Source: an uncultured Clostridia bacterium
GTDB lineage: Bacteria; Bacillota; Clostridia; Oscillospirales; Oscillospiraceae
Assembly (NCBI GenBank): GCA_947572235.1
Contig: CANPBB010000009.1
Coordinates: 1-44,874, forward strand
DNA length: 44,874 nt
Direction of reading: 5' to 3'
The notes beneath the pieces were generated by a model, which made no database searches, was not told the DNA's origin, and saw only the letters and a program-made list of their open reading frames with translations. Shown here piece after piece: positions 1 through 44,874 of this stretch. Made by a program: the position numbers and the translations under genes. The number at the start of each line of letters is the position of its first letter. Within the stretch, counting starts at the first letter, position 1.

Positions 1-88
1 CTGATATCACTTGGGTATTGACGCATTTTCCCCAGCTCCCGCTTGTTTTTTCCTACTATCTCCCACTCTGCTTTTTTGTCAAAAGATT

Positions 89-115
89 TTAAACAGGCTC
101 CAAACCCTTCGATAC
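89..115 (+). promoter_or_regulatory. Possible sigma-28-type promoter
   Basis: TTAAA (89-93), a 15-base spacer, then TCGATAC (109-115). This resembles the flagellar sigma-28 consensus (TAAA, about 15 bases, CCGATAT). No gene is seen to the right on this strand before the PilZ gene, which runs the other way, so the site may be fortuitous or may drive a short untranslated RNA. Confidence 0.25.
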
Positions 116-289
116 CCCACGCCCAGCGCGCGGGCGACATACAATAAAGGTGTTACGGCAAAGCCCTGACGAAGGAGGGCCTTATCCCAATCCAAATTTG
201 TAAATTCCTTCCAATTCCGTTGCACATTCCGCTGCAACGAATCCCTTCAAAATCACGACTTTTTGCGTTTTTTGGGCCAAAAACGCCGC

Positions 290-315
290 AAAAAGAGGAG
301 GCAAAAAGCCTCCTC
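290..315 (-). terminator. Rho-independent terminator of the PilZ gene
   Basis: GAGGAGGC (295-302), a five-base A loop and GCCTCCTC (308-315) form a perfect 8-bp stem. Read on the minus strand, the stem is followed at once by five T residues (294-290). It lies about 27 bases past the PilZ stop codon and fits as that gene's terminator. Confidence 0.8.
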
Positions 316-341
316 CCGTCATATAATATACGCAGATGCCG

Positions 342-965
342 CTATTTCTTATACCGCATTCTCTCCTGCTGGAACACGAAGCTGCGCAGCTGGGCCTCGC
401 TGCGAGAGCTGAGATGGACGAACTTGCAGCCGTACCCAAACACCAGTCTCCCCCGCCGGTCAGTACGGCTTTCCGAGCGCAAAACCTCTGCTGTAAGGTT
501 CAAATCCACATTAGATTCCTTAAAATCGAAACAAAAACAGGTTCCTTCCGGCACGGGCACATCGGTAGTAAGATAGATGCCGCCGGCGCTGATATTCACC
601 AACTGAGCGGTATAAGTACCCGATACCCCGCTTCCAGTAACAATAACCTCCAGCGTCCGCGCCAAAGGCACCTTAACATCCAACCGCCTCTGCATAGAGG
701 AAACCTCCTCTAATATAGAGCAGGGCATGGCGCTGCGCTGCTCCGGCAGCAGCCGGGGCGTTCCAAAGGTACAGCGGGTGGTGAGCACGCCCTGTACCGG
801 ATCGTAGAACACCACGGTGAATACATCCTGCTTCAGACGGTCGAAGGACCAAGGCACCACTAGGGAGACCTCGTCCTCCCCGGTCACGTCCACCATGGCC
901 TTTGTCAGCACGTCCCCCTCCGCATTCAGAATCTCCGCTTTCTCGCAGCGCTGGGATATTCGCAT
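342..965 (-). CDS. PilZ-domain protein (YcgR-like, c-di-GMP effector)
   Basis: A 207-residue protein with a variable N-terminal half (about 1-90, like the PilZN/YcgR N domain) and a C-terminal PilZ domain (about 92-205). The c-di-GMP-binding signature is visible as QRRLDVK at 92-98 and NISAGG at 124-129, matching the (D/N)xSxxG loop. The usual RxxxR arrangement appears as RxxxK (R94, K98), a mild deviation. YcgR-type proteins bind c-di-GMP and slow or bias the flagellar motor by touching FliG or MotA. A role here as a motility brake is inferred from family and location. It is transcribed away from the flagellar operons from its own promoter (1001-1030). AGGTG lies just upstream of the ATG. 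Confidence 0.85.
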   Translation of the reverse strand: MRISQRCEKAEILNAEGDVLTKAMVDVTGEDEVSLVVPWSFDRLKQDVFTVVFYDPVQGVLTTRCTFGTPRLLPEQRSAMPCSILEEVSSMQRRLDVKVPLARTLEVIVTGSGVSGTYTAQLVNISAGGIYLTTDVPVPEGTCFCFDFKESNVDLNLTAEVLRSESRTDRRGRLVFGYGCKFVHLSSRSEAQLRSFVFQQERMRYKK

Positions 966-1000
966 GACCGCACCTCATCTCTTTTAATTCAGGTATTTTC

Positions 1001-1030
1001 ATTATAGCACAAATTCATCCGATGTTGCAA
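1001..1030 (-). promoter_or_regulatory. Sigma-A-type promoter of the PilZ gene
   Basis: On the minus strand TTGCAA (1030-1025), an 18-base spacer and a perfect TATAAT (1006-1001), with TGTGC just before the -10 box. It lies about 35 bases upstream of the PilZ start codon, so the transcript would have a short leader. Confidence 0.6.
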
Positions 1031-1262
1031 CCACCTTTTTCTCGACTTTCTCCCAAAAAGCCCCCCGCGGCCCTCAGATGCTGTTTTGGCCCCCTGAACC
1101 GCCTGTATTGGGGGCAAAACCCCTCTTCAGGACAAAATAATGCCGCCCCCTTTTCCTATGCCATCGGGGATTCGCTGCCCCGGAGGCGGCGGCAGGGCGC
1201 CTGTTTTTTCACAAAAAACATGGACAAACAACATTCTGTCATAAAAAGTTTGAGCAGCGGTG

Positions 1263-1290
1263 TTAATTTTCCCCACAATAGTCCGATAGT
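1263..1290 (+). promoter_or_regulatory. Sigma-28 (FliA/SigD) promoter of the flgM operon
   Basis: TTAA (1263-1266), a 16-base spacer and CCGATAGT (1283-1290). This is a good match to the flagellar sigma-28 consensus (TAAA, 15-16 bases, CCGATAT). It lies about 65 bases upstream of flgM. A sigma-28 promoter here would make flgM, flgK, flgL, fliW and csrA late genes, as is known for the equivalent Bacillus operon. Confidence 0.65.
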
Positions 1291-1356
1291 AAGAATAAGA
1301 GAATGAACCGACGCCCTTTGTAACCCCATCGGGCTTCTGAAACAGGAGGAACTGCT

Positions 1357-1659
1357 ATGCTGATTTATGGACCCGAGGGCGTCAAGCCCATCCAAACGAA
1401 AACCCTGCGCTCCGCCGCTCGCCGGGGCGCCGCGCCGGCTGTCCAGACGGACGGGTACTACGACCACTTCTCCCCCTCCGCCGCCGAGGGCGGCGGGCGC
1501 TCCTTCCGCGACTTGGTCTCCAGCCTCTCCCGGGAGGTCCGCACCTGCAACACAACCGGGAAGATTCAGGACCTCCACCGGCAGGTCCAGACCGGCGAAT
1601 ATGCCGTATCGCCCCGTGAAATCGCCGCCCGGATGCTGCTGATGGAGGAGGGCGAGTGA
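1357..1659 (+). CDS. flgM: Anti-sigma-28 factor FlgM
   Basis: A 100-residue FlgM-family protein. The C-terminal half carries the family pattern: KIQDLHRQVQTGEY at about 70-83, then SPREIAARML, the segment that wraps around sigma-28. FlgM holds FliA inactive until the hook is finished and is then exported. The N-terminal half is basic and low in order, usual for FlgM. AGGAGGA (1344-1350) sits at ideal distance from the ATG. The stop codon overlaps the flgN start as TGATG, so translation is probably coupled. Its target sigma factor is encoded at 30424-31236. Confidence 0.9.
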   Translation: MLIYGPEGVKPIQTKTLRSAARRGAAPAVQTDGYYDHFSPSAAEGGGRSFRDLVSSLSREVRTCNTTGKIQDLHRQVQTGEYAVSPREIAARMLLMEEGE

Positions 1660-2102
1660 TGGCCCAGATGACTTGGCAGGGCTACCTGCACATGCTGCGC
1701 GGCCTGACCAAAACCCTTGAGCAGCTAACCGATGTGGAGAACCGGAAAACCGAGGCGGTAGGCCGGGGGGACCTGATGGCCGTGGACGAGTGTATGAAGC
1801 AGGAGCAGGTGCTCAGCCTGAGCCTGCGGGGCTTTGACCAGAAGCGGGACGCCGCTCTGCGGGATTTAGGGCTGGAGGGCGTCAAGCTCAGCGGCCTTAT
1901 CGCCCGTGCCCCCGCCGAGGAGGAGCTGGAGACCCGGAAGGTGGTGGAGGCCCTCCAGCGGCAGTACGAGATTTTCCAAGCCGCCAGTCTGGTGGCCCGG
2001 AATGCCCTCGAGATCAACCTCCGGGTCATTGAACGGACCCAGCAGGATGAGGCCGCCGCCAGACAGAGCGAAGCCCCCCGCCAAGCCGATTTTAGAGCGT
2101 AG
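1659..2102 (+). CDS. flgN: Export chaperone FlgN for FlgK and FlgL
   Basis: A 147-residue, highly charged, all-helical protein of FlgN type and length. FlgN binds the C-termini of the hook-filament junction proteins FlgK and FlgL and delivers them to the export ATPase. Its place directly before flgK and flgL supports this. I chose the ATG at 1659, which overlaps the flgM stop by one base. A GTG one codon upstream is also in frame. The heptad-like pattern of Leu, Glu and Arg through residues 10-130 suggests a long helical bundle. Confidence 0.85.
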   Translation: MAQMTWQGYLHMLRGLTKTLEQLTDVENRKTEAVGRGDLMAVDECMKQEQVLSLSLRGFDQKRDAALRDLGLEGVKLSGLIARAPAEEELETRKVVEALQRQYEIFQAASLVARNALEINLRVIERTQQDEAAARQSEAPRQADFRA

Positions 2103-2220
2103 CCGCTTTTTCTTAAAAGAACTTAAAAGGAAAAGTGACCAAAAAGGATTTTGCGTTCGCTACCATATTGTTTAAGTGGTATGTCTGGCTTTTTTATGTG
2201 GTAACGAGACTGCCTGCCAA

Positions 2221-2291
2221 GCAGGGGCGCACAGTGCGCGTCTGCTTGGGTAACGGTGGAATGGGAGCCGGCGCACGCTGTGCGCCCCTGC
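2221..2291. repeat. Intergenic palindromic repeat, GGGGCGCACA type
   Basis: The left arm GCAGGGGCGCACAG (2221-2234) pairs perfectly with CTGTGCGCCCCTGC (2278-2291), and pairing continues imperfectly inward (TGCGC against GCGCA). The same core occurs as an inverted pair at 36673-36753. It therefore looks like a dispersed intergenic repeat family rather than a site specific to this operon. Confidence 0.7.
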
Positions 2292-2297
2292 ATCTAA

Positions 2298-2360
2298 TTC
2301 CTACAGTGCATGTTCCTACAGTGCATGCGATTTCCGCAGTCCATGTGGTTTCCGCAGTCT
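2298..2360 (+). repeat. Degenerate short direct repeats
   Basis: Units starting TTCC recur at 2298, 2313, 2332 and 2350 with spacing of 15, 19 and 18 bases. The shared pattern is roughly TTCC(T/G)(A)CAGT(G/C)CATG. A further related unit (GGTCCATGTGAT) follows the hairpin at 2369-2383. The function is unknown. Confidence 0.45.
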
Positions 2361-2509
2361 TTCGCATCCCGCAATTTTTGCGGTCCATGTGATTCCCGCT
2401 GCCTGCGCGGCAGGTTTCTTGCATCTGGTTCGGTCTTGCCGCAGGGCGGCGAGGCTGTTTGCTGGTTTGAACAGTTTTTGATAGAGTTATATATAAGGAG
2501 TACAGATTT

Positions 2510-5224
2510 ATGGCTGTTATCGGTACATTTGGTTCCTTCACCGCCGCACGTCTGGGGATTTATGCCTCCCAAGCGTCTCTGAATGTGACAGGCAACAACA
2601 TCGCCAATATCAACACCAAGGGCTACACCCGTCAGCGGATGGACTTGGTGTCCATCTACAGCGGCGGCGCCGACCGCTATTCCAATATGTTCAACATGAA
2701 CGTGGGCTACGGCGTGCTGTGCAGCGGTGTGTCTCAGCTGCGGGATCCCTATTTAGATATCCGCTTCCGCAACGAGCAGGCCAACTTGGGCCAGCAGGCC
2801 GCCAAGCTGAACGGGCTCTCCGACCTCTCCGCCATCTTGGACGAGGTGGGCAAGGGCGACTACGACTTCGGCATTATCGAGAACCAGCTCAATGACTTTA
2901 AGAGCCAGCTCCAAACCCTCACCGGGAAGATCGGCAGCGAGGAGTATGACACGCTGGTGCGCTCCTCCGCGGCCACGCTGGTGAAGCTGTTCAACACTGC
3001 CGCCAAGAATTTGGATGTCCAGTACGACAATACGGTGAATAAGCTCAAGACGGATATTAAGGATGTCAATACGATTTTGTCCAACATCCGGGATCTGAAC
3101 GTGCAGATCCGGGACGCCTCCCTTTACGGCGACAAGGCTCTGGAGCTGCGGGACACCCGGAATGTGCTGATTGACGAGCTGTCCAGCTATATGAAGATTG
3201 ACGTGACCTACACCACGGAGAAGATTGACCAGTACAGCGAGGTGGAGAAGATCGTCATTAACTTGGCGGACACCTCCCCCGCCATCAATCTGGTGGACGG
3301 CATCTACGCAACCCAAGTGATGATGCCCGAGGAGCTGCCCAAGCTCAACCCGGACTACAACCCCGACGATCCCAAGGGCATGCAGTTTTTAGATTGGAAG
3401 GGAAACCCCACGGACAACCCCCGCGAGGCGGCCCCCATGTGGAACAAGGACGACCGGATCTATTTGGACAAAGACGGCAACCCGACAAATGTCCTTGCCG
3501 ACGCCGCGCCGAAGCCCAATCCCAACGTAAATGACCGGTATCTCACCGCAAACGGACTGACCACCGACGATCCGGCGCTGGCCGCCCGGGCGGTAAATCC
3601 CACCTTTGGTTTCAAGTATCTGGATCCGGACGGGAAAGGCACCAATAACGCGGCGGACGCCGAGCAGGTGGGCGGCCAGCCCAAGGAGAACCCCGGCATG
3701 AACGACAGATGGCTAAAGGACGGCGGCGGCACCACCAACACGGAGGCTGACGCCGCGCCAAAGCCCAACCCCGATGTGGGCACCTTAAAATACCTCACCA
3801 AGGACGGAAAGCCCACCGCGGATCCGCTGCTGGCCGCCCCCCTGATGAACGACACCGGCAACAGCTCCCTCACCAAGCCCTATCTGAAGTGGGACCCCAC
3901 TGCCACCTACGCCCCCGGTGATCCCAACAGCAATCTTCCCGACTTCGACAACAACGGCGGCGCCTGGGTGCCGGTTGCCAATATTGAGGACTCCACCCCC
4001 CAGAAAAATCCGGTCTACGACGAGACCCATATCCCCGGCATGAAGTACCTCTACACCGACGCCAACGGGGATCTTGTCCCTACGGATGACAAGGACTTGG
4101 CTGACAAGGAGAAGGCCCCCAACGCCTTGGAGGGCGCGAAGGACGAGAACAGATACCTGCTCCAGCTGGATGCTTTGAAGGATTCCAAGGGCCGGCCCCG
4201 CCGGGATGAGCACAACCGGCTGATCGACGAGATCGTGGACATCGACGACGTGACCCTTCAGGGCTCCCTCCAAGCTCTGCGGGAGCTGCTGACGGAGGAG
4301 GGCGAGTTTGTCAGCGAGGATGACTTGAAGTTCGATCCCACCGCCGCTACCAAGCGGGGCATCCCCTACTATGAAAAGACGCTGGACTTCTTGGCCAAGT
4401 CCTTTGCCGAGGCCTTTAATGAAGCCAATCAGATTGAGCCAGGGGTGCTCTATGAGTCCAAGAAGGACGCCGACGGCATTAACTACTTTGTAGACGGCGA
4501 CGGCAACTATATTACCAATGGCAAGGGGATGAGAATCCCCAGCAATGCCACTAAAACCGACCCCGACAACCCTGCGGATACAACAGAATATTATGTTGAC
4601 AGCAACGGTGAGTTTATACTGGATAATGGCAACAAAATCCCCCGCAATGATGAGGCGGTCGCTGACAGAGAATTCCTCTTAGCAAACGGCGCTACCATCA
4701 AGGAGGAGTATGCCTACTACGACGGCGGGGTGCTGTTCAGCAACAACGGTGCGGGCAACGACACCACGAACATTGACGCCAAGAACATCTCCATCTCCAA
4801 GGGCTGGGGCGAGACAACGGTGCGGGTGCTGAACACCAAGGAGCCCAACATCAACGGCAATACCACCAAGGGCAGCAATATCAAGCACATGATCAACCTG
4901 ATGAACGAGAAGGTCACCTATTACACTGACGAGGTGCAGGCGGACGCTTCCCACGGCAAGTACTTTGTGGGCACCTTCCAGGAGATGTACCGCAACATCT
5001 CCACCACCTTGGCCGACGACCGGCGGACCACCACCATCCTCTACAACAACTTCGACGGTGAAGTGCTCAATCTGGAGAACAGCCGTCAGAGTGTCTCCGG
5101 CGTGGACCTCAACGAGGAGGCCACCAATATGATGCAGTTCCAGAAGTCCTACTCCGCCGCCTGCCGGCTTTTGACCACCATCGACTCCATGCTGGATAAG
5201 CTGATTAACGGCACCGCCATTTGA
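2510..5224 (+). CDS. flgK: Hook-filament junction protein FlgK (HAP1), with a repeat-rich central domain
   Basis: A 904-residue FlgK, well above the usual 450-650. The N-terminus has the rod/hook-family motif (GIYASQASLNVTGNNIANIN, about 16-35). The C-terminus ends in the usual helical repeat with SGVDLNEEATNMMQFQKSY. Both ends form the junction core. The extra length is central: from residue about 293 to 485 a unit of 26-31 residues with the pattern (Y/W/F)L-x-DG-x-x-T followed by AA-x-x-NP recurs about seven times, with starts at 293, 318, 344, 370, 401, 428 and 458. Related, more diverged segments continue to about 735. These probably form a surface domain. AAGGAG (2495-2500) precedes the ATG. 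The stop lies 14 bases before the flgL start. Confidence 0.93.
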   Translation: MAVIGTFGSFTAARLGIYASQASLNVTGNNIANINTKGYTRQRMDLVSIYSGGADRYSNMFNMNVGYGVLCSGVSQLRDPYLDIRFRNEQANLGQQAAKLNGLSDLSAILDEVGKGDYDFGIIENQLNDFKSQLQTLTGKIGSEEYDTLVRSSAATLVKLFNTAAKNLDVQYDNTVNKLKTDIKDVNTILSNIRDLNVQIRDASLYGDKALELRDTRNVLIDELSSYMKIDVTYTTEKIDQYSEVEKIVINLADTSPAINLVDGIYATQVMMPEELPKLNPDYNPDDPKGMQFLDWKGNPTDNPREAAPMWNKDDRIYLDKDGNPTNVLADAAPKPNPNVNDRYLTANGLTTDDPALAARAVNPTFGFKYLDPDGKGTNNAADAEQVGGQPKENPGMNDRWLKDGGGTTNTEADAAPKPNPDVGTLKYLTKDGKPTADPLLAAPLMNDTGNSSLTKPYLKWDPTATYAPGDPNSNLPDFDNNGGAWVPVANIEDSTPQKNPVYDETHIPGMKYLYTDANGDLVPTDDKDLADKEKAPNALEGAKDENRYLLQLDALKDSKGRPRRDEHNRLIDEIVDIDDVTLQGSLQALRELLTEEGEFVSEDDLKFDPTAATKRGIPYYEKTLDFLAKSFAEAFNEANQIEPGVLYESKKDADGINYFVDGDGNYITNGKGMRIPSNATKTDPDNPADTTEYYVDSNGEFILDNGNKIPRNDEAVADREFLLANGATIKEEYAYYDGGVLFSNNGAGNDTTNIDAKNISISKGWGETTVRVLNTKEPNINGNTTKGSNIKHMINLMNEKVTYYTDEVQADASHGKYFVGTFQEMYRNISTTLADDRRTTTILYNNFDGEVLNLENSRQSVSGVDLNEEATNMMQFQKSYSAACRLLTTIDSMLDKLINGTAI
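3386..3970 (+). repeat. Coding tandem repeats in flgK (about 7 units of 78-93 bases)
   Basis: Within flgK, units begin at about 3386, 3458, 3539, 3617, 3710, 3791 and 3881. Each encodes an aromatic-Leu pair, a short DG turn, a Thr, then an Ala-rich and NP-rich segment. All steps after the first are 26-31 codons and the first is 24. The units are diverged from one another, so the array is not recent. Confidence 0.75.
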
Positions 5225-5238
5225 TAGGAGGTAAACCT

Positions 5239-6657
5239 ATGGGTTTTCGTATTACCACCAACATGACCATGAACACCTACCGGCACAACCTGATGAACGT
5301 GAATACCACGCTGTCCGGGTCCCGGGACAAGGTGCTCACCCACCGCAACTTCAACAGCTTCTATGAGGACCCCTCGGGGGCTACGCAGGCTTTCCGGCTG
5401 CGGCAGGCCTACTACGAGGCCAGCAGCCAGCTGGCCAACAATGACGACACCTACAAGCGCTTCCACTCCGGCTGGCTGTCTTTGGGCAAGGCGGTGGATG
5501 ATCTCACCGACAAGACCTCCCGCTTCTCCACCCTGCTGGCGGAGAACGGCACCGAGGGCTCGGGCCGCGCGGCGCTGGGTCAGGTGATCGGCGAGACGGC
5601 CAAGTCGGTGGTGCAGATGATGAACTGCCAGTACGGCGATCAGTTCATCTTCTCCGGCAGCGACGGGCTGCGGGTGCCCTTCAGCTGGAGCCCGGAGGGC
5701 GATCTGCTCTACCGGGGCGTCAATGTCAACGCCGGCGGTGTGAAGGCCCCCACCGCGGCGGAGCCGAACTGGCTGGACGGTGTGCTGAATCCGGCGGATA
5801 TGAACGACCACGAAAAGGCATGGGCCGATTACTACAACCATGTCACAGACGAAAAGCCCGCAGGCCCCGAGCCTGACTGGTTAACTAACCCGGCTATTGT
5901 TGGTAATCCCCCTTCGCCTAAGGAGCAGGAGTGGATCAAGTATTACAAGCATGAGGTTAAAGAAAAACCTACCGCTGATGAACCCACTGCTGTTGCTGGC
6001 GATCCTACTACCTTTGAAGCCACCAAGAACGAGTACGGCCTGTATGAGGGCGTTCCCGCCAAGGGCAGCGAGGAGTATGAAAAGCTGAGTGAGACCAACA
6101 AGGCTTGGGCCGACTACTACAATGACCAGAATGACTACACTAAGCTGAAGATGATGGCCGAGGAGGAGGTCAATCTGGATGTGGGCATGGGCATGCAGGA
6201 GATCGACGGCAAGATCGTTGACGGCAGCGTGTTCAATACCGCCCTCCCCGGCATCAAGATGCTGGGCTTCGGCGTGGATAAGGACGGCGACCCGCTGAAC
6301 ATCGTGGTCCTCCAGCAGCGGCTGGGCGAGATCTTCAAGAAGTGCGGCGAGGATGGCTCCTTCCATCCCCCGGAGGACGAGGCGGTATCCCTGCGGCTGA
6401 TGGATAAGCTGAAGGCCGCGCAGGCCAAAACCACCAGCGAGTATGTGGAGCTGGACACCAAGGCCAAGTATCTCCAGACCAACTCCGAGCGTCTCAGTGA
6501 GCAGAAGAACACCCTCAACGAGCAGGTCCTGGACATCGAGCAGGTGGACTTGGCCGACGCCATCAGCACCTTCTCTTGGGACCTCTACTGCTACAACGCG
6601 GCGCTGAAAATCGGCAATCAGCTTCTGAGCCAGTCCCTGATCGACTATATGAACTGA
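5239..6657 (+). CDS. flgL: Hook-filament junction protein FlgL (HAP3), with an inserted repeat segment
   Basis: A 472-residue FlgL, longer than the usual 300 or so. The N-terminus (FRITTNMTMNTYRHNLMNVN) and the C-terminal flagellin-like helix (EQVDLADAISTFSWDLYCYN) are typical. I use the ATG at 5239 because AGGAGG (5227-5232) lies seven bases upstream; an in-frame TTG at 5221 has no such signal. The central insert (about 175-300) contains three copies of a W-x-x-YY motif at residues 195, 232 and 290. The DNA at about 5880-6060 has many more A/T-ending codons than the rest of the gene, which suggests a later insertion or faster change. Confidence 0.93.
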   Translation: MGFRITTNMTMNTYRHNLMNVNTTLSGSRDKVLTHRNFNSFYEDPSGATQAFRLRQAYYEASSQLANNDDTYKRFHSGWLSLGKAVDDLTDKTSRFSTLLAENGTEGSGRAALGQVIGETAKSVVQMMNCQYGDQFIFSGSDGLRVPFSWSPEGDLLYRGVNVNAGGVKAPTAAEPNWLDGVLNPADMNDHEKAWADYYNHVTDEKPAGPEPDWLTNPAIVGNPPSPKEQEWIKYYKHEVKEKPTADEPTAVAGDPTTFEATKNEYGLYEGVPAKGSEEYEKLSETNKAWADYYNDQNDYTKLKMMAEEEVNLDVGMGMQEIDGKIVDGSVFNTALPGIKMLGFGVDKDGDPLNIVVLQQRLGEIFKKCGEDGSFHPPEDEAVSLRLMDKLKAAQAKTTSEYVELDTKAKYLQTNSERLSEQKNTLNEQVLDIEQVDLADAISTFSWDLYCYNAALKIGNQLLSQSLIDYMN

Positions 6658-6689
6658 CCCCCGCGCGTCATGCCGCGGCACCGCAGAAT

Positions 6690-6707
6690 CGGCGGATGCA
6701 TCCGCCG
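6690..6707. repeat. Perfect 18-bp palindrome after flgL
   Basis: CGGCGGATG followed by CATCCGCCG with no spacer, 33 bases past the flgL stop. It has no T-run, so it is not a classical terminator. It lies in a 188-base gap with no gene. Confidence 0.5.
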
Positions 6708-6845
6708 CTGCAGGGGCAGCCGGTCCTCCTCGGAGGCCGTCCATTGCCAACACTCCTAATTCCTAATTGAATTTTCCCCCGCTTTTTGTGTGAAGATGCA
6801 GGCATGGATCGCCTGAAGCTATATAGAAGGGAGCGCGACCACACA

Positions 6846-7454
6846 ATGAAGCCACTGATTGAAATCACCACGGTCCCCATCCAAATTGAGATGCGTACCA
6901 CCAACGCTAAATTGGAGTACGCACGCGGCACCGCCGAGATGGAGGTCTCCCGGGACCAGGGCGGTCTGAGCATCAAGAGCCGTCCCATCCGTGTCAATAT
7001 TGACACCTTTGAGGCACGCAACTCCATCACGCCCACACTGGCGCGCCGGATCGCTCAGGATGCCGACAAGGGCCAGCAGGCGGCCTATGAGGCCACCGCC
7101 ACCTTCGCCCGTCAGGGCCAGCTGCTGCTGAAGACCCGGGTGGGCGAGGAGCTTGTTACGCAGTTTGCCGAGGAGGCTATGATGAAGGATGTAAAGACAA
7201 ACGCCGGCATCGAGTTTATCCCCAAGGTCCCCCCGGAGATCACTTGGGACCCCGGCGAGATGAGCATCCGCTATGAGATGGATAAGCTGAATTTTGACTG
7301 GAAGTTCAATCAGGGGGACTTTGAGTTCACTCCCGGCGACATCGAGTTCACCATGACCCAGCGCCCCGAGGTGATCATCAAGTATATCGGCGGCCCCATC
7401 TACGTGCCCCCCTCCTCCGACCCCAACTATGAGCCGGTGGATGTGAAGGCCTAA
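6846..7454 (+). CDS. DUF6470 family flagellar-operon protein (YviE-like)
   Basis: A 202-residue soluble protein. It starts KPLIEITTVPIQIEM, which resembles the DUF6470/YviE proteins that lie between flgL and fliW in Bacillus and Clostridia. Near the C-terminus are alternating Pro/Trp/Phe beta-like segments (ITWDPGEMSIRYE, FTPGDIEFTM). The function is not known to me; location suggests a role in late flagellar assembly or export. I chose the ATG at 6846 because AGAAGGGAG lies at the right distance; an in-frame ATG 20 codons upstream lacks a site. Confidence 0.75.
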   Translation: MKPLIEITTVPIQIEMRTTNAKLEYARGTAEMEVSRDQGGLSIKSRPIRVNIDTFEARNSITPTLARRIAQDADKGQQAAYEATATFARQGQLLLKTRVGEELVTQFAEEAMMKDVKTNAGIEFIPKVPPEITWDPGEMSIRYEMDKLNFDWKFNQGDFEFTPGDIEFTMTQRPEVIIKYIGGPIYVPPSSDPNYEPVDVKA

Positions 7455-7570
7455 AGGCCATCAAGAGAGCGGCACAGCCGCTTTCTGAGAGGGCTCGCGG
7501 ACACCGGGCGCCTTTCGTGCGCAAGGCGCAATCGTAAATTTTAGTCTGGACCACTATTAGGAGGTACGCT

Positions 7571-8023
7571 GTGCAGCTGCAAACCAAGTATTTCGGCACT
7601 CTGGACTGTCAAGAGGCGGATGTCCTCCATTTCCCCGATGGGCTGTTCGGCTTCGAGGAGGAAAAGCAGTTCTTTCTCCTGCCCTTTGAGGGGGGCGACG
7701 GCAGCCTCCTCTGCTTCCAGAGCGCGGACACCCCGGCCTTAGCCTTTGTGGCGGTAAACCCCTTTTTCCTCAAGGGCGATTACGCCCCCGTCCTCCCCCC
7801 GGAAGAGCTGCGCAGGATGGGTGTGGAGAAGAGCGAGGAGCTGTGCTTCTACACCCTGTGCGTGGTGCGGGACCCTGTGGGGGAGAGCACAGTAAACCTC
7901 AAGTGTCCCGTGGTGATCAACGACCATACCCGTCAGGCCATGCAGGTCATTCTGGACAGCAAGGACTACCGGATGCACCATCGCCTGTCGGAATTCCAGC
8001 AAAAGGAGGAGGCTGTATGCTGA
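7571..8023 (+). CDS. fliW: Flagellar assembly factor FliW
   Basis: A 150-residue FliW. Recognisable segments are FPDGLFGFEEEKQFFLLPF near residues 21-40, LAFVAVNPFF and NLKCPVVIN. In Bacillus, FliW binds either flagellin or CsrA. When flagellin is exported, FliW is freed, binds CsrA and lifts repression of flagellin translation. It starts at GTG with AGGAGG eight bases upstream. The 3' end overlaps csrA by seven bases, a tight coupling that fits their stoichiometric partnership. Confidence 0.93.
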   Translation: MQLQTKYFGTLDCQEADVLHFPDGLFGFEEEKQFFLLPFEGGDGSLLCFQSADTPALAFVAVNPFFLKGDYAPVLPPEELRRMGVEKSEELCFYTLCVVRDPVGESTVNLKCPVVINDHTRQAMQVILDSKDYRMHHRLSEFQQKEEAVC

Positions 8024-8274
8024 TCCTCCAGCGGAAGGAGGGGGAGTCCCTGCTGATCGGCGATGAGATTGAGATCTCGATCCTCTCCGTGGAGGCAGGG
8101 CGCGTCCGTCTGGCGATTGAGGCCCCCAAGAGCATCTCTATTCTCCGCGCCGAGCTGAAAAAGGCCGCCGAGGTCAACCGGGAAGCCGCCGACGAGGAGG
8201 TCTCGCCTCTGGCCCTGCTGGGTATGCTGCCGGAGCACGGCAGAGGGAAGAGCCCTCAAGAGCCAACGCCCTAA
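8017..8274 (+). CDS. csrA: Carbon storage / translation regulator CsrA
   Basis: An 85-residue CsrA. The family pattern is clear: MLILQRKEGESLLIGDEIEI, then VRLAIEAPKSISILRAEL with the RNA-contacting Arg near residue 44. CsrA is a dimer that binds GGA motifs in leader hairpins; in Firmicutes it represses flagellin translation and is antagonised by FliW. The C-terminal tail of about 25 residues is longer than in many CsrA proteins. It overlaps fliW by seven bases, with AGGAGG inside fliW serving as its binding site. A terminator follows 16 bases after the stop. Confidence 0.95.
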   Translation: MLILQRKEGESLLIGDEIEISILSVEAGRVRLAIEAPKSISILRAELKKAAEVNREAADEEVSPLALLGMLPEHGRGKSPQEPTP

Positions 8275-8290
8275 ATCCCTCCCTCAGTTG

Positions 8291-8323
8291 AAAACCGCCT
8301 GTATCATTTATACAGGCGGTTTT
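8291..8323 (+). terminator. Terminator of the flgM-csrA operon
   Basis: AAAACCGCCTGTAT (8291-8304) and ATACAGGCGGTTTT (8310-8323) form a perfect 14-bp stem with a five-base loop, ending in a T-run. The flanking A-run on the left means it could also work on the other strand. Confidence 0.9.
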
Positions 8324-8501
8324 GTGCACGGTTTTGATGTCTGGGGAGGATGTTTTTTACGGCTTCTGTCCTCCCGCCAGCCCCCTCCTGTCTGCTGATC
8401 ATTCCTCTTGGATATGTATCAGCTCTCAATGGAAGAAGAATCCAACCAAGGGGTATCTTGGCACAATTTTTGGGAATGAAAGGCATCTCTCTTTGGGTGT
8501 A

Positions 8502-8530
8502 TTGACGGATTCTTTTTCATGTGATATGAT
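8502..8530 (+). promoter_or_regulatory. Distal sigma-A-type promoter upstream of flgB
   Basis: TTGACG (8502-8507), a 17-base spacer and TATGAT (8525-8530), with an extended -10 TGA just before. This is a strong match in sequence and spacing. A transcript from here would have a leader of about 305 bases before flgB. Confidence 0.6.
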
Positions 8531-8675
8531 GCAACCACTCCCCTGCGCACTGGAAGAAAATCCACTTGGAGTCAGGGCAGTCTGACAGACAGGCAGAGCA
8601 GCTTGCCATACACATAAAATACCCCTGTACCAAAAACATATCCAAAATCCTTTTCAGAGTTATTACAATTTTCAG

Positions 8676-8704
8676 TTGCATAGCTTTACAACATGTGATA
8701 TACT
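8676..8704 (+). promoter_or_regulatory. Proximal sigma-A-type promoter upstream of flgB
   Basis: TTGCAT (8676-8681), a 17-base spacer and TATACT (8699-8704), again with TGTGA before the -10 box. A second TATAAT occurs at 8711-8716 but without a well-placed -35. This is the nearest credible promoter for the 28-kb operon that follows. Confidence 0.6.
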
Positions 8705-8842
8705 ATCGCATATAATGTCTTGCTCTACCGTCGGGGGCATATTGTGGTATATTTTCAACCTTTTTCCAACAATATTATATGTTCCGCCCCATAACATCAG
8801 TATATATTAGAGCTTACTCAGACTTCCAAGGGAGGTTGTCAT

Positions 8843-9238
8843 ATGAGCAGCGGATTCTTCTTTTCCAACTCCTTTTTGATGCTGGAACGGTCCATGAATT
8901 TCCAGTGGACCAAGCAGCGGGCCACCTTGGACAACATCATCAACGCGGAGACACCGGGGTATAAAGCGAAATATGTTACCTTCGAGGACGCTTTCCGCAC
9001 CCAGCTTCTGGCCGCTGCCGCCGAGGGACAGCCCGCCAGTGTTATGCGGGGCGTGGTGAGTACCGCCATGCCCGTTGTCCACACCGCTTACCCCGAAACC
9101 GCCCGTTTAGATGACAACGGCGTCAACGTGGGGGAACAGCTGGTGGAGGCCACCCGAAACACCTACCAGATCCAGTACGTGATGGACTCTATGAACAGCG
9201 ATTTAGCCCGTCTGCGTACGGCTATCCGCGGCCAATAA
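8843..9238 (+). CDS. flgB: Flagellar basal-body rod protein FlgB
   Basis: A 131-residue proximal rod protein of normal length. The rod-family motif appears as ATLDNIINAETPGYKAKYV at about 27-45. The C-terminal helix (NTYQIQYVMDSMNSDLARLRTAI) is typical. It assembles with FlgC and FliE next to the MS ring. The gene opens the main operon and is preceded by GGGAGG eight bases before its ATG. Confidence 0.95.
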   Translation: MSSGFFFSNSFLMLERSMNFQWTKQRATLDNIINAETPGYKAKYVTFEDAFRTQLLAAAAEGQPASVMRGVVSTAMPVVHTAYPETARLDDNGVNVGEQLVEATRNTYQIQYVMDSMNSDLARLRTAIRGQ

Positions 9239-9318
9239 GCAGGCTGTCTTTTCTGCTTTTACCATTTACATTGATATTTTATTCGCGGTCCAATACCATC
9301 AGAAGGGAGTAATCCACT

Positions 9319-9780
9319 ATGGCTTTCCTAAGCTCCATCAATATTGTCGGCTCCGGGATCACCGCGCAGCAGCTGCGCTTGGACGTGGTGTCGGAGAACA
9401 TTGTCAACATCAACACCACCCGCACAGAGGCCGGCGGCGCCTATCGCCGGAAAATGGTGGTTTTTCAGGCGGAGGACGGGCGCAACTCCTTCCGCAATAT
9501 TATGGCCGCAGCCCAGAACGGGCTGGTGAGCAATACCGGCTATAACCGAACCGCCGGCGTCAAGGTCACTGAGATTGTGGAGGACCAGTCGGACTTCAAG
9601 CTCAAGTACGACCCCACAGACCCAGACGCCAATGAGGAGGGGTATGTGGAGCTCCCCAACGTGGATTTGGTGAAAGAAATCACAGACGGCATGGCGGCCT
9701 CTCAGGCATACTCCGCCAACGTCACCGCCTTCAATCTCCTCAAAAGCGTGATCTCCAAGGGAATGGAGATCGGGAAATAA
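9319..9780 (+). CDS. flgC: Flagellar basal-body rod protein FlgC
   Basis: A 153-residue rod protein. The N-terminus has LRLDVVSENIVNINTTRTEAGGAYRRK, the usual ANNIANxxT-type motif in modified form, and the C-terminus has the rod-family helix. In the middle it carries the family's ELPNVDLVKEITDGMAASQ. It forms the proximal rod with FlgB. A gap of 228 bases follows before fliE, holding GC-rich hairpins without T-runs (9813-9828 and 9944-9961) but no gene. Confidence 0.95.
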   Translation: MAFLSSINIVGSGITAQQLRLDVVSENIVNINTTRTEAGGAYRRKMVVFQAEDGRNSFRNIMAAAQNGLVSNTGYNRTAGVKVTEIVEDQSDFKLKYDPTDPDANEEGYVELPNVDLVKEITDGMAASQAYSANVTAFNLLKSVISKGMEIGK

Positions 9781-9943
9781 AAAGGATCACAGGGTCAAAG
9801 CATAATGAACTGCCGGGGGATGCCCCGGTCTTCACCGGCGGTTTATTAAGCTTGACCTCATTTCGCGTTTTTGGAGGCCAAAGGAAAAATCCGGTTTTTC
9901 TGCTGACTTTTCCCCTATTTCCGCGTTTTTCTGCATTTTTTCC

Positions 9944-9961
9944 GGCCGCTGTCCTGCGGCC
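9944..9961 (+). repeat. GC hairpin between flgC and fliE
   Basis: GGCCGC-tgtcct-GCGGCC, with partial extension on both sides (CCGG and CCGG). No T-run follows, so it is unlikely to terminate fully. It may stabilise or process the operon mRNA. A smaller hairpin CCGGGG-gatg-CCCCGG lies at 9813-9828 after flgC. Confidence 0.35.
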
Positions 9962-10008
9962 AGCCGGCGGGGTTTTGCCCGCTCAGTAACATACAAGGAG
10001 GCTTCACT

Positions 10009-10317
10009 ATGGACAGCCGTATTCAGGGGATCGCCCCTCTCTGGAACGTATTTCCCTCTTTGGAGGGGAAGGAATCTTCCTCCTCCCTCCCCGGCTCCGC
10101 CGTCTTTGCCGACGTATTCCGCACCGCCATTGACAACGTGCGTCAGACCGACGATGAGAAGACCAAGATGCAGTATCTGCTCTCCACCGGGCAGTTGGAT
10201 AACCCCGCTGAGCTGAGCCTCGCCTCCTACAAGGCGGACGTGGCGCTGGATATGCTGATCCAGCTGCGCAGCAAGGCGCTGGATGCCTACAGTGAGCTCA
10301 TGCGCATCAGCATGTGA
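10009..10317 (+). CDS. fliE: Flagellar hook-basal body complex protein FliE
   Basis: A 102-residue FliE. The C-terminus is characteristic: LSLASYKADVALDMLIQLRSKALDAYSELMRISM, the helix that anchors the rod in the MS ring and export gate. FliE is exported first and forms the MS ring-rod junction. AAGGAGG is well placed before the ATG. Confidence 0.92.
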   Translation: MDSRIQGIAPLWNVFPSLEGKESSSSLPGSAVFADVFRTAIDNVRQTDDEKTKMQYLLSTGQLDNPAELSLASYKADVALDMLIQLRSKALDAYSELMRISM

Positions 10318-10384
10318 GCACTCTGTGCGCTGACAGATTTGGTATGCCTCATTTTCTGAGAACAGCCTTTGGGGAGGAATCGCG

Positions 10385-12025
10385 TTGGACGTAAAAATCA
10401 AGGGATTTTTTGAAAAGGTCAAGGACTTTTTCAAAAAAATGAGCAAAAAAATGCGCATCGTGCTGGGCGTCACCACCGCTGTGCTGATTATAGGTATTGT
10501 GGCTTTCGTCATCTGGGCCAACAACAAGCCCTACGAGACGCTGATGACCGGTCTCCCCAACAGTGAGATGAGCTCCGTGCTCTCCTTCCTCAGTGAGAAC
10601 GGCTACACGGACTACAAGGTCCAAGGGGACAGCATCTTGGTTCCCGCCGACCAAGTCTCCCGGCTGCAGGGCCAGATGGCTCTGGCTGGCTATCCCAAGA
10701 ATGGCTTCCTGTTCGACATCTACTTCGACAAGATCAACAGCCTCTCCACCACCACCGAGGCGGACCGGGCGTGGCTGGTAGGCTTGGAGGAGAAAATCCG
10801 CAGCGTCCTGTGTACCTTGGACGGCATCCGGGACGCCACAGTGGACATCACCTTGGGCAAGGAGCGCAGCTACATCTTGGAGGACAATGTCACCGAGAGC
10901 AGCGCCGCTATCACCCTCACGCTGGACGGGAGCACACGTCTCTCCTCCCAGATGGTCAACGCCATCGCCGGGATTGTCGCCCACGCGGTGGAGGGGCTCA
11001 CCATTGACAACGTGTTTATCACCGACCAGTACTACAACAGCTACTCCGCCGGGGACGCGCTCTCCTCCATCAGTGAGGCCAGCGCCCTGAAGGTGAAGCT
11101 GGAGCAGGATACCAGCAACAACGTCCGCTCACAGGTCCTTCAGGTCTTGGGCAGCATCTACGGGCAGGACAACGTCAAAGTGGCGGTGAACTGCAATGTG
11201 GACGTGAGCCGGAAGATCGTCGAGGACACCCAGTACTCCCAGCCCACAGGCGCACCTGACGACGGAGGCGGCCTCATCGACAGCCAGACTTGGTTCTGGC
11301 AGGTGGCCAAGGGCGACATCGCCACCACAGGCGGCGTAGTGGGCACCCCCTCCAACTCCGAGATCCCCAACTATATGAATAACGGCGAGCTGGACGGCGA
11401 CGAGGACTACGCCGCCTATCAGGGCTCCAACGACCGGGACAACAACAAGCGGGTGGAGCAGAGCGAGGTCCTTGCCGGCACCATTACCGACATCGGCATC
11501 GCCGTCACCATCAACGCCAACGCCTCCAACGCTTGGGCCGTGGACGAGGCTATGCTGAAAAGCCACGTGGCCGCCGCCGCCAATATCGGCGGGGAGGATC
11601 CGGAGTCCCGTGTCTCCGTGCTGATCGCTCCCTTCGAGGCGGATGCGCCGGTGCCCATCGGGCCCATCCTGCCTGTTCCCGACTATGTACTCTACATCGC
11701 CGCCGGCGTGCTGGTTCTGCTGCTGGTCTTGGCCATCGTGCTGATGATCGTGGGCCGGAAGCGGAAGAAGAAGCAGCAGCTGGAGGAGCAGAGGTTGCTG
11801 GAGGAGCAGCAGTCCCAAGCCCTGACACTGGAGGAGGCCGAGGCTATCGCAGCGGCCACCGCCGCGGCCGCCGCTGCCGGCGGTACCGGCGCCGACATTA
11901 TGGAGATCAACACCGAGAAGAGCATGGAGCTGCGCAAGAATGTCCGCCAGTTCGCCCAGAACAACCCGGAAATCGCCGCGCAGATGATCAAGACATGGCT
12001 GAGAGGAGGGGAAGAGAATGGCTGA
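10385..12025 (+). CDS. fliF: Flagellar MS-ring protein FliF
   Basis: A 546-residue inner-membrane ring protein. One membrane segment lies at about 24-45 and a second at about 434-456; between them are the ring-building domains (for example LPNSEMSSVLSFLSENGYTDYKV and LEEKIRSVLCTLDGIRDATVDI). The cytoplasmic tail ends in a conserved patch (ELRKNVRQFAQNNPEIAAQMIKTWL) that binds FliG. The start is a TTG at 10385 with GGGGAGGA seven bases before it; an in-frame ATG at 10439 lacks such a site. The tail has an Ala-rich stretch. The 3' end overlaps fliG by eight bases. Confidence 0.95.
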   Translation: MDVKIKGFFEKVKDFFKKMSKKMRIVLGVTTAVLIIGIVAFVIWANNKPYETLMTGLPNSEMSSVLSFLSENGYTDYKVQGDSILVPADQVSRLQGQMALAGYPKNGFLFDIYFDKINSLSTTTEADRAWLVGLEEKIRSVLCTLDGIRDATVDITLGKERSYILEDNVTESSAAITLTLDGSTRLSSQMVNAIAGIVAHAVEGLTIDNVFITDQYYNSYSAGDALSSISEASALKVKLEQDTSNNVRSQVLQVLGSIYGQDNVKVAVNCNVDVSRKIVEDTQYSQPTGAPDDGGGLIDSQTWFWQVAKGDIATTGGVVGTPSNSEIPNYMNNGELDGDEDYAAYQGSNDRDNNKRVEQSEVLAGTITDIGIAVTINANASNAWAVDEAMLKSHVAAAANIGGEDPESRVSVLIAPFEADAPVPIGPILPVPDYVLYIAAGVLVLLLVLAIVLMIVGRKRKKKQQLEEQRLLEEQQSQALTLEEAEAIAAATAAAAAAGGTGADIMEINTEKSMELRKNVRQFAQNNPEIAAQMIKTWLRGGEENG

Positions 12026-13034
12026 TGCCACTACTTTTGAGCTGAGCTCCTCCCAGAAGGCTGCTGCCGTTATCGTATCCTTAGGGGCGGATAAGGCCTC
12101 CCTTCTCTACCAGTTCATGGAGCCGGAGGATCTGGAGCAGCTGACGCTGGAGGTGGCCCGCTTAGGAATGCTCAACAGTGAGCAGACCGAGGCGGTGCTC
12201 ACCGAGTTCTACCAGAGCTGCCTCACCAACAAGGCCGTCACCGAGGGCGGCTTGGAGTACGCCAAAACCGTACTGGAGAAGGCTTTCGGCCAGCAGACCG
12301 CCTCCGCCCTCTTGGAGAAGGTCACCAAGTCCCTGAAGAACCGCGACTTCGCCTTCTTGGACAAGGCGGATGTGAAGTCCCTGTACTCCGCGCTGCAGAA
12401 CGAGCGTCCCCAGACCATGGCTCTGGTCCTCAGCTATGTGGACCCGGACAAGGCCGCTGGCGTTATCGAGCAGCTGGAGACCTCCCGTCAGGTGAAGGTG
12501 GTGGAGGCCATCGCCACCATGGAGAGCGCCTCCCCCACCGCCATCAAGATCGTGGAGGCGGAGATGGAGCGCCGGTTCTCCAGCATCATCACCACCTCCA
12601 ATGTCAAGGTGGGCGGCATCGACTATGTGGCGTCCATCATGAACAACTTGGACCGCTCCAGCGAGAAGAGCATCTTCGACAGTTTGGGCGTGGACAACGC
12701 GGAGCTGGCCGACGAGATCCGCAAGCGCATGTTCGTGTTCGAGGACATCGTCACCATGGACGACCGCTCTGTACAGCGTGTACTGCGGGACTGCGACCCG
12801 AGAGATCTGGTGCTGGCCCTCAAGACCGCCAATACCGAGGTGTCCAACAAGCTCTTTACCAACATGTCCGCCCGTATGGCCGAGAGTATCCGGGACGACT
12901 TGGAGATCACAACCAACGTCCGTATGAAGGATGTGGAGGACGCCCAGCAGCGTATTGTGGGCATCATCCGCGATTTAGAGGAGAAAAACGAGATCGTGAT
13001 CCTGAAGGGTGGAAAGGACGATATCATTGCGTAA
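12018..13034 (+). CDS. fliG: Flagellar motor switch protein FliG
   Basis: A 338-residue FliG of normal length. The N-terminal FliF-binding domain (SSQKAAAVIVSLGADKASLLYQFMEPEDLEQL), the middle armadillo domain and the C-terminal torque helix region (FVFEDIVTMDDRSVQRVLRDCDPRDLVLALK) with charged residues that face MotA are all present. It sits on the MS ring and transmits torque. It starts inside the end of fliF, and fliH starts inside its own 3' end, so the three are translationally coupled. Confidence 0.96.
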   Translation: MADATTFELSSSQKAAAVIVSLGADKASLLYQFMEPEDLEQLTLEVARLGMLNSEQTEAVLTEFYQSCLTNKAVTEGGLEYAKTVLEKAFGQQTASALLEKVTKSLKNRDFAFLDKADVKSLYSALQNERPQTMALVLSYVDPDKAAGVIEQLETSRQVKVVEAIATMESASPTAIKIVEAEMERRFSSIITTSNVKVGGIDYVASIMNNLDRSSEKSIFDSLGVDNAELADEIRKRMFVFEDIVTMDDRSVQRVLRDCDPRDLVLALKTANTEVSNKLFTNMSARMAESIRDDLEITTNVRMKDVEDAQQRIVGIIRDLEEKNEIVILKGGKDDIIA

Positions 13035-13932
13035 CATCTGGAAGGGGCTCTTTGGCTCCGACGCGGAGGCCTACGTCTTCCCCGAGGCCGCCTCCATCGA
13101 GATAGAGGGCGCCCCCCCGCCGGAGCCCCTCCCCCCGGAAGAGGAGGAGGGCGCGGAGGACTGGGAGGAGCTGTTCATCGGGGAAGGGGAGTCAGCGGAG
13201 CCGGGGATGGATGTGACCCTCCCCCCCGATGAGGACGAGGTCCCGCAGGAGGAGCCCCCCCCCAGAGCCGACCCCAGCAGCACCGCTCCGGTGCAGTATG
13301 CCCAGCTCCAGGCCGAGCTGATGCTCTCCCAAGCCCGGGAGGATGCGGAAAACATCCTGAACCAAGCACGGGAGCAGGCGCAGCAGGAGCTGGAGGAGAT
13401 CCGCGCCGGCGCCCGGGACGAGGGGTACCGTCAGGGCTACGCAGAGGGTACCGCCAAGGCCATGGAGGACGCCATCCGGGACAAGGAGGCCAATGCCCAG
13501 AAAATGGGGCAGGAGGTCCAAGCCTTTTTGGAGAAGGCGTCTCTGGTTCGGGAGGAGCTGGTCGATCAGACCAGAGATGAGCTTCTGGACATTGTCATCG
13601 CCATCGCCGAGAAGATCGTGCGGGTAAGCCTGAAGAGCAGCAGCGACGTGATCGTGCGCATGATCCAGAGCGCCACCGAGCGGATGAAGCGGCAGGAGTG
13701 GGTCCACATCTATATCTCCGGCTGCGACACCGGGAGCATCGCCAAGATCTCCCCCGCCCTTACCGCCTCCTTGGGGGCTTTGAGCCAGCACATCAAGGTG
13801 GTTCCCATGGGTGACGATGAGAGCGGCACCTGTATCATCGAGACGCCGGAGGAGATTATTGACGCCAGCGCCTCCACCCAGATGGCCAACATCCGTGATA
13901 TCCTCACTGAGCAGTTGGGCACCCAGTGGTAG
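13027..13932 (+). CDS. fliH: Flagellar export apparatus protein FliH
   Basis: About 301 residues. Residues 10-85 are acidic and Pro-rich and probably disordered. A coiled coil follows, with the Gly-rich GYRQGYAEGTAK typical of FliH, then the C-terminal FliI-binding domain (ELLDIVIAIAEKIVRVSL). FliH regulates the export ATPase FliI and docks it at the switch. The start is uncertain: I favour TTG 13027, with GGAAAGGA (13011-13018) well placed; GTG 13009 is the alternative. Both overlap the end of fliG. The acidic N-terminal insert makes it longer than many FliH proteins. Confidence 0.88.
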   Translation: MRNIWKGLFGSDAEAYVFPEAASIEIEGAPPPEPLPPEEEEGAEDWEELFIGEGESAEPGMDVTLPPDEDEVPQEEPPPRADPSSTAPVQYAQLQAELMLSQAREDAENILNQAREQAQQELEEIRAGARDEGYRQGYAEGTAKAMEDAIRDKEANAQKMGQEVQAFLEKASLVREELVDQTRDELLDIVIAIAEKIVRVSLKSSSDVIVRMIQSATERMKRQEWVHIYISGCDTGSIAKISPALTASLGALSQHIKVVPMGDDESGTCIIETPEEIIDASASTQMANIRDILTEQLGTQW

Positions 13933-14037
13933 GCAGCTCTTCCTGAGCAAAAAGACAGCAAGAAGCATTTTCGTTTCGCTCTATAGTCCGGCACACAGCA
14001 ACCCCTATTCCCCACAGCGAGGAGGGACTTCAAGGAT

Positions 14038-15339
14038 ATGTTCCGGGAGATGATTCCCAGCATCCGCTCGGCGGAGACTATCAGCCACACCGGGAAAATC
14101 GAGAATATCGTGGGCATGTCCATTGAGGCCTCCGGCGGTCGGGCCGCCATCGGCGACATCTGCCGCATCTACTCCGGCGAGTCCGGCGGGCAGGTTCCTG
14201 CCGAGGTGGTGGGCTTTAAAAACGATCACATCCTTTTGATGCCCTATGCCAACATGAGCGGCATCTCCGCGGGGAACTTTGTGCGCAACACCGGGCGGCG
14301 TCTGACGCTGCCGGTGGGGCCCTTCCTCCGGGGGCGGGTGATCAACGCCTTGGGCCAGCCCATCGACAACAAGGAGCCCTTCCAGCGTTCGGACACTTTT
14401 TCTATCGACTCCACCTACATCAGCCCCATGGCCCGGCCCCCCATCCGGGAGCGGATGGAGTTTGGCATCAAGGCCATTGACAGCCTCCTCACCATCGGCA
14501 AGGGACAGCGTATCGGCATCTTCGCCGGCTCCGGCGTGGGCAAGTCCACACTGATGGGCATGATCGCCAAAAACGTGAAGGCCGACATCAACGTCATCGC
14601 CTTGGTGGGCGAGCGTGGCCGCGAGGTGCTGGAGTTTATGCAGAAGGATCTTGGAGAGGAGGGGATGCGGCGCAGTGTCTTGGTGGTGGCCACCAGCGAC
14701 CAGCCGGCCATGCTGCGCATGAAGTGCCCCAGCGTGGCCACCAGTATCGCCGAGTACTTCTGCAATCAGGGCTACGATGTGCTTTTAATGATGGACTCCC
14801 TGACCCGCTTCGCCATGGCCCAGCGCGAGATCGGCCTCGCTATCGGGGAGCCTCCGGTAGCCAGAGGGTACACCCCCTCCATGTACGCCGAGATGCCCAA
14901 GCTCTTGGAGCGCAGCGGAAACTTTGAAAAGGGTTCTATCACCGGCGTCTACACCGTATTGGTAGAGGGCGACGACACCAACGAGCCCATCGCCGACACG
15001 GTCCGAGGCATTTTGGACGGCCACATCGTCCTCTCCCGCCAGCTGGCCAACGCCAACCACTTCCCCGCCATCGACGTGGGGGCCAGCATCTCCCGTCTGA
15101 TGGTGGAGATCGTCACCCCGGAGCACCGGAAGCTGGCGGGGCAGCTGCGGGACATTATGAGCGTCTATGAGAAAAACGCGGACTTGGTGTCTATCGGCGC
15201 CTACAAGGCGGGGACCAACCCCAAGTTAGATCACGCCCTCAGCAAGATGGATGCCATCAACCAGTTCCTCATGCAGGGGATCAACGAGTCCTTTTCCTTT
15301 GATGAGAGCTTGGTTCAACTCCAGCGTATTCTGAAATAA
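14038..15339 (+). CDS. fliI: Flagellum-specific export ATPase FliI
   Basis: A 433-residue F1-beta-like ATPase. The Walker A motif GSGVGKST is at 164-171. The Walker B region is VLLMMDSLTRFAMAQREIGLAIGEPP, with the family's ARGYTPS following. It hydrolyses ATP at the export gate to unload substrates from chaperones. AGGAGGGA precedes the ATG. A 105-base gap without a gene separates it from fliH. Confidence 0.97.
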   Translation: MFREMIPSIRSAETISHTGKIENIVGMSIEASGGRAAIGDICRIYSGESGGQVPAEVVGFKNDHILLMPYANMSGISAGNFVRNTGRRLTLPVGPFLRGRVINALGQPIDNKEPFQRSDTFSIDSTYISPMARPPIRERMEFGIKAIDSLLTIGKGQRIGIFAGSGVGKSTLMGMIAKNVKADINVIALVGERGREVLEFMQKDLGEEGMRRSVLVVATSDQPAMLRMKCPSVATSIAEYFCNQGYDVLLMMDSLTRFAMAQREIGLAIGEPPVARGYTPSMYAEMPKLLERSGNFEKGSITGVYTVLVEGDDTNEPIADTVRGILDGHIVLSRQLANANHFPAIDVGASISRLMVEIVTPEHRKLAGQLRDIMSVYEKNADLVSIGAYKAGTNPKLDHALSKMDAINQFLMQGINESFSFDESLVQLQRILK

Positions 15340-15366
15340 CCTTTCAAAAAGGGGATCCTGTACTTC

Positions 15367-15822
15367 ATGAAGAAATTCAAATTCTCTCTTGAGACCGTAT
15401 TGGACTACAAGCAGCAGGTGTTGGACTCCCTGCGTACAGAGCATGGCGCCATTCTGGCCCAGCTGAGAGCGCAGGAGGACGCGGTCCGCCGCTTAGAGGA
15501 ACAGTACCAAGAACTGAACGCCGACTTCTGCCGTCGAAAGATGGAGGGCATGACTATCTGTGAGGCTTTGGGCTTCGAGCAGTACCTCCGCATGGAGGAG
15601 CACCGGATCGAGAAGGAGACCCAGCGCCTCCACGAGATCCAAAAGCAGGAGGAGGCCAAGCGCAGCGAGGTGGTAGACGCCAAGCTGGAGACCTCCTCCA
15701 TCGAGAAGCTGCGGGAGAAGAAGCTGGACGGCTACCACAAGGCCATCCAGAAGGCGGAGGAGCTCCAGATTGAGGAGTTTGTCTCCACCACCCGGGCTAT
15801 GGCAGCCGGTGTGAAGGCATAA
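15367..15822 (+). CDS. fliJ: Flagellar export protein FliJ
   Basis: A 151-residue protein that is almost entirely coiled coil, starting MKKFKFSLETVLDYKQQV, the usual FliJ N-terminus. FliJ is the central stalk of the FliI hexamer and passes export chaperones to FlhA. Location right after fliI confirms the call. The ribosome binding site is weak (GGGGAT). Confidence 0.9.
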   Translation: MKKFKFSLETVLDYKQQVLDSLRTEHGAILAQLRAQEDAVRRLEEQYQELNADFCRRKMEGMTICEALGFEQYLRMEEHRIEKETQRLHEIQKQEEAKRSEVVDAKLETSSIEKLREKKLDGYHKAIQKAEELQIEEFVSTTRAMAAGVKA

Positions 15823-15905
15823 GGCTTCACAGACGGCCCCTTAAAAATGTGAGTGACACGGCGACGTGTTTCTCTATATACTGTCACGGAGAGGAGGTGA
15901 GAGCA

Positions 15906-16355
15906 ATGCAGACGCCGCTTTCATTCTGTGACATCGCCGCGCGGTTTGGACAGACCCCCGCCCCCCGGAAGAGCGTCGCGGAGCAGACCGGCTGGAATCC
16001 CGATCAGCTGTTCCGGGACTATCTGACGAAGGTCCGCTCCCAGCGGGAGAAGGACGAGAAGGAGGCCGTCGAGGACGCCCTGATGGAGATGGTGGACGCC
16101 ATCAACGCCCCCAAGTGGGAGCGCACCGAGGATCGTTCCCCGTATGATTCCCTTCTCCGCATCTCCGAGCAGCAGGACGGCCATGACGATCCCATGGAGA
16201 ATCCCGAGATCCAGATGATCCTTGCCATGGCCCGCACACAGGCGGCTTTCCGCCAAGTGGACGATATCCTGAACCGGGAGGAGCAGGAGGAGGTTCAAAC
16301 CGAGGCAGCCAGCAAGACCAGCGAAACTCAATCCATTGATAAGGAGGTGAAATGA
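15906..16355 (+). CDS. Unknown protein between fliJ and fliK
   Basis: A 149-residue protein I do not recognise. I chose ATG 15906 because AGGAGGTGA (15892-15900) lies five bases upstream; a longer form from GTG 15849 has no site. No signal peptide or membrane segment is visible, and it is rich in Glu, Asp and Gln. Residues 30-60 (WNPDQLFRDYLTKVRSQREKD) look helical and charged, and the last 40 residues are acidic. In Bacillus this position holds ylxF (a membrane-anchored MgtE-N/MotE-like protein), but this one has no N-terminal membrane helix, so I do not equate them. It overlaps fliK by four bases (ATGA), so it is translationally coupled and probably acts in hook assembly or export. Confidence 0.7.
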   Translation: MQTPLSFCDIAARFGQTPAPRKSVAEQTGWNPDQLFRDYLTKVRSQREKDEKEAVEDALMEMVDAINAPKWERTEDRSPYDSLLRISEQQDGHDDPMENPEIQMILAMARTQAAFRQVDDILNREEQEEVQTEAASKTSETQSIDKEVK

Positions 16356-17479
16356 AACACATGAATGCCACACAGAATCTGCTCATGCTGATGCAGCAGA
16401 TGTCCGGCGCCATGTCCCTTCCCAATGTGAGCAGCAAGCCTAACCAGAGCGGCGTCTCCTTTGAGGACATGTTGAATCAGGCCAGCAGCGCCGCCCCCAA
16501 GGACAAGGCCCCCGTGAAGGACAACAGCCAGAGCGCCGACGCCCCGGAGAAGCCTGAGGCCCCCAAGGACAGCGAGACCACAGATCAGGCCACCGAGAAC
16601 GGCGAGGAGAAAACCGCTTATCAGCTGGTGGGCAGCGCCGTGAACCCCTACGCCAATCTGGTACAGCCCGATGTACAGCCGGCGGAGGACGAGCTCATCA
16701 CCACAGATATCCAAGAGCTGGTGCACGTAACCTCCGCCCCCTTGGAGGAGGATGCCCCCTCTGGGACCGCCGAGCCCCAAGCAGTGACCGACAGCTTCCA
16801 AATCCCTAAGGAGGTCGCCGAGACCGCCGAGGAGGCCCCTGAGATTGCCCCGGAGACTGTCCAGAAGGCCGTTGAGGAACAGCCGGAGGTGGTGATCCGC
16901 ACGGTAAAGGCCGAGGACACCCAAGCCCCCGTCGAGGACAGTGACGACACCCACGTGGAGGGATACGAGGCCGAGAGCACGGAGAAGCCCCTGTTTAAGG
17001 ACGCCGAGGCCGCCCCTATCAAGGTGGGAGAGCGGTACGAGGTGGACACCGAGAGCACCGACATGGACACCCAGCTGGCCAACTCCATCCGGCAGGCCAT
17101 GAGCGCCGCCGTGGAGAAGGTCGAGATCCGCTTGGCCCCGGAGCACTTGGGCGCGGTGACTATCGAGATGGGCCGGGACGCCAATGGCGCTTTGCAGGTC
17201 GTTCTGCACACCGCCACCGGCAAGGCCGCCAATCTCCTCACCGAGCACTTGGACTCCCTCCACGCCGCCCTCCAGAACATGGGACACGACGCGGTCCACG
17301 TGGAGGTCCAGCGCAGCGAGGAGAGCGCCCAGCAGCAGTCCATGCACCAGCAGGCCGACCCCGACGGACACAACCAGCAGAAGCACCCCCAGCAGCAGCG
17401 TCAGCAGCAGAGCGCCAATCCCGAGGACTTTATGCAGCAGCTGCGTCTGGGCCTGTTCTCTCTGGAAGATGTGATGTAG
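16352..17479 (+). CDS. fliK: Flagellar hook-length control protein FliK
   Basis: A 375-residue FliK. The N-terminal two thirds is acidic, Pro/Ala/Glu-rich and low complexity, as expected for the exported ruler. The C-terminal Flg_hook domain at about 245-315 contains VEIRLAPEHLGAVTIEM and LTEHLDSLHAALQNMG, which acts on FlhB to switch export specificity. The C-terminus is Gln/His-rich. AGGAGGTGA precedes the ATG, which overlaps the upstream gene's stop. Confidence 0.92.
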   Translation: MKHMNATQNLLMLMQQMSGAMSLPNVSSKPNQSGVSFEDMLNQASSAAPKDKAPVKDNSQSADAPEKPEAPKDSETTDQATENGEEKTAYQLVGSAVNPYANLVQPDVQPAEDELITTDIQELVHVTSAPLEEDAPSGTAEPQAVTDSFQIPKEVAETAEEAPEIAPETVQKAVEEQPEVVIRTVKAEDTQAPVEDSDDTHVEGYEAESTEKPLFKDAEAAPIKVGERYEVDTESTDMDTQLANSIRQAMSAAVEKVEIRLAPEHLGAVTIEMGRDANGALQVVLHTATGKAANLLTEHLDSLHAALQNMGHDAVHVEVQRSEESAQQQSMHQQADPDGHNQQKHPQQQRQQQSANPEDFMQQLRLGLFSLEDVM

Positions 17480-17515
17480 GCGAAAATCTAAACAGAAAGG
17501 AGAACAAACAGCAAT

Positions 17516-18220
17516 ATGAGTGATTACGCAGGCGCAGGCTTTGATCTGGCGGCCAAGGAGTACTATGACGCAGTCCGTCAGGCCCACAAGAGCGGCACCA
17601 CCAGCCAGACAGCCCTCAAGAGCTGGCGTGACGAGGACACCCCATCCAACGAGCTGAGCTTTACCGACATGCTCCAGCTGATGGTGGTCCAGTTCCAGAA
17701 CCAGACCATCGACAACACCGCTGACACCAGCGATATGATGAACCAGCTGGTTCAGATGAGCGTGGTGCAGGCCATGACCAGCCTTACCACACAGATGGAG
17801 CAGGTCACACAGGCCACCACCCTCACCTACTCCGCCTCTCTGGTTGGCAAAACTGTCACTGTGGGCGTCTTTGACGACAAGGGCAACATGAAGGAGATCT
17901 GTGACAAAGTCACCGCCACAGGTACCTACAACGGTATCCCCGTCCTGTTCTTCGGCAAAGACCGCTATCCCCTCAGCAGCATTCTGGCCGTGGGTGAGCT
18001 GCCCAAGATTGATGTCGGCGATCCCGACAAGCCCGGTGAGGGGGAAGATACCGATCCCACTGATCCCGACAAGCCCGGTGAGGGCGAGGACACCAAGCCC
18101 ACCGATCCCGACAAGCCCGGCGAGGGCGAGGACACCAAGCCCACCGATCCCCCCAGCACCGGCGGCACGGACGCCCCGGAGAATAACAGCGGCACAGAAC
18201 AGGAGCCGATGCAGATTTGA
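17516..18220 (+). CDS. flgD: Hook assembly scaffold FlgD, with a repeat tail
   Basis: A 234-residue FlgD. The conserved N-terminal core is clear: LSFTDMLQLMVVQFQNQTIDNTADTSDMMNQLVQMSVVQAM at about 47-87. Then comes a short beta domain. FlgD caps the growing hook. The C-terminus is unusual: residues 169-210 are three copies of a 14-residue unit, DPDKPGEGED(T)xPT, followed by a Ser/Gly/Asn-rich end. Such acidic Pro-rich tails are not part of the FlgD fold I know. Confidence 0.9.
   Translation: MSDYAGAGFDLAAKEYYDAVRQAHKSGTTSQTALKSWRDEDTPSNELSFTDMLQLMVVQFQNQTIDNTADTSDMMNQLVQMSVVQAMTSLTTQMEQVTQATTLTYSASLVGKTVTVGVFDDKGNMKEICDKVTATGTYNGIPVLFFGKDRYPLSSILAVGELPKIDVGDPDKPGEGEDTDPTDPDKPGEGEDTKPTDPDKPGEGEDTKPTDPPSTGGTDAPENNSGTEQEPMQI
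18020..18145 (+). repeat. Three 42-bp coding tandem repeats in flgD
   Basis: Units at 18020-18061, 18062-18103 and 18104-18145, each 14 codons. Units 2 and 3 differ at a single base; unit 1 has a few synonymous changes and one replacement (Asp for Lys). This suggests recent duplication and possible length variation among strains. Confidence 0.9.
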
Positions 18221-18258
18221 CCGGCCTCCTACCTGAGCCGGGAAATGGATGATTTGTT

Positions 18259-18645
18259 ATGATCGACAAAATTCCCCCGATCTCAGGCGTCTCTGAGGTC
18301 CAATCCGTTCAGCCCGTTCAGCGCGTCCAGCAACAGGGCGGCGCCCAGTTCGGCGCACTGCTCCAGCGGGAAATTCAGCGGGCGGAGCCCTCTATCGCTT
18401 TCTCCAAGCACGCCATGACGCGGGCGGAGGAGCGGGGCATCGAGGTCACACCGGCGCTGATGGGCCAATTGGCCGACTCCGTAGAGCGGGCGCAGGCCAA
18501 GGGAGCCACCAATATCTTAGCTTTCGACGCCACGCGGGCCTTTATCATCAACGTCCCTCACGGGCGTGTGATCACCACCATGTCCCAAGAGGAGATGGAG
18601 GAGAACATTTTCACTAACATCGACGGAGCCGTACTCTTGAAGTAA
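18259..18645 (+). CDS. Flagellar operon protein, TIGR02530 type
   Basis: A 128-residue protein found between flgD and flgE in many Firmicutes. The conserved part is the C-terminal two thirds: FSKHAMTRAEERGIEV, ERAQAKGATNILAFDATRAFIINVPHGRVITTM and NIFTNIDGAVLL. Its role is not established; it may help hook cap or hook assembly. The N-terminal 40 residues are Gln/Val/Pro-rich and variable. No strong ribosome binding site is seen. Confidence 0.85.
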   Translation: MIDKIPPISGVSEVQSVQPVQRVQQQGGAQFGALLQREIQRAEPSIAFSKHAMTRAEERGIEVTPALMGQLADSVERAQAKGATNILAFDATRAFIINVPHGRVITTMSQEEMEENIFTNIDGAVLLK

Positions 18646-18670
18646 TAGCAGGACCTTTTTAGGATGCTAT

Positions 18671-18697
18671 GCCCTCCCGTCCGATTGACCGGAGGGC
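18671..18697 (+). repeat. GC hairpin before flgE
   Basis: GCCCTCCcGTC (18671-18681) and GACcGGAGGGC (18687-18697) pair with one mismatch across a five-base loop. No T-run follows. It lies in the short gap between the TIGR02530-type gene and flgE. Confidence 0.4.
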
Positions 18698-18741
18698 GGC
18701 GGCCCCGGAAAAAATCCGGTAAAAAGGAGAAATTTAATTCC

Positions 18742-19995
18742 ATGACTGGTGCAATGTACGCCGCCATTGGCGGCCTCAAATCCCATATGAGCAAGCTCAA
18801 CGTGATCGGCCACAATATCGCCAACTGCAACACCTACGGCTATAAGTCCCAGCGCATGACCTTCCGCGAGTCCATGTACTCCACCCTCACCGCCGGCAGT
18901 GACGGCGGTGAGCTGGCCGGCGGCGTGAACCCCTCCCAGGTGGGCTACGGCGCCTCCGTGGGGTGCATCGACTTGAACATGTCCACCTCCACCTTTGCCG
19001 CCAGCGGCATTGATCTGGACGTAATGATCAACGGCGAGGGCTTCTTCTTGGTGGGCGACAAGGACGCCATCAGCGCCGACCAGCTCTCCCTGACCCGCGT
19101 GGGCGACTTCGGCGTGGATCCCCAAGGCTACTTGGTGGACGGCGACGGCCGGGTAGTCTTTGGCTTTGCCACCGTGCAGAACCCCGACTACGACCCCACC
19201 GCCAAGGAGCCCGGCGAAAACGCCACCGCGGAGCAGAAGGCCGAGTACGAGAAGAAGAAGAACCCCACCATGATCAGCACCCAGCTGGTCCCCCTGCGCG
19301 TGCCCGTTGCCGCCGCCGCCCCCACCCTCACCAACGGCGGCTACCCCGCCGGCACGACGAACACGGAGGGCGCCACCCCCAACTGGCTGGAGGGCGACGC
19401 GGTCTATGACGTTCTGGGCCCGGTCACTGACAACAAACGCACTAACATCAACGTCAAGCCCGGCGACGGCCCCAACGTGGCCGACAACGACCCCAACGGC
19501 GCCACCAAGTCCCAGCAGGCCGTCAACAAGGATAATCTCCGCGTGAGCCTGCAGGGCATCAAGATCGACCCCAAGACCGGCCTTGTCACCGGTACCAACA
19601 CCAAGACCGGCGGCACCGTCTCCATCGGCTGCATCGCCATTGCCACCGTGGATAATCCCAGCGGCGTAACCCACGACAACGGCCCCTACTACAAGGCCAT
19701 GGAGGGCGCCGGCGACATCCACCTCAACGCCTTGGGCGGCACCCTCAACGGCAAGTATCTGAACAACCAGGAGATCACCGGCACCGGCGACGCCCAAGTG
19801 GTCCCCCCCTACAGTGACGCCATCGGCACCGGCGGCAAGACCGTGCTCCAGACCGGCGGCTTGGAGGCCTCCAGCACCGATATCGCCACCGAGTTCTCCG
19901 AGATGATCACCACCCAGCGCGGCTATCAGGCCAACACCCGTATCATCACCGTCACCGACTCCATGCTGGAGGAGCTGGTGAACATGAAGCGCTAA
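18742..19995 (+). CDS. flgE: Flagellar hook protein FlgE
   Basis: A 417-residue hook protein. The N-terminus (MYAAIGGLKSHMSKLNVIGHNIANCNTYGYK) and C-terminus (GLEASSTDIATEFSEMITTQRGYQANTRIITVTDSMLEELVNMKR) are the polymerising helices. The N-terminal motif also includes the family's INGEGFFLVG. A charged helical insert lies around 150-175 (TAEQKAEYEKKK). The start is ATG 18742 with AAGGAGA (18724-18730) upstream; a longer in-frame ATG at 18664 would add 26 basic residues and has no site. Confidence 0.96.
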   Translation: MTGAMYAAIGGLKSHMSKLNVIGHNIANCNTYGYKSQRMTFRESMYSTLTAGSDGGELAGGVNPSQVGYGASVGCIDLNMSTSTFAASGIDLDVMINGEGFFLVGDKDAISADQLSLTRVGDFGVDPQGYLVDGDGRVVFGFATVQNPDYDPTAKEPGENATAEQKAEYEKKKNPTMISTQLVPLRVPVAAAAPTLTNGGYPAGTTNTEGATPNWLEGDAVYDVLGPVTDNKRTNINVKPGDGPNVADNDPNGATKSQQAVNKDNLRVSLQGIKIDPKTGLVTGTNTKTGGTVSIGCIAIATVDNPSGVTHDNGPYYKAMEGAGDIHLNALGGTLNGKYLNNQEITGTGDAQVVPPYSDAIGTGGKTVLQTGGLEASSTDIATEFSEMITTQRGYQANTRIITVTDSMLEELVNMKR

Positions 19996-20024
19996 GCCCC
20001 CTGACTTGTAACGTCCATCACTTC

Positions 20025-20059
20025 GGCGGCCGCCTCCGGGCGGACTGGAGGCGGCCGCC
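20025..20059 (+). repeat. Perfect GC stem-loop between flgE and flbD
   Basis: GGCGGCCGCCTCC (20025-20037) pairs perfectly with GGAGGCGGCCGCC (20047-20059); the nine-base loop contains GGA. No T-run follows. It lies immediately before the flbD ribosome binding site (AAAGGAG, 20070-20076), so it could affect mRNA stability, flbD translation or serve as a CsrA target. Confidence 0.6.
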
Positions 20060-20082
20060 CCCGAGACGGAAAGGAGCACGCC

Positions 20083-20298
20083 ATGATCGTACTGACCAAG
20101 CGCAACCACGAGAAGTTTCTCGTCAACCACAACCAGATCCAGTGTATCGAGATGATTCCCGAGTCCAAGATCGTCTTCATCAACCGGGACTACGTCATTG
20201 TGCGGGAGACCCCCGAGGAGATCATCAAGAAGATCACCGAGTACAACGCCAAGGTTATGGACATCCACCGCATTGTCACGGTGTCGGACAAACGCTGA
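20083..20298 (+). CDS. flbD: FlbD/SwrD family protein
   Basis: A 71-residue protein of the small FlbD family, starting MIVLTKRNHEKFLVNHNQIQ and containing ESKIVFINRDYVIVRETPEEI. Its Bacillus counterpart SwrD (YlzI) raises motor power and swarming. It lies directly before motA, where this family is usual. AAAGGAG precedes the ATG. Confidence 0.9.
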   Translation: MIVLTKRNHEKFLVNHNQIQCIEMIPESKIVFINRDYVIVRETPEEIIKKITEYNAKVMDIHRIVTVSDKR

Positions 20299-20436
20299 GC
20301 GGCGCGGTGGGCAAGGGGCGTATTTGCGCGGCGCCGAGGGCGCTCGGCTCCGTTCAAATGCGTCCCTGCGGGGGGGACGGTCCCCCGGTTTTATACAGAA
20401 ATCTCCCCACGGGGATTAAAATGGATGTGAATCGCT

Positions 20437-21273
20437 ATGAATCTTACATACATTATCGGTCTGGTTGTCTCGCTGGCCGTCATGATTGTGGGTATGATGT
20501 TCGGTACCAACGAAGCGGGCAATATGACTCTGCTGCCCCCCCAGATTATCAACTTTTTCGACGCGTCCAGCGTGTTCATCGTCATCGGGTGTACCTTTGC
20601 CATCATCGTGGCCAGCTTCCCTCCCAGCCAGCTCAAGGCCATCCCCAAGCACATCAAGACCCTGATGAACACCAAGCGCTACAACCCCCTCTCCGTCATT
20701 GACGAGCTGGTGGAGCTGGCGCAGGTGGCCCGTAAAAGCGGCTTACTTGCCTTGGAGGAGAAGGGCAACCAGCAGTCCGACCCCTTCTTCAAGCAGTGCA
20801 TCATGCTCATCGTGGACAACAACGAGGCCGACCAAGTCCGTGAGATCATGATGAACGACATCGAGCAGTCCTCCGCCCGGCATGAGGCTGCGGCGGGCAT
20901 GTACGACCGCGGCTCCTCCGTGGCCCCGGCTTTCGGTATGGTGGGTACGCTGGTGGGCCTGATCAACATGCTCAAGGGCATGAACATGGACAGCGCCGAG
21001 GGCGCGGGCAACATCGGCCCCGCCATGGGCACCGCCCTGATCACCACCCTGTACGGCTGTATCCTGGCCCATATGATCTTCGGGCCCATCGCCAACCAGC
21101 TGCGCCAGCGTGACGAGGAGGAGACCCTCTGTAAGCTGATTATTGTGGAGGGCATCATGTCCATTCAGTCCGGCGCCAACCCCAAGTTCCTCCGGGAGAA
21201 GCTGATGACCTTCATGTCCCAGCAGCAGCGCGACGGCGGCGACGGCGGCAAGAAGGGCAAGAAGGGCGAGTAA
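20437..21273 (+). CDS. motA: Flagellar motor stator protein MotA
   Basis: A 278-residue MotA/TolQ/ExbB-family membrane protein with about four membrane segments. Typical motifs are the N-terminal IIGLVVSLAVMIVGMMFG, the cytoplasmic loop, and FGMVGTLVGLINMLKGM and IGPAMGTALITTLYGCILAHMIFGPIANQLR. With MotB it forms the ion-driven stator that turns FliG. The C-terminus is Lys/Gly-rich. It is followed 48 bases later by motB. The 138-base gap before it has no gene. Confidence 0.95.
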   Translation: MNLTYIIGLVVSLAVMIVGMMFGTNEAGNMTLLPPQIINFFDASSVFIVIGCTFAIIVASFPPSQLKAIPKHIKTLMNTKRYNPLSVIDELVELAQVARKSGLLALEEKGNQQSDPFFKQCIMLIVDNNEADQVREIMMNDIEQSSARHEAAAGMYDRGSSVAPAFGMVGTLVGLINMLKGMNMDSAEGAGNIGPAMGTALITTLYGCILAHMIFGPIANQLRQRDEEETLCKLIIVEGIMSIQSGANPKFLREKLMTFMSQQQRDGGDGGKKGKKGE

Positions 21274-21321
21274 GACATAGACACAACGGATTGTAACAAC
21301 GAGCGATTGAGGTGAATATAT

Positions 21322-22170
21322 ATGGCTTCGATCAAAAAGAAATCAAGCGGGGGCGGCGGCGCCAACTGGATGGACACCTATGGCGACATGGTGACATTGC
21401 TGCTGTGCTTCTTCGTGCTGCTCTACTCCATCTCCAGCATCGACCAGAACAAGTGGATGCTGGTGGTGCAGAGCTTCAACAGCAAGGCTATGATCAACGT
21501 TGCAGATACGCCCACCGGCCCCGCCGGCGAGGAGCACGATGACCTCGGCGATGGCCTGCCCACCACAACGGACTTGGTTGAGGAGGCCATTAACGAGCTC
21601 TACGAGTATCTCAAGGCCGTGGAGGCCCAGTCCGACGGCTCCATCAGCGTCAGCCAAGGCGATGGATATGTTTTCATCTCCTTCAGTGACGCGGTGTTCT
21701 TCGAGGGGGATAAGTCCAACCTCCTCCCAGCCGGACGCAGCACCTTGGACGGCATCATCCCCGCTCTGGAGCAGGCCGGACCCTTTATTGACGAGGTCCG
21801 CGTCTTGGGCCACACCGCCCAAGCAAACCCCAACCGCCCCAACACCATCCGGGGTGACCGGACGCTGTCCAGCGACCGTGCCACAGAGGTTTTGATCTAC
21901 ATCATGGAGCACGCGGATCAGGACAAACTGGACCCCGCCAGCTTTGTGGCCATGGCCTACGGCCAGTGGCGTCCGGTGGCCTCCAACGAGGACGAGTCCA
22001 CCCGGTATCAAAACCGGCGCGTGGAGATGATTATTACCGGCCGCGATGTGGAGGATAATCTGGTGGGCAATATCCGGCAGTACTACACGGAGACCGGCCA
22101 AGAGGAGAAGATGCCCTCCAGTGCGGAGATGGGTGAAATACCCAACAGTACCGAGGGCTCCGGCAGCTGA
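21322..22170 (+). CDS. motB: Flagellar motor stator protein MotB
   Basis: A 282-residue MotB. The single membrane helix with the conserved Asp is in NWMDTYGDMVTLLLCFFVLLYSIS (about 15-38). The OmpA-like peptidoglycan-binding domain at about 115-240 includes VRVLGHTAQA and NRRVEMIITG. It anchors the stator to the wall. GAGGTGA (21309-21315) precedes the ATG. In many related clusters fliL follows motB, but here fliM follows after only 61 bases. Confidence 0.94.
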   Translation: MASIKKKSSGGGGANWMDTYGDMVTLLLCFFVLLYSISSIDQNKWMLVVQSFNSKAMINVADTPTGPAGEEHDDLGDGLPTTTDLVEEAINELYEYLKAVEAQSDGSISVSQGDGYVFISFSDAVFFEGDKSNLLPAGRSTLDGIIPALEQAGPFIDEVRVLGHTAQANPNRPNTIRGDRTLSSDRATEVLIYIMEHADQDKLDPASFVAMAYGQWRPVASNEDESTRYQNRRVEMIITGRDVEDNLVGNIRQYYTETGQEEKMPSSAEMGEIPNSTEGSGS

Positions 22171-22231
22171 GGCGGCGGAGAACCAGCGGGGCGGCATCGG
22201 GCCGTCCAATCCTGAGTGAAGGGGAAGCTGT

Positions 22232-23221
22232 ATGGCGGAAGTCTTATCACAAAGTCAGATCGACGCCCTGCTCAACGCGGCGCGCAGCGGGGAGATGAAT
22301 TTAGATGCTCCCAAAGAGGAGAGCACGGAAAAGAAATATCGTAAATACGACTTTTACAGTCCGAGAAAGTTTACCAAGGACAGAATCAAGATGCTCAACA
22401 GCATCTTCGAGGGGTACGCCCGGGTCATCAACTCCCGGCTCAACGCCATCCTCCACTCCAGCTGTGAGATCGAGGTGGAGTCGGTGGAGGAGCAGCGCTA
22501 CTACGAGTTCTCCAATGCTCTGACAGAGAGCGATGTGCTGGCCTTGGCCAAAATCGACTTGGAGAGGCTCCAGGAGGAGACCCCCATTCTGGTCCACTTG
22601 GCCACGCCGGTCCTTCTGACCATGATCGACCGGATGATGGGCGGCGACGGGGAGCCTGATCCCTACCTGCCCAGCGACTACGTACTCACCGACTTAGAGC
22701 TGAACATGTACGAGGACATCCTGCAGGACCTGATCCCGCTCTTAGGCGGCAGCTGGGAGAACTATATCTCGCTCCAGTTTGAGTATGTCCGCACAGAGGT
22801 CAATCCCACCTTGGTGCAGCTCATCGGCTTTGATGAGACGGTGGTTATTGTGGGGCTTGACATCAAGTTCCCCAACTGCACCGGCCGAATGAGCCTGTGT
22901 CTGCCCGGCGTGATGCTCACCAACATCTTCGCTGAGATCGGCAAGGCCACCGTCCGGCACACCAGCGGGGAGGACAAGGCGGAGGAGATCTTCGACTCCC
23001 TGCGGGACAGCGAGCTGGAGATCATAGCGGAGCTGGCGCGTACACAGCTGCTTCTCAGCGATATCTACCATTTGAACGTGGGAGACGTGGTGAACATCCG
23101 GCGGCCCAAGGACGCCCCGATCTTCCTCAATATCGGCGGCCGAAGATGGTTCGACGGTCGCATGGGGGTCCACAACAAGCAGATGGCTGTGAAAATCGGT
23201 GAGACCTACTATAAGGCTTAA
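22232..23221 (+). CDS. fliM: Flagellar motor switch protein FliM
   Basis: A 329-residue FliM. The N-terminal CheY-P-binding peptide is intact: VLSQSQIDALLNAA at 4-17. A CheC-like middle domain and a C-terminal SpoA/FliN-like domain (LNVGDVVNIRRPKDAPIFLNIGGRRWFDGRMG) follow. It builds the C-ring wall between FliG and FliY. AAGGGGA precedes the ATG. fliY starts 14 bases after its stop. Confidence 0.96.
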   Translation: MAEVLSQSQIDALLNAARSGEMNLDAPKEESTEKKYRKYDFYSPRKFTKDRIKMLNSIFEGYARVINSRLNAILHSSCEIEVESVEEQRYYEFSNALTESDVLALAKIDLERLQEETPILVHLATPVLLTMIDRMMGGDGEPDPYLPSDYVLTDLELNMYEDILQDLIPLLGGSWENYISLQFEYVRTEVNPTLVQLIGFDETVVIVGLDIKFPNCTGRMSLCLPGVMLTNIFAEIGKATVRHTSGEDKAEEIFDSLRDSELEIIAELARTQLLLSDIYHLNVGDVVNIRRPKDAPIFLNIGGRRWFDGRMGVHNKQMAVKIGETYYKA

Positions 23222-23235
23222 AGGAGCGGATCTGG

Positions 23236-24597
23236 ATGGGAGATACAATTTTTAGCTCCATGGCAATCGACGCCATCGGAGAAATCATGAATATCAGCCT
23301 GGGCTCCTCGGCCACGGCTGTTTCCAATATGCTCGACCACCGTGTGGACATCACCACACCCACTGTGAGCGTGGTAAACGCCGAGGAATTTGAGCTGGGG
23401 GAAATTGAGCCTGCGGTAGGCGTAGAGATCAAATATGTCTCCGGCTTGGACGGCAGCAACATCATGCTGCTCAAGCGCAGCGATGTCAAGGCCATCGTGG
23501 ACATCCTCCTGATGACTGAGACCGCCGATGAGGACTTCGTCCTGGACGATTTGAGCATCAGCTGCGTCTGCGAGCTGATGAACCAGATGATGGGCTCGGC
23601 CTCCACGGCCCTGAGTGACCTTCTGGGGCGGATGGTGAACATCTCCACCCCGGAGTCCTTTGAGCTGGACGACTTGGACAAGGTGCGCCGGGAGCACTTC
23701 CCAGTACAAACCGGCCCGGTGGTGGTGGTGAAGTTCCACCTGACCATCGAGAACACCTTGGACAGCGAGTTTATGAACGTCATGTCCATTGAACTGGCCA
23801 AGGATCTGGTAGCCGGCTTCGGCTTGGACATGGGCGAGGACAGCGCGCCCGCGCCCGCTCCGGCCCCTGCGCCCGCACCTGCCCCGGCTCCGGAGCCTGC
23901 CTCTGGCGGCGGCGGAGGCGGCGTCCTCAGCCAAGAGGAGATCGAGCGGCTGATGAGCGGCGGCGCGGCAGCGGCGGCTCCGGAGCCCGCGCCCGCACCT
24001 GCCTCCAGCGGCGGCGGCGTCCTCAGCCAAGAGGAGATCGAACGGCTGATGAGCGGCGGCGCGGCGGCGCCGGCCCCCCAGAGCGCACCCGCTCCTGCGC
24101 CCCAGCCCCAGACGCCTCCTGCGGCACAGCCTGCCGCTCCCGCCGCCGCGGCACAGCCCGCCACCGCAGCGGACATTGGGAGCATGATGGCGGCCATGAT
24201 GGCGGCCATGACCACAGCCATGGCGAACAATGCCCCTGCCAAATCCGCTCCCCCGCCTGAACCCAAGATCATCAATGCTCAAAAGCCCAAGATGCAGGAG
24301 CTGGACGCTGAAGCCCGGCTCTCCGCGGAGCAGAAGCAGAACTTGGATCTGATCATGTCCGTGCCCTTGGAGGTGGCGGTGGAGATTGGCCGAACCAAGC
24401 GAAAGATTCAGGACATCATTGCTTTCTCCAAGGGTTCGCTGGTGGTCTTAGACAAACTGGCCGGTGATCAAGTGGACCTGTTCGTCAACGGGCAGTGCAT
24501 CGCCCGGGGCGACGTGGTGGTGATTGACGACAACTTTGGCATCCGTATCACGGAAATTCTGCAAAAGCCGGATATCAACGAGCTGGTGCAGTCTTGA
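23236..24597 (+). CDS. fliY: Switch protein/CheY-P phosphatase FliY (FliN-type), with a duplicated CheY-binding-like peptide
   Basis: A 453-residue FliY. Residues 1-200 form a CheC-like phosphatase domain with two ExxN sites, E16/N19 and E113/N116. Residues 203-350 are an Ala/Pro/Gly linker. Residues 365-450 form the SpoA/FliN domain (LDLIMSVPLEVAVEIGRTKRKIQDIIAF). FliY is a C-ring subunit and removes phosphate from CheY-P. Bacillus FliY has a CheY-binding peptide at its very N-terminus; here the N-terminus lacks it, and instead the linker holds two copies of VLSQEEIERLMSGG at 230-243 and 262-275, strikingly like the FliM N-terminal peptide. AAGGAG precedes the ATG. Confidence 0.95.
   Translation: MGDTIFSSMAIDAIGEIMNISLGSSATAVSNMLDHRVDITTPTVSVVNAEEFELGEIEPAVGVEIKYVSGLDGSNIMLLKRSDVKAIVDILLMTETADEDFVLDDLSISCVCELMNQMMGSASTALSDLLGRMVNISTPESFELDDLDKVRREHFPVQTGPVVVVKFHLTIENTLDSEFMNVMSIELAKDLVAGFGLDMGEDSAPAPAPAPAPAPAPAPEPASGGGGGGVLSQEEIERLMSGGAAAAAPEPAPAPASSGGGVLSQEEIERLMSGGAAAPAPQSAPAPAPQPQTPPAAQPAAPAAAAQPATAADIGSMMAAMMAAMTTAMANNAPAKSAPPPEPKIINAQKPKMQELDAEARLSAEQKQNLDLIMSVPLEVAVEIGRTKRKIQDIIAFSKGSLVVLDKLAGDQVDLFVNGQCIARGDVVVIDDNFGIRITEILQKPDINELVQS
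23923..24060 (+). repeat. Duplicated segment in fliY encoding the FliM-like peptide
   Basis: Copies at 23923-23964 and 24019-24060, 96 bases apart, encode the identical 14 residues and differ at one synonymous base. Flanking GGCGGC and GCGGCG stretches also match. The near-identity points to a recent or gene-converted duplication. Confidence 0.9.
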
Positions 24598-24667
24598 TAG
24601 ATCGCGCTCCCCTATTTCCCTGTAAAACCTATGGAATCTCTATATTTAATGAAAAAGGATGGTTGCT

Positions 24668-25033
24668 ATGGCTAAGATTATGATGGTTGACGACGCTGCT
24701 TTCATGCGTAAGGTCATCAAGGACACCTTGAGCAAGGCCGGTTATACGGACCTCTACGAGGCCGTGGACGGAGCGGACGCTGTGGAGAAGTACAACGAGA
24801 TCAAGCCCGACTTGGTACTGATGGATATCACCATGCCCAATATGGACGGCTTGGAGGCCCTGAAGGCCATCCGCGCCGCCGATGGCGGGGCCAATGTGGT
24901 GATGTGCTCCGCCATGGGTCAGGAGACCATGGTCATTGATGCCATCCGCTCCGGCGCCAAGGACTTCATTGTCAAGCCCTTCAAGCCCGAGCGCGTGCTC
25001 AAGACGGTGACCTCCATCGTAGGCGAGCCCTAA
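24668..25033 (+). CDS. cheY: Chemotaxis response regulator CheY
   Basis: A 121-residue single receiver domain. The acidic pair D8/D9, the phosphorylated D53 (LVLMDITMPNMDG), S81 and K103 (FIVKPFKPE) are all present. CheY-P binds FliM to change rotation. Its place directly after fliY fits. I prefer ATG 24668; an in-frame ATG three codons upstream (24659) is too close to the AAAAAGG site. The stop abuts the fliO start (TAAATG). Confidence 0.95.
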   Translation: MAKIMMVDDAAFMRKVIKDTLSKAGYTDLYEAVDGADAVEKYNEIKPDLVLMDITMPNMDGLEALKAIRAADGGANVVMCSAMGQETMVIDAIRSGAKDFIVKPFKPERVLKTVTSIVGEP

Positions 25034-25405
25034 ATGGATGTCCTCTCCCTGCTGGGTGCGCTGCTGGTCATTGTGCTGGTGCTGGGGGGGAGCTACTTCT
25101 TCACCCGCTGGGCCGGCACACGCCTGAACGGCGGACTGCTCCCCCATGGGGGGGGCAGTCGGATGCGCATTCTGGACCGGATCTCCATAGGGAGGGACCA
25201 GCAGCTGCTGGTGGTTCAGGCAGGCGGGCGCTATCTCCTTTTAGGCAGCTCCGCCGACCGCCTGACACTTCTGACGGAGCTCACCGCGGAGGAGGGAGCC
25301 CAGTGGCAACCCCCTCCCTCGGACACCTCCCAGAGCCGGAAGGCGCCGGACTTCGGCGCTCTGCTCCAAAAGCTGCGGGAGAAGAATACAGACGAGAAGA
25401 GGTGA
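25034..25405 (+). CDS. fliO: Flagellar biosynthesis protein FliO (FliZ)
   Basis: A 123-residue FliO. It has one N-terminal membrane helix (LSLLGALLVIVLVLGGSYFFTRW, about 4-26), then a short cytoplasmic domain with ILDRISIGRDQQLLVVQAGGRYLLLG, which is the family hallmark. FliO helps assemble the FliP ring of the export gate. The gene is in the same reading frame as fliP, with a single TGA between them. Confidence 0.9.
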   Translation: MDVLSLLGALLVIVLVLGGSYFFTRWAGTRLNGGLLPHGGGSRMRILDRISIGRDQQLLVVQAGGRYLLLGSSADRLTLLTELTAEEGAQWQPPPSDTSQSRKAPDFGALLQKLREKNTDEKR

Positions 25406-25450
25406 GGGATCATACCAACCGACGCAATTATCAATGTAAACGGCGGCGCC

Positions 25451-26080
25451 GTGCAGACGCTGGACATTTTGCTGCTTACCACGGTGCTGGCACTGCTGCC
25501 CTCCTTGGTGGTCTTGATGACCTCCTTCACCCGGTACATCGTGGTTTTCTCCTTCCTGCGCACAGCCATGGGTACCCAGCAGACCCCCCCCAACATGGTC
25601 CTGGTGGGCATGGCACTGATCCTAACACTTTTCACCATGTCCCCTGCCCTCTCAGAGATCCAGACGGAGGCCTATGACCCCTATGTCGCCGAGGAGATCA
25701 CACAGGAGGAGTTCTTCGCACGGGCCCAAGTCCCTCTGAAGCGGTTTATGCTCCGTCAGACCTCTGTCTCCAGTGTGGAGCTCTACTGCAACATGGCCGG
25801 GGAGGAGATGCCCCCCACCGAGGAGGCGGCGGTGGAACTGCCGCTGCGGGTGATTATGCCCGCTTTTGTCACCACGGAGCTGAAGCGGGCCTTCGAGATC
25901 GGCTTTTTGCTCTATATCCCCTTCATGCTCATTGATATCGTGGTCTCTTCCACCCTTATGAGCATGGGCATGATCATGCTGCCCCCCTCGATGATTTCCA
26001 CTCCCTTCAAAATCCTGCTGTTCATCCTCTTGGACGGATGGCAGCTGCTCTTCTCCACCCTTGTACTGGGGTTCCGATAA
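25451..26080 (+). CDS. fliP: Flagellar export gate protein FliP
   Basis: A 209-residue FliP from the first canonical start (GTG 25451). Family signatures are LPSLVVLMTSFTRYIVVFSFLRTAMG, ELKRAFEIGFLLYIPFMLIDIVVSSTLMSMGM and FKILLFILLDGWQLL. With FliQ and FliR it forms the export gate core. The start is doubtful. The GTG has no good ribosome binding site, and residues that look like normal FliP N-terminus (AIINVNGGA) are encoded just upstream in frame. The only good site (AGAGGTGAGGG, 25398-25408) is followed at proper distance by ATA 25412, in frame. The true protein may be 13 residues longer. Confidence 0.92.
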   Translation: MQTLDILLLTTVLALLPSLVVLMTSFTRYIVVFSFLRTAMGTQQTPPNMVLVGMALILTLFTMSPALSEIQTEAYDPYVAEEITQEEFFARAQVPLKRFMLRQTSVSSVELYCNMAGEEMPPTEEAAVELPLRVIMPAFVTTELKRAFEIGFLLYIPFMLIDIVVSSTLMSMGMIMLPPSMISTPFKILLFILLDGWQLLFSTLVLGFR

Positions 26081-26094
26081 GGAGGCTGTGAACA

Positions 26095-26355
26095 ATGGAT
26101 ACGACACAGATCACAGAGCTCCTGAGGGAGGGCGTGTGGGTTGCCATCAAGCTGGGCGGCCCCATGCTGGTCCTCAGTATGGTGGTGGGCGTGCTGATCG
26201 CCATCTTTCAGGCGGTGACACAGATCCACGAGCAGACTCTCTCCTTCATCCTCAAGCTGATTGTGGTGGTTTTGGTGTGCCTCGTCGGCGGCAACTGGAT
26301 GATGACAACCCTTTTGGACTACACCCGAAACCTGTTTACCCTGATGCGCGGCTGA
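26095..26355 (+). CDS. fliQ: Flagellar export gate protein FliQ
   Basis: An 86-residue protein with two membrane helices (GGPMLVLSMVVGVLIAIFQAVTQI and FILKLIVVVLVCLVGGNWMM), the standard FliQ size and pattern. AAGGAGG precedes the ATG. It packs around the FliP-FliR gate. Confidence 0.95.
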   Translation: MDTTQITELLREGVWVAIKLGGPMLVLSMVVGVLIAIFQAVTQIHEQTLSFILKLIVVVLVCLVGGNWMMTTLLDYTRNLFTLMRG

Positions 26356-26392
26356 CGGCCTCCCCCGGCGCCGCCAAAGAGGAGGCGCGTCT

Positions 26393-27160
26393 ATGCTGGA
26401 CTGGGAGGCAGTAAACCTGTTCATGATGATCCTCTCCCGGATGAGCGGCTTCGTCCTCTTCAATCCCATGCTGGGGCGGCGGGGCGTCCCGGGGGTGGTG
26501 AAGGCCGGCTTGGTCCTGCTCCTGACGGTGACGGTGTTCTACATGTCCCCGCCGGCGCCGGCCGTACCCGGTGTGCTGCTCCAGCTGCTGCTTATGCTCC
26601 TGCTGGAGATGGCTGTGGGCTACTTTTTGGGACTTGTGGTGAATATCTTCTTCTACATCCCCATTATGGCCGGCGAGATTATTGACACCCAGATGGGTAT
26701 GTCTATGGGCAAGACCTATGATCCGGGCAGTCAGGTCTCCCTCTCCGTCACCTCCACGCTTCTCAATGTGCTGATGACCCTGCTGTTTTTCGCGGCCAAC
26801 GGCCACCACACGCTGCTGCGGATCTTCCTCCTCTCCGGCGATGCCATTCCCTTTGGGATGGTAAGCTTGGGAACGGCACTCTACAGCACCATTGTGGAGC
26901 TGTTTATCCACTGTACGATTCTCTCCATCAAGCTCTGTATGCCCATTCTGGCGGCGGAGCTCCTTGGACAGGTGGGGATGGGCATTCTTATGAAGGCCAT
27001 CCCTCAAATCAACGTTTTCGCTATCAACATTGAGCTGAAGGTGATCATCGGACTGTCCTTAGTGCTCATCTTCATGGTCCCCTTCAGCGAGTACCTCTTG
27101 GAGGCGGAAGCCGCCATGCTGCAATCACTCCAGCGGCTTTTGCCCCTTATGGGTTCATAG
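26393..27160 (+). CDS. fliR: Flagellar export gate protein FliR
   Basis: A 255-residue membrane protein with about six helices. FliR signatures include MILSRMSGFVLFNPMLG and GEIIDTQMGMSMGKTYDP. It is the single-copy gate subunit next to FlhB. AGAGGAGG lies well before the ATG. Confidence 0.95.
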   Translation: MLDWEAVNLFMMILSRMSGFVLFNPMLGRRGVPGVVKAGLVLLLTVTVFYMSPPAPAVPGVLLQLLLMLLLEMAVGYFLGLVVNIFFYIPIMAGEIIDTQMGMSMGKTYDPGSQVSLSVTSTLLNVLMTLLFFAANGHHTLLRIFLLSGDAIPFGMVSLGTALYSTIVELFIHCTILSIKLCMPILAAELLGQVGMGILMKAIPQINVFAINIELKVIIGLSLVLIFMVPFSEYLLEAEAAMLQSLQRLLPLMGS

Positions 27161-27214
27161 GGAGCCGCCTCCCTCTTCTCCAAGAAGCACGGCCGGTAAA
27201 GGGGGGATCACAGT

Positions 27215-28276
27215 ATGCCCGGCGACTCCAAAACTGAAAAAGCGACACCAAAAAGACGGCGAGACGAGCGAAAGAAAGGTAACGTCCTTATGAGCAAGGA
27301 CGCCGTCGCCGTGGCCACGCTGTTAGGCAGCCTCTTGATGGTCCGGGTGATGGCTGGCCCATTTTTAGAGCAGATCCGCCAGTTCTTCCAGTTCTGCTTT
27401 GCCAGCATCCGCACCGGAGAGACAGGGATGATCGAAACCCTCTTCGGACAGATCTTCAAGCAGGGGCTCAAGACCTACCTCTTTATGGCCGGCCCCTTCC
27501 TCTTGGTCACCGCACTGCTGGCCATCTCCGTAACTTTCTTCCAGACTAAACTTCTTTTCTCTACCGAGGCTATCAAGCCCAAATTCAACCGCATCAGCCC
27601 TCTGCAGGGCTTCAAGCGGCTTTTTTCCCTACGCTCTATTGTGGAGGCCTTTAAGGGCATCCTGAAGATCTCCATTCTGCTCTATATCATCTACGACTAC
27701 TTCACCTCCACCGCGGTCGGCTTCTCCCGCTTTCTCCTCATGGACCTGCGGGCCTCCTGCTCCATCCTATTCCAGGACGCCTTCACCTTGGTGCTGCGTA
27801 TTGCCGTAGCCTTCACCGTTCTGGCCTTCTTCGACTACCTCTATCAGTGGTGGGACTATGAGCGGCAGCTGAAGATGTCCAAACAGGAGATCAAGGAGGA
27901 ATATAAGCAGACTGAGGGCGATCCCCAAGTGAAGGGCAAGATCAAGGAGATTCAGCGCCGGCGGGCCCAGCAGCGTATGATGCAGCAGGTGCCCGGCGCC
28001 GATGTGGTCATCCGTAACCCCACCCACTTTGCTGTAGCCCTGCGCTATAACCCCGATCAGGACAACGCCCCGGTGGTTCTGGCCAAGGGCGTGGACGAGT
28101 TGGCCCTGCGCATTGTCAAGGTGGCCGAGGAGCACAACATCGCCACGGTGGAAAATGTCCCCTTGGCCCATGCGCTCTATGACTCCACCGACTTAAACCG
28201 AGAAATTCCCCCGGAACTCTACGGCGCTGTGGCCGAGGTTCTGGTCTATGTATTGAGATTGAACCGGCCCAAGTAA
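27215..28276 (+). CDS. flhB: Export specificity switch protein FlhB
   Basis: A 353-residue FlhB. It has a basic N-terminus (KTEKATPKRRRDERKKGNV), four membrane helices, then the cytoplasmic domain with the self-cleavage motif N268-P269-T270-H271 in VVIRNPTHFAVALRY. Cleavage and contact with FliK switch export from hook to filament proteins. GGGGGGATC precedes the ATG. Confidence 0.97.
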   Translation: MPGDSKTEKATPKRRRDERKKGNVLMSKDAVAVATLLGSLLMVRVMAGPFLEQIRQFFQFCFASIRTGETGMIETLFGQIFKQGLKTYLFMAGPFLLVTALLAISVTFFQTKLLFSTEAIKPKFNRISPLQGFKRLFSLRSIVEAFKGILKISILLYIIYDYFTSTAVGFSRFLLMDLRASCSILFQDAFTLVLRIAVAFTVLAFFDYLYQWWDYERQLKMSKQEIKEEYKQTEGDPQVKGKIKEIQRRRAQQRMMQQVPGADVVIRNPTHFAVALRYNPDQDNAPVVLAKGVDELALRIVKVAEEHNIATVENVPLAHALYDSTDLNREIPPELYGAVAEVLVYVLRLNRPK

Positions 28277-28324
28277 GCGGCTGCGTCCCTTGTCTCTGCA
28301 ACACACTCAGAAAGGATGGCCCCA

Positions 28325-30427
28325 ATGAGACGACTTCTCCAAAACAGCATCGCCCTCTTGGTGGTGGTCATCGTCCTCTTCCTCGTGATCCCCATCCCCC
28401 CCTTCCTGCTGGATCTGCTTTTGATCATCAACATCTCCCTGTCCATTCTGATTTTGATGATCACCATGACCATCGCGGACGCGCAGGAGTTCTCCATCTT
28501 TCCCTCGCTGCTGCTGATCACCACGCTGTTCCGCTTGGGGCTAAACGTCTCCACCACTCGGCAGATCTTGGGTGAGGCCGGCGGCAACAGTACCGTGATC
28601 AACGCCTTCGGCCACCTGATCACCAGCGGCAACATCGTCTTGGGCGTGATCATCTTCCTGATCATCGTCCTAGTGCAGTTTATCGTCATCACCAAAGGCG
28701 CCGAGCGTGTCTCCGAGGTGGCGGCCCGGTTCACCTTGGACGCCATGCCCGGTAAGCAGATGGCCATTGACGCCGACCTCAGCTCGGGCCTGATCAACGA
28801 GCAGCAGGCCCGGGAGCGCCGGGCCAAGATCCAGAAGGACGCCGACTTCTACGGCGCCATGGACGGCGCCACCAAGATCGTCAAGGGCGACTCCATCATG
28901 GGCCTCATCATCACCGCCGTCAACTTTATCGGCGGACTGATCATCGGCTCTGTCAACGGCGTGCAGAACGTGCTGGAGGTCTACTCCATCGCCACCATCG
29001 GCGACGGCTTGGTCTCCCAGCTCCCCGCCCTGATGATCTCCACCGCCACGGGCATGATCGTCACCCGCTCCGTCTCCGACGGCAGCCTGAATAACGACGT
29101 GATCACCCAGTTTAAGAACCAGCCCCGGGCTATCACCAGCGGCGGCGTGGTGATCTTCCTCTTGGGTCTCATCCCCGGCACGCCCCACCTGCCCCTGATT
29201 CTCGTGGGTTCCGGCTTAGGCGCCGGCGGCTATGTGATGCTCCGCCGTCTCAGCCGCCAGCGGGCGGAGGAGGAGGCCATGGCTGTGGAGCAGCAGGCCG
29301 CCCCAGAGGCCGAGGCCATGCCCAGCGAGACCGACTACTACAAGGACATCAACAACGTCTACAGCCTCCTGACGGTGGATCCCATCGAGATGGAGTTTGG
29401 ATACAGCTTGATCCCCTTGGTGGACGAGAACAGCGGCGGCAAGCTGATCAGCCGCATTGTCATCTTCCGCCGGCAGTATGCACAGGATATGGGCTTTGTC
29501 ATCCCCTCTATCCGTCTCCACGACTCCTCCGCCTTGGGAACCAACCAGTACATTGTCAAAATCAAAGGCGAAGAGGTAGCCCGTGGCGAGATTTTGGTGG
29601 ACTACTATTTGGCCTTGGAACCGGCCAACCCCGCCGGGGAGATCGACGGTATCGAGACGGTGGAGCCGGCCTACGGCATTCCCTCCCGGTGGATTCTGCC
29701 GGAGAACAAGGAGATGGCCGAGATCTACGGCTATACCGTTATCGACCCCCTCAGCGTTATGCAGACCCACCTCAGCGAGGTGATCCGCCGCCACGCCTAC
29801 GAGCTTCTGGGCCGGTCGGAGGTAATCCAGCTGGTGGAAAACCTCAAGCGTACCTCCCCCGAGCTGGTGGAGGAGGTCATCCCCAACTACCTCTCCTACG
29901 CCAACTTGGAGCGTATCCTCCGCGGCCTCTTGAAGGAGGGCATCCCCATCCGGGATCTGGCCACCATCTTGGAGACCGCTATGGAAGCGCTGATGAACAC
30001 CAAGGACTTGGATATGGTCACAGAGAATATCCGCGTGGCCCTCAGCCGCACCATTACCCGCCGCTTCTGCGAGCATGGCCAGCTTCGGGTGGTCACGCTG
30101 GAGGCGGAGGTGGAGAAACGGATCATCGCCTCCCTCAGCAAAAACGAACAGGGCATCTACTTGGCAATGGGTCCGGATTTGATGCAGCAGATCATCTCCC
30201 AGCTGGGGGATTTCATGAAGAAGTTCAACGACCTCAGTCAGACCCCCATTGTCCTCACCAGTCAGGTCATCCGTGTCTATCTCAGCCGGATGCTTGCCCA
30301 GTTCTACCCAGGGCTCTATGTGCTGTCCTTTAACGAGATCACCAGCGACGTGCAGATCCAGTCCCTTGGCAACGTGACCATCCCCCATGAGTCCCGACGT
30401 TCCGAGAGGCAGGTGGCGGCGGTATGA
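28325..30427 (+). CDS. flhA: Flagellar export gate protein FlhA
   Basis: A 700-residue FlhA. About eight N-terminal membrane segments are visible, with the family's [26 protein letters not shown] and the cytoplasmic FHIPEP-type loop region ([23 protein letters not shown]). The C-terminal domain docks chaperone-substrate complexes. I use ATG 28325; an ATG nine bases upstream (28316) is too close to the AGAAAGG site. The last four bases (ATGA) overlap the fliA start. flhF and flhG, which often come next in related clusters, are absent. Confidence 0.96.
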
Positions 30428-31236
30428 CGGAGCGCTCCTCCGCCGCCGCGGCGCGGCCCTACACCGAATCAGAGATCGAGGCCATGACCACCGAGGAGCT
30501 GCTCCTCACCTACAAGCAGACCCATCAGGAGGAGCTGAAATGGCCCTTGGTCCTGCGCTATGTGGGCTTGGTGCGGAGCATCGCCCTTCAAGTCCGCGGT
30601 GTCTACAGCTCCTTTGCCCAAGTGGACGACATCATCAACGAGGGTGTCTTGGCCTTAGTGGGCGCGGTGGACAAATTTGACTTGGAGAAGGGCGTCAAGT
30701 TTGAGACCTACGTCTCCAAGCGCATCCGGGGAGCCGTCATCGACTTGGCCCGCCGGCAGGACTGGGTTCCCCGCAGCGTGCGGCGGAAGGCCCGGGAGAT
30801 CGACCAAGTGAGCAACGAGCTCTTCGCCGAACTGGGGCGCTACCCCTCCGACGAGGAGATGACCGCCCGCTTGGGAATCACCGTGGACCAGTACCAAGAG
30901 GACCTTGCCAACTCCTCGCTGTGCAACATCCTCTCCTTGGACTCCCTCTTTGAGGACCGGGAGAAAAACAGCGCCGACGTGGCCGACAGCGACAGCTTCA
31001 GCCGCCCGGAGGAGTCCCTTATGCGGCAGGAGCTCTTGGAGACGCTGACCCAAGGCGTCGCCTCCCTGCGGGAGAATGAGCAGCTGGTGGTATCCCTCTA
31101 CTACCAGAAAAACCTGAGCATGAAGGAGATCGCCCAAGTGCTGGAGGTCAGCGAGCCGCGGATCTCCCAGATCCACTCCCGGGCTATCCAGAAGCTGAGA
31201 ACCTATATGAAGCAGTACATGACCGGGGGGCGCTGA
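30424..31236 (+). CDS. fliA: Flagellar sigma factor sigma-28 (FliA/SigD/WhiG type)
   Basis: A 270-residue sigma factor. Region 2 appears as [20 protein letters not shown] and [32 protein letters not shown]; region 3 follows; region 4 has the helix-turn-helix [29 protein letters not shown]. It transcribes late genes and is held by FlgM. The gene overlaps flhA by four bases. Its likely target promoters here are at 1263-1290 and perhaps 39306-39332. Confidence 0.96.
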
Positions 31237-31265
31237 GTCCCCCGTGACGAGAGGAGAATCCAACG

Positions 31266-32018
31266 ATGTTCAAAGGGTTTTACAACCTGACCTCAGGCAT
31301 GGTGTCCCACGGCCGGCGCTTGGATGTGGTGGCCAACAACATGACCAACGTCTCCACCCCCGGCTATAAGGCGGAGCTGTACACCGACAGCACCTTTCGG
31401 GACGTGATGATCAGCCGCATCGGCAATTTGGATAAGCGGGCCCCGGCGGAGCTGGGGACCAACATGAGCTATATTTTAGCCCCCAGCCAGTTTTACACCG
31501 ACTACACCGACGGCACCTATGAGGAGACCGGCCTGCCCTTGGACTTTGCCATTCAGGGGGAGGGCTTCTTCGGCATCCAGCAGGAGGACGGCGTGGTCTA
31601 TACCCGCAACGGCAGCTTCACACTGGATGAGCAGGGTTATCTCTGCTTCTCCGGCTTCGGCCGTGTCTTGGGGAGCGACGGGGCGCCCATCCAGTTCTCC
31701 ACCGACAACATCACCGTGGACACCGCCGGCAACATCACCACCAAGGACGGCGGCTACGTGGGCCAGATCGGCGTCTTTGCCTTCGAGGACAACGGCGCTT
31801 TGGAGCGCAATGACTACGGCTTCTTCACCGGCGAGGGCGCCCAGCCCAATACCGATGTGACCATCTACAACAAGATGGTGGAGCGCTCCAATGTGGAGCT
31901 GGTCCGGGAGATGGTGGCCATGATGACCACCCAGCGGGCCCTTCAGAGCGCCGCGCAGATGTCCAAGATCTACGACCAAGTGATCATGAAGGCCACCACA
32001 GAGCTGGGCCGCCTGTAA
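31266..32018 (+). CDS. flgF: Flagellar basal-body rod protein, FlgF/FlgG type (FlhO-like)
   Basis: A 250-residue distal-rod-family protein. The motif RLDVVANNMTNVSTPGYKAE is at about 18-37, the D1 sequence IQGEGFFGIQ about 95-104, and the C-terminal helix reads ERSNVELVREMVAMMTTQRALQSAAQ. The ending (ATTELGRL) favours FlgF over FlgG, but the two are hard to tell apart in Firmicutes. AGAGGAG precedes the ATG. Confidence 0.85.
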   Translation: MFKGFYNLTSGMVSHGRRLDVVANNMTNVSTPGYKAELYTDSTFRDVMISRIGNLDKRAPAELGTNMSYILAPSQFYTDYTDGTYEETGLPLDFAIQGEGFFGIQQEDGVVYTRNGSFTLDEQGYLCFSGFGRVLGSDGAPIQFSTDNITVDTAGNITTKDGGYVGQIGVFAFEDNGALERNDYGFFTGEGAQPNTDVTIYNKMVERSNVELVREMVAMMTTQRALQSAAQMSKIYDQVIMKATTELGRL

Positions 32019-32107
32019 TCAGTCCCCCTCCCTGCGCCGCACATTCGGCGGCGGGGTAACGTGTATCCATAAACCGGGGCCATCGCCCCAAGAGAGGAAG
32101 CGAAGCA

Positions 32108-32887
32108 ATGAACATGTCGTTCTATACCGCCTCTGTAGGCGCTATGATGCAGCAGCGGCGCATGAATGTGCAGGCCAACAACATCGCCAACGTCAACCAC
32201 TATGGCTTCAAGGCGGAGAAGGCCTCCTTCTCCCAGCTGATGTACCGGGATGTCATCGGCATCGACGAGGCGGAGCTGCCCAAGGGCACCGGCACCCGGA
32301 TCGAAAAGACCGCCACGGACTTCTCCTCCAGCGGCTACTTTGACACCGGCTACCTCTTCGACTACGCCATTGTGGGGGACGGCTTTTTCGCCCTCTATGA
32401 TCCGAAGAACGGGGAGATCTCCTTCACCCGGGACGGCTCCTTCTCCATGTCCCAGTTCTTCACCACCCCCGCCCAGCCCGAGGAGCCGGAGATCGACCCG
32501 GTCACCGGCGAGGCCATCCCGTCTGAGCCGGAGGAGGTCTGGCGCCTCAGCGACAACTACGGGCGATTTGTTCTCGACAGCCAAGGCGGCTTCATTGAGA
32601 TCGACCCAGAGCACAAGGATGCTACCTTGGACGTAGGCGTCTTTGACTACGCCATCCACGACGGCATGCGCCACGCCGAAGCCGCCCGCTTCCTCCCCAC
32701 CGAGAAGAACGGCGCGCTGTACTTGGGCACCGGCGAGGCCAAGCGCGGCATGATCGAGCTCTCCAATGTGGACCTTGCCCAAGAGTTTATTAAAGTCATC
32801 GAGTCCCAGCGGGCCTACAGCTATGCGCTGAAGATGTGCATGACCAGCGACGAAATTGAAACCACCATCAATGGCCTGCGGAGCTAA
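32108..32887 (+). CDS. flgG: Flagellar basal-body rod protein, FlgG/FlgF type (FlhP-like)
   Basis: A 259-residue rod-family protein with MNVQANNIANVNHYGFKAEK at about 18-37, IVGDGFFALYD and the C-terminal LSNVDLAQEFIKVIESQRAYSYALKM. An acidic Pro-rich insert lies in the middle (about 122-140, EEPEIDPVTGEAIPSEPEE). It is probably the partner rod subunit to the preceding gene. GAGAGGAAG precedes the ATG. Confidence 0.83.
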   Translation: MNMSFYTASVGAMMQQRRMNVQANNIANVNHYGFKAEKASFSQLMYRDVIGIDEAELPKGTGTRIEKTATDFSSSGYFDTGYLFDYAIVGDGFFALYDPKNGEISFTRDGSFSMSQFFTTPAQPEEPEIDPVTGEAIPSEPEEVWRLSDNYGRFVLDSQGGFIEIDPEHKDATLDVGVFDYAIHDGMRHAEAARFLPTEKNGALYLGTGEAKRGMIELSNVDLAQEFIKVIESQRAYSYALKMCMTSDEIETTINGLRS

Positions 32888-32902
32888 TGAAGGAGATGTG
32901 AC

Positions 32903-33529
32903 ATGACAATCAAAAGCTATGACGAGCTGACCTCGCTTGAGATCGACACTCTGCGGGAGATCGGCAGCATCGGCACCGGGAACGCGGCCACCGCCCTTTC
33001 CCAGATCCTCAAGCGGGAGATCCGCATCACGCAGCCCGAGGTGCGCATTATGGGCTATAACGAGGCCATCGAGTGGATCGGCGGCCCGGAGCACGTCACC
33101 GCCGGCGTGCTTGTGAAGATGGGCGGACAGCTCAACGGCATTATGCTCTCCGTGCAGCAGCTGGAATTTGTCAATCTGGTCCTCAGCAGCATGCTGGGCT
33201 GTGAGATTGACTCCTATGAGAACTTGGGGGAGCTGGAGCGCTCCGCCCTTGTGGAGATCGGCAACATTATGATCTCTACCTTTATCAACGCCCTCTCGGG
33301 CCTCGCCGGGGTGGACGTGCAGCTCACCGTTCCGGCCTTCGCTGTGGACATGCAGGGCGCGATTTTGGCCGTCCCCATGGCGGAGTACGGCGGCATGTCC
33401 GACTACCTGATGACAATTGGCGGTAACTTTGTCTTTGAAGGCAAGCAGGTTCCCTGCCACCTCCTGCTGTCTCCTGACCTCCGCTCTCTGAATTTCTTAC
33501 TGGCAAAGCTGGGCGTATCCAATGGATAG
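32903..33529 (+). CDS. cheC: CheY-P phosphatase CheC
   Basis: A 208-residue CheC with two phosphatase helices. The second site is intact (EIGNIMISTFINALS). The first reads EIGSIGTGNAATALS, so the usual ExxN Asn is Ser (E19, S22). CheC removes phosphate from CheY-P and is stimulated by CheD. AAGGAG precedes the ATG. The 3' end overlaps cheD by eight bases. Confidence 0.93.
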   Translation: MTIKSYDELTSLEIDTLREIGSIGTGNAATALSQILKREIRITQPEVRIMGYNEAIEWIGGPEHVTAGVLVKMGGQLNGIMLSVQQLEFVNLVLSSMLGCEIDSYENLGELERSALVEIGNIMISTFINALSGLAGVDVQLTVPAFAVDMQGAILAVPMAEYGGMSDYLMTIGGNFVFEGKQVPCHLLLSPDLRSLNFLLAKLGVSNG

Positions 33530-34007
33530 CAAGCTCACCGTGGGGATTGCGGACATGAAGCTTTTGCAGGGAAGTGGCATCTTGATTACCTACGCATTGG
33601 GTTCCTGCATCGGCCTGTGTTTCCATGACCCCCGTCTGCACTTAGGCGCCCTGCTCCATGTGATGCTGCCGCTGAACATGGAGGCCGGGCGGAAAAACCC
33701 CTTGAAGTACGCGGATACCGGTATCCGCGAGACACTGCGCCAGATGGAGGCCAAGGGCGCCTCCCGCAGCCGGATCACCGTGAAGATTGCCGGCGGTGCC
33801 AAGATGTTTGAGATCGCGGACAAAAACAGCAGCTTGGGCAACATCGGCCAGAGAAATATTGACAGTGTCCACACCATTCTGCGCAAGGAGAACATCAAGC
33901 TCTTGGCGGAGGAGGTGGGCGGCACCGTGGCCCGGACGCTGCTCTTCGACGTGGCCAGCGGCCAGGGCTGTATCCGCTCCTATGGACACAAGGACATCAT
34001 CTTCTGA
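33522..34007 (+). CDS. cheD: Chemoreceptor glutamine deamidase CheD
   Basis: A 161-residue CheD with the catalytic Cys in ALGSCIGLCFHD (C29) and His in LLHVMLP (H46). It deamidates receptors and binds CheC. The coupling by overlap with cheC fits their complex. A 188-base gene-free gap follows, containing short inverted repeats such as GCTGAC-catca-GTCAGC at 34138-34154. Confidence 0.95.
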   Translation: MDSKLTVGIADMKLLQGSGILITYALGSCIGLCFHDPRLHLGALLHVMLPLNMEAGRKNPLKYADTGIRETLRQMEAKGASRSRITVKIAGGAKMFEIADKNSSLGNIGQRNIDSVHTILRKENIKLLAEEVGGTVARTLLFDVASGQGCIRSYGHKDIIF

Positions 34008-34195
34008 ATCCCCTGTCCCCATCTTTGTGAGAATCTAAATCCCATTCACCGGTTTTCCCCTACCGTCCCCCGGTTCCCTCAGCGAGGGGGAGTATTTCCG
34101 CGTAAGCAGGCAGAAATATTCCCGCTCGAACCATTTCGCTGACCATCAGTCAGCAGGATTGGGCAAATACGAAAAGAGAGTGAGGAGTGTCAATC

Positions 34196-35119
34196 ATGGC
34201 CGAGATGCACAACAACGGGATCCTGCTGGAGTCCGGCACCAACGAAATAGAGATCATGGAGTTCACCATTGACGACAACCTGTATGGCATCAATGTGGCC
34301 AAGGTGCGGGAGATCATTATGTCCGCCCCGGTCAAGCCCATGCCCCATGCCCACCCGGCCGTGGAGGGCATCTTCAAGCCCCGGGATATCGTCATCACCG
34401 TGGTGGACCTGCCCCGGTACTTAGGCGTGGAAAAGGAAAAGACCACTAAGGACCTGTTTATCGTCACCAACTTCAACAAGATGTACATCGCCTTCCGCGT
34501 CCACACCGTGGTGGGTATCAGCCGCATCTCTTGGACGGACATCCAGAAGCCCGACAAGACTGTCTCCGGCGGCAGCGAGGGCGTGGCCACCGGCATCGCC
34601 CAGTGCGGCGAGGACTTGGTCACCATTTTGGACTTTGAGCGGATTGTGGCGGAGATCGCCCCAGAGACCACCATCCAAGTGGACGAGATCGAGGCCATGG
34701 GGCCCCGCAGCCGCAGCGACGAACCCATCTGGATTGCCGAGGACTCCATTCTGCTGTCCAAGATGATTGAGGACTGCCTCCACAAGGCCGGCTATATCAA
34801 CCTGAAGATGTTCCCCAACGGCCGGGAGCTGTGGGAGGCGCTGAACGCTCTGCCCCAGCATGGCAGTCTGCAAAAGCAGGTGGCCTTGGTGATCACCGAT
34901 ATTGAGATGCCCCAGATGGACGGACACCGCCTGACCAAGCTCATCAAGTCCAGTCCCCGTTTCCAGCCCATTCCTCTGATCATCTTCTCCTCCCTGATCA
35001 GCGAGGAGATGCGCATCAAGGGCCGCCAGCTGGGCGCCGACGAGCAGATGAGCAAGCCGGAGATCGGCCACTTGGTGGATGTGATGGACCACCTGCTGGC
35101 CGCTCAGAACGAAAAGTAG
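34196..35119 (+). CDS. cheV: Chemotaxis adaptor CheV (CheW domain plus receiver)
   Basis: A 307-residue protein. Residues about 15-160 form a CheW domain (FTIDDNLYGINVAKVREII; GIFKPRDIVITVVDLPRYLG). Residues about 178-300 form a receiver with the acidic pocket IAEDS, the phosphorylated Asp in VITDIEMPQMDG, and MSKPE. CheV couples receptors to CheA and adapts when phosphorylated. I use ATG 34196, eight bases after GAGGAG; a GTG three codons upstream overlaps that site. Confidence 0.94.
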   Translation: MAEMHNNGILLESGTNEIEIMEFTIDDNLYGINVAKVREIIMSAPVKPMPHAHPAVEGIFKPRDIVITVVDLPRYLGVEKEKTTKDLFIVTNFNKMYIAFRVHTVVGISRISWTDIQKPDKTVSGGSEGVATGIAQCGEDLVTILDFERIVAEIAPETTIQVDEIEAMGPRSRSDEPIWIAEDSILLSKMIEDCLHKAGYINLKMFPNGRELWEALNALPQHGSLQKQVALVITDIEMPQMDGHRLTKLIKSSPRFQPIPLIIFSSLISEEMRIKGRQLGADEQMSKPEIGHLVDVMDHLLAAQNEK

Positions 35120-35177
35120 CCGCCGGCATCCGCGGCCCCCGCGCTTCCCATTAAAATCACAACAGTGGAGGGTCCAC

Positions 35178-36497
35178 ATGAATAACAGCAAATATATTGT
35201 CCGCCAGCCCATCAAAGACCTCAACGGCAAAATCATCGGCTACGAGATTTTGTACCACGGGGAGAATCAGGCCTACAGCAGCATTGAGGCGCCCTCCAAC
35301 GAGTTTGCCGCTGCGGACACTATCTACAGCTTCCTCACCCAGAATACCGACAAGCTGTTTAAAGGCTCTGTGAGCTTTATGACCTTCACCACCACCCTGC
35401 TGATGAAGCAGACCCCCAAGATCTTCAACAGCACAGACCTTGTGGTGCAGGTGGACGACAGCGTGATCATCCACCCCTTGGCTATGCACTTTGTGGAGCG
35501 TCTGTCCAAGGAGGGGTACAAGATCGCGGTAAATGAGTTCCAGTTCTCTCCCCGCTACATCTCCATCATTGACAAGTTTGACTACATCAAGATCAACTTT
35601 AAGGACGGCTCCGACAACAGCATCCGCAACGTGGTGGAGCTGGCCCACAGCATGGGCAAGCAGTGCATTGCCACCGGAATTGACGACGAGCGGCTCTACC
35701 GTCAGGCTTTCGCCATGAACGTAGACGCCATGGCCGGCCGCTATGTGGCGGAGGAGCTGTTCACCACCGTCCACAACAGCAGCTACCTGCAGAGCAACTT
35801 CTTTCGGCTGATGGTGGCTATCACCGAGGATGAACCCGACGTGGAGGAGATCGAGCGGATCATCTCCACCGACGCCATGCTGACCTACAGCCTCCTGAAG
35901 ATCGTCAACTCCGGCTACTTCGCCCTGCGCAACCGGGCCACAGAGGTCCACCAAGCCATTGTCATCATGGGTCTGGGCCAGCTGCGCCAGTGGATCTACC
36001 TTCTCAGCATGGGCAACAGCGACGGCGGTGTGGATGACAGTCAGGAGGAGTTCTTAAAACTCTCCTTCACCCGGGCCACCTTCTGCAGCGAGCTGATGCG
36101 CTACGCCAAAAATATGCCCATCACCCGCAACGACGCCTACCTCATGGGCATGTTCTCCACGCTGAACTTCCTTATTGCCGCCCCCATGGAGGAGATCCTC
36201 GCCGGCATCCCCATCTCCCAGCACGTGAAGGAGGCCCTCCTCGCCCACTCCGGCCGCTGCGGCATGCTCTATGACTTGGTGCTCTGCTATGAGCGGGCGG
36301 ACTGGACGGCTATCGGCTCCTTGGCGGAGACCTTGGGCATCCCGGTGGACCAGCTGACCAACACCTATTTCCACTGCTTGGAAGAGGTGGGCAATATCTG
36401 GCGCCAGCTGATGGGTTCCAGCGAACCCCCGCCCCCGGAACCCGCCCCGGAACCCGCCCCCACCGAGATCTCCTTCCCCGGCCCCACTCCCTCCTGA
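35178..36497 (+). CDS. Degenerate EAL plus HDOD domain protein (YuxH-like)
   Basis: A 439-residue protein. The N-terminal half (about 1-195) is an EAL-type barrel, but the active-site motifs have decayed: EAL reads EIL (GYEILYHG), the DDFG-type loop reads NEFQF, and the KiD motif reads KIN. I expect no c-di-GMP hydrolysis. The C-terminal half (about 200-400) is an HDOD domain (IISTDAMLTYSLLKIVNSGYFALRN; EVHQAIVIMGLGQLRQWI). The tail is Pro/Glu-rich. Such proteins act as signalling scaffolds near motility genes. It ends the main operon. GGAGGG precedes the ATG. Confidence 0.88.
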   Translation: MNNSKYIVRQPIKDLNGKIIGYEILYHGENQAYSSIEAPSNEFAAADTIYSFLTQNTDKLFKGSVSFMTFTTTLLMKQTPKIFNSTDLVVQVDDSVIIHPLAMHFVERLSKEGYKIAVNEFQFSPRYISIIDKFDYIKINFKDGSDNSIRNVVELAHSMGKQCIATGIDDERLYRQAFAMNVDAMAGRYVAEELFTTVHNSSYLQSNFFRLMVAITEDEPDVEEIERIISTDAMLTYSLLKIVNSGYFALRNRATEVHQAIVIMGLGQLRQWIYLLSMGNSDGGVDDSQEEFLKLSFTRATFCSELMRYAKNMPITRNDAYLMGMFSTLNFLIAAPMEEILAGIPISQHVKEALLAHSGRCGMLYDLVLCYERADWTAIGSLAETLGIPVDQLTNTYFHCLEEVGNIWRQLMGSSEPPPPEPAPEPAPTEISFPGPTPS

Positions 36498-36501
36498 TGA
36501 T

Positions 36502-36532
36502 AAAGGAGCCGCCCTATAGGGCGGCTCCTTTT
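36502..36532 (+). terminator. Terminator of the main fla/che operon
   Basis: AAAGGAGCCGCCC (36502-36514), loop TATA, GGGCGGCTCCTTT (36519-36531) and a T-run. It is a perfect 13-bp stem starting five bases after the EAL/HDOD stop codon. Confidence 0.92.
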
Positions 36533-36540
36533 GGTTTATC

Positions 36541-36756
36541 AAAAAGCAGCTAAAACACCAAATTGTAACGCTGGACCACCAACAGGGCGTGAGCAAACGC
36601 GCCGTTTCCCTGTAGGGCGCGACGACCCCGGCGCGCCATCCCCCGTTGAACGGATTGGTTCGATAGACCGTTTGTAGGGGCGCACATTGTGCGCCTATCT
36701 TCCCCCGATGCGGTGGTTGTCGATAGAGCGGGCGCACACTGTGCGCCCCTACATTT
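36541..36756. repeat. Cluster of intergenic palindromic repeats
   Basis: Two arms, TGTAGGGGCGCACATTG... at 36673-36695 and its inverted copy at 36731-36753, match over 23 bases with one mismatch. Each arm is itself a palindrome, GGCGCACANTGTGCGCC. The flanks repeat TCGATAGA(C/G)CG directly (36660 and 36720). A diverged member, TGTAGGGCGCGACGAC, begins near 36611. The core also occurs at 2221-2291. There is no gene here. Confidence 0.75.
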
Positions 36757-37005
36757 TTAATCATCCAATAGGGTCTGATAACTTACTTCCAACACTTTTG
36801 CGATTACTTTAAGCTCAATATCTGTCACATACCGCTTCCCGCACTCAATTCTCTGTATGGCATTTTTGTCCAAATCAATCCCTGCCACTTGCAGCAATTC
36901 TGCCAATTTTCGTTGGGAGGTTTTTTCGGAACGCCCCTCCCGAAGCTCCCGAATCTTCCTTCCACAAATATTGTTTGTGCCGCTGCTTGCCTTATTCTTG
37001 TACAT
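36757..37005 (-). CDS. XRE-family transcription regulator
   Basis: An 82-residue helix-turn-helix protein of Cro/CI type. The DNA-binding fold spans about 15-78: IRELREGRSEKTSQRKLAEL, then KNAIQRIECGKRYVTDIELKVIAKVLEV. I chose the ATG at 37005, since TGGAGAAA lies upstream; a longer frame from 37041 would start directly after a -10-like TATAAT and without a site. A repeated TTGACATTT operator-like element lies in its leader (37021-37041) and upstream (37074-37094), which suggests autoregulation and control of the divergent gene. Confidence 0.85.
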   Translation of the reverse strand: MYKNKASSGTNNICGRKIRELREGRSEKTSQRKLAELLQVAGIDLDKNAIQRIECGKRYVTDIELKVIAKVLEVSYQTLLDD

Positions 37006-37020
37006 AAGTTTTTCTCCATT

Positions 37021-37101
37021 TTGACATTTAGTAGTTGTCATTTTTACTATTATATGATAAACTACTCACCAGATTGACATTTACTAAATGTCAAAAATAA
37101 T
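37021..37101. promoter_or_regulatory. Divergent promoters and operator pair for the XRE regulator
   Basis: Operator-like dyads: TTGACATTT-N3-AAATGTCAA, perfect, at 37074-37094; and TTGACATTT-N3-AGTTGTCAT, imperfect, at 37021-37041. On the plus strand TTGACA (37074-37079) and AATAAT (37096-37101) with a 16-base spacer form a promoter whose -35 lies inside the operator. On the minus strand TATAAT (37054-37049) could serve the regulator gene, though its -35 is poor. Confidence 0.6.
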
Positions 37102-37120
37102 TTCTAATGAAGACAAATTT

Positions 37121-37377
37121 ATGGAAAGTATCTTAACTGCCCTGTGTCACGGTCAAATCTACCCCTCGGAGCAGTACGCCCCTAAGACCAAGGAGTTCCA
37201 AGCACTTCAGGAGGAGCAGCTTACGCGCTACAACGATTTCATCCAGCAGCTGCCCCCCAGCACTCAGCAAGCAATTCAGGGTCATCATCCATCCCCTATG
37301 AATACCAGTCCATGTCCACCAACGGCTTCCGCTTAGGGGCCCTTCTCATGTTGGAAGTCCTCCAGCCCCCGCTCTAA
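37121..37377 (+). pseudogene. Frameshifted DUF6809-like small gene
   Basis: From ATG 37121 the frame encodes MESILTALCHGQIYPSEQY, like the start of small proteins I know as DUF6809 (pattern ILxALYxGxIxPxEQ). This frame runs out into unrelated residues and stops at 37334-37336. The family's C-terminus (GFRLGALLMLEVL) is found in another frame from about 37294 to the TAA at 37375-37377. So a one-base deletion or equivalent shift around 37265-37295 broke the gene. An upstream ATG at 37088 lies inside the operator and before the likely transcription start. The function of the family is unknown to me. Confidence 0.7.
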
Positions 37378-37429
37378 CGCCGCCCCTGCCGAATTTACTG
37401 CCTCAGCAACAAGAAGTCCCTCTTAATCG

Positions 37430-37475
37430 AAAGCCAAGGACCTGTCCTCCATAGGGGACAGGTCCTTGGCTTTTG
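37430..37475 (-). terminator. Bidirectional terminator, ComFB gene / DUF6809-like gene
   Basis: An 18-bp perfect stem, 37430-37447 with 37456-37473, arms AAAGCCAAGGACCTGTCC and its complement, with an eight-base loop. T-rich ends on both strands let it stop the minus-strand parA-ComFB transcript and the plus-strand DUF6809-like one. Confidence 0.9.
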
Positions 37476-37482
37476 GTTGAAC

Positions 37483-38409
37483 TTACCGCCCGTGGTGCGG
37501 CCGGTCCATCACCAGCTTGCAGGCCCGGGTCAGCTGGGCGAAGATGGTGCTGGAGTAGCGGCCCTCGTAGATGGTCAGCATGGGTACCATCTCGTTCTTG
37601 TGCATCACCACATACTTGGGCACCAGATTGGACAAGGTCAGCGCCTTTACATCCATCTCGCACCGGCGGCAGGGGCACAGCCCGAACATCTGGATATACC
37701 GGGGCGCCTTCTCCTCCACCAAAATCTGCATCACGTTAACGTAGTTCAGGCCCTCGTCGTTGGGATCCACATCGGCGGTGTGGGTCAGCACCTCCGGATT
37801 CTCCTGCATCGTAACAGGCAGATCGTACCCCCGCTCCCCCTCGGGCAGCGGCTCCGGTTCGATGGCCGCCATAGCCTCCGGAGGCAGATCCCCCAGCTCC
37901 TCCGCCATGGCCGGCATCTTCAGGGTCTCAGCGATATCCGCCGCCGCCTCTTCCATCAAGTTCTCTGTCATAGGCTCCTCCCTTACCTCCGCCTCCATCT
38001 GAGGCTCCGCCTCTGGTTCCTCCGCCGCCGCTGCCGGAGCCTCCTCGACGATCTCCTCCTCATGGGCTGCTTCCGTCTCACCGGCTGTCTCCTCTGCCTC
38101 CAGCTCCCCCGCGGAAGGGGCTGCCGCCTCAGGCTCTGCCGGAAACGCCTCCGCCTCGGGAAACTCCTCCTCCAGCGCCTGTAGAATCTGGCCGGAGAGC
38201 TGCTCATCGTCGGCCCGGGCCACCTCCAAAATCGGCGGTGTCAGGGGCCGGGAGACCGGCGCCGCTGCCGCGGCGGACTGCTCCACAGTTTCACCGCCTG
38301 CCTCCTTGGAGACAGCGGGGGTGCTCTCCGCCTCCGTGCCCGGCGCGGTGAGCAGGTTCAGTACGTGGGCGGTTTTGGTACTCTTCGCGTTCTTCTTGCT
38401 TGTAGCCAT
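37483..38409 (-). CDS. ComFB-domain protein with a long acidic linker, partner of ParA
   Basis: A 308-residue protein in three parts. Residues 1-20 are Lys-rich then hydrophobic (MATSKKNAKSTKTAHVLNLL). Residues about 60-215 are very rich in Glu, Ala and Pro and probably disordered. Residues about 221-308 are a ComFB domain: NYVNVMQILVEE, Cys at 245, 247 and 250 in LCPCRRCEMDVKALTLSNL, then VPKYVV. ComFB is the name of a late competence protein; cyanobacterial members have been described as cyclic-di-nucleotide receptors. The gene follows parA 37 bases downstream on the minus strand, the same layout as ParA with its partner. The role is inferred: adaptor or cargo for the ParA ATPase. GGAGAGAG precedes the ATG. 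Confidence 0.8.
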   Translation of the reverse strand: MATSKKNAKSTKTAHVLNLLTAPGTEAESTPAVSKEAGGETVEQSAAAAAPVSRPLTPPILEVARADDEQLSGQILQALEEEFPEAEAFPAEPEAAAPSAGELEAEETAGETEAAHEEEIVEEAPAAAAEEPEAEPQMEAEVREEPMTENLMEEAAADIAETLKMPAMAEELGDLPPEAMAAIEPEPLPEGERGYDLPVTMQENPEVLTHTADVDPNDEGLNYVNVMQILVEEKAPRYIQMFGLCPCRRCEMDVKALTLSNLVPKYVVMHKNEMVPMLTIYEGRYSSTIFAQLTRACKLVMDRPHHGR

Positions 38410-38446
38410 GGTATCACTCTCTCCTTACCTTGGTATCCTTTACCAC

Positions 38447-39223
38447 TTATCCTTCAATTCCTAAACCGTACTCCCGCTGAATCTCCCTGAGCAGCGCCCG
38501 GAAGTCCCCCGCCGGCTTGGAGTCGGGGGCATAGGTCAGCACGCTCTCCCCGTGGGCTGGGGCCTCGGCCACCGCCACGCTGGCGCGGATTCTGGTGCGG
38601 AACACCTTGGTATCCAGCTGGGCGGCAATCTGGGCAGCCATATCCAGCACCTCCCGGTTCAGTGTAAGGCGCTGGTTAAACTTGTTGAGCAGGATCCCCA
38701 GCACCTTCAGCCGGGAGTTATAGTGCCGGCGGACGGTGTCGATGGTCTCCCGGATCTGGGCCACGCCCAGAAGGCTGAGAATCTCCGGGGCCATGGGGAT
38801 CACCAGCCCGTCCGAGGCCACGTAGGCATTCACCGTCAGCACGTTCAGCGCCGGCGGCGTGTCGATAATGATGTAGTCGTACTGATCCTGCACCTCACTG
38901 AGATGATTGCGCAGGAGAAACTCCCGGCCGGGCCGGTTGAACTCCAGCTCCGCCGCGCTGAGCAAAATATTGGAGGGGACAATATCCCCGCACTCCGAAG
39001 GCATAACCACCTCCTGAATGGAACAGGTGCCCCGCATGACATCATAGATGGTGGAGCAGTGTTCGATATCCAGCCCTAAGCAGAAGCCCAAGCTCCCCTG
39101 CGGGTCCAGATCCACTCCCAGCACCCGGGCCCCCTGTTGGCGCAGCCCGGCCAGCAGCGAACAGGCCGTGGTCGTCTTCCCTACCCCGCCCTTTTGGTTG
39201 GTGATGGCGATTACAGCTGACAA
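38447..39223 (-). CDS. ParA/Soj-family ATPase
   Basis: A 258-residue ParA-type ATPase. The deviant Walker A motif KGGVGKTT is at 11-18, the switch I segment DLDPQG at 38-43 and Walker B IIIDTPP at 118-124. It begins almost directly with the Walker A strand, so it lacks the N-terminal FlhF-activating (DQAxxLR) extension of FlhG. It is closer to Soj/ParA than to FlhG or MinD; no C-terminal amphipathic membrane-targeting helix is obvious. ParA proteins form ATP-bound dimers on DNA and position plasmids, chromosomes, chemoreceptor arrays or other cargo. It starts with TTG (39223) after a GGGGG site. Inferred target: a flagellar or chemosensory structure. Confidence 0.88.
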   Translation of the reverse strand: MSAVIAITNQKGGVGKTTTACSLLAGLRQQGARVLGVDLDPQGSLGFCLGLDIEHCSTIYDVMRGTCSIQEVVMPSECGDIVPSNILLSAAELEFNRPGREFLLRNHLSEVQDQYDYIIIDTPPALNVLTVNAYVASDGLVIPMAPEILSLLGVAQIRETIDTVRRHYNSRLKVLGILLNKFNQRLTLNREVLDMAAQIAAQLDTKVFRTRIRASVAVAEAPAHGESVLTYAPDSKPAGDFRALLREIQREYGLGIEG

Positions 39224-39394
39224 AATCTTTTTCCCCCTTGTAAATTCTTTGTGGAAACTCTTAACTTTACTATACTACGTGACGATAAAAAAGTACAGAG
39301 GGTTTCTACTTTTTCTTTGTTTTCCCGATAAAGGTTTTTTCCGGCACTCCCAATATCATTCGTTATAGATTATTCTGTCAAAGGAGAGATGAAT
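39224..39394. promoter_or_regulatory. Divergent promoter region, parA / fliD
   Basis: A 171-base AT-rich gap. On the plus strand CCGATAAA at 39325-39332 is a good sigma-28 -10 box with a weak -35 (CTAC, 39306-39309), for the fliD operon. On the minus strand TATAGT about 50 bases upstream of the parA TTG is a possible -10, with a weak -35. AGGAG (39382-39386) serves fliD. Confidence 0.5.
39306..39332 (+). promoter_or_regulatory. Sigma-28-type promoter of fliD
   Basis: CCGATAAA (39325-39332) matches the sigma-28 -10 box very well. At the correct distance upstream (15 bases) is CTAC, a poor match to CTAAA. fliD is a sigma-28 gene in the bacteria studied, which supports the site. Confidence 0.5.
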
Positions 39395-42187
39395 ATGGCG
39401 TCCATTAACGGTGTCAGCAGCAAAAACGGCGTCAGCAGCCTGTATAACAGCTCCAAGGTCATCAGCGGTCTGGCCAGCGGTTTAGATACCGAGAGCATGA
39501 TCGAGGGTCTGGTCCAAAGCTATCAGAACAAGATTACCTCCCTGAGCCAGAAGGCCACCAAGGTGGAATGGAAGCAGGATGCCTACCGGAGCATCATCGC
39601 CAAGATGAACAGCTTCACCAGTAAATACACCTCCTTCTCCTCCAGCACCAACCTTCTGTCCAACTCTTTCTTCAGCTCCGCCATCAATGTGGCCACCCAG
39701 GGCAAGTACGCCGACAAGGTCTCCGCCAGCGGCAAGACCAGCAGCGACATCACCTTAGACCGGGTGAAGCAGCTGGCCACCTCTGCCCAATTCCGCACCA
39801 AAGGCAACCTGATCGCCGGCGATGGCAAGAGCATTGAGGCCAGCAAGGGGCTGGACCTGAACGGCAAGACCACCTTGGGCTCCCTCAGCGGCAGCCTCTC
39901 TCTGACCTACGGCAGCAACACCATCACCCTCAACTTCGATGAGGTAGCCGATCAGGAGGCCTTGGCCGAGCTGAAGGAGAAGAACCCGAAGATGACCGAG
40001 ACCGAGGCGCTGGCCGCCCTCATCAACCAGAAGCTGGACGGCCAGAAGATTTCCTTCAGCGGCGGCGGCTCCGCCGACGCCAAGGACCGCATCGAGGTGA
40101 AGGCAGACGGTATGAACATCACCTTCTCCGACAAGTCCACCGCCGGCAACAGCGTCTACCTCTCCAGCGCCAGCGGCAATGTGGCGGAAACCTTGGGTCT
40201 GGACTTGGAGAACGCCAAGGAGGATAAACCCGCCTCCATCAAGCTCAATTACGACTTCTCCACCACCAAAGATGTGGACAACGCCAAGTACCTGTCTGAG
40301 AAGAGCATGAATCTGAGCTTGGACGGCAGCGTCAAGCAGATCAAGCTGCCCAAAATCACCGGCAGCGACGGCAACTACCGGATCGTGGACTCCGACGGCA
40401 AGGCCTTGGACTACACCGCCGAGAACTACGCCAAAGTCCTCAATGACGCTCTGAACAAGGCCTACAAGGGCAAGGTCACCGTGGAGAACAAGGGGACCGA
40501 CGGCGAGCTCAAGCTGCGCTTCAACGTGCAGGAGGGTTCCGATCTGATTATCAACACCGATGTGGGCGAGACCTTGGGCATCGGCCGGGCCGCCACCAGC
40601 TACCTGAACACCAGCAAGACCTTGGAGGACCTCTTGGGCAAGGAGAAGCTGGAGGGGCTCACCGCCGCCAAGGACAAGGACGGCAAGGATCTCTTGGACG
40701 ACAAGGGCAACAAGCTCTATGAGTTCAAGATCAACGACGTGGTGATCGGCCAGTACTCCAAGGACACCAAGCTCTCTGAGATCCTCAGCGATATCAACGC
40801 CAACAAGGAAGCCGGCATGAAGGTGAGCTACTCCCAGACCACCAAGAATTTCACCTTCACCTCCAGCGAGACCGGCGCCGACAGCGAGATCAAGATCAGC
40901 GGCGGCTTGGCCGAAGCCATGTTCGGCACCACCGAGATCAGTGACCAAAGCGGCAGCAGCTTTGCCGAGTCCTACGGCTTCGGCTGGCTGAAAGATGGCC
41001 AAAGCACCCAGCTCAAGGTCGATATGCCCGGCGTTGGCAATACCTCCTTCAATATCACAAAGGAGACCTCGCTCCAAGATGTGGTAAACAATCTGAATAA
41101 AGCCTACCAGCAGAAATATAATTTCTCCTACAACAAGTACTCCGGACAGATCGAGGCCAGAGATGCGAAGAGCGGCGAGCTGACCGAATTCAAAATGACG
41201 AATGAGTTCGGCAAGGACGTGGAATTTGACGAGTCCAAGGCCCCCGATATTGACTATACCCCCGGCCAAGACGCCGAGTTCACCGTCACTGTCAACGGTG
41301 AGACCATCAACATGAAGCGCGCCAGCAACAGCGTCAATATTGACGGCCTCACCATCAACATGAAGGACACCTTCGACGGCGCCAAGAATGAGGACGGCAC
41401 CGATGCCGTAAGCAACGCCGGCAAGCCCCTGAACGCCGTCTCCTTCAAGACCACTACCGACTCCGACAAGATTGTGGACGCGGTAAAGAGCATGATCGCC
41501 GACTACAACGAGATGATGGGCGAGATCAAGAAGGCCTACGCCACCCTGCCCTACCAGAAGTCCAGCGGCGCTTTTGCCGACTATGAGCCCCTCACCGATG
41601 AGGACCGGGCAGGCATGTCCGAGAGCGCCATCGAGCGGTATGAGGAGAAGGCCAAGCAGGGCATCCTCTTTGGCGACCGGAACCTCTCCGCACTTTATGA
41701 CAAAATGCGCAATGTGTTCACCATTGGCGGCGAGGACGGCGCCCTGCTCAAGAAGATGGGCATCACCTCCACCTATTCCACCAGCGACGGCGCCATGACC
41801 ATCTCCTTAGACGAGAAGAAGCTCCGCGAGATGCTGGACAGCGACCCCGACGCGGTGGCCTCTGTGTTCACTAAAAGCCAAGAGAACGGCTCCGCCACCA
41901 ACGGCATCATGCAGAATATGAAGAACACCTTGGACACCTACGGCCGAACCACCGGAGCCACCAAGGGCATCTTGGTGGAGCAGGCGGGCACTCCCCTCAG
42001 CTCCCTGTCCCTGATGAACAACACATGGCAGAAGGAGATTGAGAAGATCAATACCGACATCGAGAAGTGGCAGGATAAGCTCTCCACCCAGGTGGACCGC
42101 TATACCCAGCAGTTCAGCCGCTTGGAGCAGCTGATTAACCAGATGAACTCCCAGAGTTCCGCCCTCATGGGGATGATGGGCGGCTAA
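39395..42187 (+). CDS. fliD: Filament cap protein FliD (HAP2)
   Basis: A 930-residue FliD, much longer than the common 450-700. The N-terminus (SKVISGLASGLDTESMIEGLVQSYQNKITSL) and C-terminus (WQDKLSTQVDRYTQQFSRLEQLINQMNSQSSALMGMM) are typical. Between them are several flagellin-hook-IN-like segments, which account for the extra length. The cap promotes flagellin assembly at the tip. I use ATG 39395, eight bases after AGGAG; ATG 39389 is too close to that site. It starts the operon with fliS and fliT. Confidence 0.95.
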   Translation: MASINGVSSKNGVSSLYNSSKVISGLASGLDTESMIEGLVQSYQNKITSLSQKATKVEWKQDAYRSIIAKMNSFTSKYTSFSSSTNLLSNSFFSSAINVATQGKYADKVSASGKTSSDITLDRVKQLATSAQFRTKGNLIAGDGKSIEASKGLDLNGKTTLGSLSGSLSLTYGSNTITLNFDEVADQEALAELKEKNPKMTETEALAALINQKLDGQKISFSGGGSADAKDRIEVKADGMNITFSDKSTAGNSVYLSSASGNVAETLGLDLENAKEDKPASIKLNYDFSTTKDVDNAKYLSEKSMNLSLDGSVKQIKLPKITGSDGNYRIVDSDGKALDYTAENYAKVLNDALNKAYKGKVTVENKGTDGELKLRFNVQEGSDLIINTDVGETLGIGRAATSYLNTSKTLEDLLGKEKLEGLTAAKDKDGKDLLDDKGNKLYEFKINDVVIGQYSKDTKLSEILSDINANKEAGMKVSYSQTTKNFTFTSSETGADSEIKISGGLAEAMFGTTEISDQSGSSFAESYGFGWLKDGQSTQLKVDMPGVGNTSFNITKETSLQDVVNNLNKAYQQKYNFSYNKYSGQIEARDAKSGELTEFKMTNEFGKDVEFDESKAPDIDYTPGQDAEFTVTVNGETINMKRASNSVNIDGLTINMKDTFDGAKNEDGTDAVSNAGKPLNAVSFKTTTDSDKIVDAVKSMIADYNEMMGEIKKAYATLPYQKSSGAFADYEPLTDEDRAGMSESAIERYEEKAKQGILFGDRNLSALYDKMRNVFTIGGEDGALLKKMGITSTYSTSDGAMTISLDEKKLREMLDSDPDAVASVFTKSQENGSATNGIMQNMKNTLDTYGRTTGATKGILVEQAGTPLSSLSLMNNTWQKEIEKINTDIEKWQDKLSTQVDRYTQQFSRLEQLINQMNSQSSALMGMMGG

Positions 42188-42206
42188 TCGCTTCCCTCTG
42201 CGCCCT

Positions 42207-42238
42207 ACCCTTTCCCTCCCCAAAGGGAGGGAAAGGGT
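42207..42238 (+). repeat. Stem-loop after fliD
   Basis: ACCCTTTCCCTCCC (42207-42220), loop CAAA, GGGAGGGAAAGGGT (42225-42238); a perfect 14-bp stem beginning 20 bases after the fliD stop. Only two T residues follow, so termination would be partial at best and it may instead stabilise the upstream mRNA. The rest of the 222-base gap before fliS shows no gene. Confidence 0.6.
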
Positions 42239-42409
42239 TCCATGCCGGTTGTGCGCAGTATATTCCTGCCGAAGGCACAATTTCCGGCGAAGCTGATCGG
42301 CGGTTTCTGCGGCACGCGCGCCGCCCCCTCTCCCGATGGGCCGCAGCTCAAACCCAAAGCCCGTTGGGAGCAACGAATGGATTTGGCCCTATAGAAAGGA
42401 TCACCGAAA

Positions 42410-42787
42410 ATGGATATGAGAGGCTATCAGCAGTATAAACAGCAATCAATTAACTCCATGACAGCCGGCGAGCTGCTGCTCCTGCTGTATGATGAGCTGG
42501 TGAAGCGCAGCACACTCGCCTCCATGGCCTTGGACAAGCAGGACTTCCTTCAGTTCGAGAACTCGGTGGACCGCTGTGTGGACATTGTCAACTATTTGGA
42601 TGACACCTTGGACCACCAGTACCCCATCAGCAAGGATCTCAGCCGCATGTATGAGTTCTTTACCTATCAGCTGGGCCGGATCAAGATCGGCCGGAACAAA
42701 GCGGAGCTGGAACGTCTGCGCCCCATGTTTTCGGAGATGCGTGACGCCTTCCGCACCGCGGAGAAAAACACCTCTGGTGGAAAGTGA
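42410..42787 (+). CDS. fliS: Flagellin export chaperone FliS
   Basis: A 125-residue FliS. The family start YQQYKQQSINSMTAGELLLLLYDELVKRSTLA and the later LDHQYPISKDLSRMYEFF are clear. It binds flagellin's C-terminus in the cytoplasm until export. AGAAAGGA lies about 10 bases before the ATG. Confidence 0.93.
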   Translation: MDMRGYQQYKQQSINSMTAGELLLLLYDELVKRSTLASMALDKQDFLQFENSVDRCVDIVNYLDDTLDHQYPISKDLSRMYEFFTYQLGRIKIGRNKAELERLRPMFSEMRDAFRTAEKNTSGGK

Positions 42788-42792
42788 GTCCT

Positions 42793-43188
42793 ATGATGAA
42801 TGCAAGCGATTGGCTGGACTTAACGGTACTGGAGCGAAAAAAATATAACTATCTCAATGAGACGCTGGATCTCACCCAGCAAATTGGCAGCGCCTTGGAC
42901 CATAACGACCAGATCTCCCTGAAGATGCTGCTCGCCATGCGTCAAGAGCCAATTATGTACTTGGAGGAGCTTAAACAGACCATCCAAGCCCGGCGTCAGG
43001 ACCTACCCCCGGAGGATCAAGAGCGCGTGCAGGCGCTCCTTTCGGGGGCTTCTCCGCGGACGCAGGAGGAGAACACCTTTGTGCAGCAGGCGGCCACAGT
43101 CATCCGCCTGTTGCAGCGCGTCATAGAGCTGGATCGGGCCGTCAACCTGCGTCTGACCGGCAGCAGCTCTATCTACAACAAAAAATAA
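42793..43188 (+). CDS. fliT: FliT-like flagellar chaperone
   Basis: About 131 residues, helical, following fliS, the usual place of FliT (FliD chaperone). The sequence itself (LERKKYNYLNETLDLTQQIGSAL) is only loosely FliT-like, so position carries much of the call. The start is ATG 42793 (AAAGTGAG upstream) or GTG 42784, which would overlap the fliS stop. Confidence 0.65.
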   Translation: MMNASDWLDLTVLERKKYNYLNETLDLTQQIGSALDHNDQISLKMLLAMRQEPIMYLEELKQTIQARRQDLPPEDQERVQALLSGASPRTQEENTFVQQAATVIRLLQRVIELDRAVNLRLTGSSSIYNKK

Positions 43189-43261
43189 CCTCTGTATGGC
43201 CGTCCCCCTCTGCGGCGGCGCGGCATACAACTATTCCCCATAGGTAAGGAGCCCCATTCAA

Positions 43262-43999
43262 ATGGCGGAAATTCGTTTAGAAAATGTTTCAAAACGGTAT
43301 AAGGCCGAGGGCCGGGTGCAGTACGCGGTGCGGGATATCAGTCTCACCATCGAACAAGGGGAGTTCGTCTTTCTCATTGGCAGCAGCGGGGCAGGCAAAA
43401 GCACCCTTTTGAAGCTGATCAGCCGGGAGATTACCCCTGACGAGGGCGTGGCCTACCTTAACAATATGAACATGGCCCGGTACGTGGGCCCATGGCGCGC
43501 TCAGCTCTCCCGTTCCTTCGGCGTGGTCAGCCAGCAGTCCCTCTTGATTCGCAAGCGCACTATTGGGGACAACCTGCTCATCGCCGCCCGGGCCACCGGG
43601 ATGTACCGCAAGGGGCAGAAAGCGGTGCCCAAAGCCTTGGGCATTGTGGGGCTGCCCAATGTAGAGTCCTGTTTCCCCGCGGAGCTATCCATCGGAGAGT
43701 GCCGCCGGGCGGAACTGGCCCGCGCTTTGGTCTCCAGCCCGCCAATTTTGCTCTTAGATGAGTTGACAGCGAACTTAGATGATGATAATATTTGGGATAT
43801 GATGCACCTTTTGAAGGAGCTTAATGACCACGGTACTACCATCGTCATGGCCACCCACGCCAGCCAGTACGTCAATATCATGCGTAAGCGGGTGGTCACG
43901 CTGGTGGACGGTCGGATCGTGGGCGATGTGAGAAATGGAAAATACGGCGACATCGCGGGACCATCCAAGGGCGGTTCGTCTTCAGATATGATTGTGTAG
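43262..43999 (+). CDS. FtsE-like ABC ATPase without a partner permease
   Basis: A 245-residue ABC ATPase closest to FtsE/LolD. It begins IRLENVSKRYKAEGRVQYAVRDISLTI; Walker A is GSSGAGKST at 40-48, Q-loop near 91, Walker B ILLLDE at 162-167 with LTANLD after it and H199. The signature at 142-146 reads LSIGE, where LSGGE is normal, and ECRRAEL replaces EQQR-type residues. No FtsX-like permease is adjacent. FtsE-FtsX controls wall hydrolases at division. A flagellar role is only suggested by location. GTAAGGAG precedes the ATG. Confidence 0.8.
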   Translation: MAEIRLENVSKRYKAEGRVQYAVRDISLTIEQGEFVFLIGSSGAGKSTLLKLISREITPDEGVAYLNNMNMARYVGPWRAQLSRSFGVVSQQSLLIRKRTIGDNLLIAARATGMYRKGQKAVPKALGIVGLPNVESCFPAELSIGECRRAELARALVSSPPILLLDELTANLDDDNIWDMMHLLKELNDHGTTIVMATHASQYVNIMRKRVVTLVDGRIVGDVRNGKYGDIAGPSKGGSSSDMIV

Positions 44000-44170
44000 A
44001 ACAATATTTTTGTATTAAGGGTGGGAAAAGTCGTGTGAAAATGCATCGAGTCAGCTTTGCCCTCCGGGCAAGGCTCTGCGCAGCCCCCCGGGGACGGCCT
44101 GAGCCCCCGGAATGACAGCACGTCCCCTTGTATGCCATGTTCGCAAAGAAACATTTAGGAGGAAATACAT

Positions 44171-44874
44171 ATGAAGTTTGAACACATGAAGATCAAAAAG
44201 AGTTTGATCATCGGCTACAGTATCGCCTTGATCCCCGCGATCATCATTATCCTGATCTGCTTAGGCATGAACCTGAGCCAGCAGGCCTCCTTCGTTGAAC
44301 TGATCAACGAGGAAGTCTACGCTCACGAACTGGTGACCCGGGCTCGCATGAACTCCAACATCGCCGCCCGCAACCTGCGCGGCATCGCCCTTTTGCCCAA
44401 CACCTATAATGAGCGCGAGACCGAAATTAACAAGGCTCTCAGCGATTTGACCTCCACCCTCAGCGAGCTGGAGAAGATCTACCCCCTCAATGATGGGAAG
44501 ATGTCCCAGTACAAGACAGCTTGTGAGGCTTGGCAGGCCGAGGCAGCCGACATCTTGGAGCTGCTCAAAGAAGGCAAGCAGTCAGAGGCCGTGGTCTTGA
44601 TTCGGGACAGCTGTACGCCAGCGCTGAACGAGATGGCCGATTTGGCCCAAGATGTGTCCAACAGCTTGGAGCAGGTAAAGGTGGATGCCATTGATGCCCA
44701 GCGTACCAGCGGCTTTATCTCCATTGGCATCGCCGTGGTGGTGATGGTCGTCACCTTGATCTTCACCCTGATTGCCGCCGGCAAGCTGATCCGCTCCATC
44801 GTGATCCCCTTGGAGGGCGCCCGGAAGGCCATGGTCGCCATGAGCCAAGGCAATCTCCGTGAGCAGGTGACCTT
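44171..44874 (+). CDS. Methyl-accepting chemotaxis protein, partial at window edge
   Basis: The first 234 codons of a chemoreceptor. A membrane helix lies at about 11-33 (SLIIGYSIALIPAIIIILICL), a four-helix-bundle type ligand domain of about 150 residues follows (4HB_MCP), then a second helix (ISIGIAVVVMVVTLIFTLIAAG) and the start of a HAMP domain (LIRSIVIPLEGARKAMVAMSQGNLREQVT). The signalling domain lies beyond the window. AGGAGG precedes the ATG by about eight bases. The 171-base gap before it carries a hairpin TTGCCC-tcc-GGGCAA (44057-44071) but no gene. Confidence 0.9.
   Translation, partial: MKFEHMKIKKSLIIGYSIALIPAIIIILICLGMNLSQQASFVELINEEVYAHELVTRARMNSNIAARNLRGIALLPNTYNERETEINKALSDLTSTLSELEKIYPLNDGKMSQYKTACEAWQAEAADILELLKEGKQSEAVVLIRDSCTPALNEMADLAQDVSNSLEQVKVDAIDAQRTSGFISIGIAVVVMVVTLIFTLIAAGKLIRSIVIPLEGARKAMVAMSQGNLREQVT

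Follow-up and report, generated by a model that had tools for sequence, protein, structure and literature searches.

What does a ParA-type ATPase do in a flagellar gene cluster when its neighbour encodes a ComFB-domain protein? The question is raised by a contig of an uncultured member of the Oscillospiraceae (CANPBB010000009.1; the whole stretch of 44,874 nt analysed here is referred to as the window). According to PMC12826062, FlhF and FlhG form a conserved switch that underlies many patterns of flagellation; in the genome that contains the window, which is 87% complete, no FlhF scores over the cut-off. Judging from sequence comparisons, we consider it on balance probable that the ATPase and the ComFB protein form a two-component positioning system of the ParA/MinD type that is dedicated to the flagellum.

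Organization of the locus

The window is a large flagellar locus (flgN-flgK-flgL ... flhA, fliA, flgG, cheC, cheD, cheV, EAL-HDOD, fliD, fliS, fliT), with gene names assigned to the open reading frames by homology. ParA and its partner are encoded by intact open reading frames, both on the minus strand, which are situated between the EAL-HDOD gene and fliD and run opposite to both.

28316..31236, plus strand: flhA followed directly by fliA, with no flhF or flhG between them (open reading frames)
35178..36497, plus strand: EAL-HDOD gene, convergent neighbour of the pair (Pfam HDOD and EAL)
37483..38409, minus strand: gene of the ComFB-domain partner, 37 nt 3' of parA; 308 aa, ATG start (PF10719, E = 1.8e-11)
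37492..37494, minus strand: codon of His306, the expected fourth zinc ligand (invariant in 19 of 19)
37498..37740, minus strand: ComFB domain, residues 224-304 (Pfam; match to 4wai at E = 1e-9)
37750..38337, minus strand: acidic low-complexity linker, residues 25-220 (composition)
38338..38409, minus strand: basic N-terminal tag, residues 1-24, with K12 T13.. V16 L17. L19 L20 (alignment and regular expression)
38447..39223, minus strand: parA, flagellum-associated ParA-type ATPase; 258 aa, TTG start (AAA_31, E = 1.7e-52)
39352..39381, minus strand: promoter-like site 5' of parA, TTGACA, 18 nt, GATATT (consensus scan only)
39389..42187, plus strand: fliD, divergent neighbour of the pair (flagellar context)

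The layout given in the preliminary description, a ParA gene followed after 37 bases by a tip-linker-ComFB protein in a flagellar locus, was confirmed by the intact reading frames, the Pfam matches and the composition of the partner. A sigma-28 promoter 5' of parA was considered and rejected: the window holds three matches to the consensus, none of them near parA, and this number is at chance level (at least three matches in 14 of 100 shuffles). The same 87% complete genome has one ComFB match in all and three GGDEF matches, one of them weak.

Conservation of the pair and its link to flagella

A scan of 84,980 species genomes for ParA gave 583 confirmed relatives, of which the best 80 were analysed. 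When scored against a profile built from paired ParAs, these 80 separate into 58 proteins with at least 311 bits and 22 Soj-type proteins with at most 248 bits. Within these best 80 of 583, 54 of the 58 high scorers have a ComFB gene immediately 3' of parA and the remaining four loci end at a contig edge; none of the 22 low scorers has one. In the family, 46 of 250 genomes have a ComFB match, in proteins that are either short and stand-alone or longer. In a translated search of 67 ComFB loci, ParA (E ≤ 1e-47) immediately preceded ComFB in the long-linker loci that had room for it and also in a second, shorter ComFB class, and no ParA at this threshold was found alongside the stand-alone ComFBs. 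The missing ParA in L034 and L047 was apparent only and reflected the choice of open reading frames. At L062 this search caught ParA and missed ComFB, which is present by other analyses.

For counts of tags and neighbourhoods we used distinct ComFB proteins, 77 paired and 33 unpaired, after merging those scan records that are the same contigs as the family or class genomes; the 33 include two paired copies cut at the contig start, with their tags out of view (G189, L061; G172, L027/L119). The gap between parA and the ComFB gene ranges from -62 to 402 nt in the 77 distinct pairs and is below 50 nt in 68 of them. According to the record titles, the hosts belong to Oscillospiraceae, Lachnospiraceae (Lacrimispora, Eisenbergiella, Enterocloster, Mediterraneibacter), Agathobaculum and Erysipelotrichaceae. 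The arrangement is beyond chance, since the 54 untruncated loci of the 58 share the same order and a tag pattern described below is found in 70 of the 77 paired ComFBs versus 0.013% of shuffled N-termini. The preliminary description had named lack of conservation elsewhere as grounds for giving up the pair; the check was made and the pair withstood it.

Pairs were regarded as testable for flagellar linkage when at least 4 kb of flank was available on one side, which dropped six of the 77 paired and 21 of the 33 unpaired ComFBs. A flagellar gene lies within 8 kb of 67 of the 71 testable pairs, so that the tracking of flagellar genes suggested in the preliminary description holds; 58 of them have fliD at this distance or closer, and 34 have an EAL-HDOD gene within 4.5 kb. 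The 22 Soj-type loci have no flagellar match except FliI-like ones. Four pairs (L132, L157, L169 and L181) are located off recognisable flagellar loci, in genomes that all encode FlhA. In L132 a flagellar-locus ABC gene is found two genes from the pair; L157 has a GGDEF gene upstream and MreB downstream; L169 has a GGDEF gene upstream and, downstream, a sequence near-identical to the MreB start of L157; and L181 has a PilZ gene upstream. In L154, L167 and L186 the pair sits between flgG and cheC, and the flagellar linkage therefore survives rearrangement. FlhA was found in 15 of the 16 pair genomes checked, G552 being without a match, and in 44 of the 46 family genomes with any ComFB versus nine of the 204 without ComFB.

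The ComFB-domain partner

In the partner encoded in the window, the tag (residues 1-24) has a net charge of +4, and the linker (residues 25-220), with 47 Glu, 39 Ala and 22 Pro, has a charge of -49. ComFB is the sole Pfam match (44.4 bits versus a curated cut-off of 25); Pfam detected neither a ParB domain nor a DNA-binding domain. When 19 class-1 partners are aligned (mean column identity 35%), the tag residues K12, T13 and V16 and the ComFB-domain residues N225, C245, C247, C250, D253 and Y266 prove invariant (19 of 19). The linker varies in length and in most of its sequence, with a conserved stretch near residues 56-82 (PPILEVAR..D...S.QI..AL) and with I75 and L79 nearly invariant among the 19 rows.

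A regular expression for the Lys-Thr (KT) tag matched 70 of the 77 distinct paired ComFBs and none of the 33 unpaired ones, at a match rate of 0.013% in shuffled N-termini. A second pattern, the DK tag (DKxxM[FY]xKIMP-like), matched six of the 77 paired and none of the 33 unpaired proteins. One or the other tag is thus found in 76 of 77 paired versus none of 33 unpaired ComFBs, and the 77th paired protein, L059, carries a DK-like variant that matches neither expression. The DK tag accompanies the class-2 ParAs and two ParAs from Erysipelotrichaceae, which cluster on the ParA tree with weak support (82/31). KT tags have a median charge of +3 (range +1 to +5 in the 70 KT-tagged partners), and the linkers of this set are 34 to 416 aa long with a median charge of -25 (range -65 to +4). 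The basic N-terminal peptide to which the preliminary description drew attention is therefore under strong constraint, as judged both from K12, T13 and V16 (19 of 19) and from the tag counts (76 of 77 and 0 of 33).

A genome from the class set, G513, encodes a ParA of this group (369 bits) with a GGDEF gene upstream; its downstream gene codes for a protein with a KT tag and an acidic linker that has no ComFB match in Pfam. Since this partner keeps the tag without a recognisable ComFB domain, the tag appears to track having this ParA as a neighbour, and it behaves in G513 as a ParA-docking peptide would. For partners of ParA/MinD-type ATPases, PMC10241942 describes action through a positively charged disordered N-terminus, the rest of the protein binding the cargo.

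We counted the partner in G513 against the positioning model, because it shows that a ComFB domain need not be recognisable at the cargo end.

Residues of the ComFB domain were counted in 78 paired and 32 stand-alone domains, L061 having been moved to the paired side and L027 kept among the 32. Each of the three Cys of the CxCxxC pattern is present in all 78 paired ComFBs and the C-terminal His in 77 of 78; an additional Cys is found in 66 of the 78. Bacillus subtilis ComFB forms obligate dimers in which each subunit binds one zinc, and the fourth zinc ligand is Cys or His (PMC4381287). The equivalents of its dimer-interface residues N4, D33 and Y46 are N225, D253 and Y266, invariant in the 19 aligned partners; the position of E7 is occupied here by E or Q, and the position of N40 by N in only 31 of 78. 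The paired ComFB domain is, by these residues, probably a zinc-binding dimer.

The ParA-type ATPase

Alignment of its relatives shows the predicted ATPase site of the paired ParA to be intact: signature Lys11, Walker A Lys16 and Walker B Asp121 are present in 46 of 46 sequences and Asp40 in 45 of 46. On a ParA tree of 112 rows, FlhG (18 rows) splits off at 100/100 and Soj (46 rows) at 99/100; the 48 paired ParAs need one or two changes, so that a single and a double origin both fit. Among the positions on the C-terminal side that bear on nucleoid binding of the Soj type, 185 is Arg in 42 of 46 paired ParAs. Position 217, which corresponds to a second DNA-binding Arg of Soj, is never mainly Arg in paired ParAs, in which Lys or Arg is common at 211 and 213 instead. 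The nearest solved structures by sequence are those of ParA/Soj.

PMC12826062 defines FlhG by a DQAxxLR helix and a C-terminal membrane-targeting sequence. The helix is absent from all 48 paired ParAs and present in 18 of 18 FlhG. The median distance from Walker B to the end of the protein is 139 and 135 aa in paired ParAs, 131-133 aa in Soj and 154 aa in FlhG; judged by length, paired ParAs have no FlhG-like (membrane-targeting) C-terminal extension. The idea that the ATPase is FlhG under another name was rejected on the strength of its separate tree branch and the absence of both the DQAxxLR helix and the C-terminal extension.

FlhF, FlhG and the flagellar lineage

Among 53 family genomes drawn with FlhA, 26 have the pair without FlhF, 12 have FlhF without the pair and 15 have neither, some of these 15 being cut by contig ends. 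A draw of 291 genomes from the class, 112 of them with FlhA, contained 102 FlhF-bearing genomes, none with a ParA of the paired group. Five genomes of this draw have such a ParA without FlhF, namely G000, G366, G408 and G491 (ComFB) and G513 (tagged partner). The pair and FlhF occur together in none of the 114 FlhF-bearing genomes (12 in the family and 102 in the class), counts that include divergent FlhF encoded beside FlhA in one (G032) and seven genomes, respectively, and leave out G321, which has FlhF but no FlhA match. An apparent absence of FlhF from seven of 17 class genomes proved to be a threshold artefact, a divergent FlhF adjoining FlhA. With G172 and G189 not counted as pair-bearing, the Fisher p-values for FlhF versus the pair are 1e-4 in the family and 1.9e-6 in the class (3.4e-5 without G513).

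On a FlhA tree of 102 rows, all 46 sampled pair rows group together in a single 50-row branch (SH-aLRT 98, quick method). Two rows have the pair region off the contig (TYPEA), in L109 (NONE) the contig stops shortly after FlhA, and G513 (L254) is labelled as pair; the tree omits FlhA from the genomes that contain L157, L169, L174, L178, L179 and L181-L183. Because the pair rows occupy approximately one FlhA branch, the exclusion of FlhF corresponds to about one evolutionary event and the Fisher p-values overstate independence. FlhF and FlhG are missing together with the pair in nine FlhA rows of another branch and, inside the pair branch, in G338 and G432. As these are losses of FlhF/FlhG without the pair, a replacement of FlhF/FlhG by the pair is something that we infer.

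Comparison with known systems

Like FlhF-FlhG, the pair places an ATPase of the ParA/MinD superfamily in a flagellar locus; it differs in the DQAxxLR helix, C-terminal extension and FlhF that it lacks and in its separate tree branch. ParA(Soj)-ParB likewise has a ParA-like ATPase gene ahead of the gene of a partner whose N-terminal peptide is basic, but here the only Pfam domain of the partner is ComFB, the locus is flagellar and the ATPase falls outside the Soj clade. The McdA-McdB system likewise combines a ParA-like ATPase with a partner that has a charged N-terminus (PMC10241942), although McdA chains ranked far below Soj chains in a PDB search and the partner domain and gene context are different. 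ParC-ParP and PpfA-TlpT resemble the pair in having a ParA-like ATPase in a motility context; we set them apart by the two draft genomes that have the pair and no detectable chemotaxis genes. The ComFB/CdgR receptors share with the partner the ComFB domain, the zinc Cys pattern and the dimer-interface Asn and Tyr, whereas the paired ComFB adds the tag, the linker, the operon with ParA and extra Cys (66 of 78) and has mostly lost a loop Gly (see below). The titles and the beginnings of abstracts of the papers searched, which include few subscription papers and preprints, contained no earlier description of a ParA-ComFB pair. By its layout, the pair is most likely a flagellar positioning system of the ParA/MinD type whose partner is of a new type.

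Proposed mechanism and alternative explanations

In the mechanism that we propose, ParA would bind ATP, dimerise and settle on a surface; as the protein has no extra membrane-targeting tail, this would probably be the nucleoid. The partner would dimerise through its C-terminal zinc-binding ComFB domains, as B. subtilis ComFB does, and these domains would attach to a structure of the flagellum or to a factor in its assembly. The long acidic linkers would bring both N-terminal tags to the ParA dimer for binding, and tag binding, by analogy with other partner proteins, would trigger ATP hydrolysis and release of ParA. Through repeated cycles of this kind the system would set the spacing of flagella or their number. 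This flagellar lineage has the pair and lacks FlhF/FlhG, to which placement is usually due. A further step, that the pair replaced FlhF/FlhG in the ancestor of the lineage and that cyclic dinucleotides, zinc or redox state modulate the cargo end of its partner, is speculative and in our view rather doubtful.

The preliminary description also allowed for chemoreceptor arrays as the cargo in place of the flagellum, and ParC/ParP and PpfA/TlpT are reportedly pairs that position such arrays. Indeed, 43 of 48 pair-bearing genomes have CheA, among them 27 of 27 of good quality, and cheC, cheD and cheV are neighbours of many pairs; of the genomes without CheA, both chemoreceptors and CheW are present in G203 and G539, and chemoreceptors in G543. 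However, G546 and G547, two draft genomes of Erysipelotrichaceae that carry FlhA as well as the pair, have no match to CheA, MCP or CheW, and fliD lies near 58 of 71 pairs. Both are metagenome-assembled genomes (MAGs) of unstated completeness with a DK-type tag (FlhA of G546 is in two pieces, and L182 is on a 4.4-kb contig), and since they are draft MAGs of the DK tag branch, the KT branch could differ. Nevertheless, the presence of the pair and FlhA without detectable chemotaxis genes argues for the flagellum over receptor arrays; it does not fit arrays as a general cargo, and we regard this reading as quite unlikely. We also find it very improbable that an ordinary chromosome or plasmid partition ParA merely happens to be sited in a flagellar locus. 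Its nearest solved structures are ParA/Soj, and the incomplete genome of the window, in which this ParA may also have a second task, has no second ParA reaching E 1e-65, but the paired ParAs lie outside the Soj clade, are separated from Soj-type proteins by a gap of 311 versus 248 bits among the best 80 of 583 relatives and have flagellar neighbours. In addition, a second ParA is present in G408 and G491 (230-234 bits) and in G366 (277 bits), and the partner has no match in 72,556 plasmids. Tree position, score gap and flagellar context led us to reject a partition role.

Positioning by the pair might be under the control of c-di-GMP or c-di-AMP acting on the ComFB domain, a rather unlikely reading that overlaps the positioning model. 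PMC12313861 reports that cyanobacterial ComFB/CdgR bind c-di-AMP and c-di-GMP, and genes related to c-di-GMP are found near pairs: EAL-HDOD within the distance given above in 34 of 71, GGDEF upstream in L157, L169 and G513 and PilZ beside the pair in L055 and L181, with the three GGDEF matches (one weak) in the genome of the window. Set against this, the Gly that follows the conserved Tyr in all 32 stand-alone ComFBs and in the c-di-GMP receptor 8hja is kept in only eight of 78 paired domains (it is Asn in that of the window), and the profile of stand-alone ComFBs matches 8hja at 1e-6, whereas that of paired ComFBs has no match to it at E up to 1. Moreover, the partner in G513 adjoins a GGDEF gene and yet has no recognisable ComFB domain. 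Sensing of c-di-GMP by the paired ComFB domain, as put forward in the preliminary description, is therefore doubtful, and a link to c-di-GMP through the gene neighbourhood is possible. Alternatively, the pair might regulate flagellar expression or assembly without positioning, ParA acting as an ATP switch and the partner as its effector. FleN, an FlhG homologue, is titled a transcriptional antiactivator in its PDB listing, and ComFB is described as a regulator in cyanobacteria (PMC12313861), but the tag-linker-domain layout is that of ParA cargo partners (PMC10241942, as above) and Pfam shows no DNA-binding domain in the partner, which makes this reading unlikely.

Implications

Positioning of the flagellum, if it is indeed the role of the pair, would mean that a flagellar lineage without FlhF/FlhG uses a different ParA with an unrelated partner as an independent solution to the same problem. 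The pair would then provide a test of how interchangeable ParA-type positioning is, and the ComFB domain would acquire a role in motility. The pair occurs in cultured, named hosts that can be used for testing, such as the non-pathogenic Lacrimispora xylanisolvens DSM 3808 and Clostridium sp. 12(A), and the tag offers a direct handle, being a Lys-Thr pair that is found in 70 of 77 paired and no unpaired ComFBs and is kept even without a recognisable ComFB domain. If the cargo end were tuned by cyclic dinucleotides, zinc or redox, the state of the cell would directly set the site and number of its flagella.

Gene neighbourhood of the pair

Two features of the window concern the genes around the ParA-type ATPase gene and its downstream ComFB-domain partner (the pair):

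36757–37336, small helix-turn-helix gene and DUF6809 ORF, between the EAL-HDOD and ComFB genes
43262–43999, ABC ATPase gene (which we take to be FtsE-like), past fliT

The EAL-HDOD and ComFB genes are separated by ∼ 50 nt in another locus, L037. An ABC ATPase gene past fliT is found, as in the window, in many of the class-1 loci, the paired loci that encode the long-linker partner. At two loci (L157, 7931–12354, and L169, 4298–9179) the pair is flanked by genes for a PAS-GGDEF diguanylate cyclase and for MreB, the latter assigned by Pfam in L157 and by a near-identical start in L169; no flagellar match was found near the pair in either locus.

Sequence features of the partner proteins

An additional Cys in the last stretch of the domain (alignment column 97) is present in 66 of the 78 paired ComFB domains; the most frequent residues in this column of the stand-alone ComFBs are Leu, Ala and Val. 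In genome G513 (L213, 1–2907), a GGDEF gene accompanies a ParA of the flagellum-associated group and a partner that carries the basic N-terminal KT tag and the acidic linker, with no recognisable ComFB domain. The KT tag in this protein has outlasted a recognisable ComFB domain.

Flagellar lineages without the pair

Within the family of the window, one flagellar lineage (L089, L093, L094, L096, L101, L104 and L105) lacks both the pair and, at flhA, the usual flagellar placement genes FlhF/FlhG. In L093, the sole locus of this lineage tested, the ORF that separates flhA and fliA encodes PilZ. Genomes G338 and G432 likewise have no pair and no FlhF/FlhG at flhA. G338 carries a gene for a 481-aa protein (L242, 1000–2445) flanked by flgG and cheC, the interval that holds the pair in sister lineages, and G432 (L247) has an ORF of similar size.

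Stand-alone ComFB proteins and motility

In the family sample of 250 genomes, FlhA is encoded by 44 of the 46 genomes that carry a ComFB of any kind, so that such proteins are almost restricted to flagellated members. In two genomes (L009 and L015) a short stand-alone ComFB gene lies within 1.5 kb of fliD and, because of this proximity, stand-alone ComFBs may have a role in motility as well.
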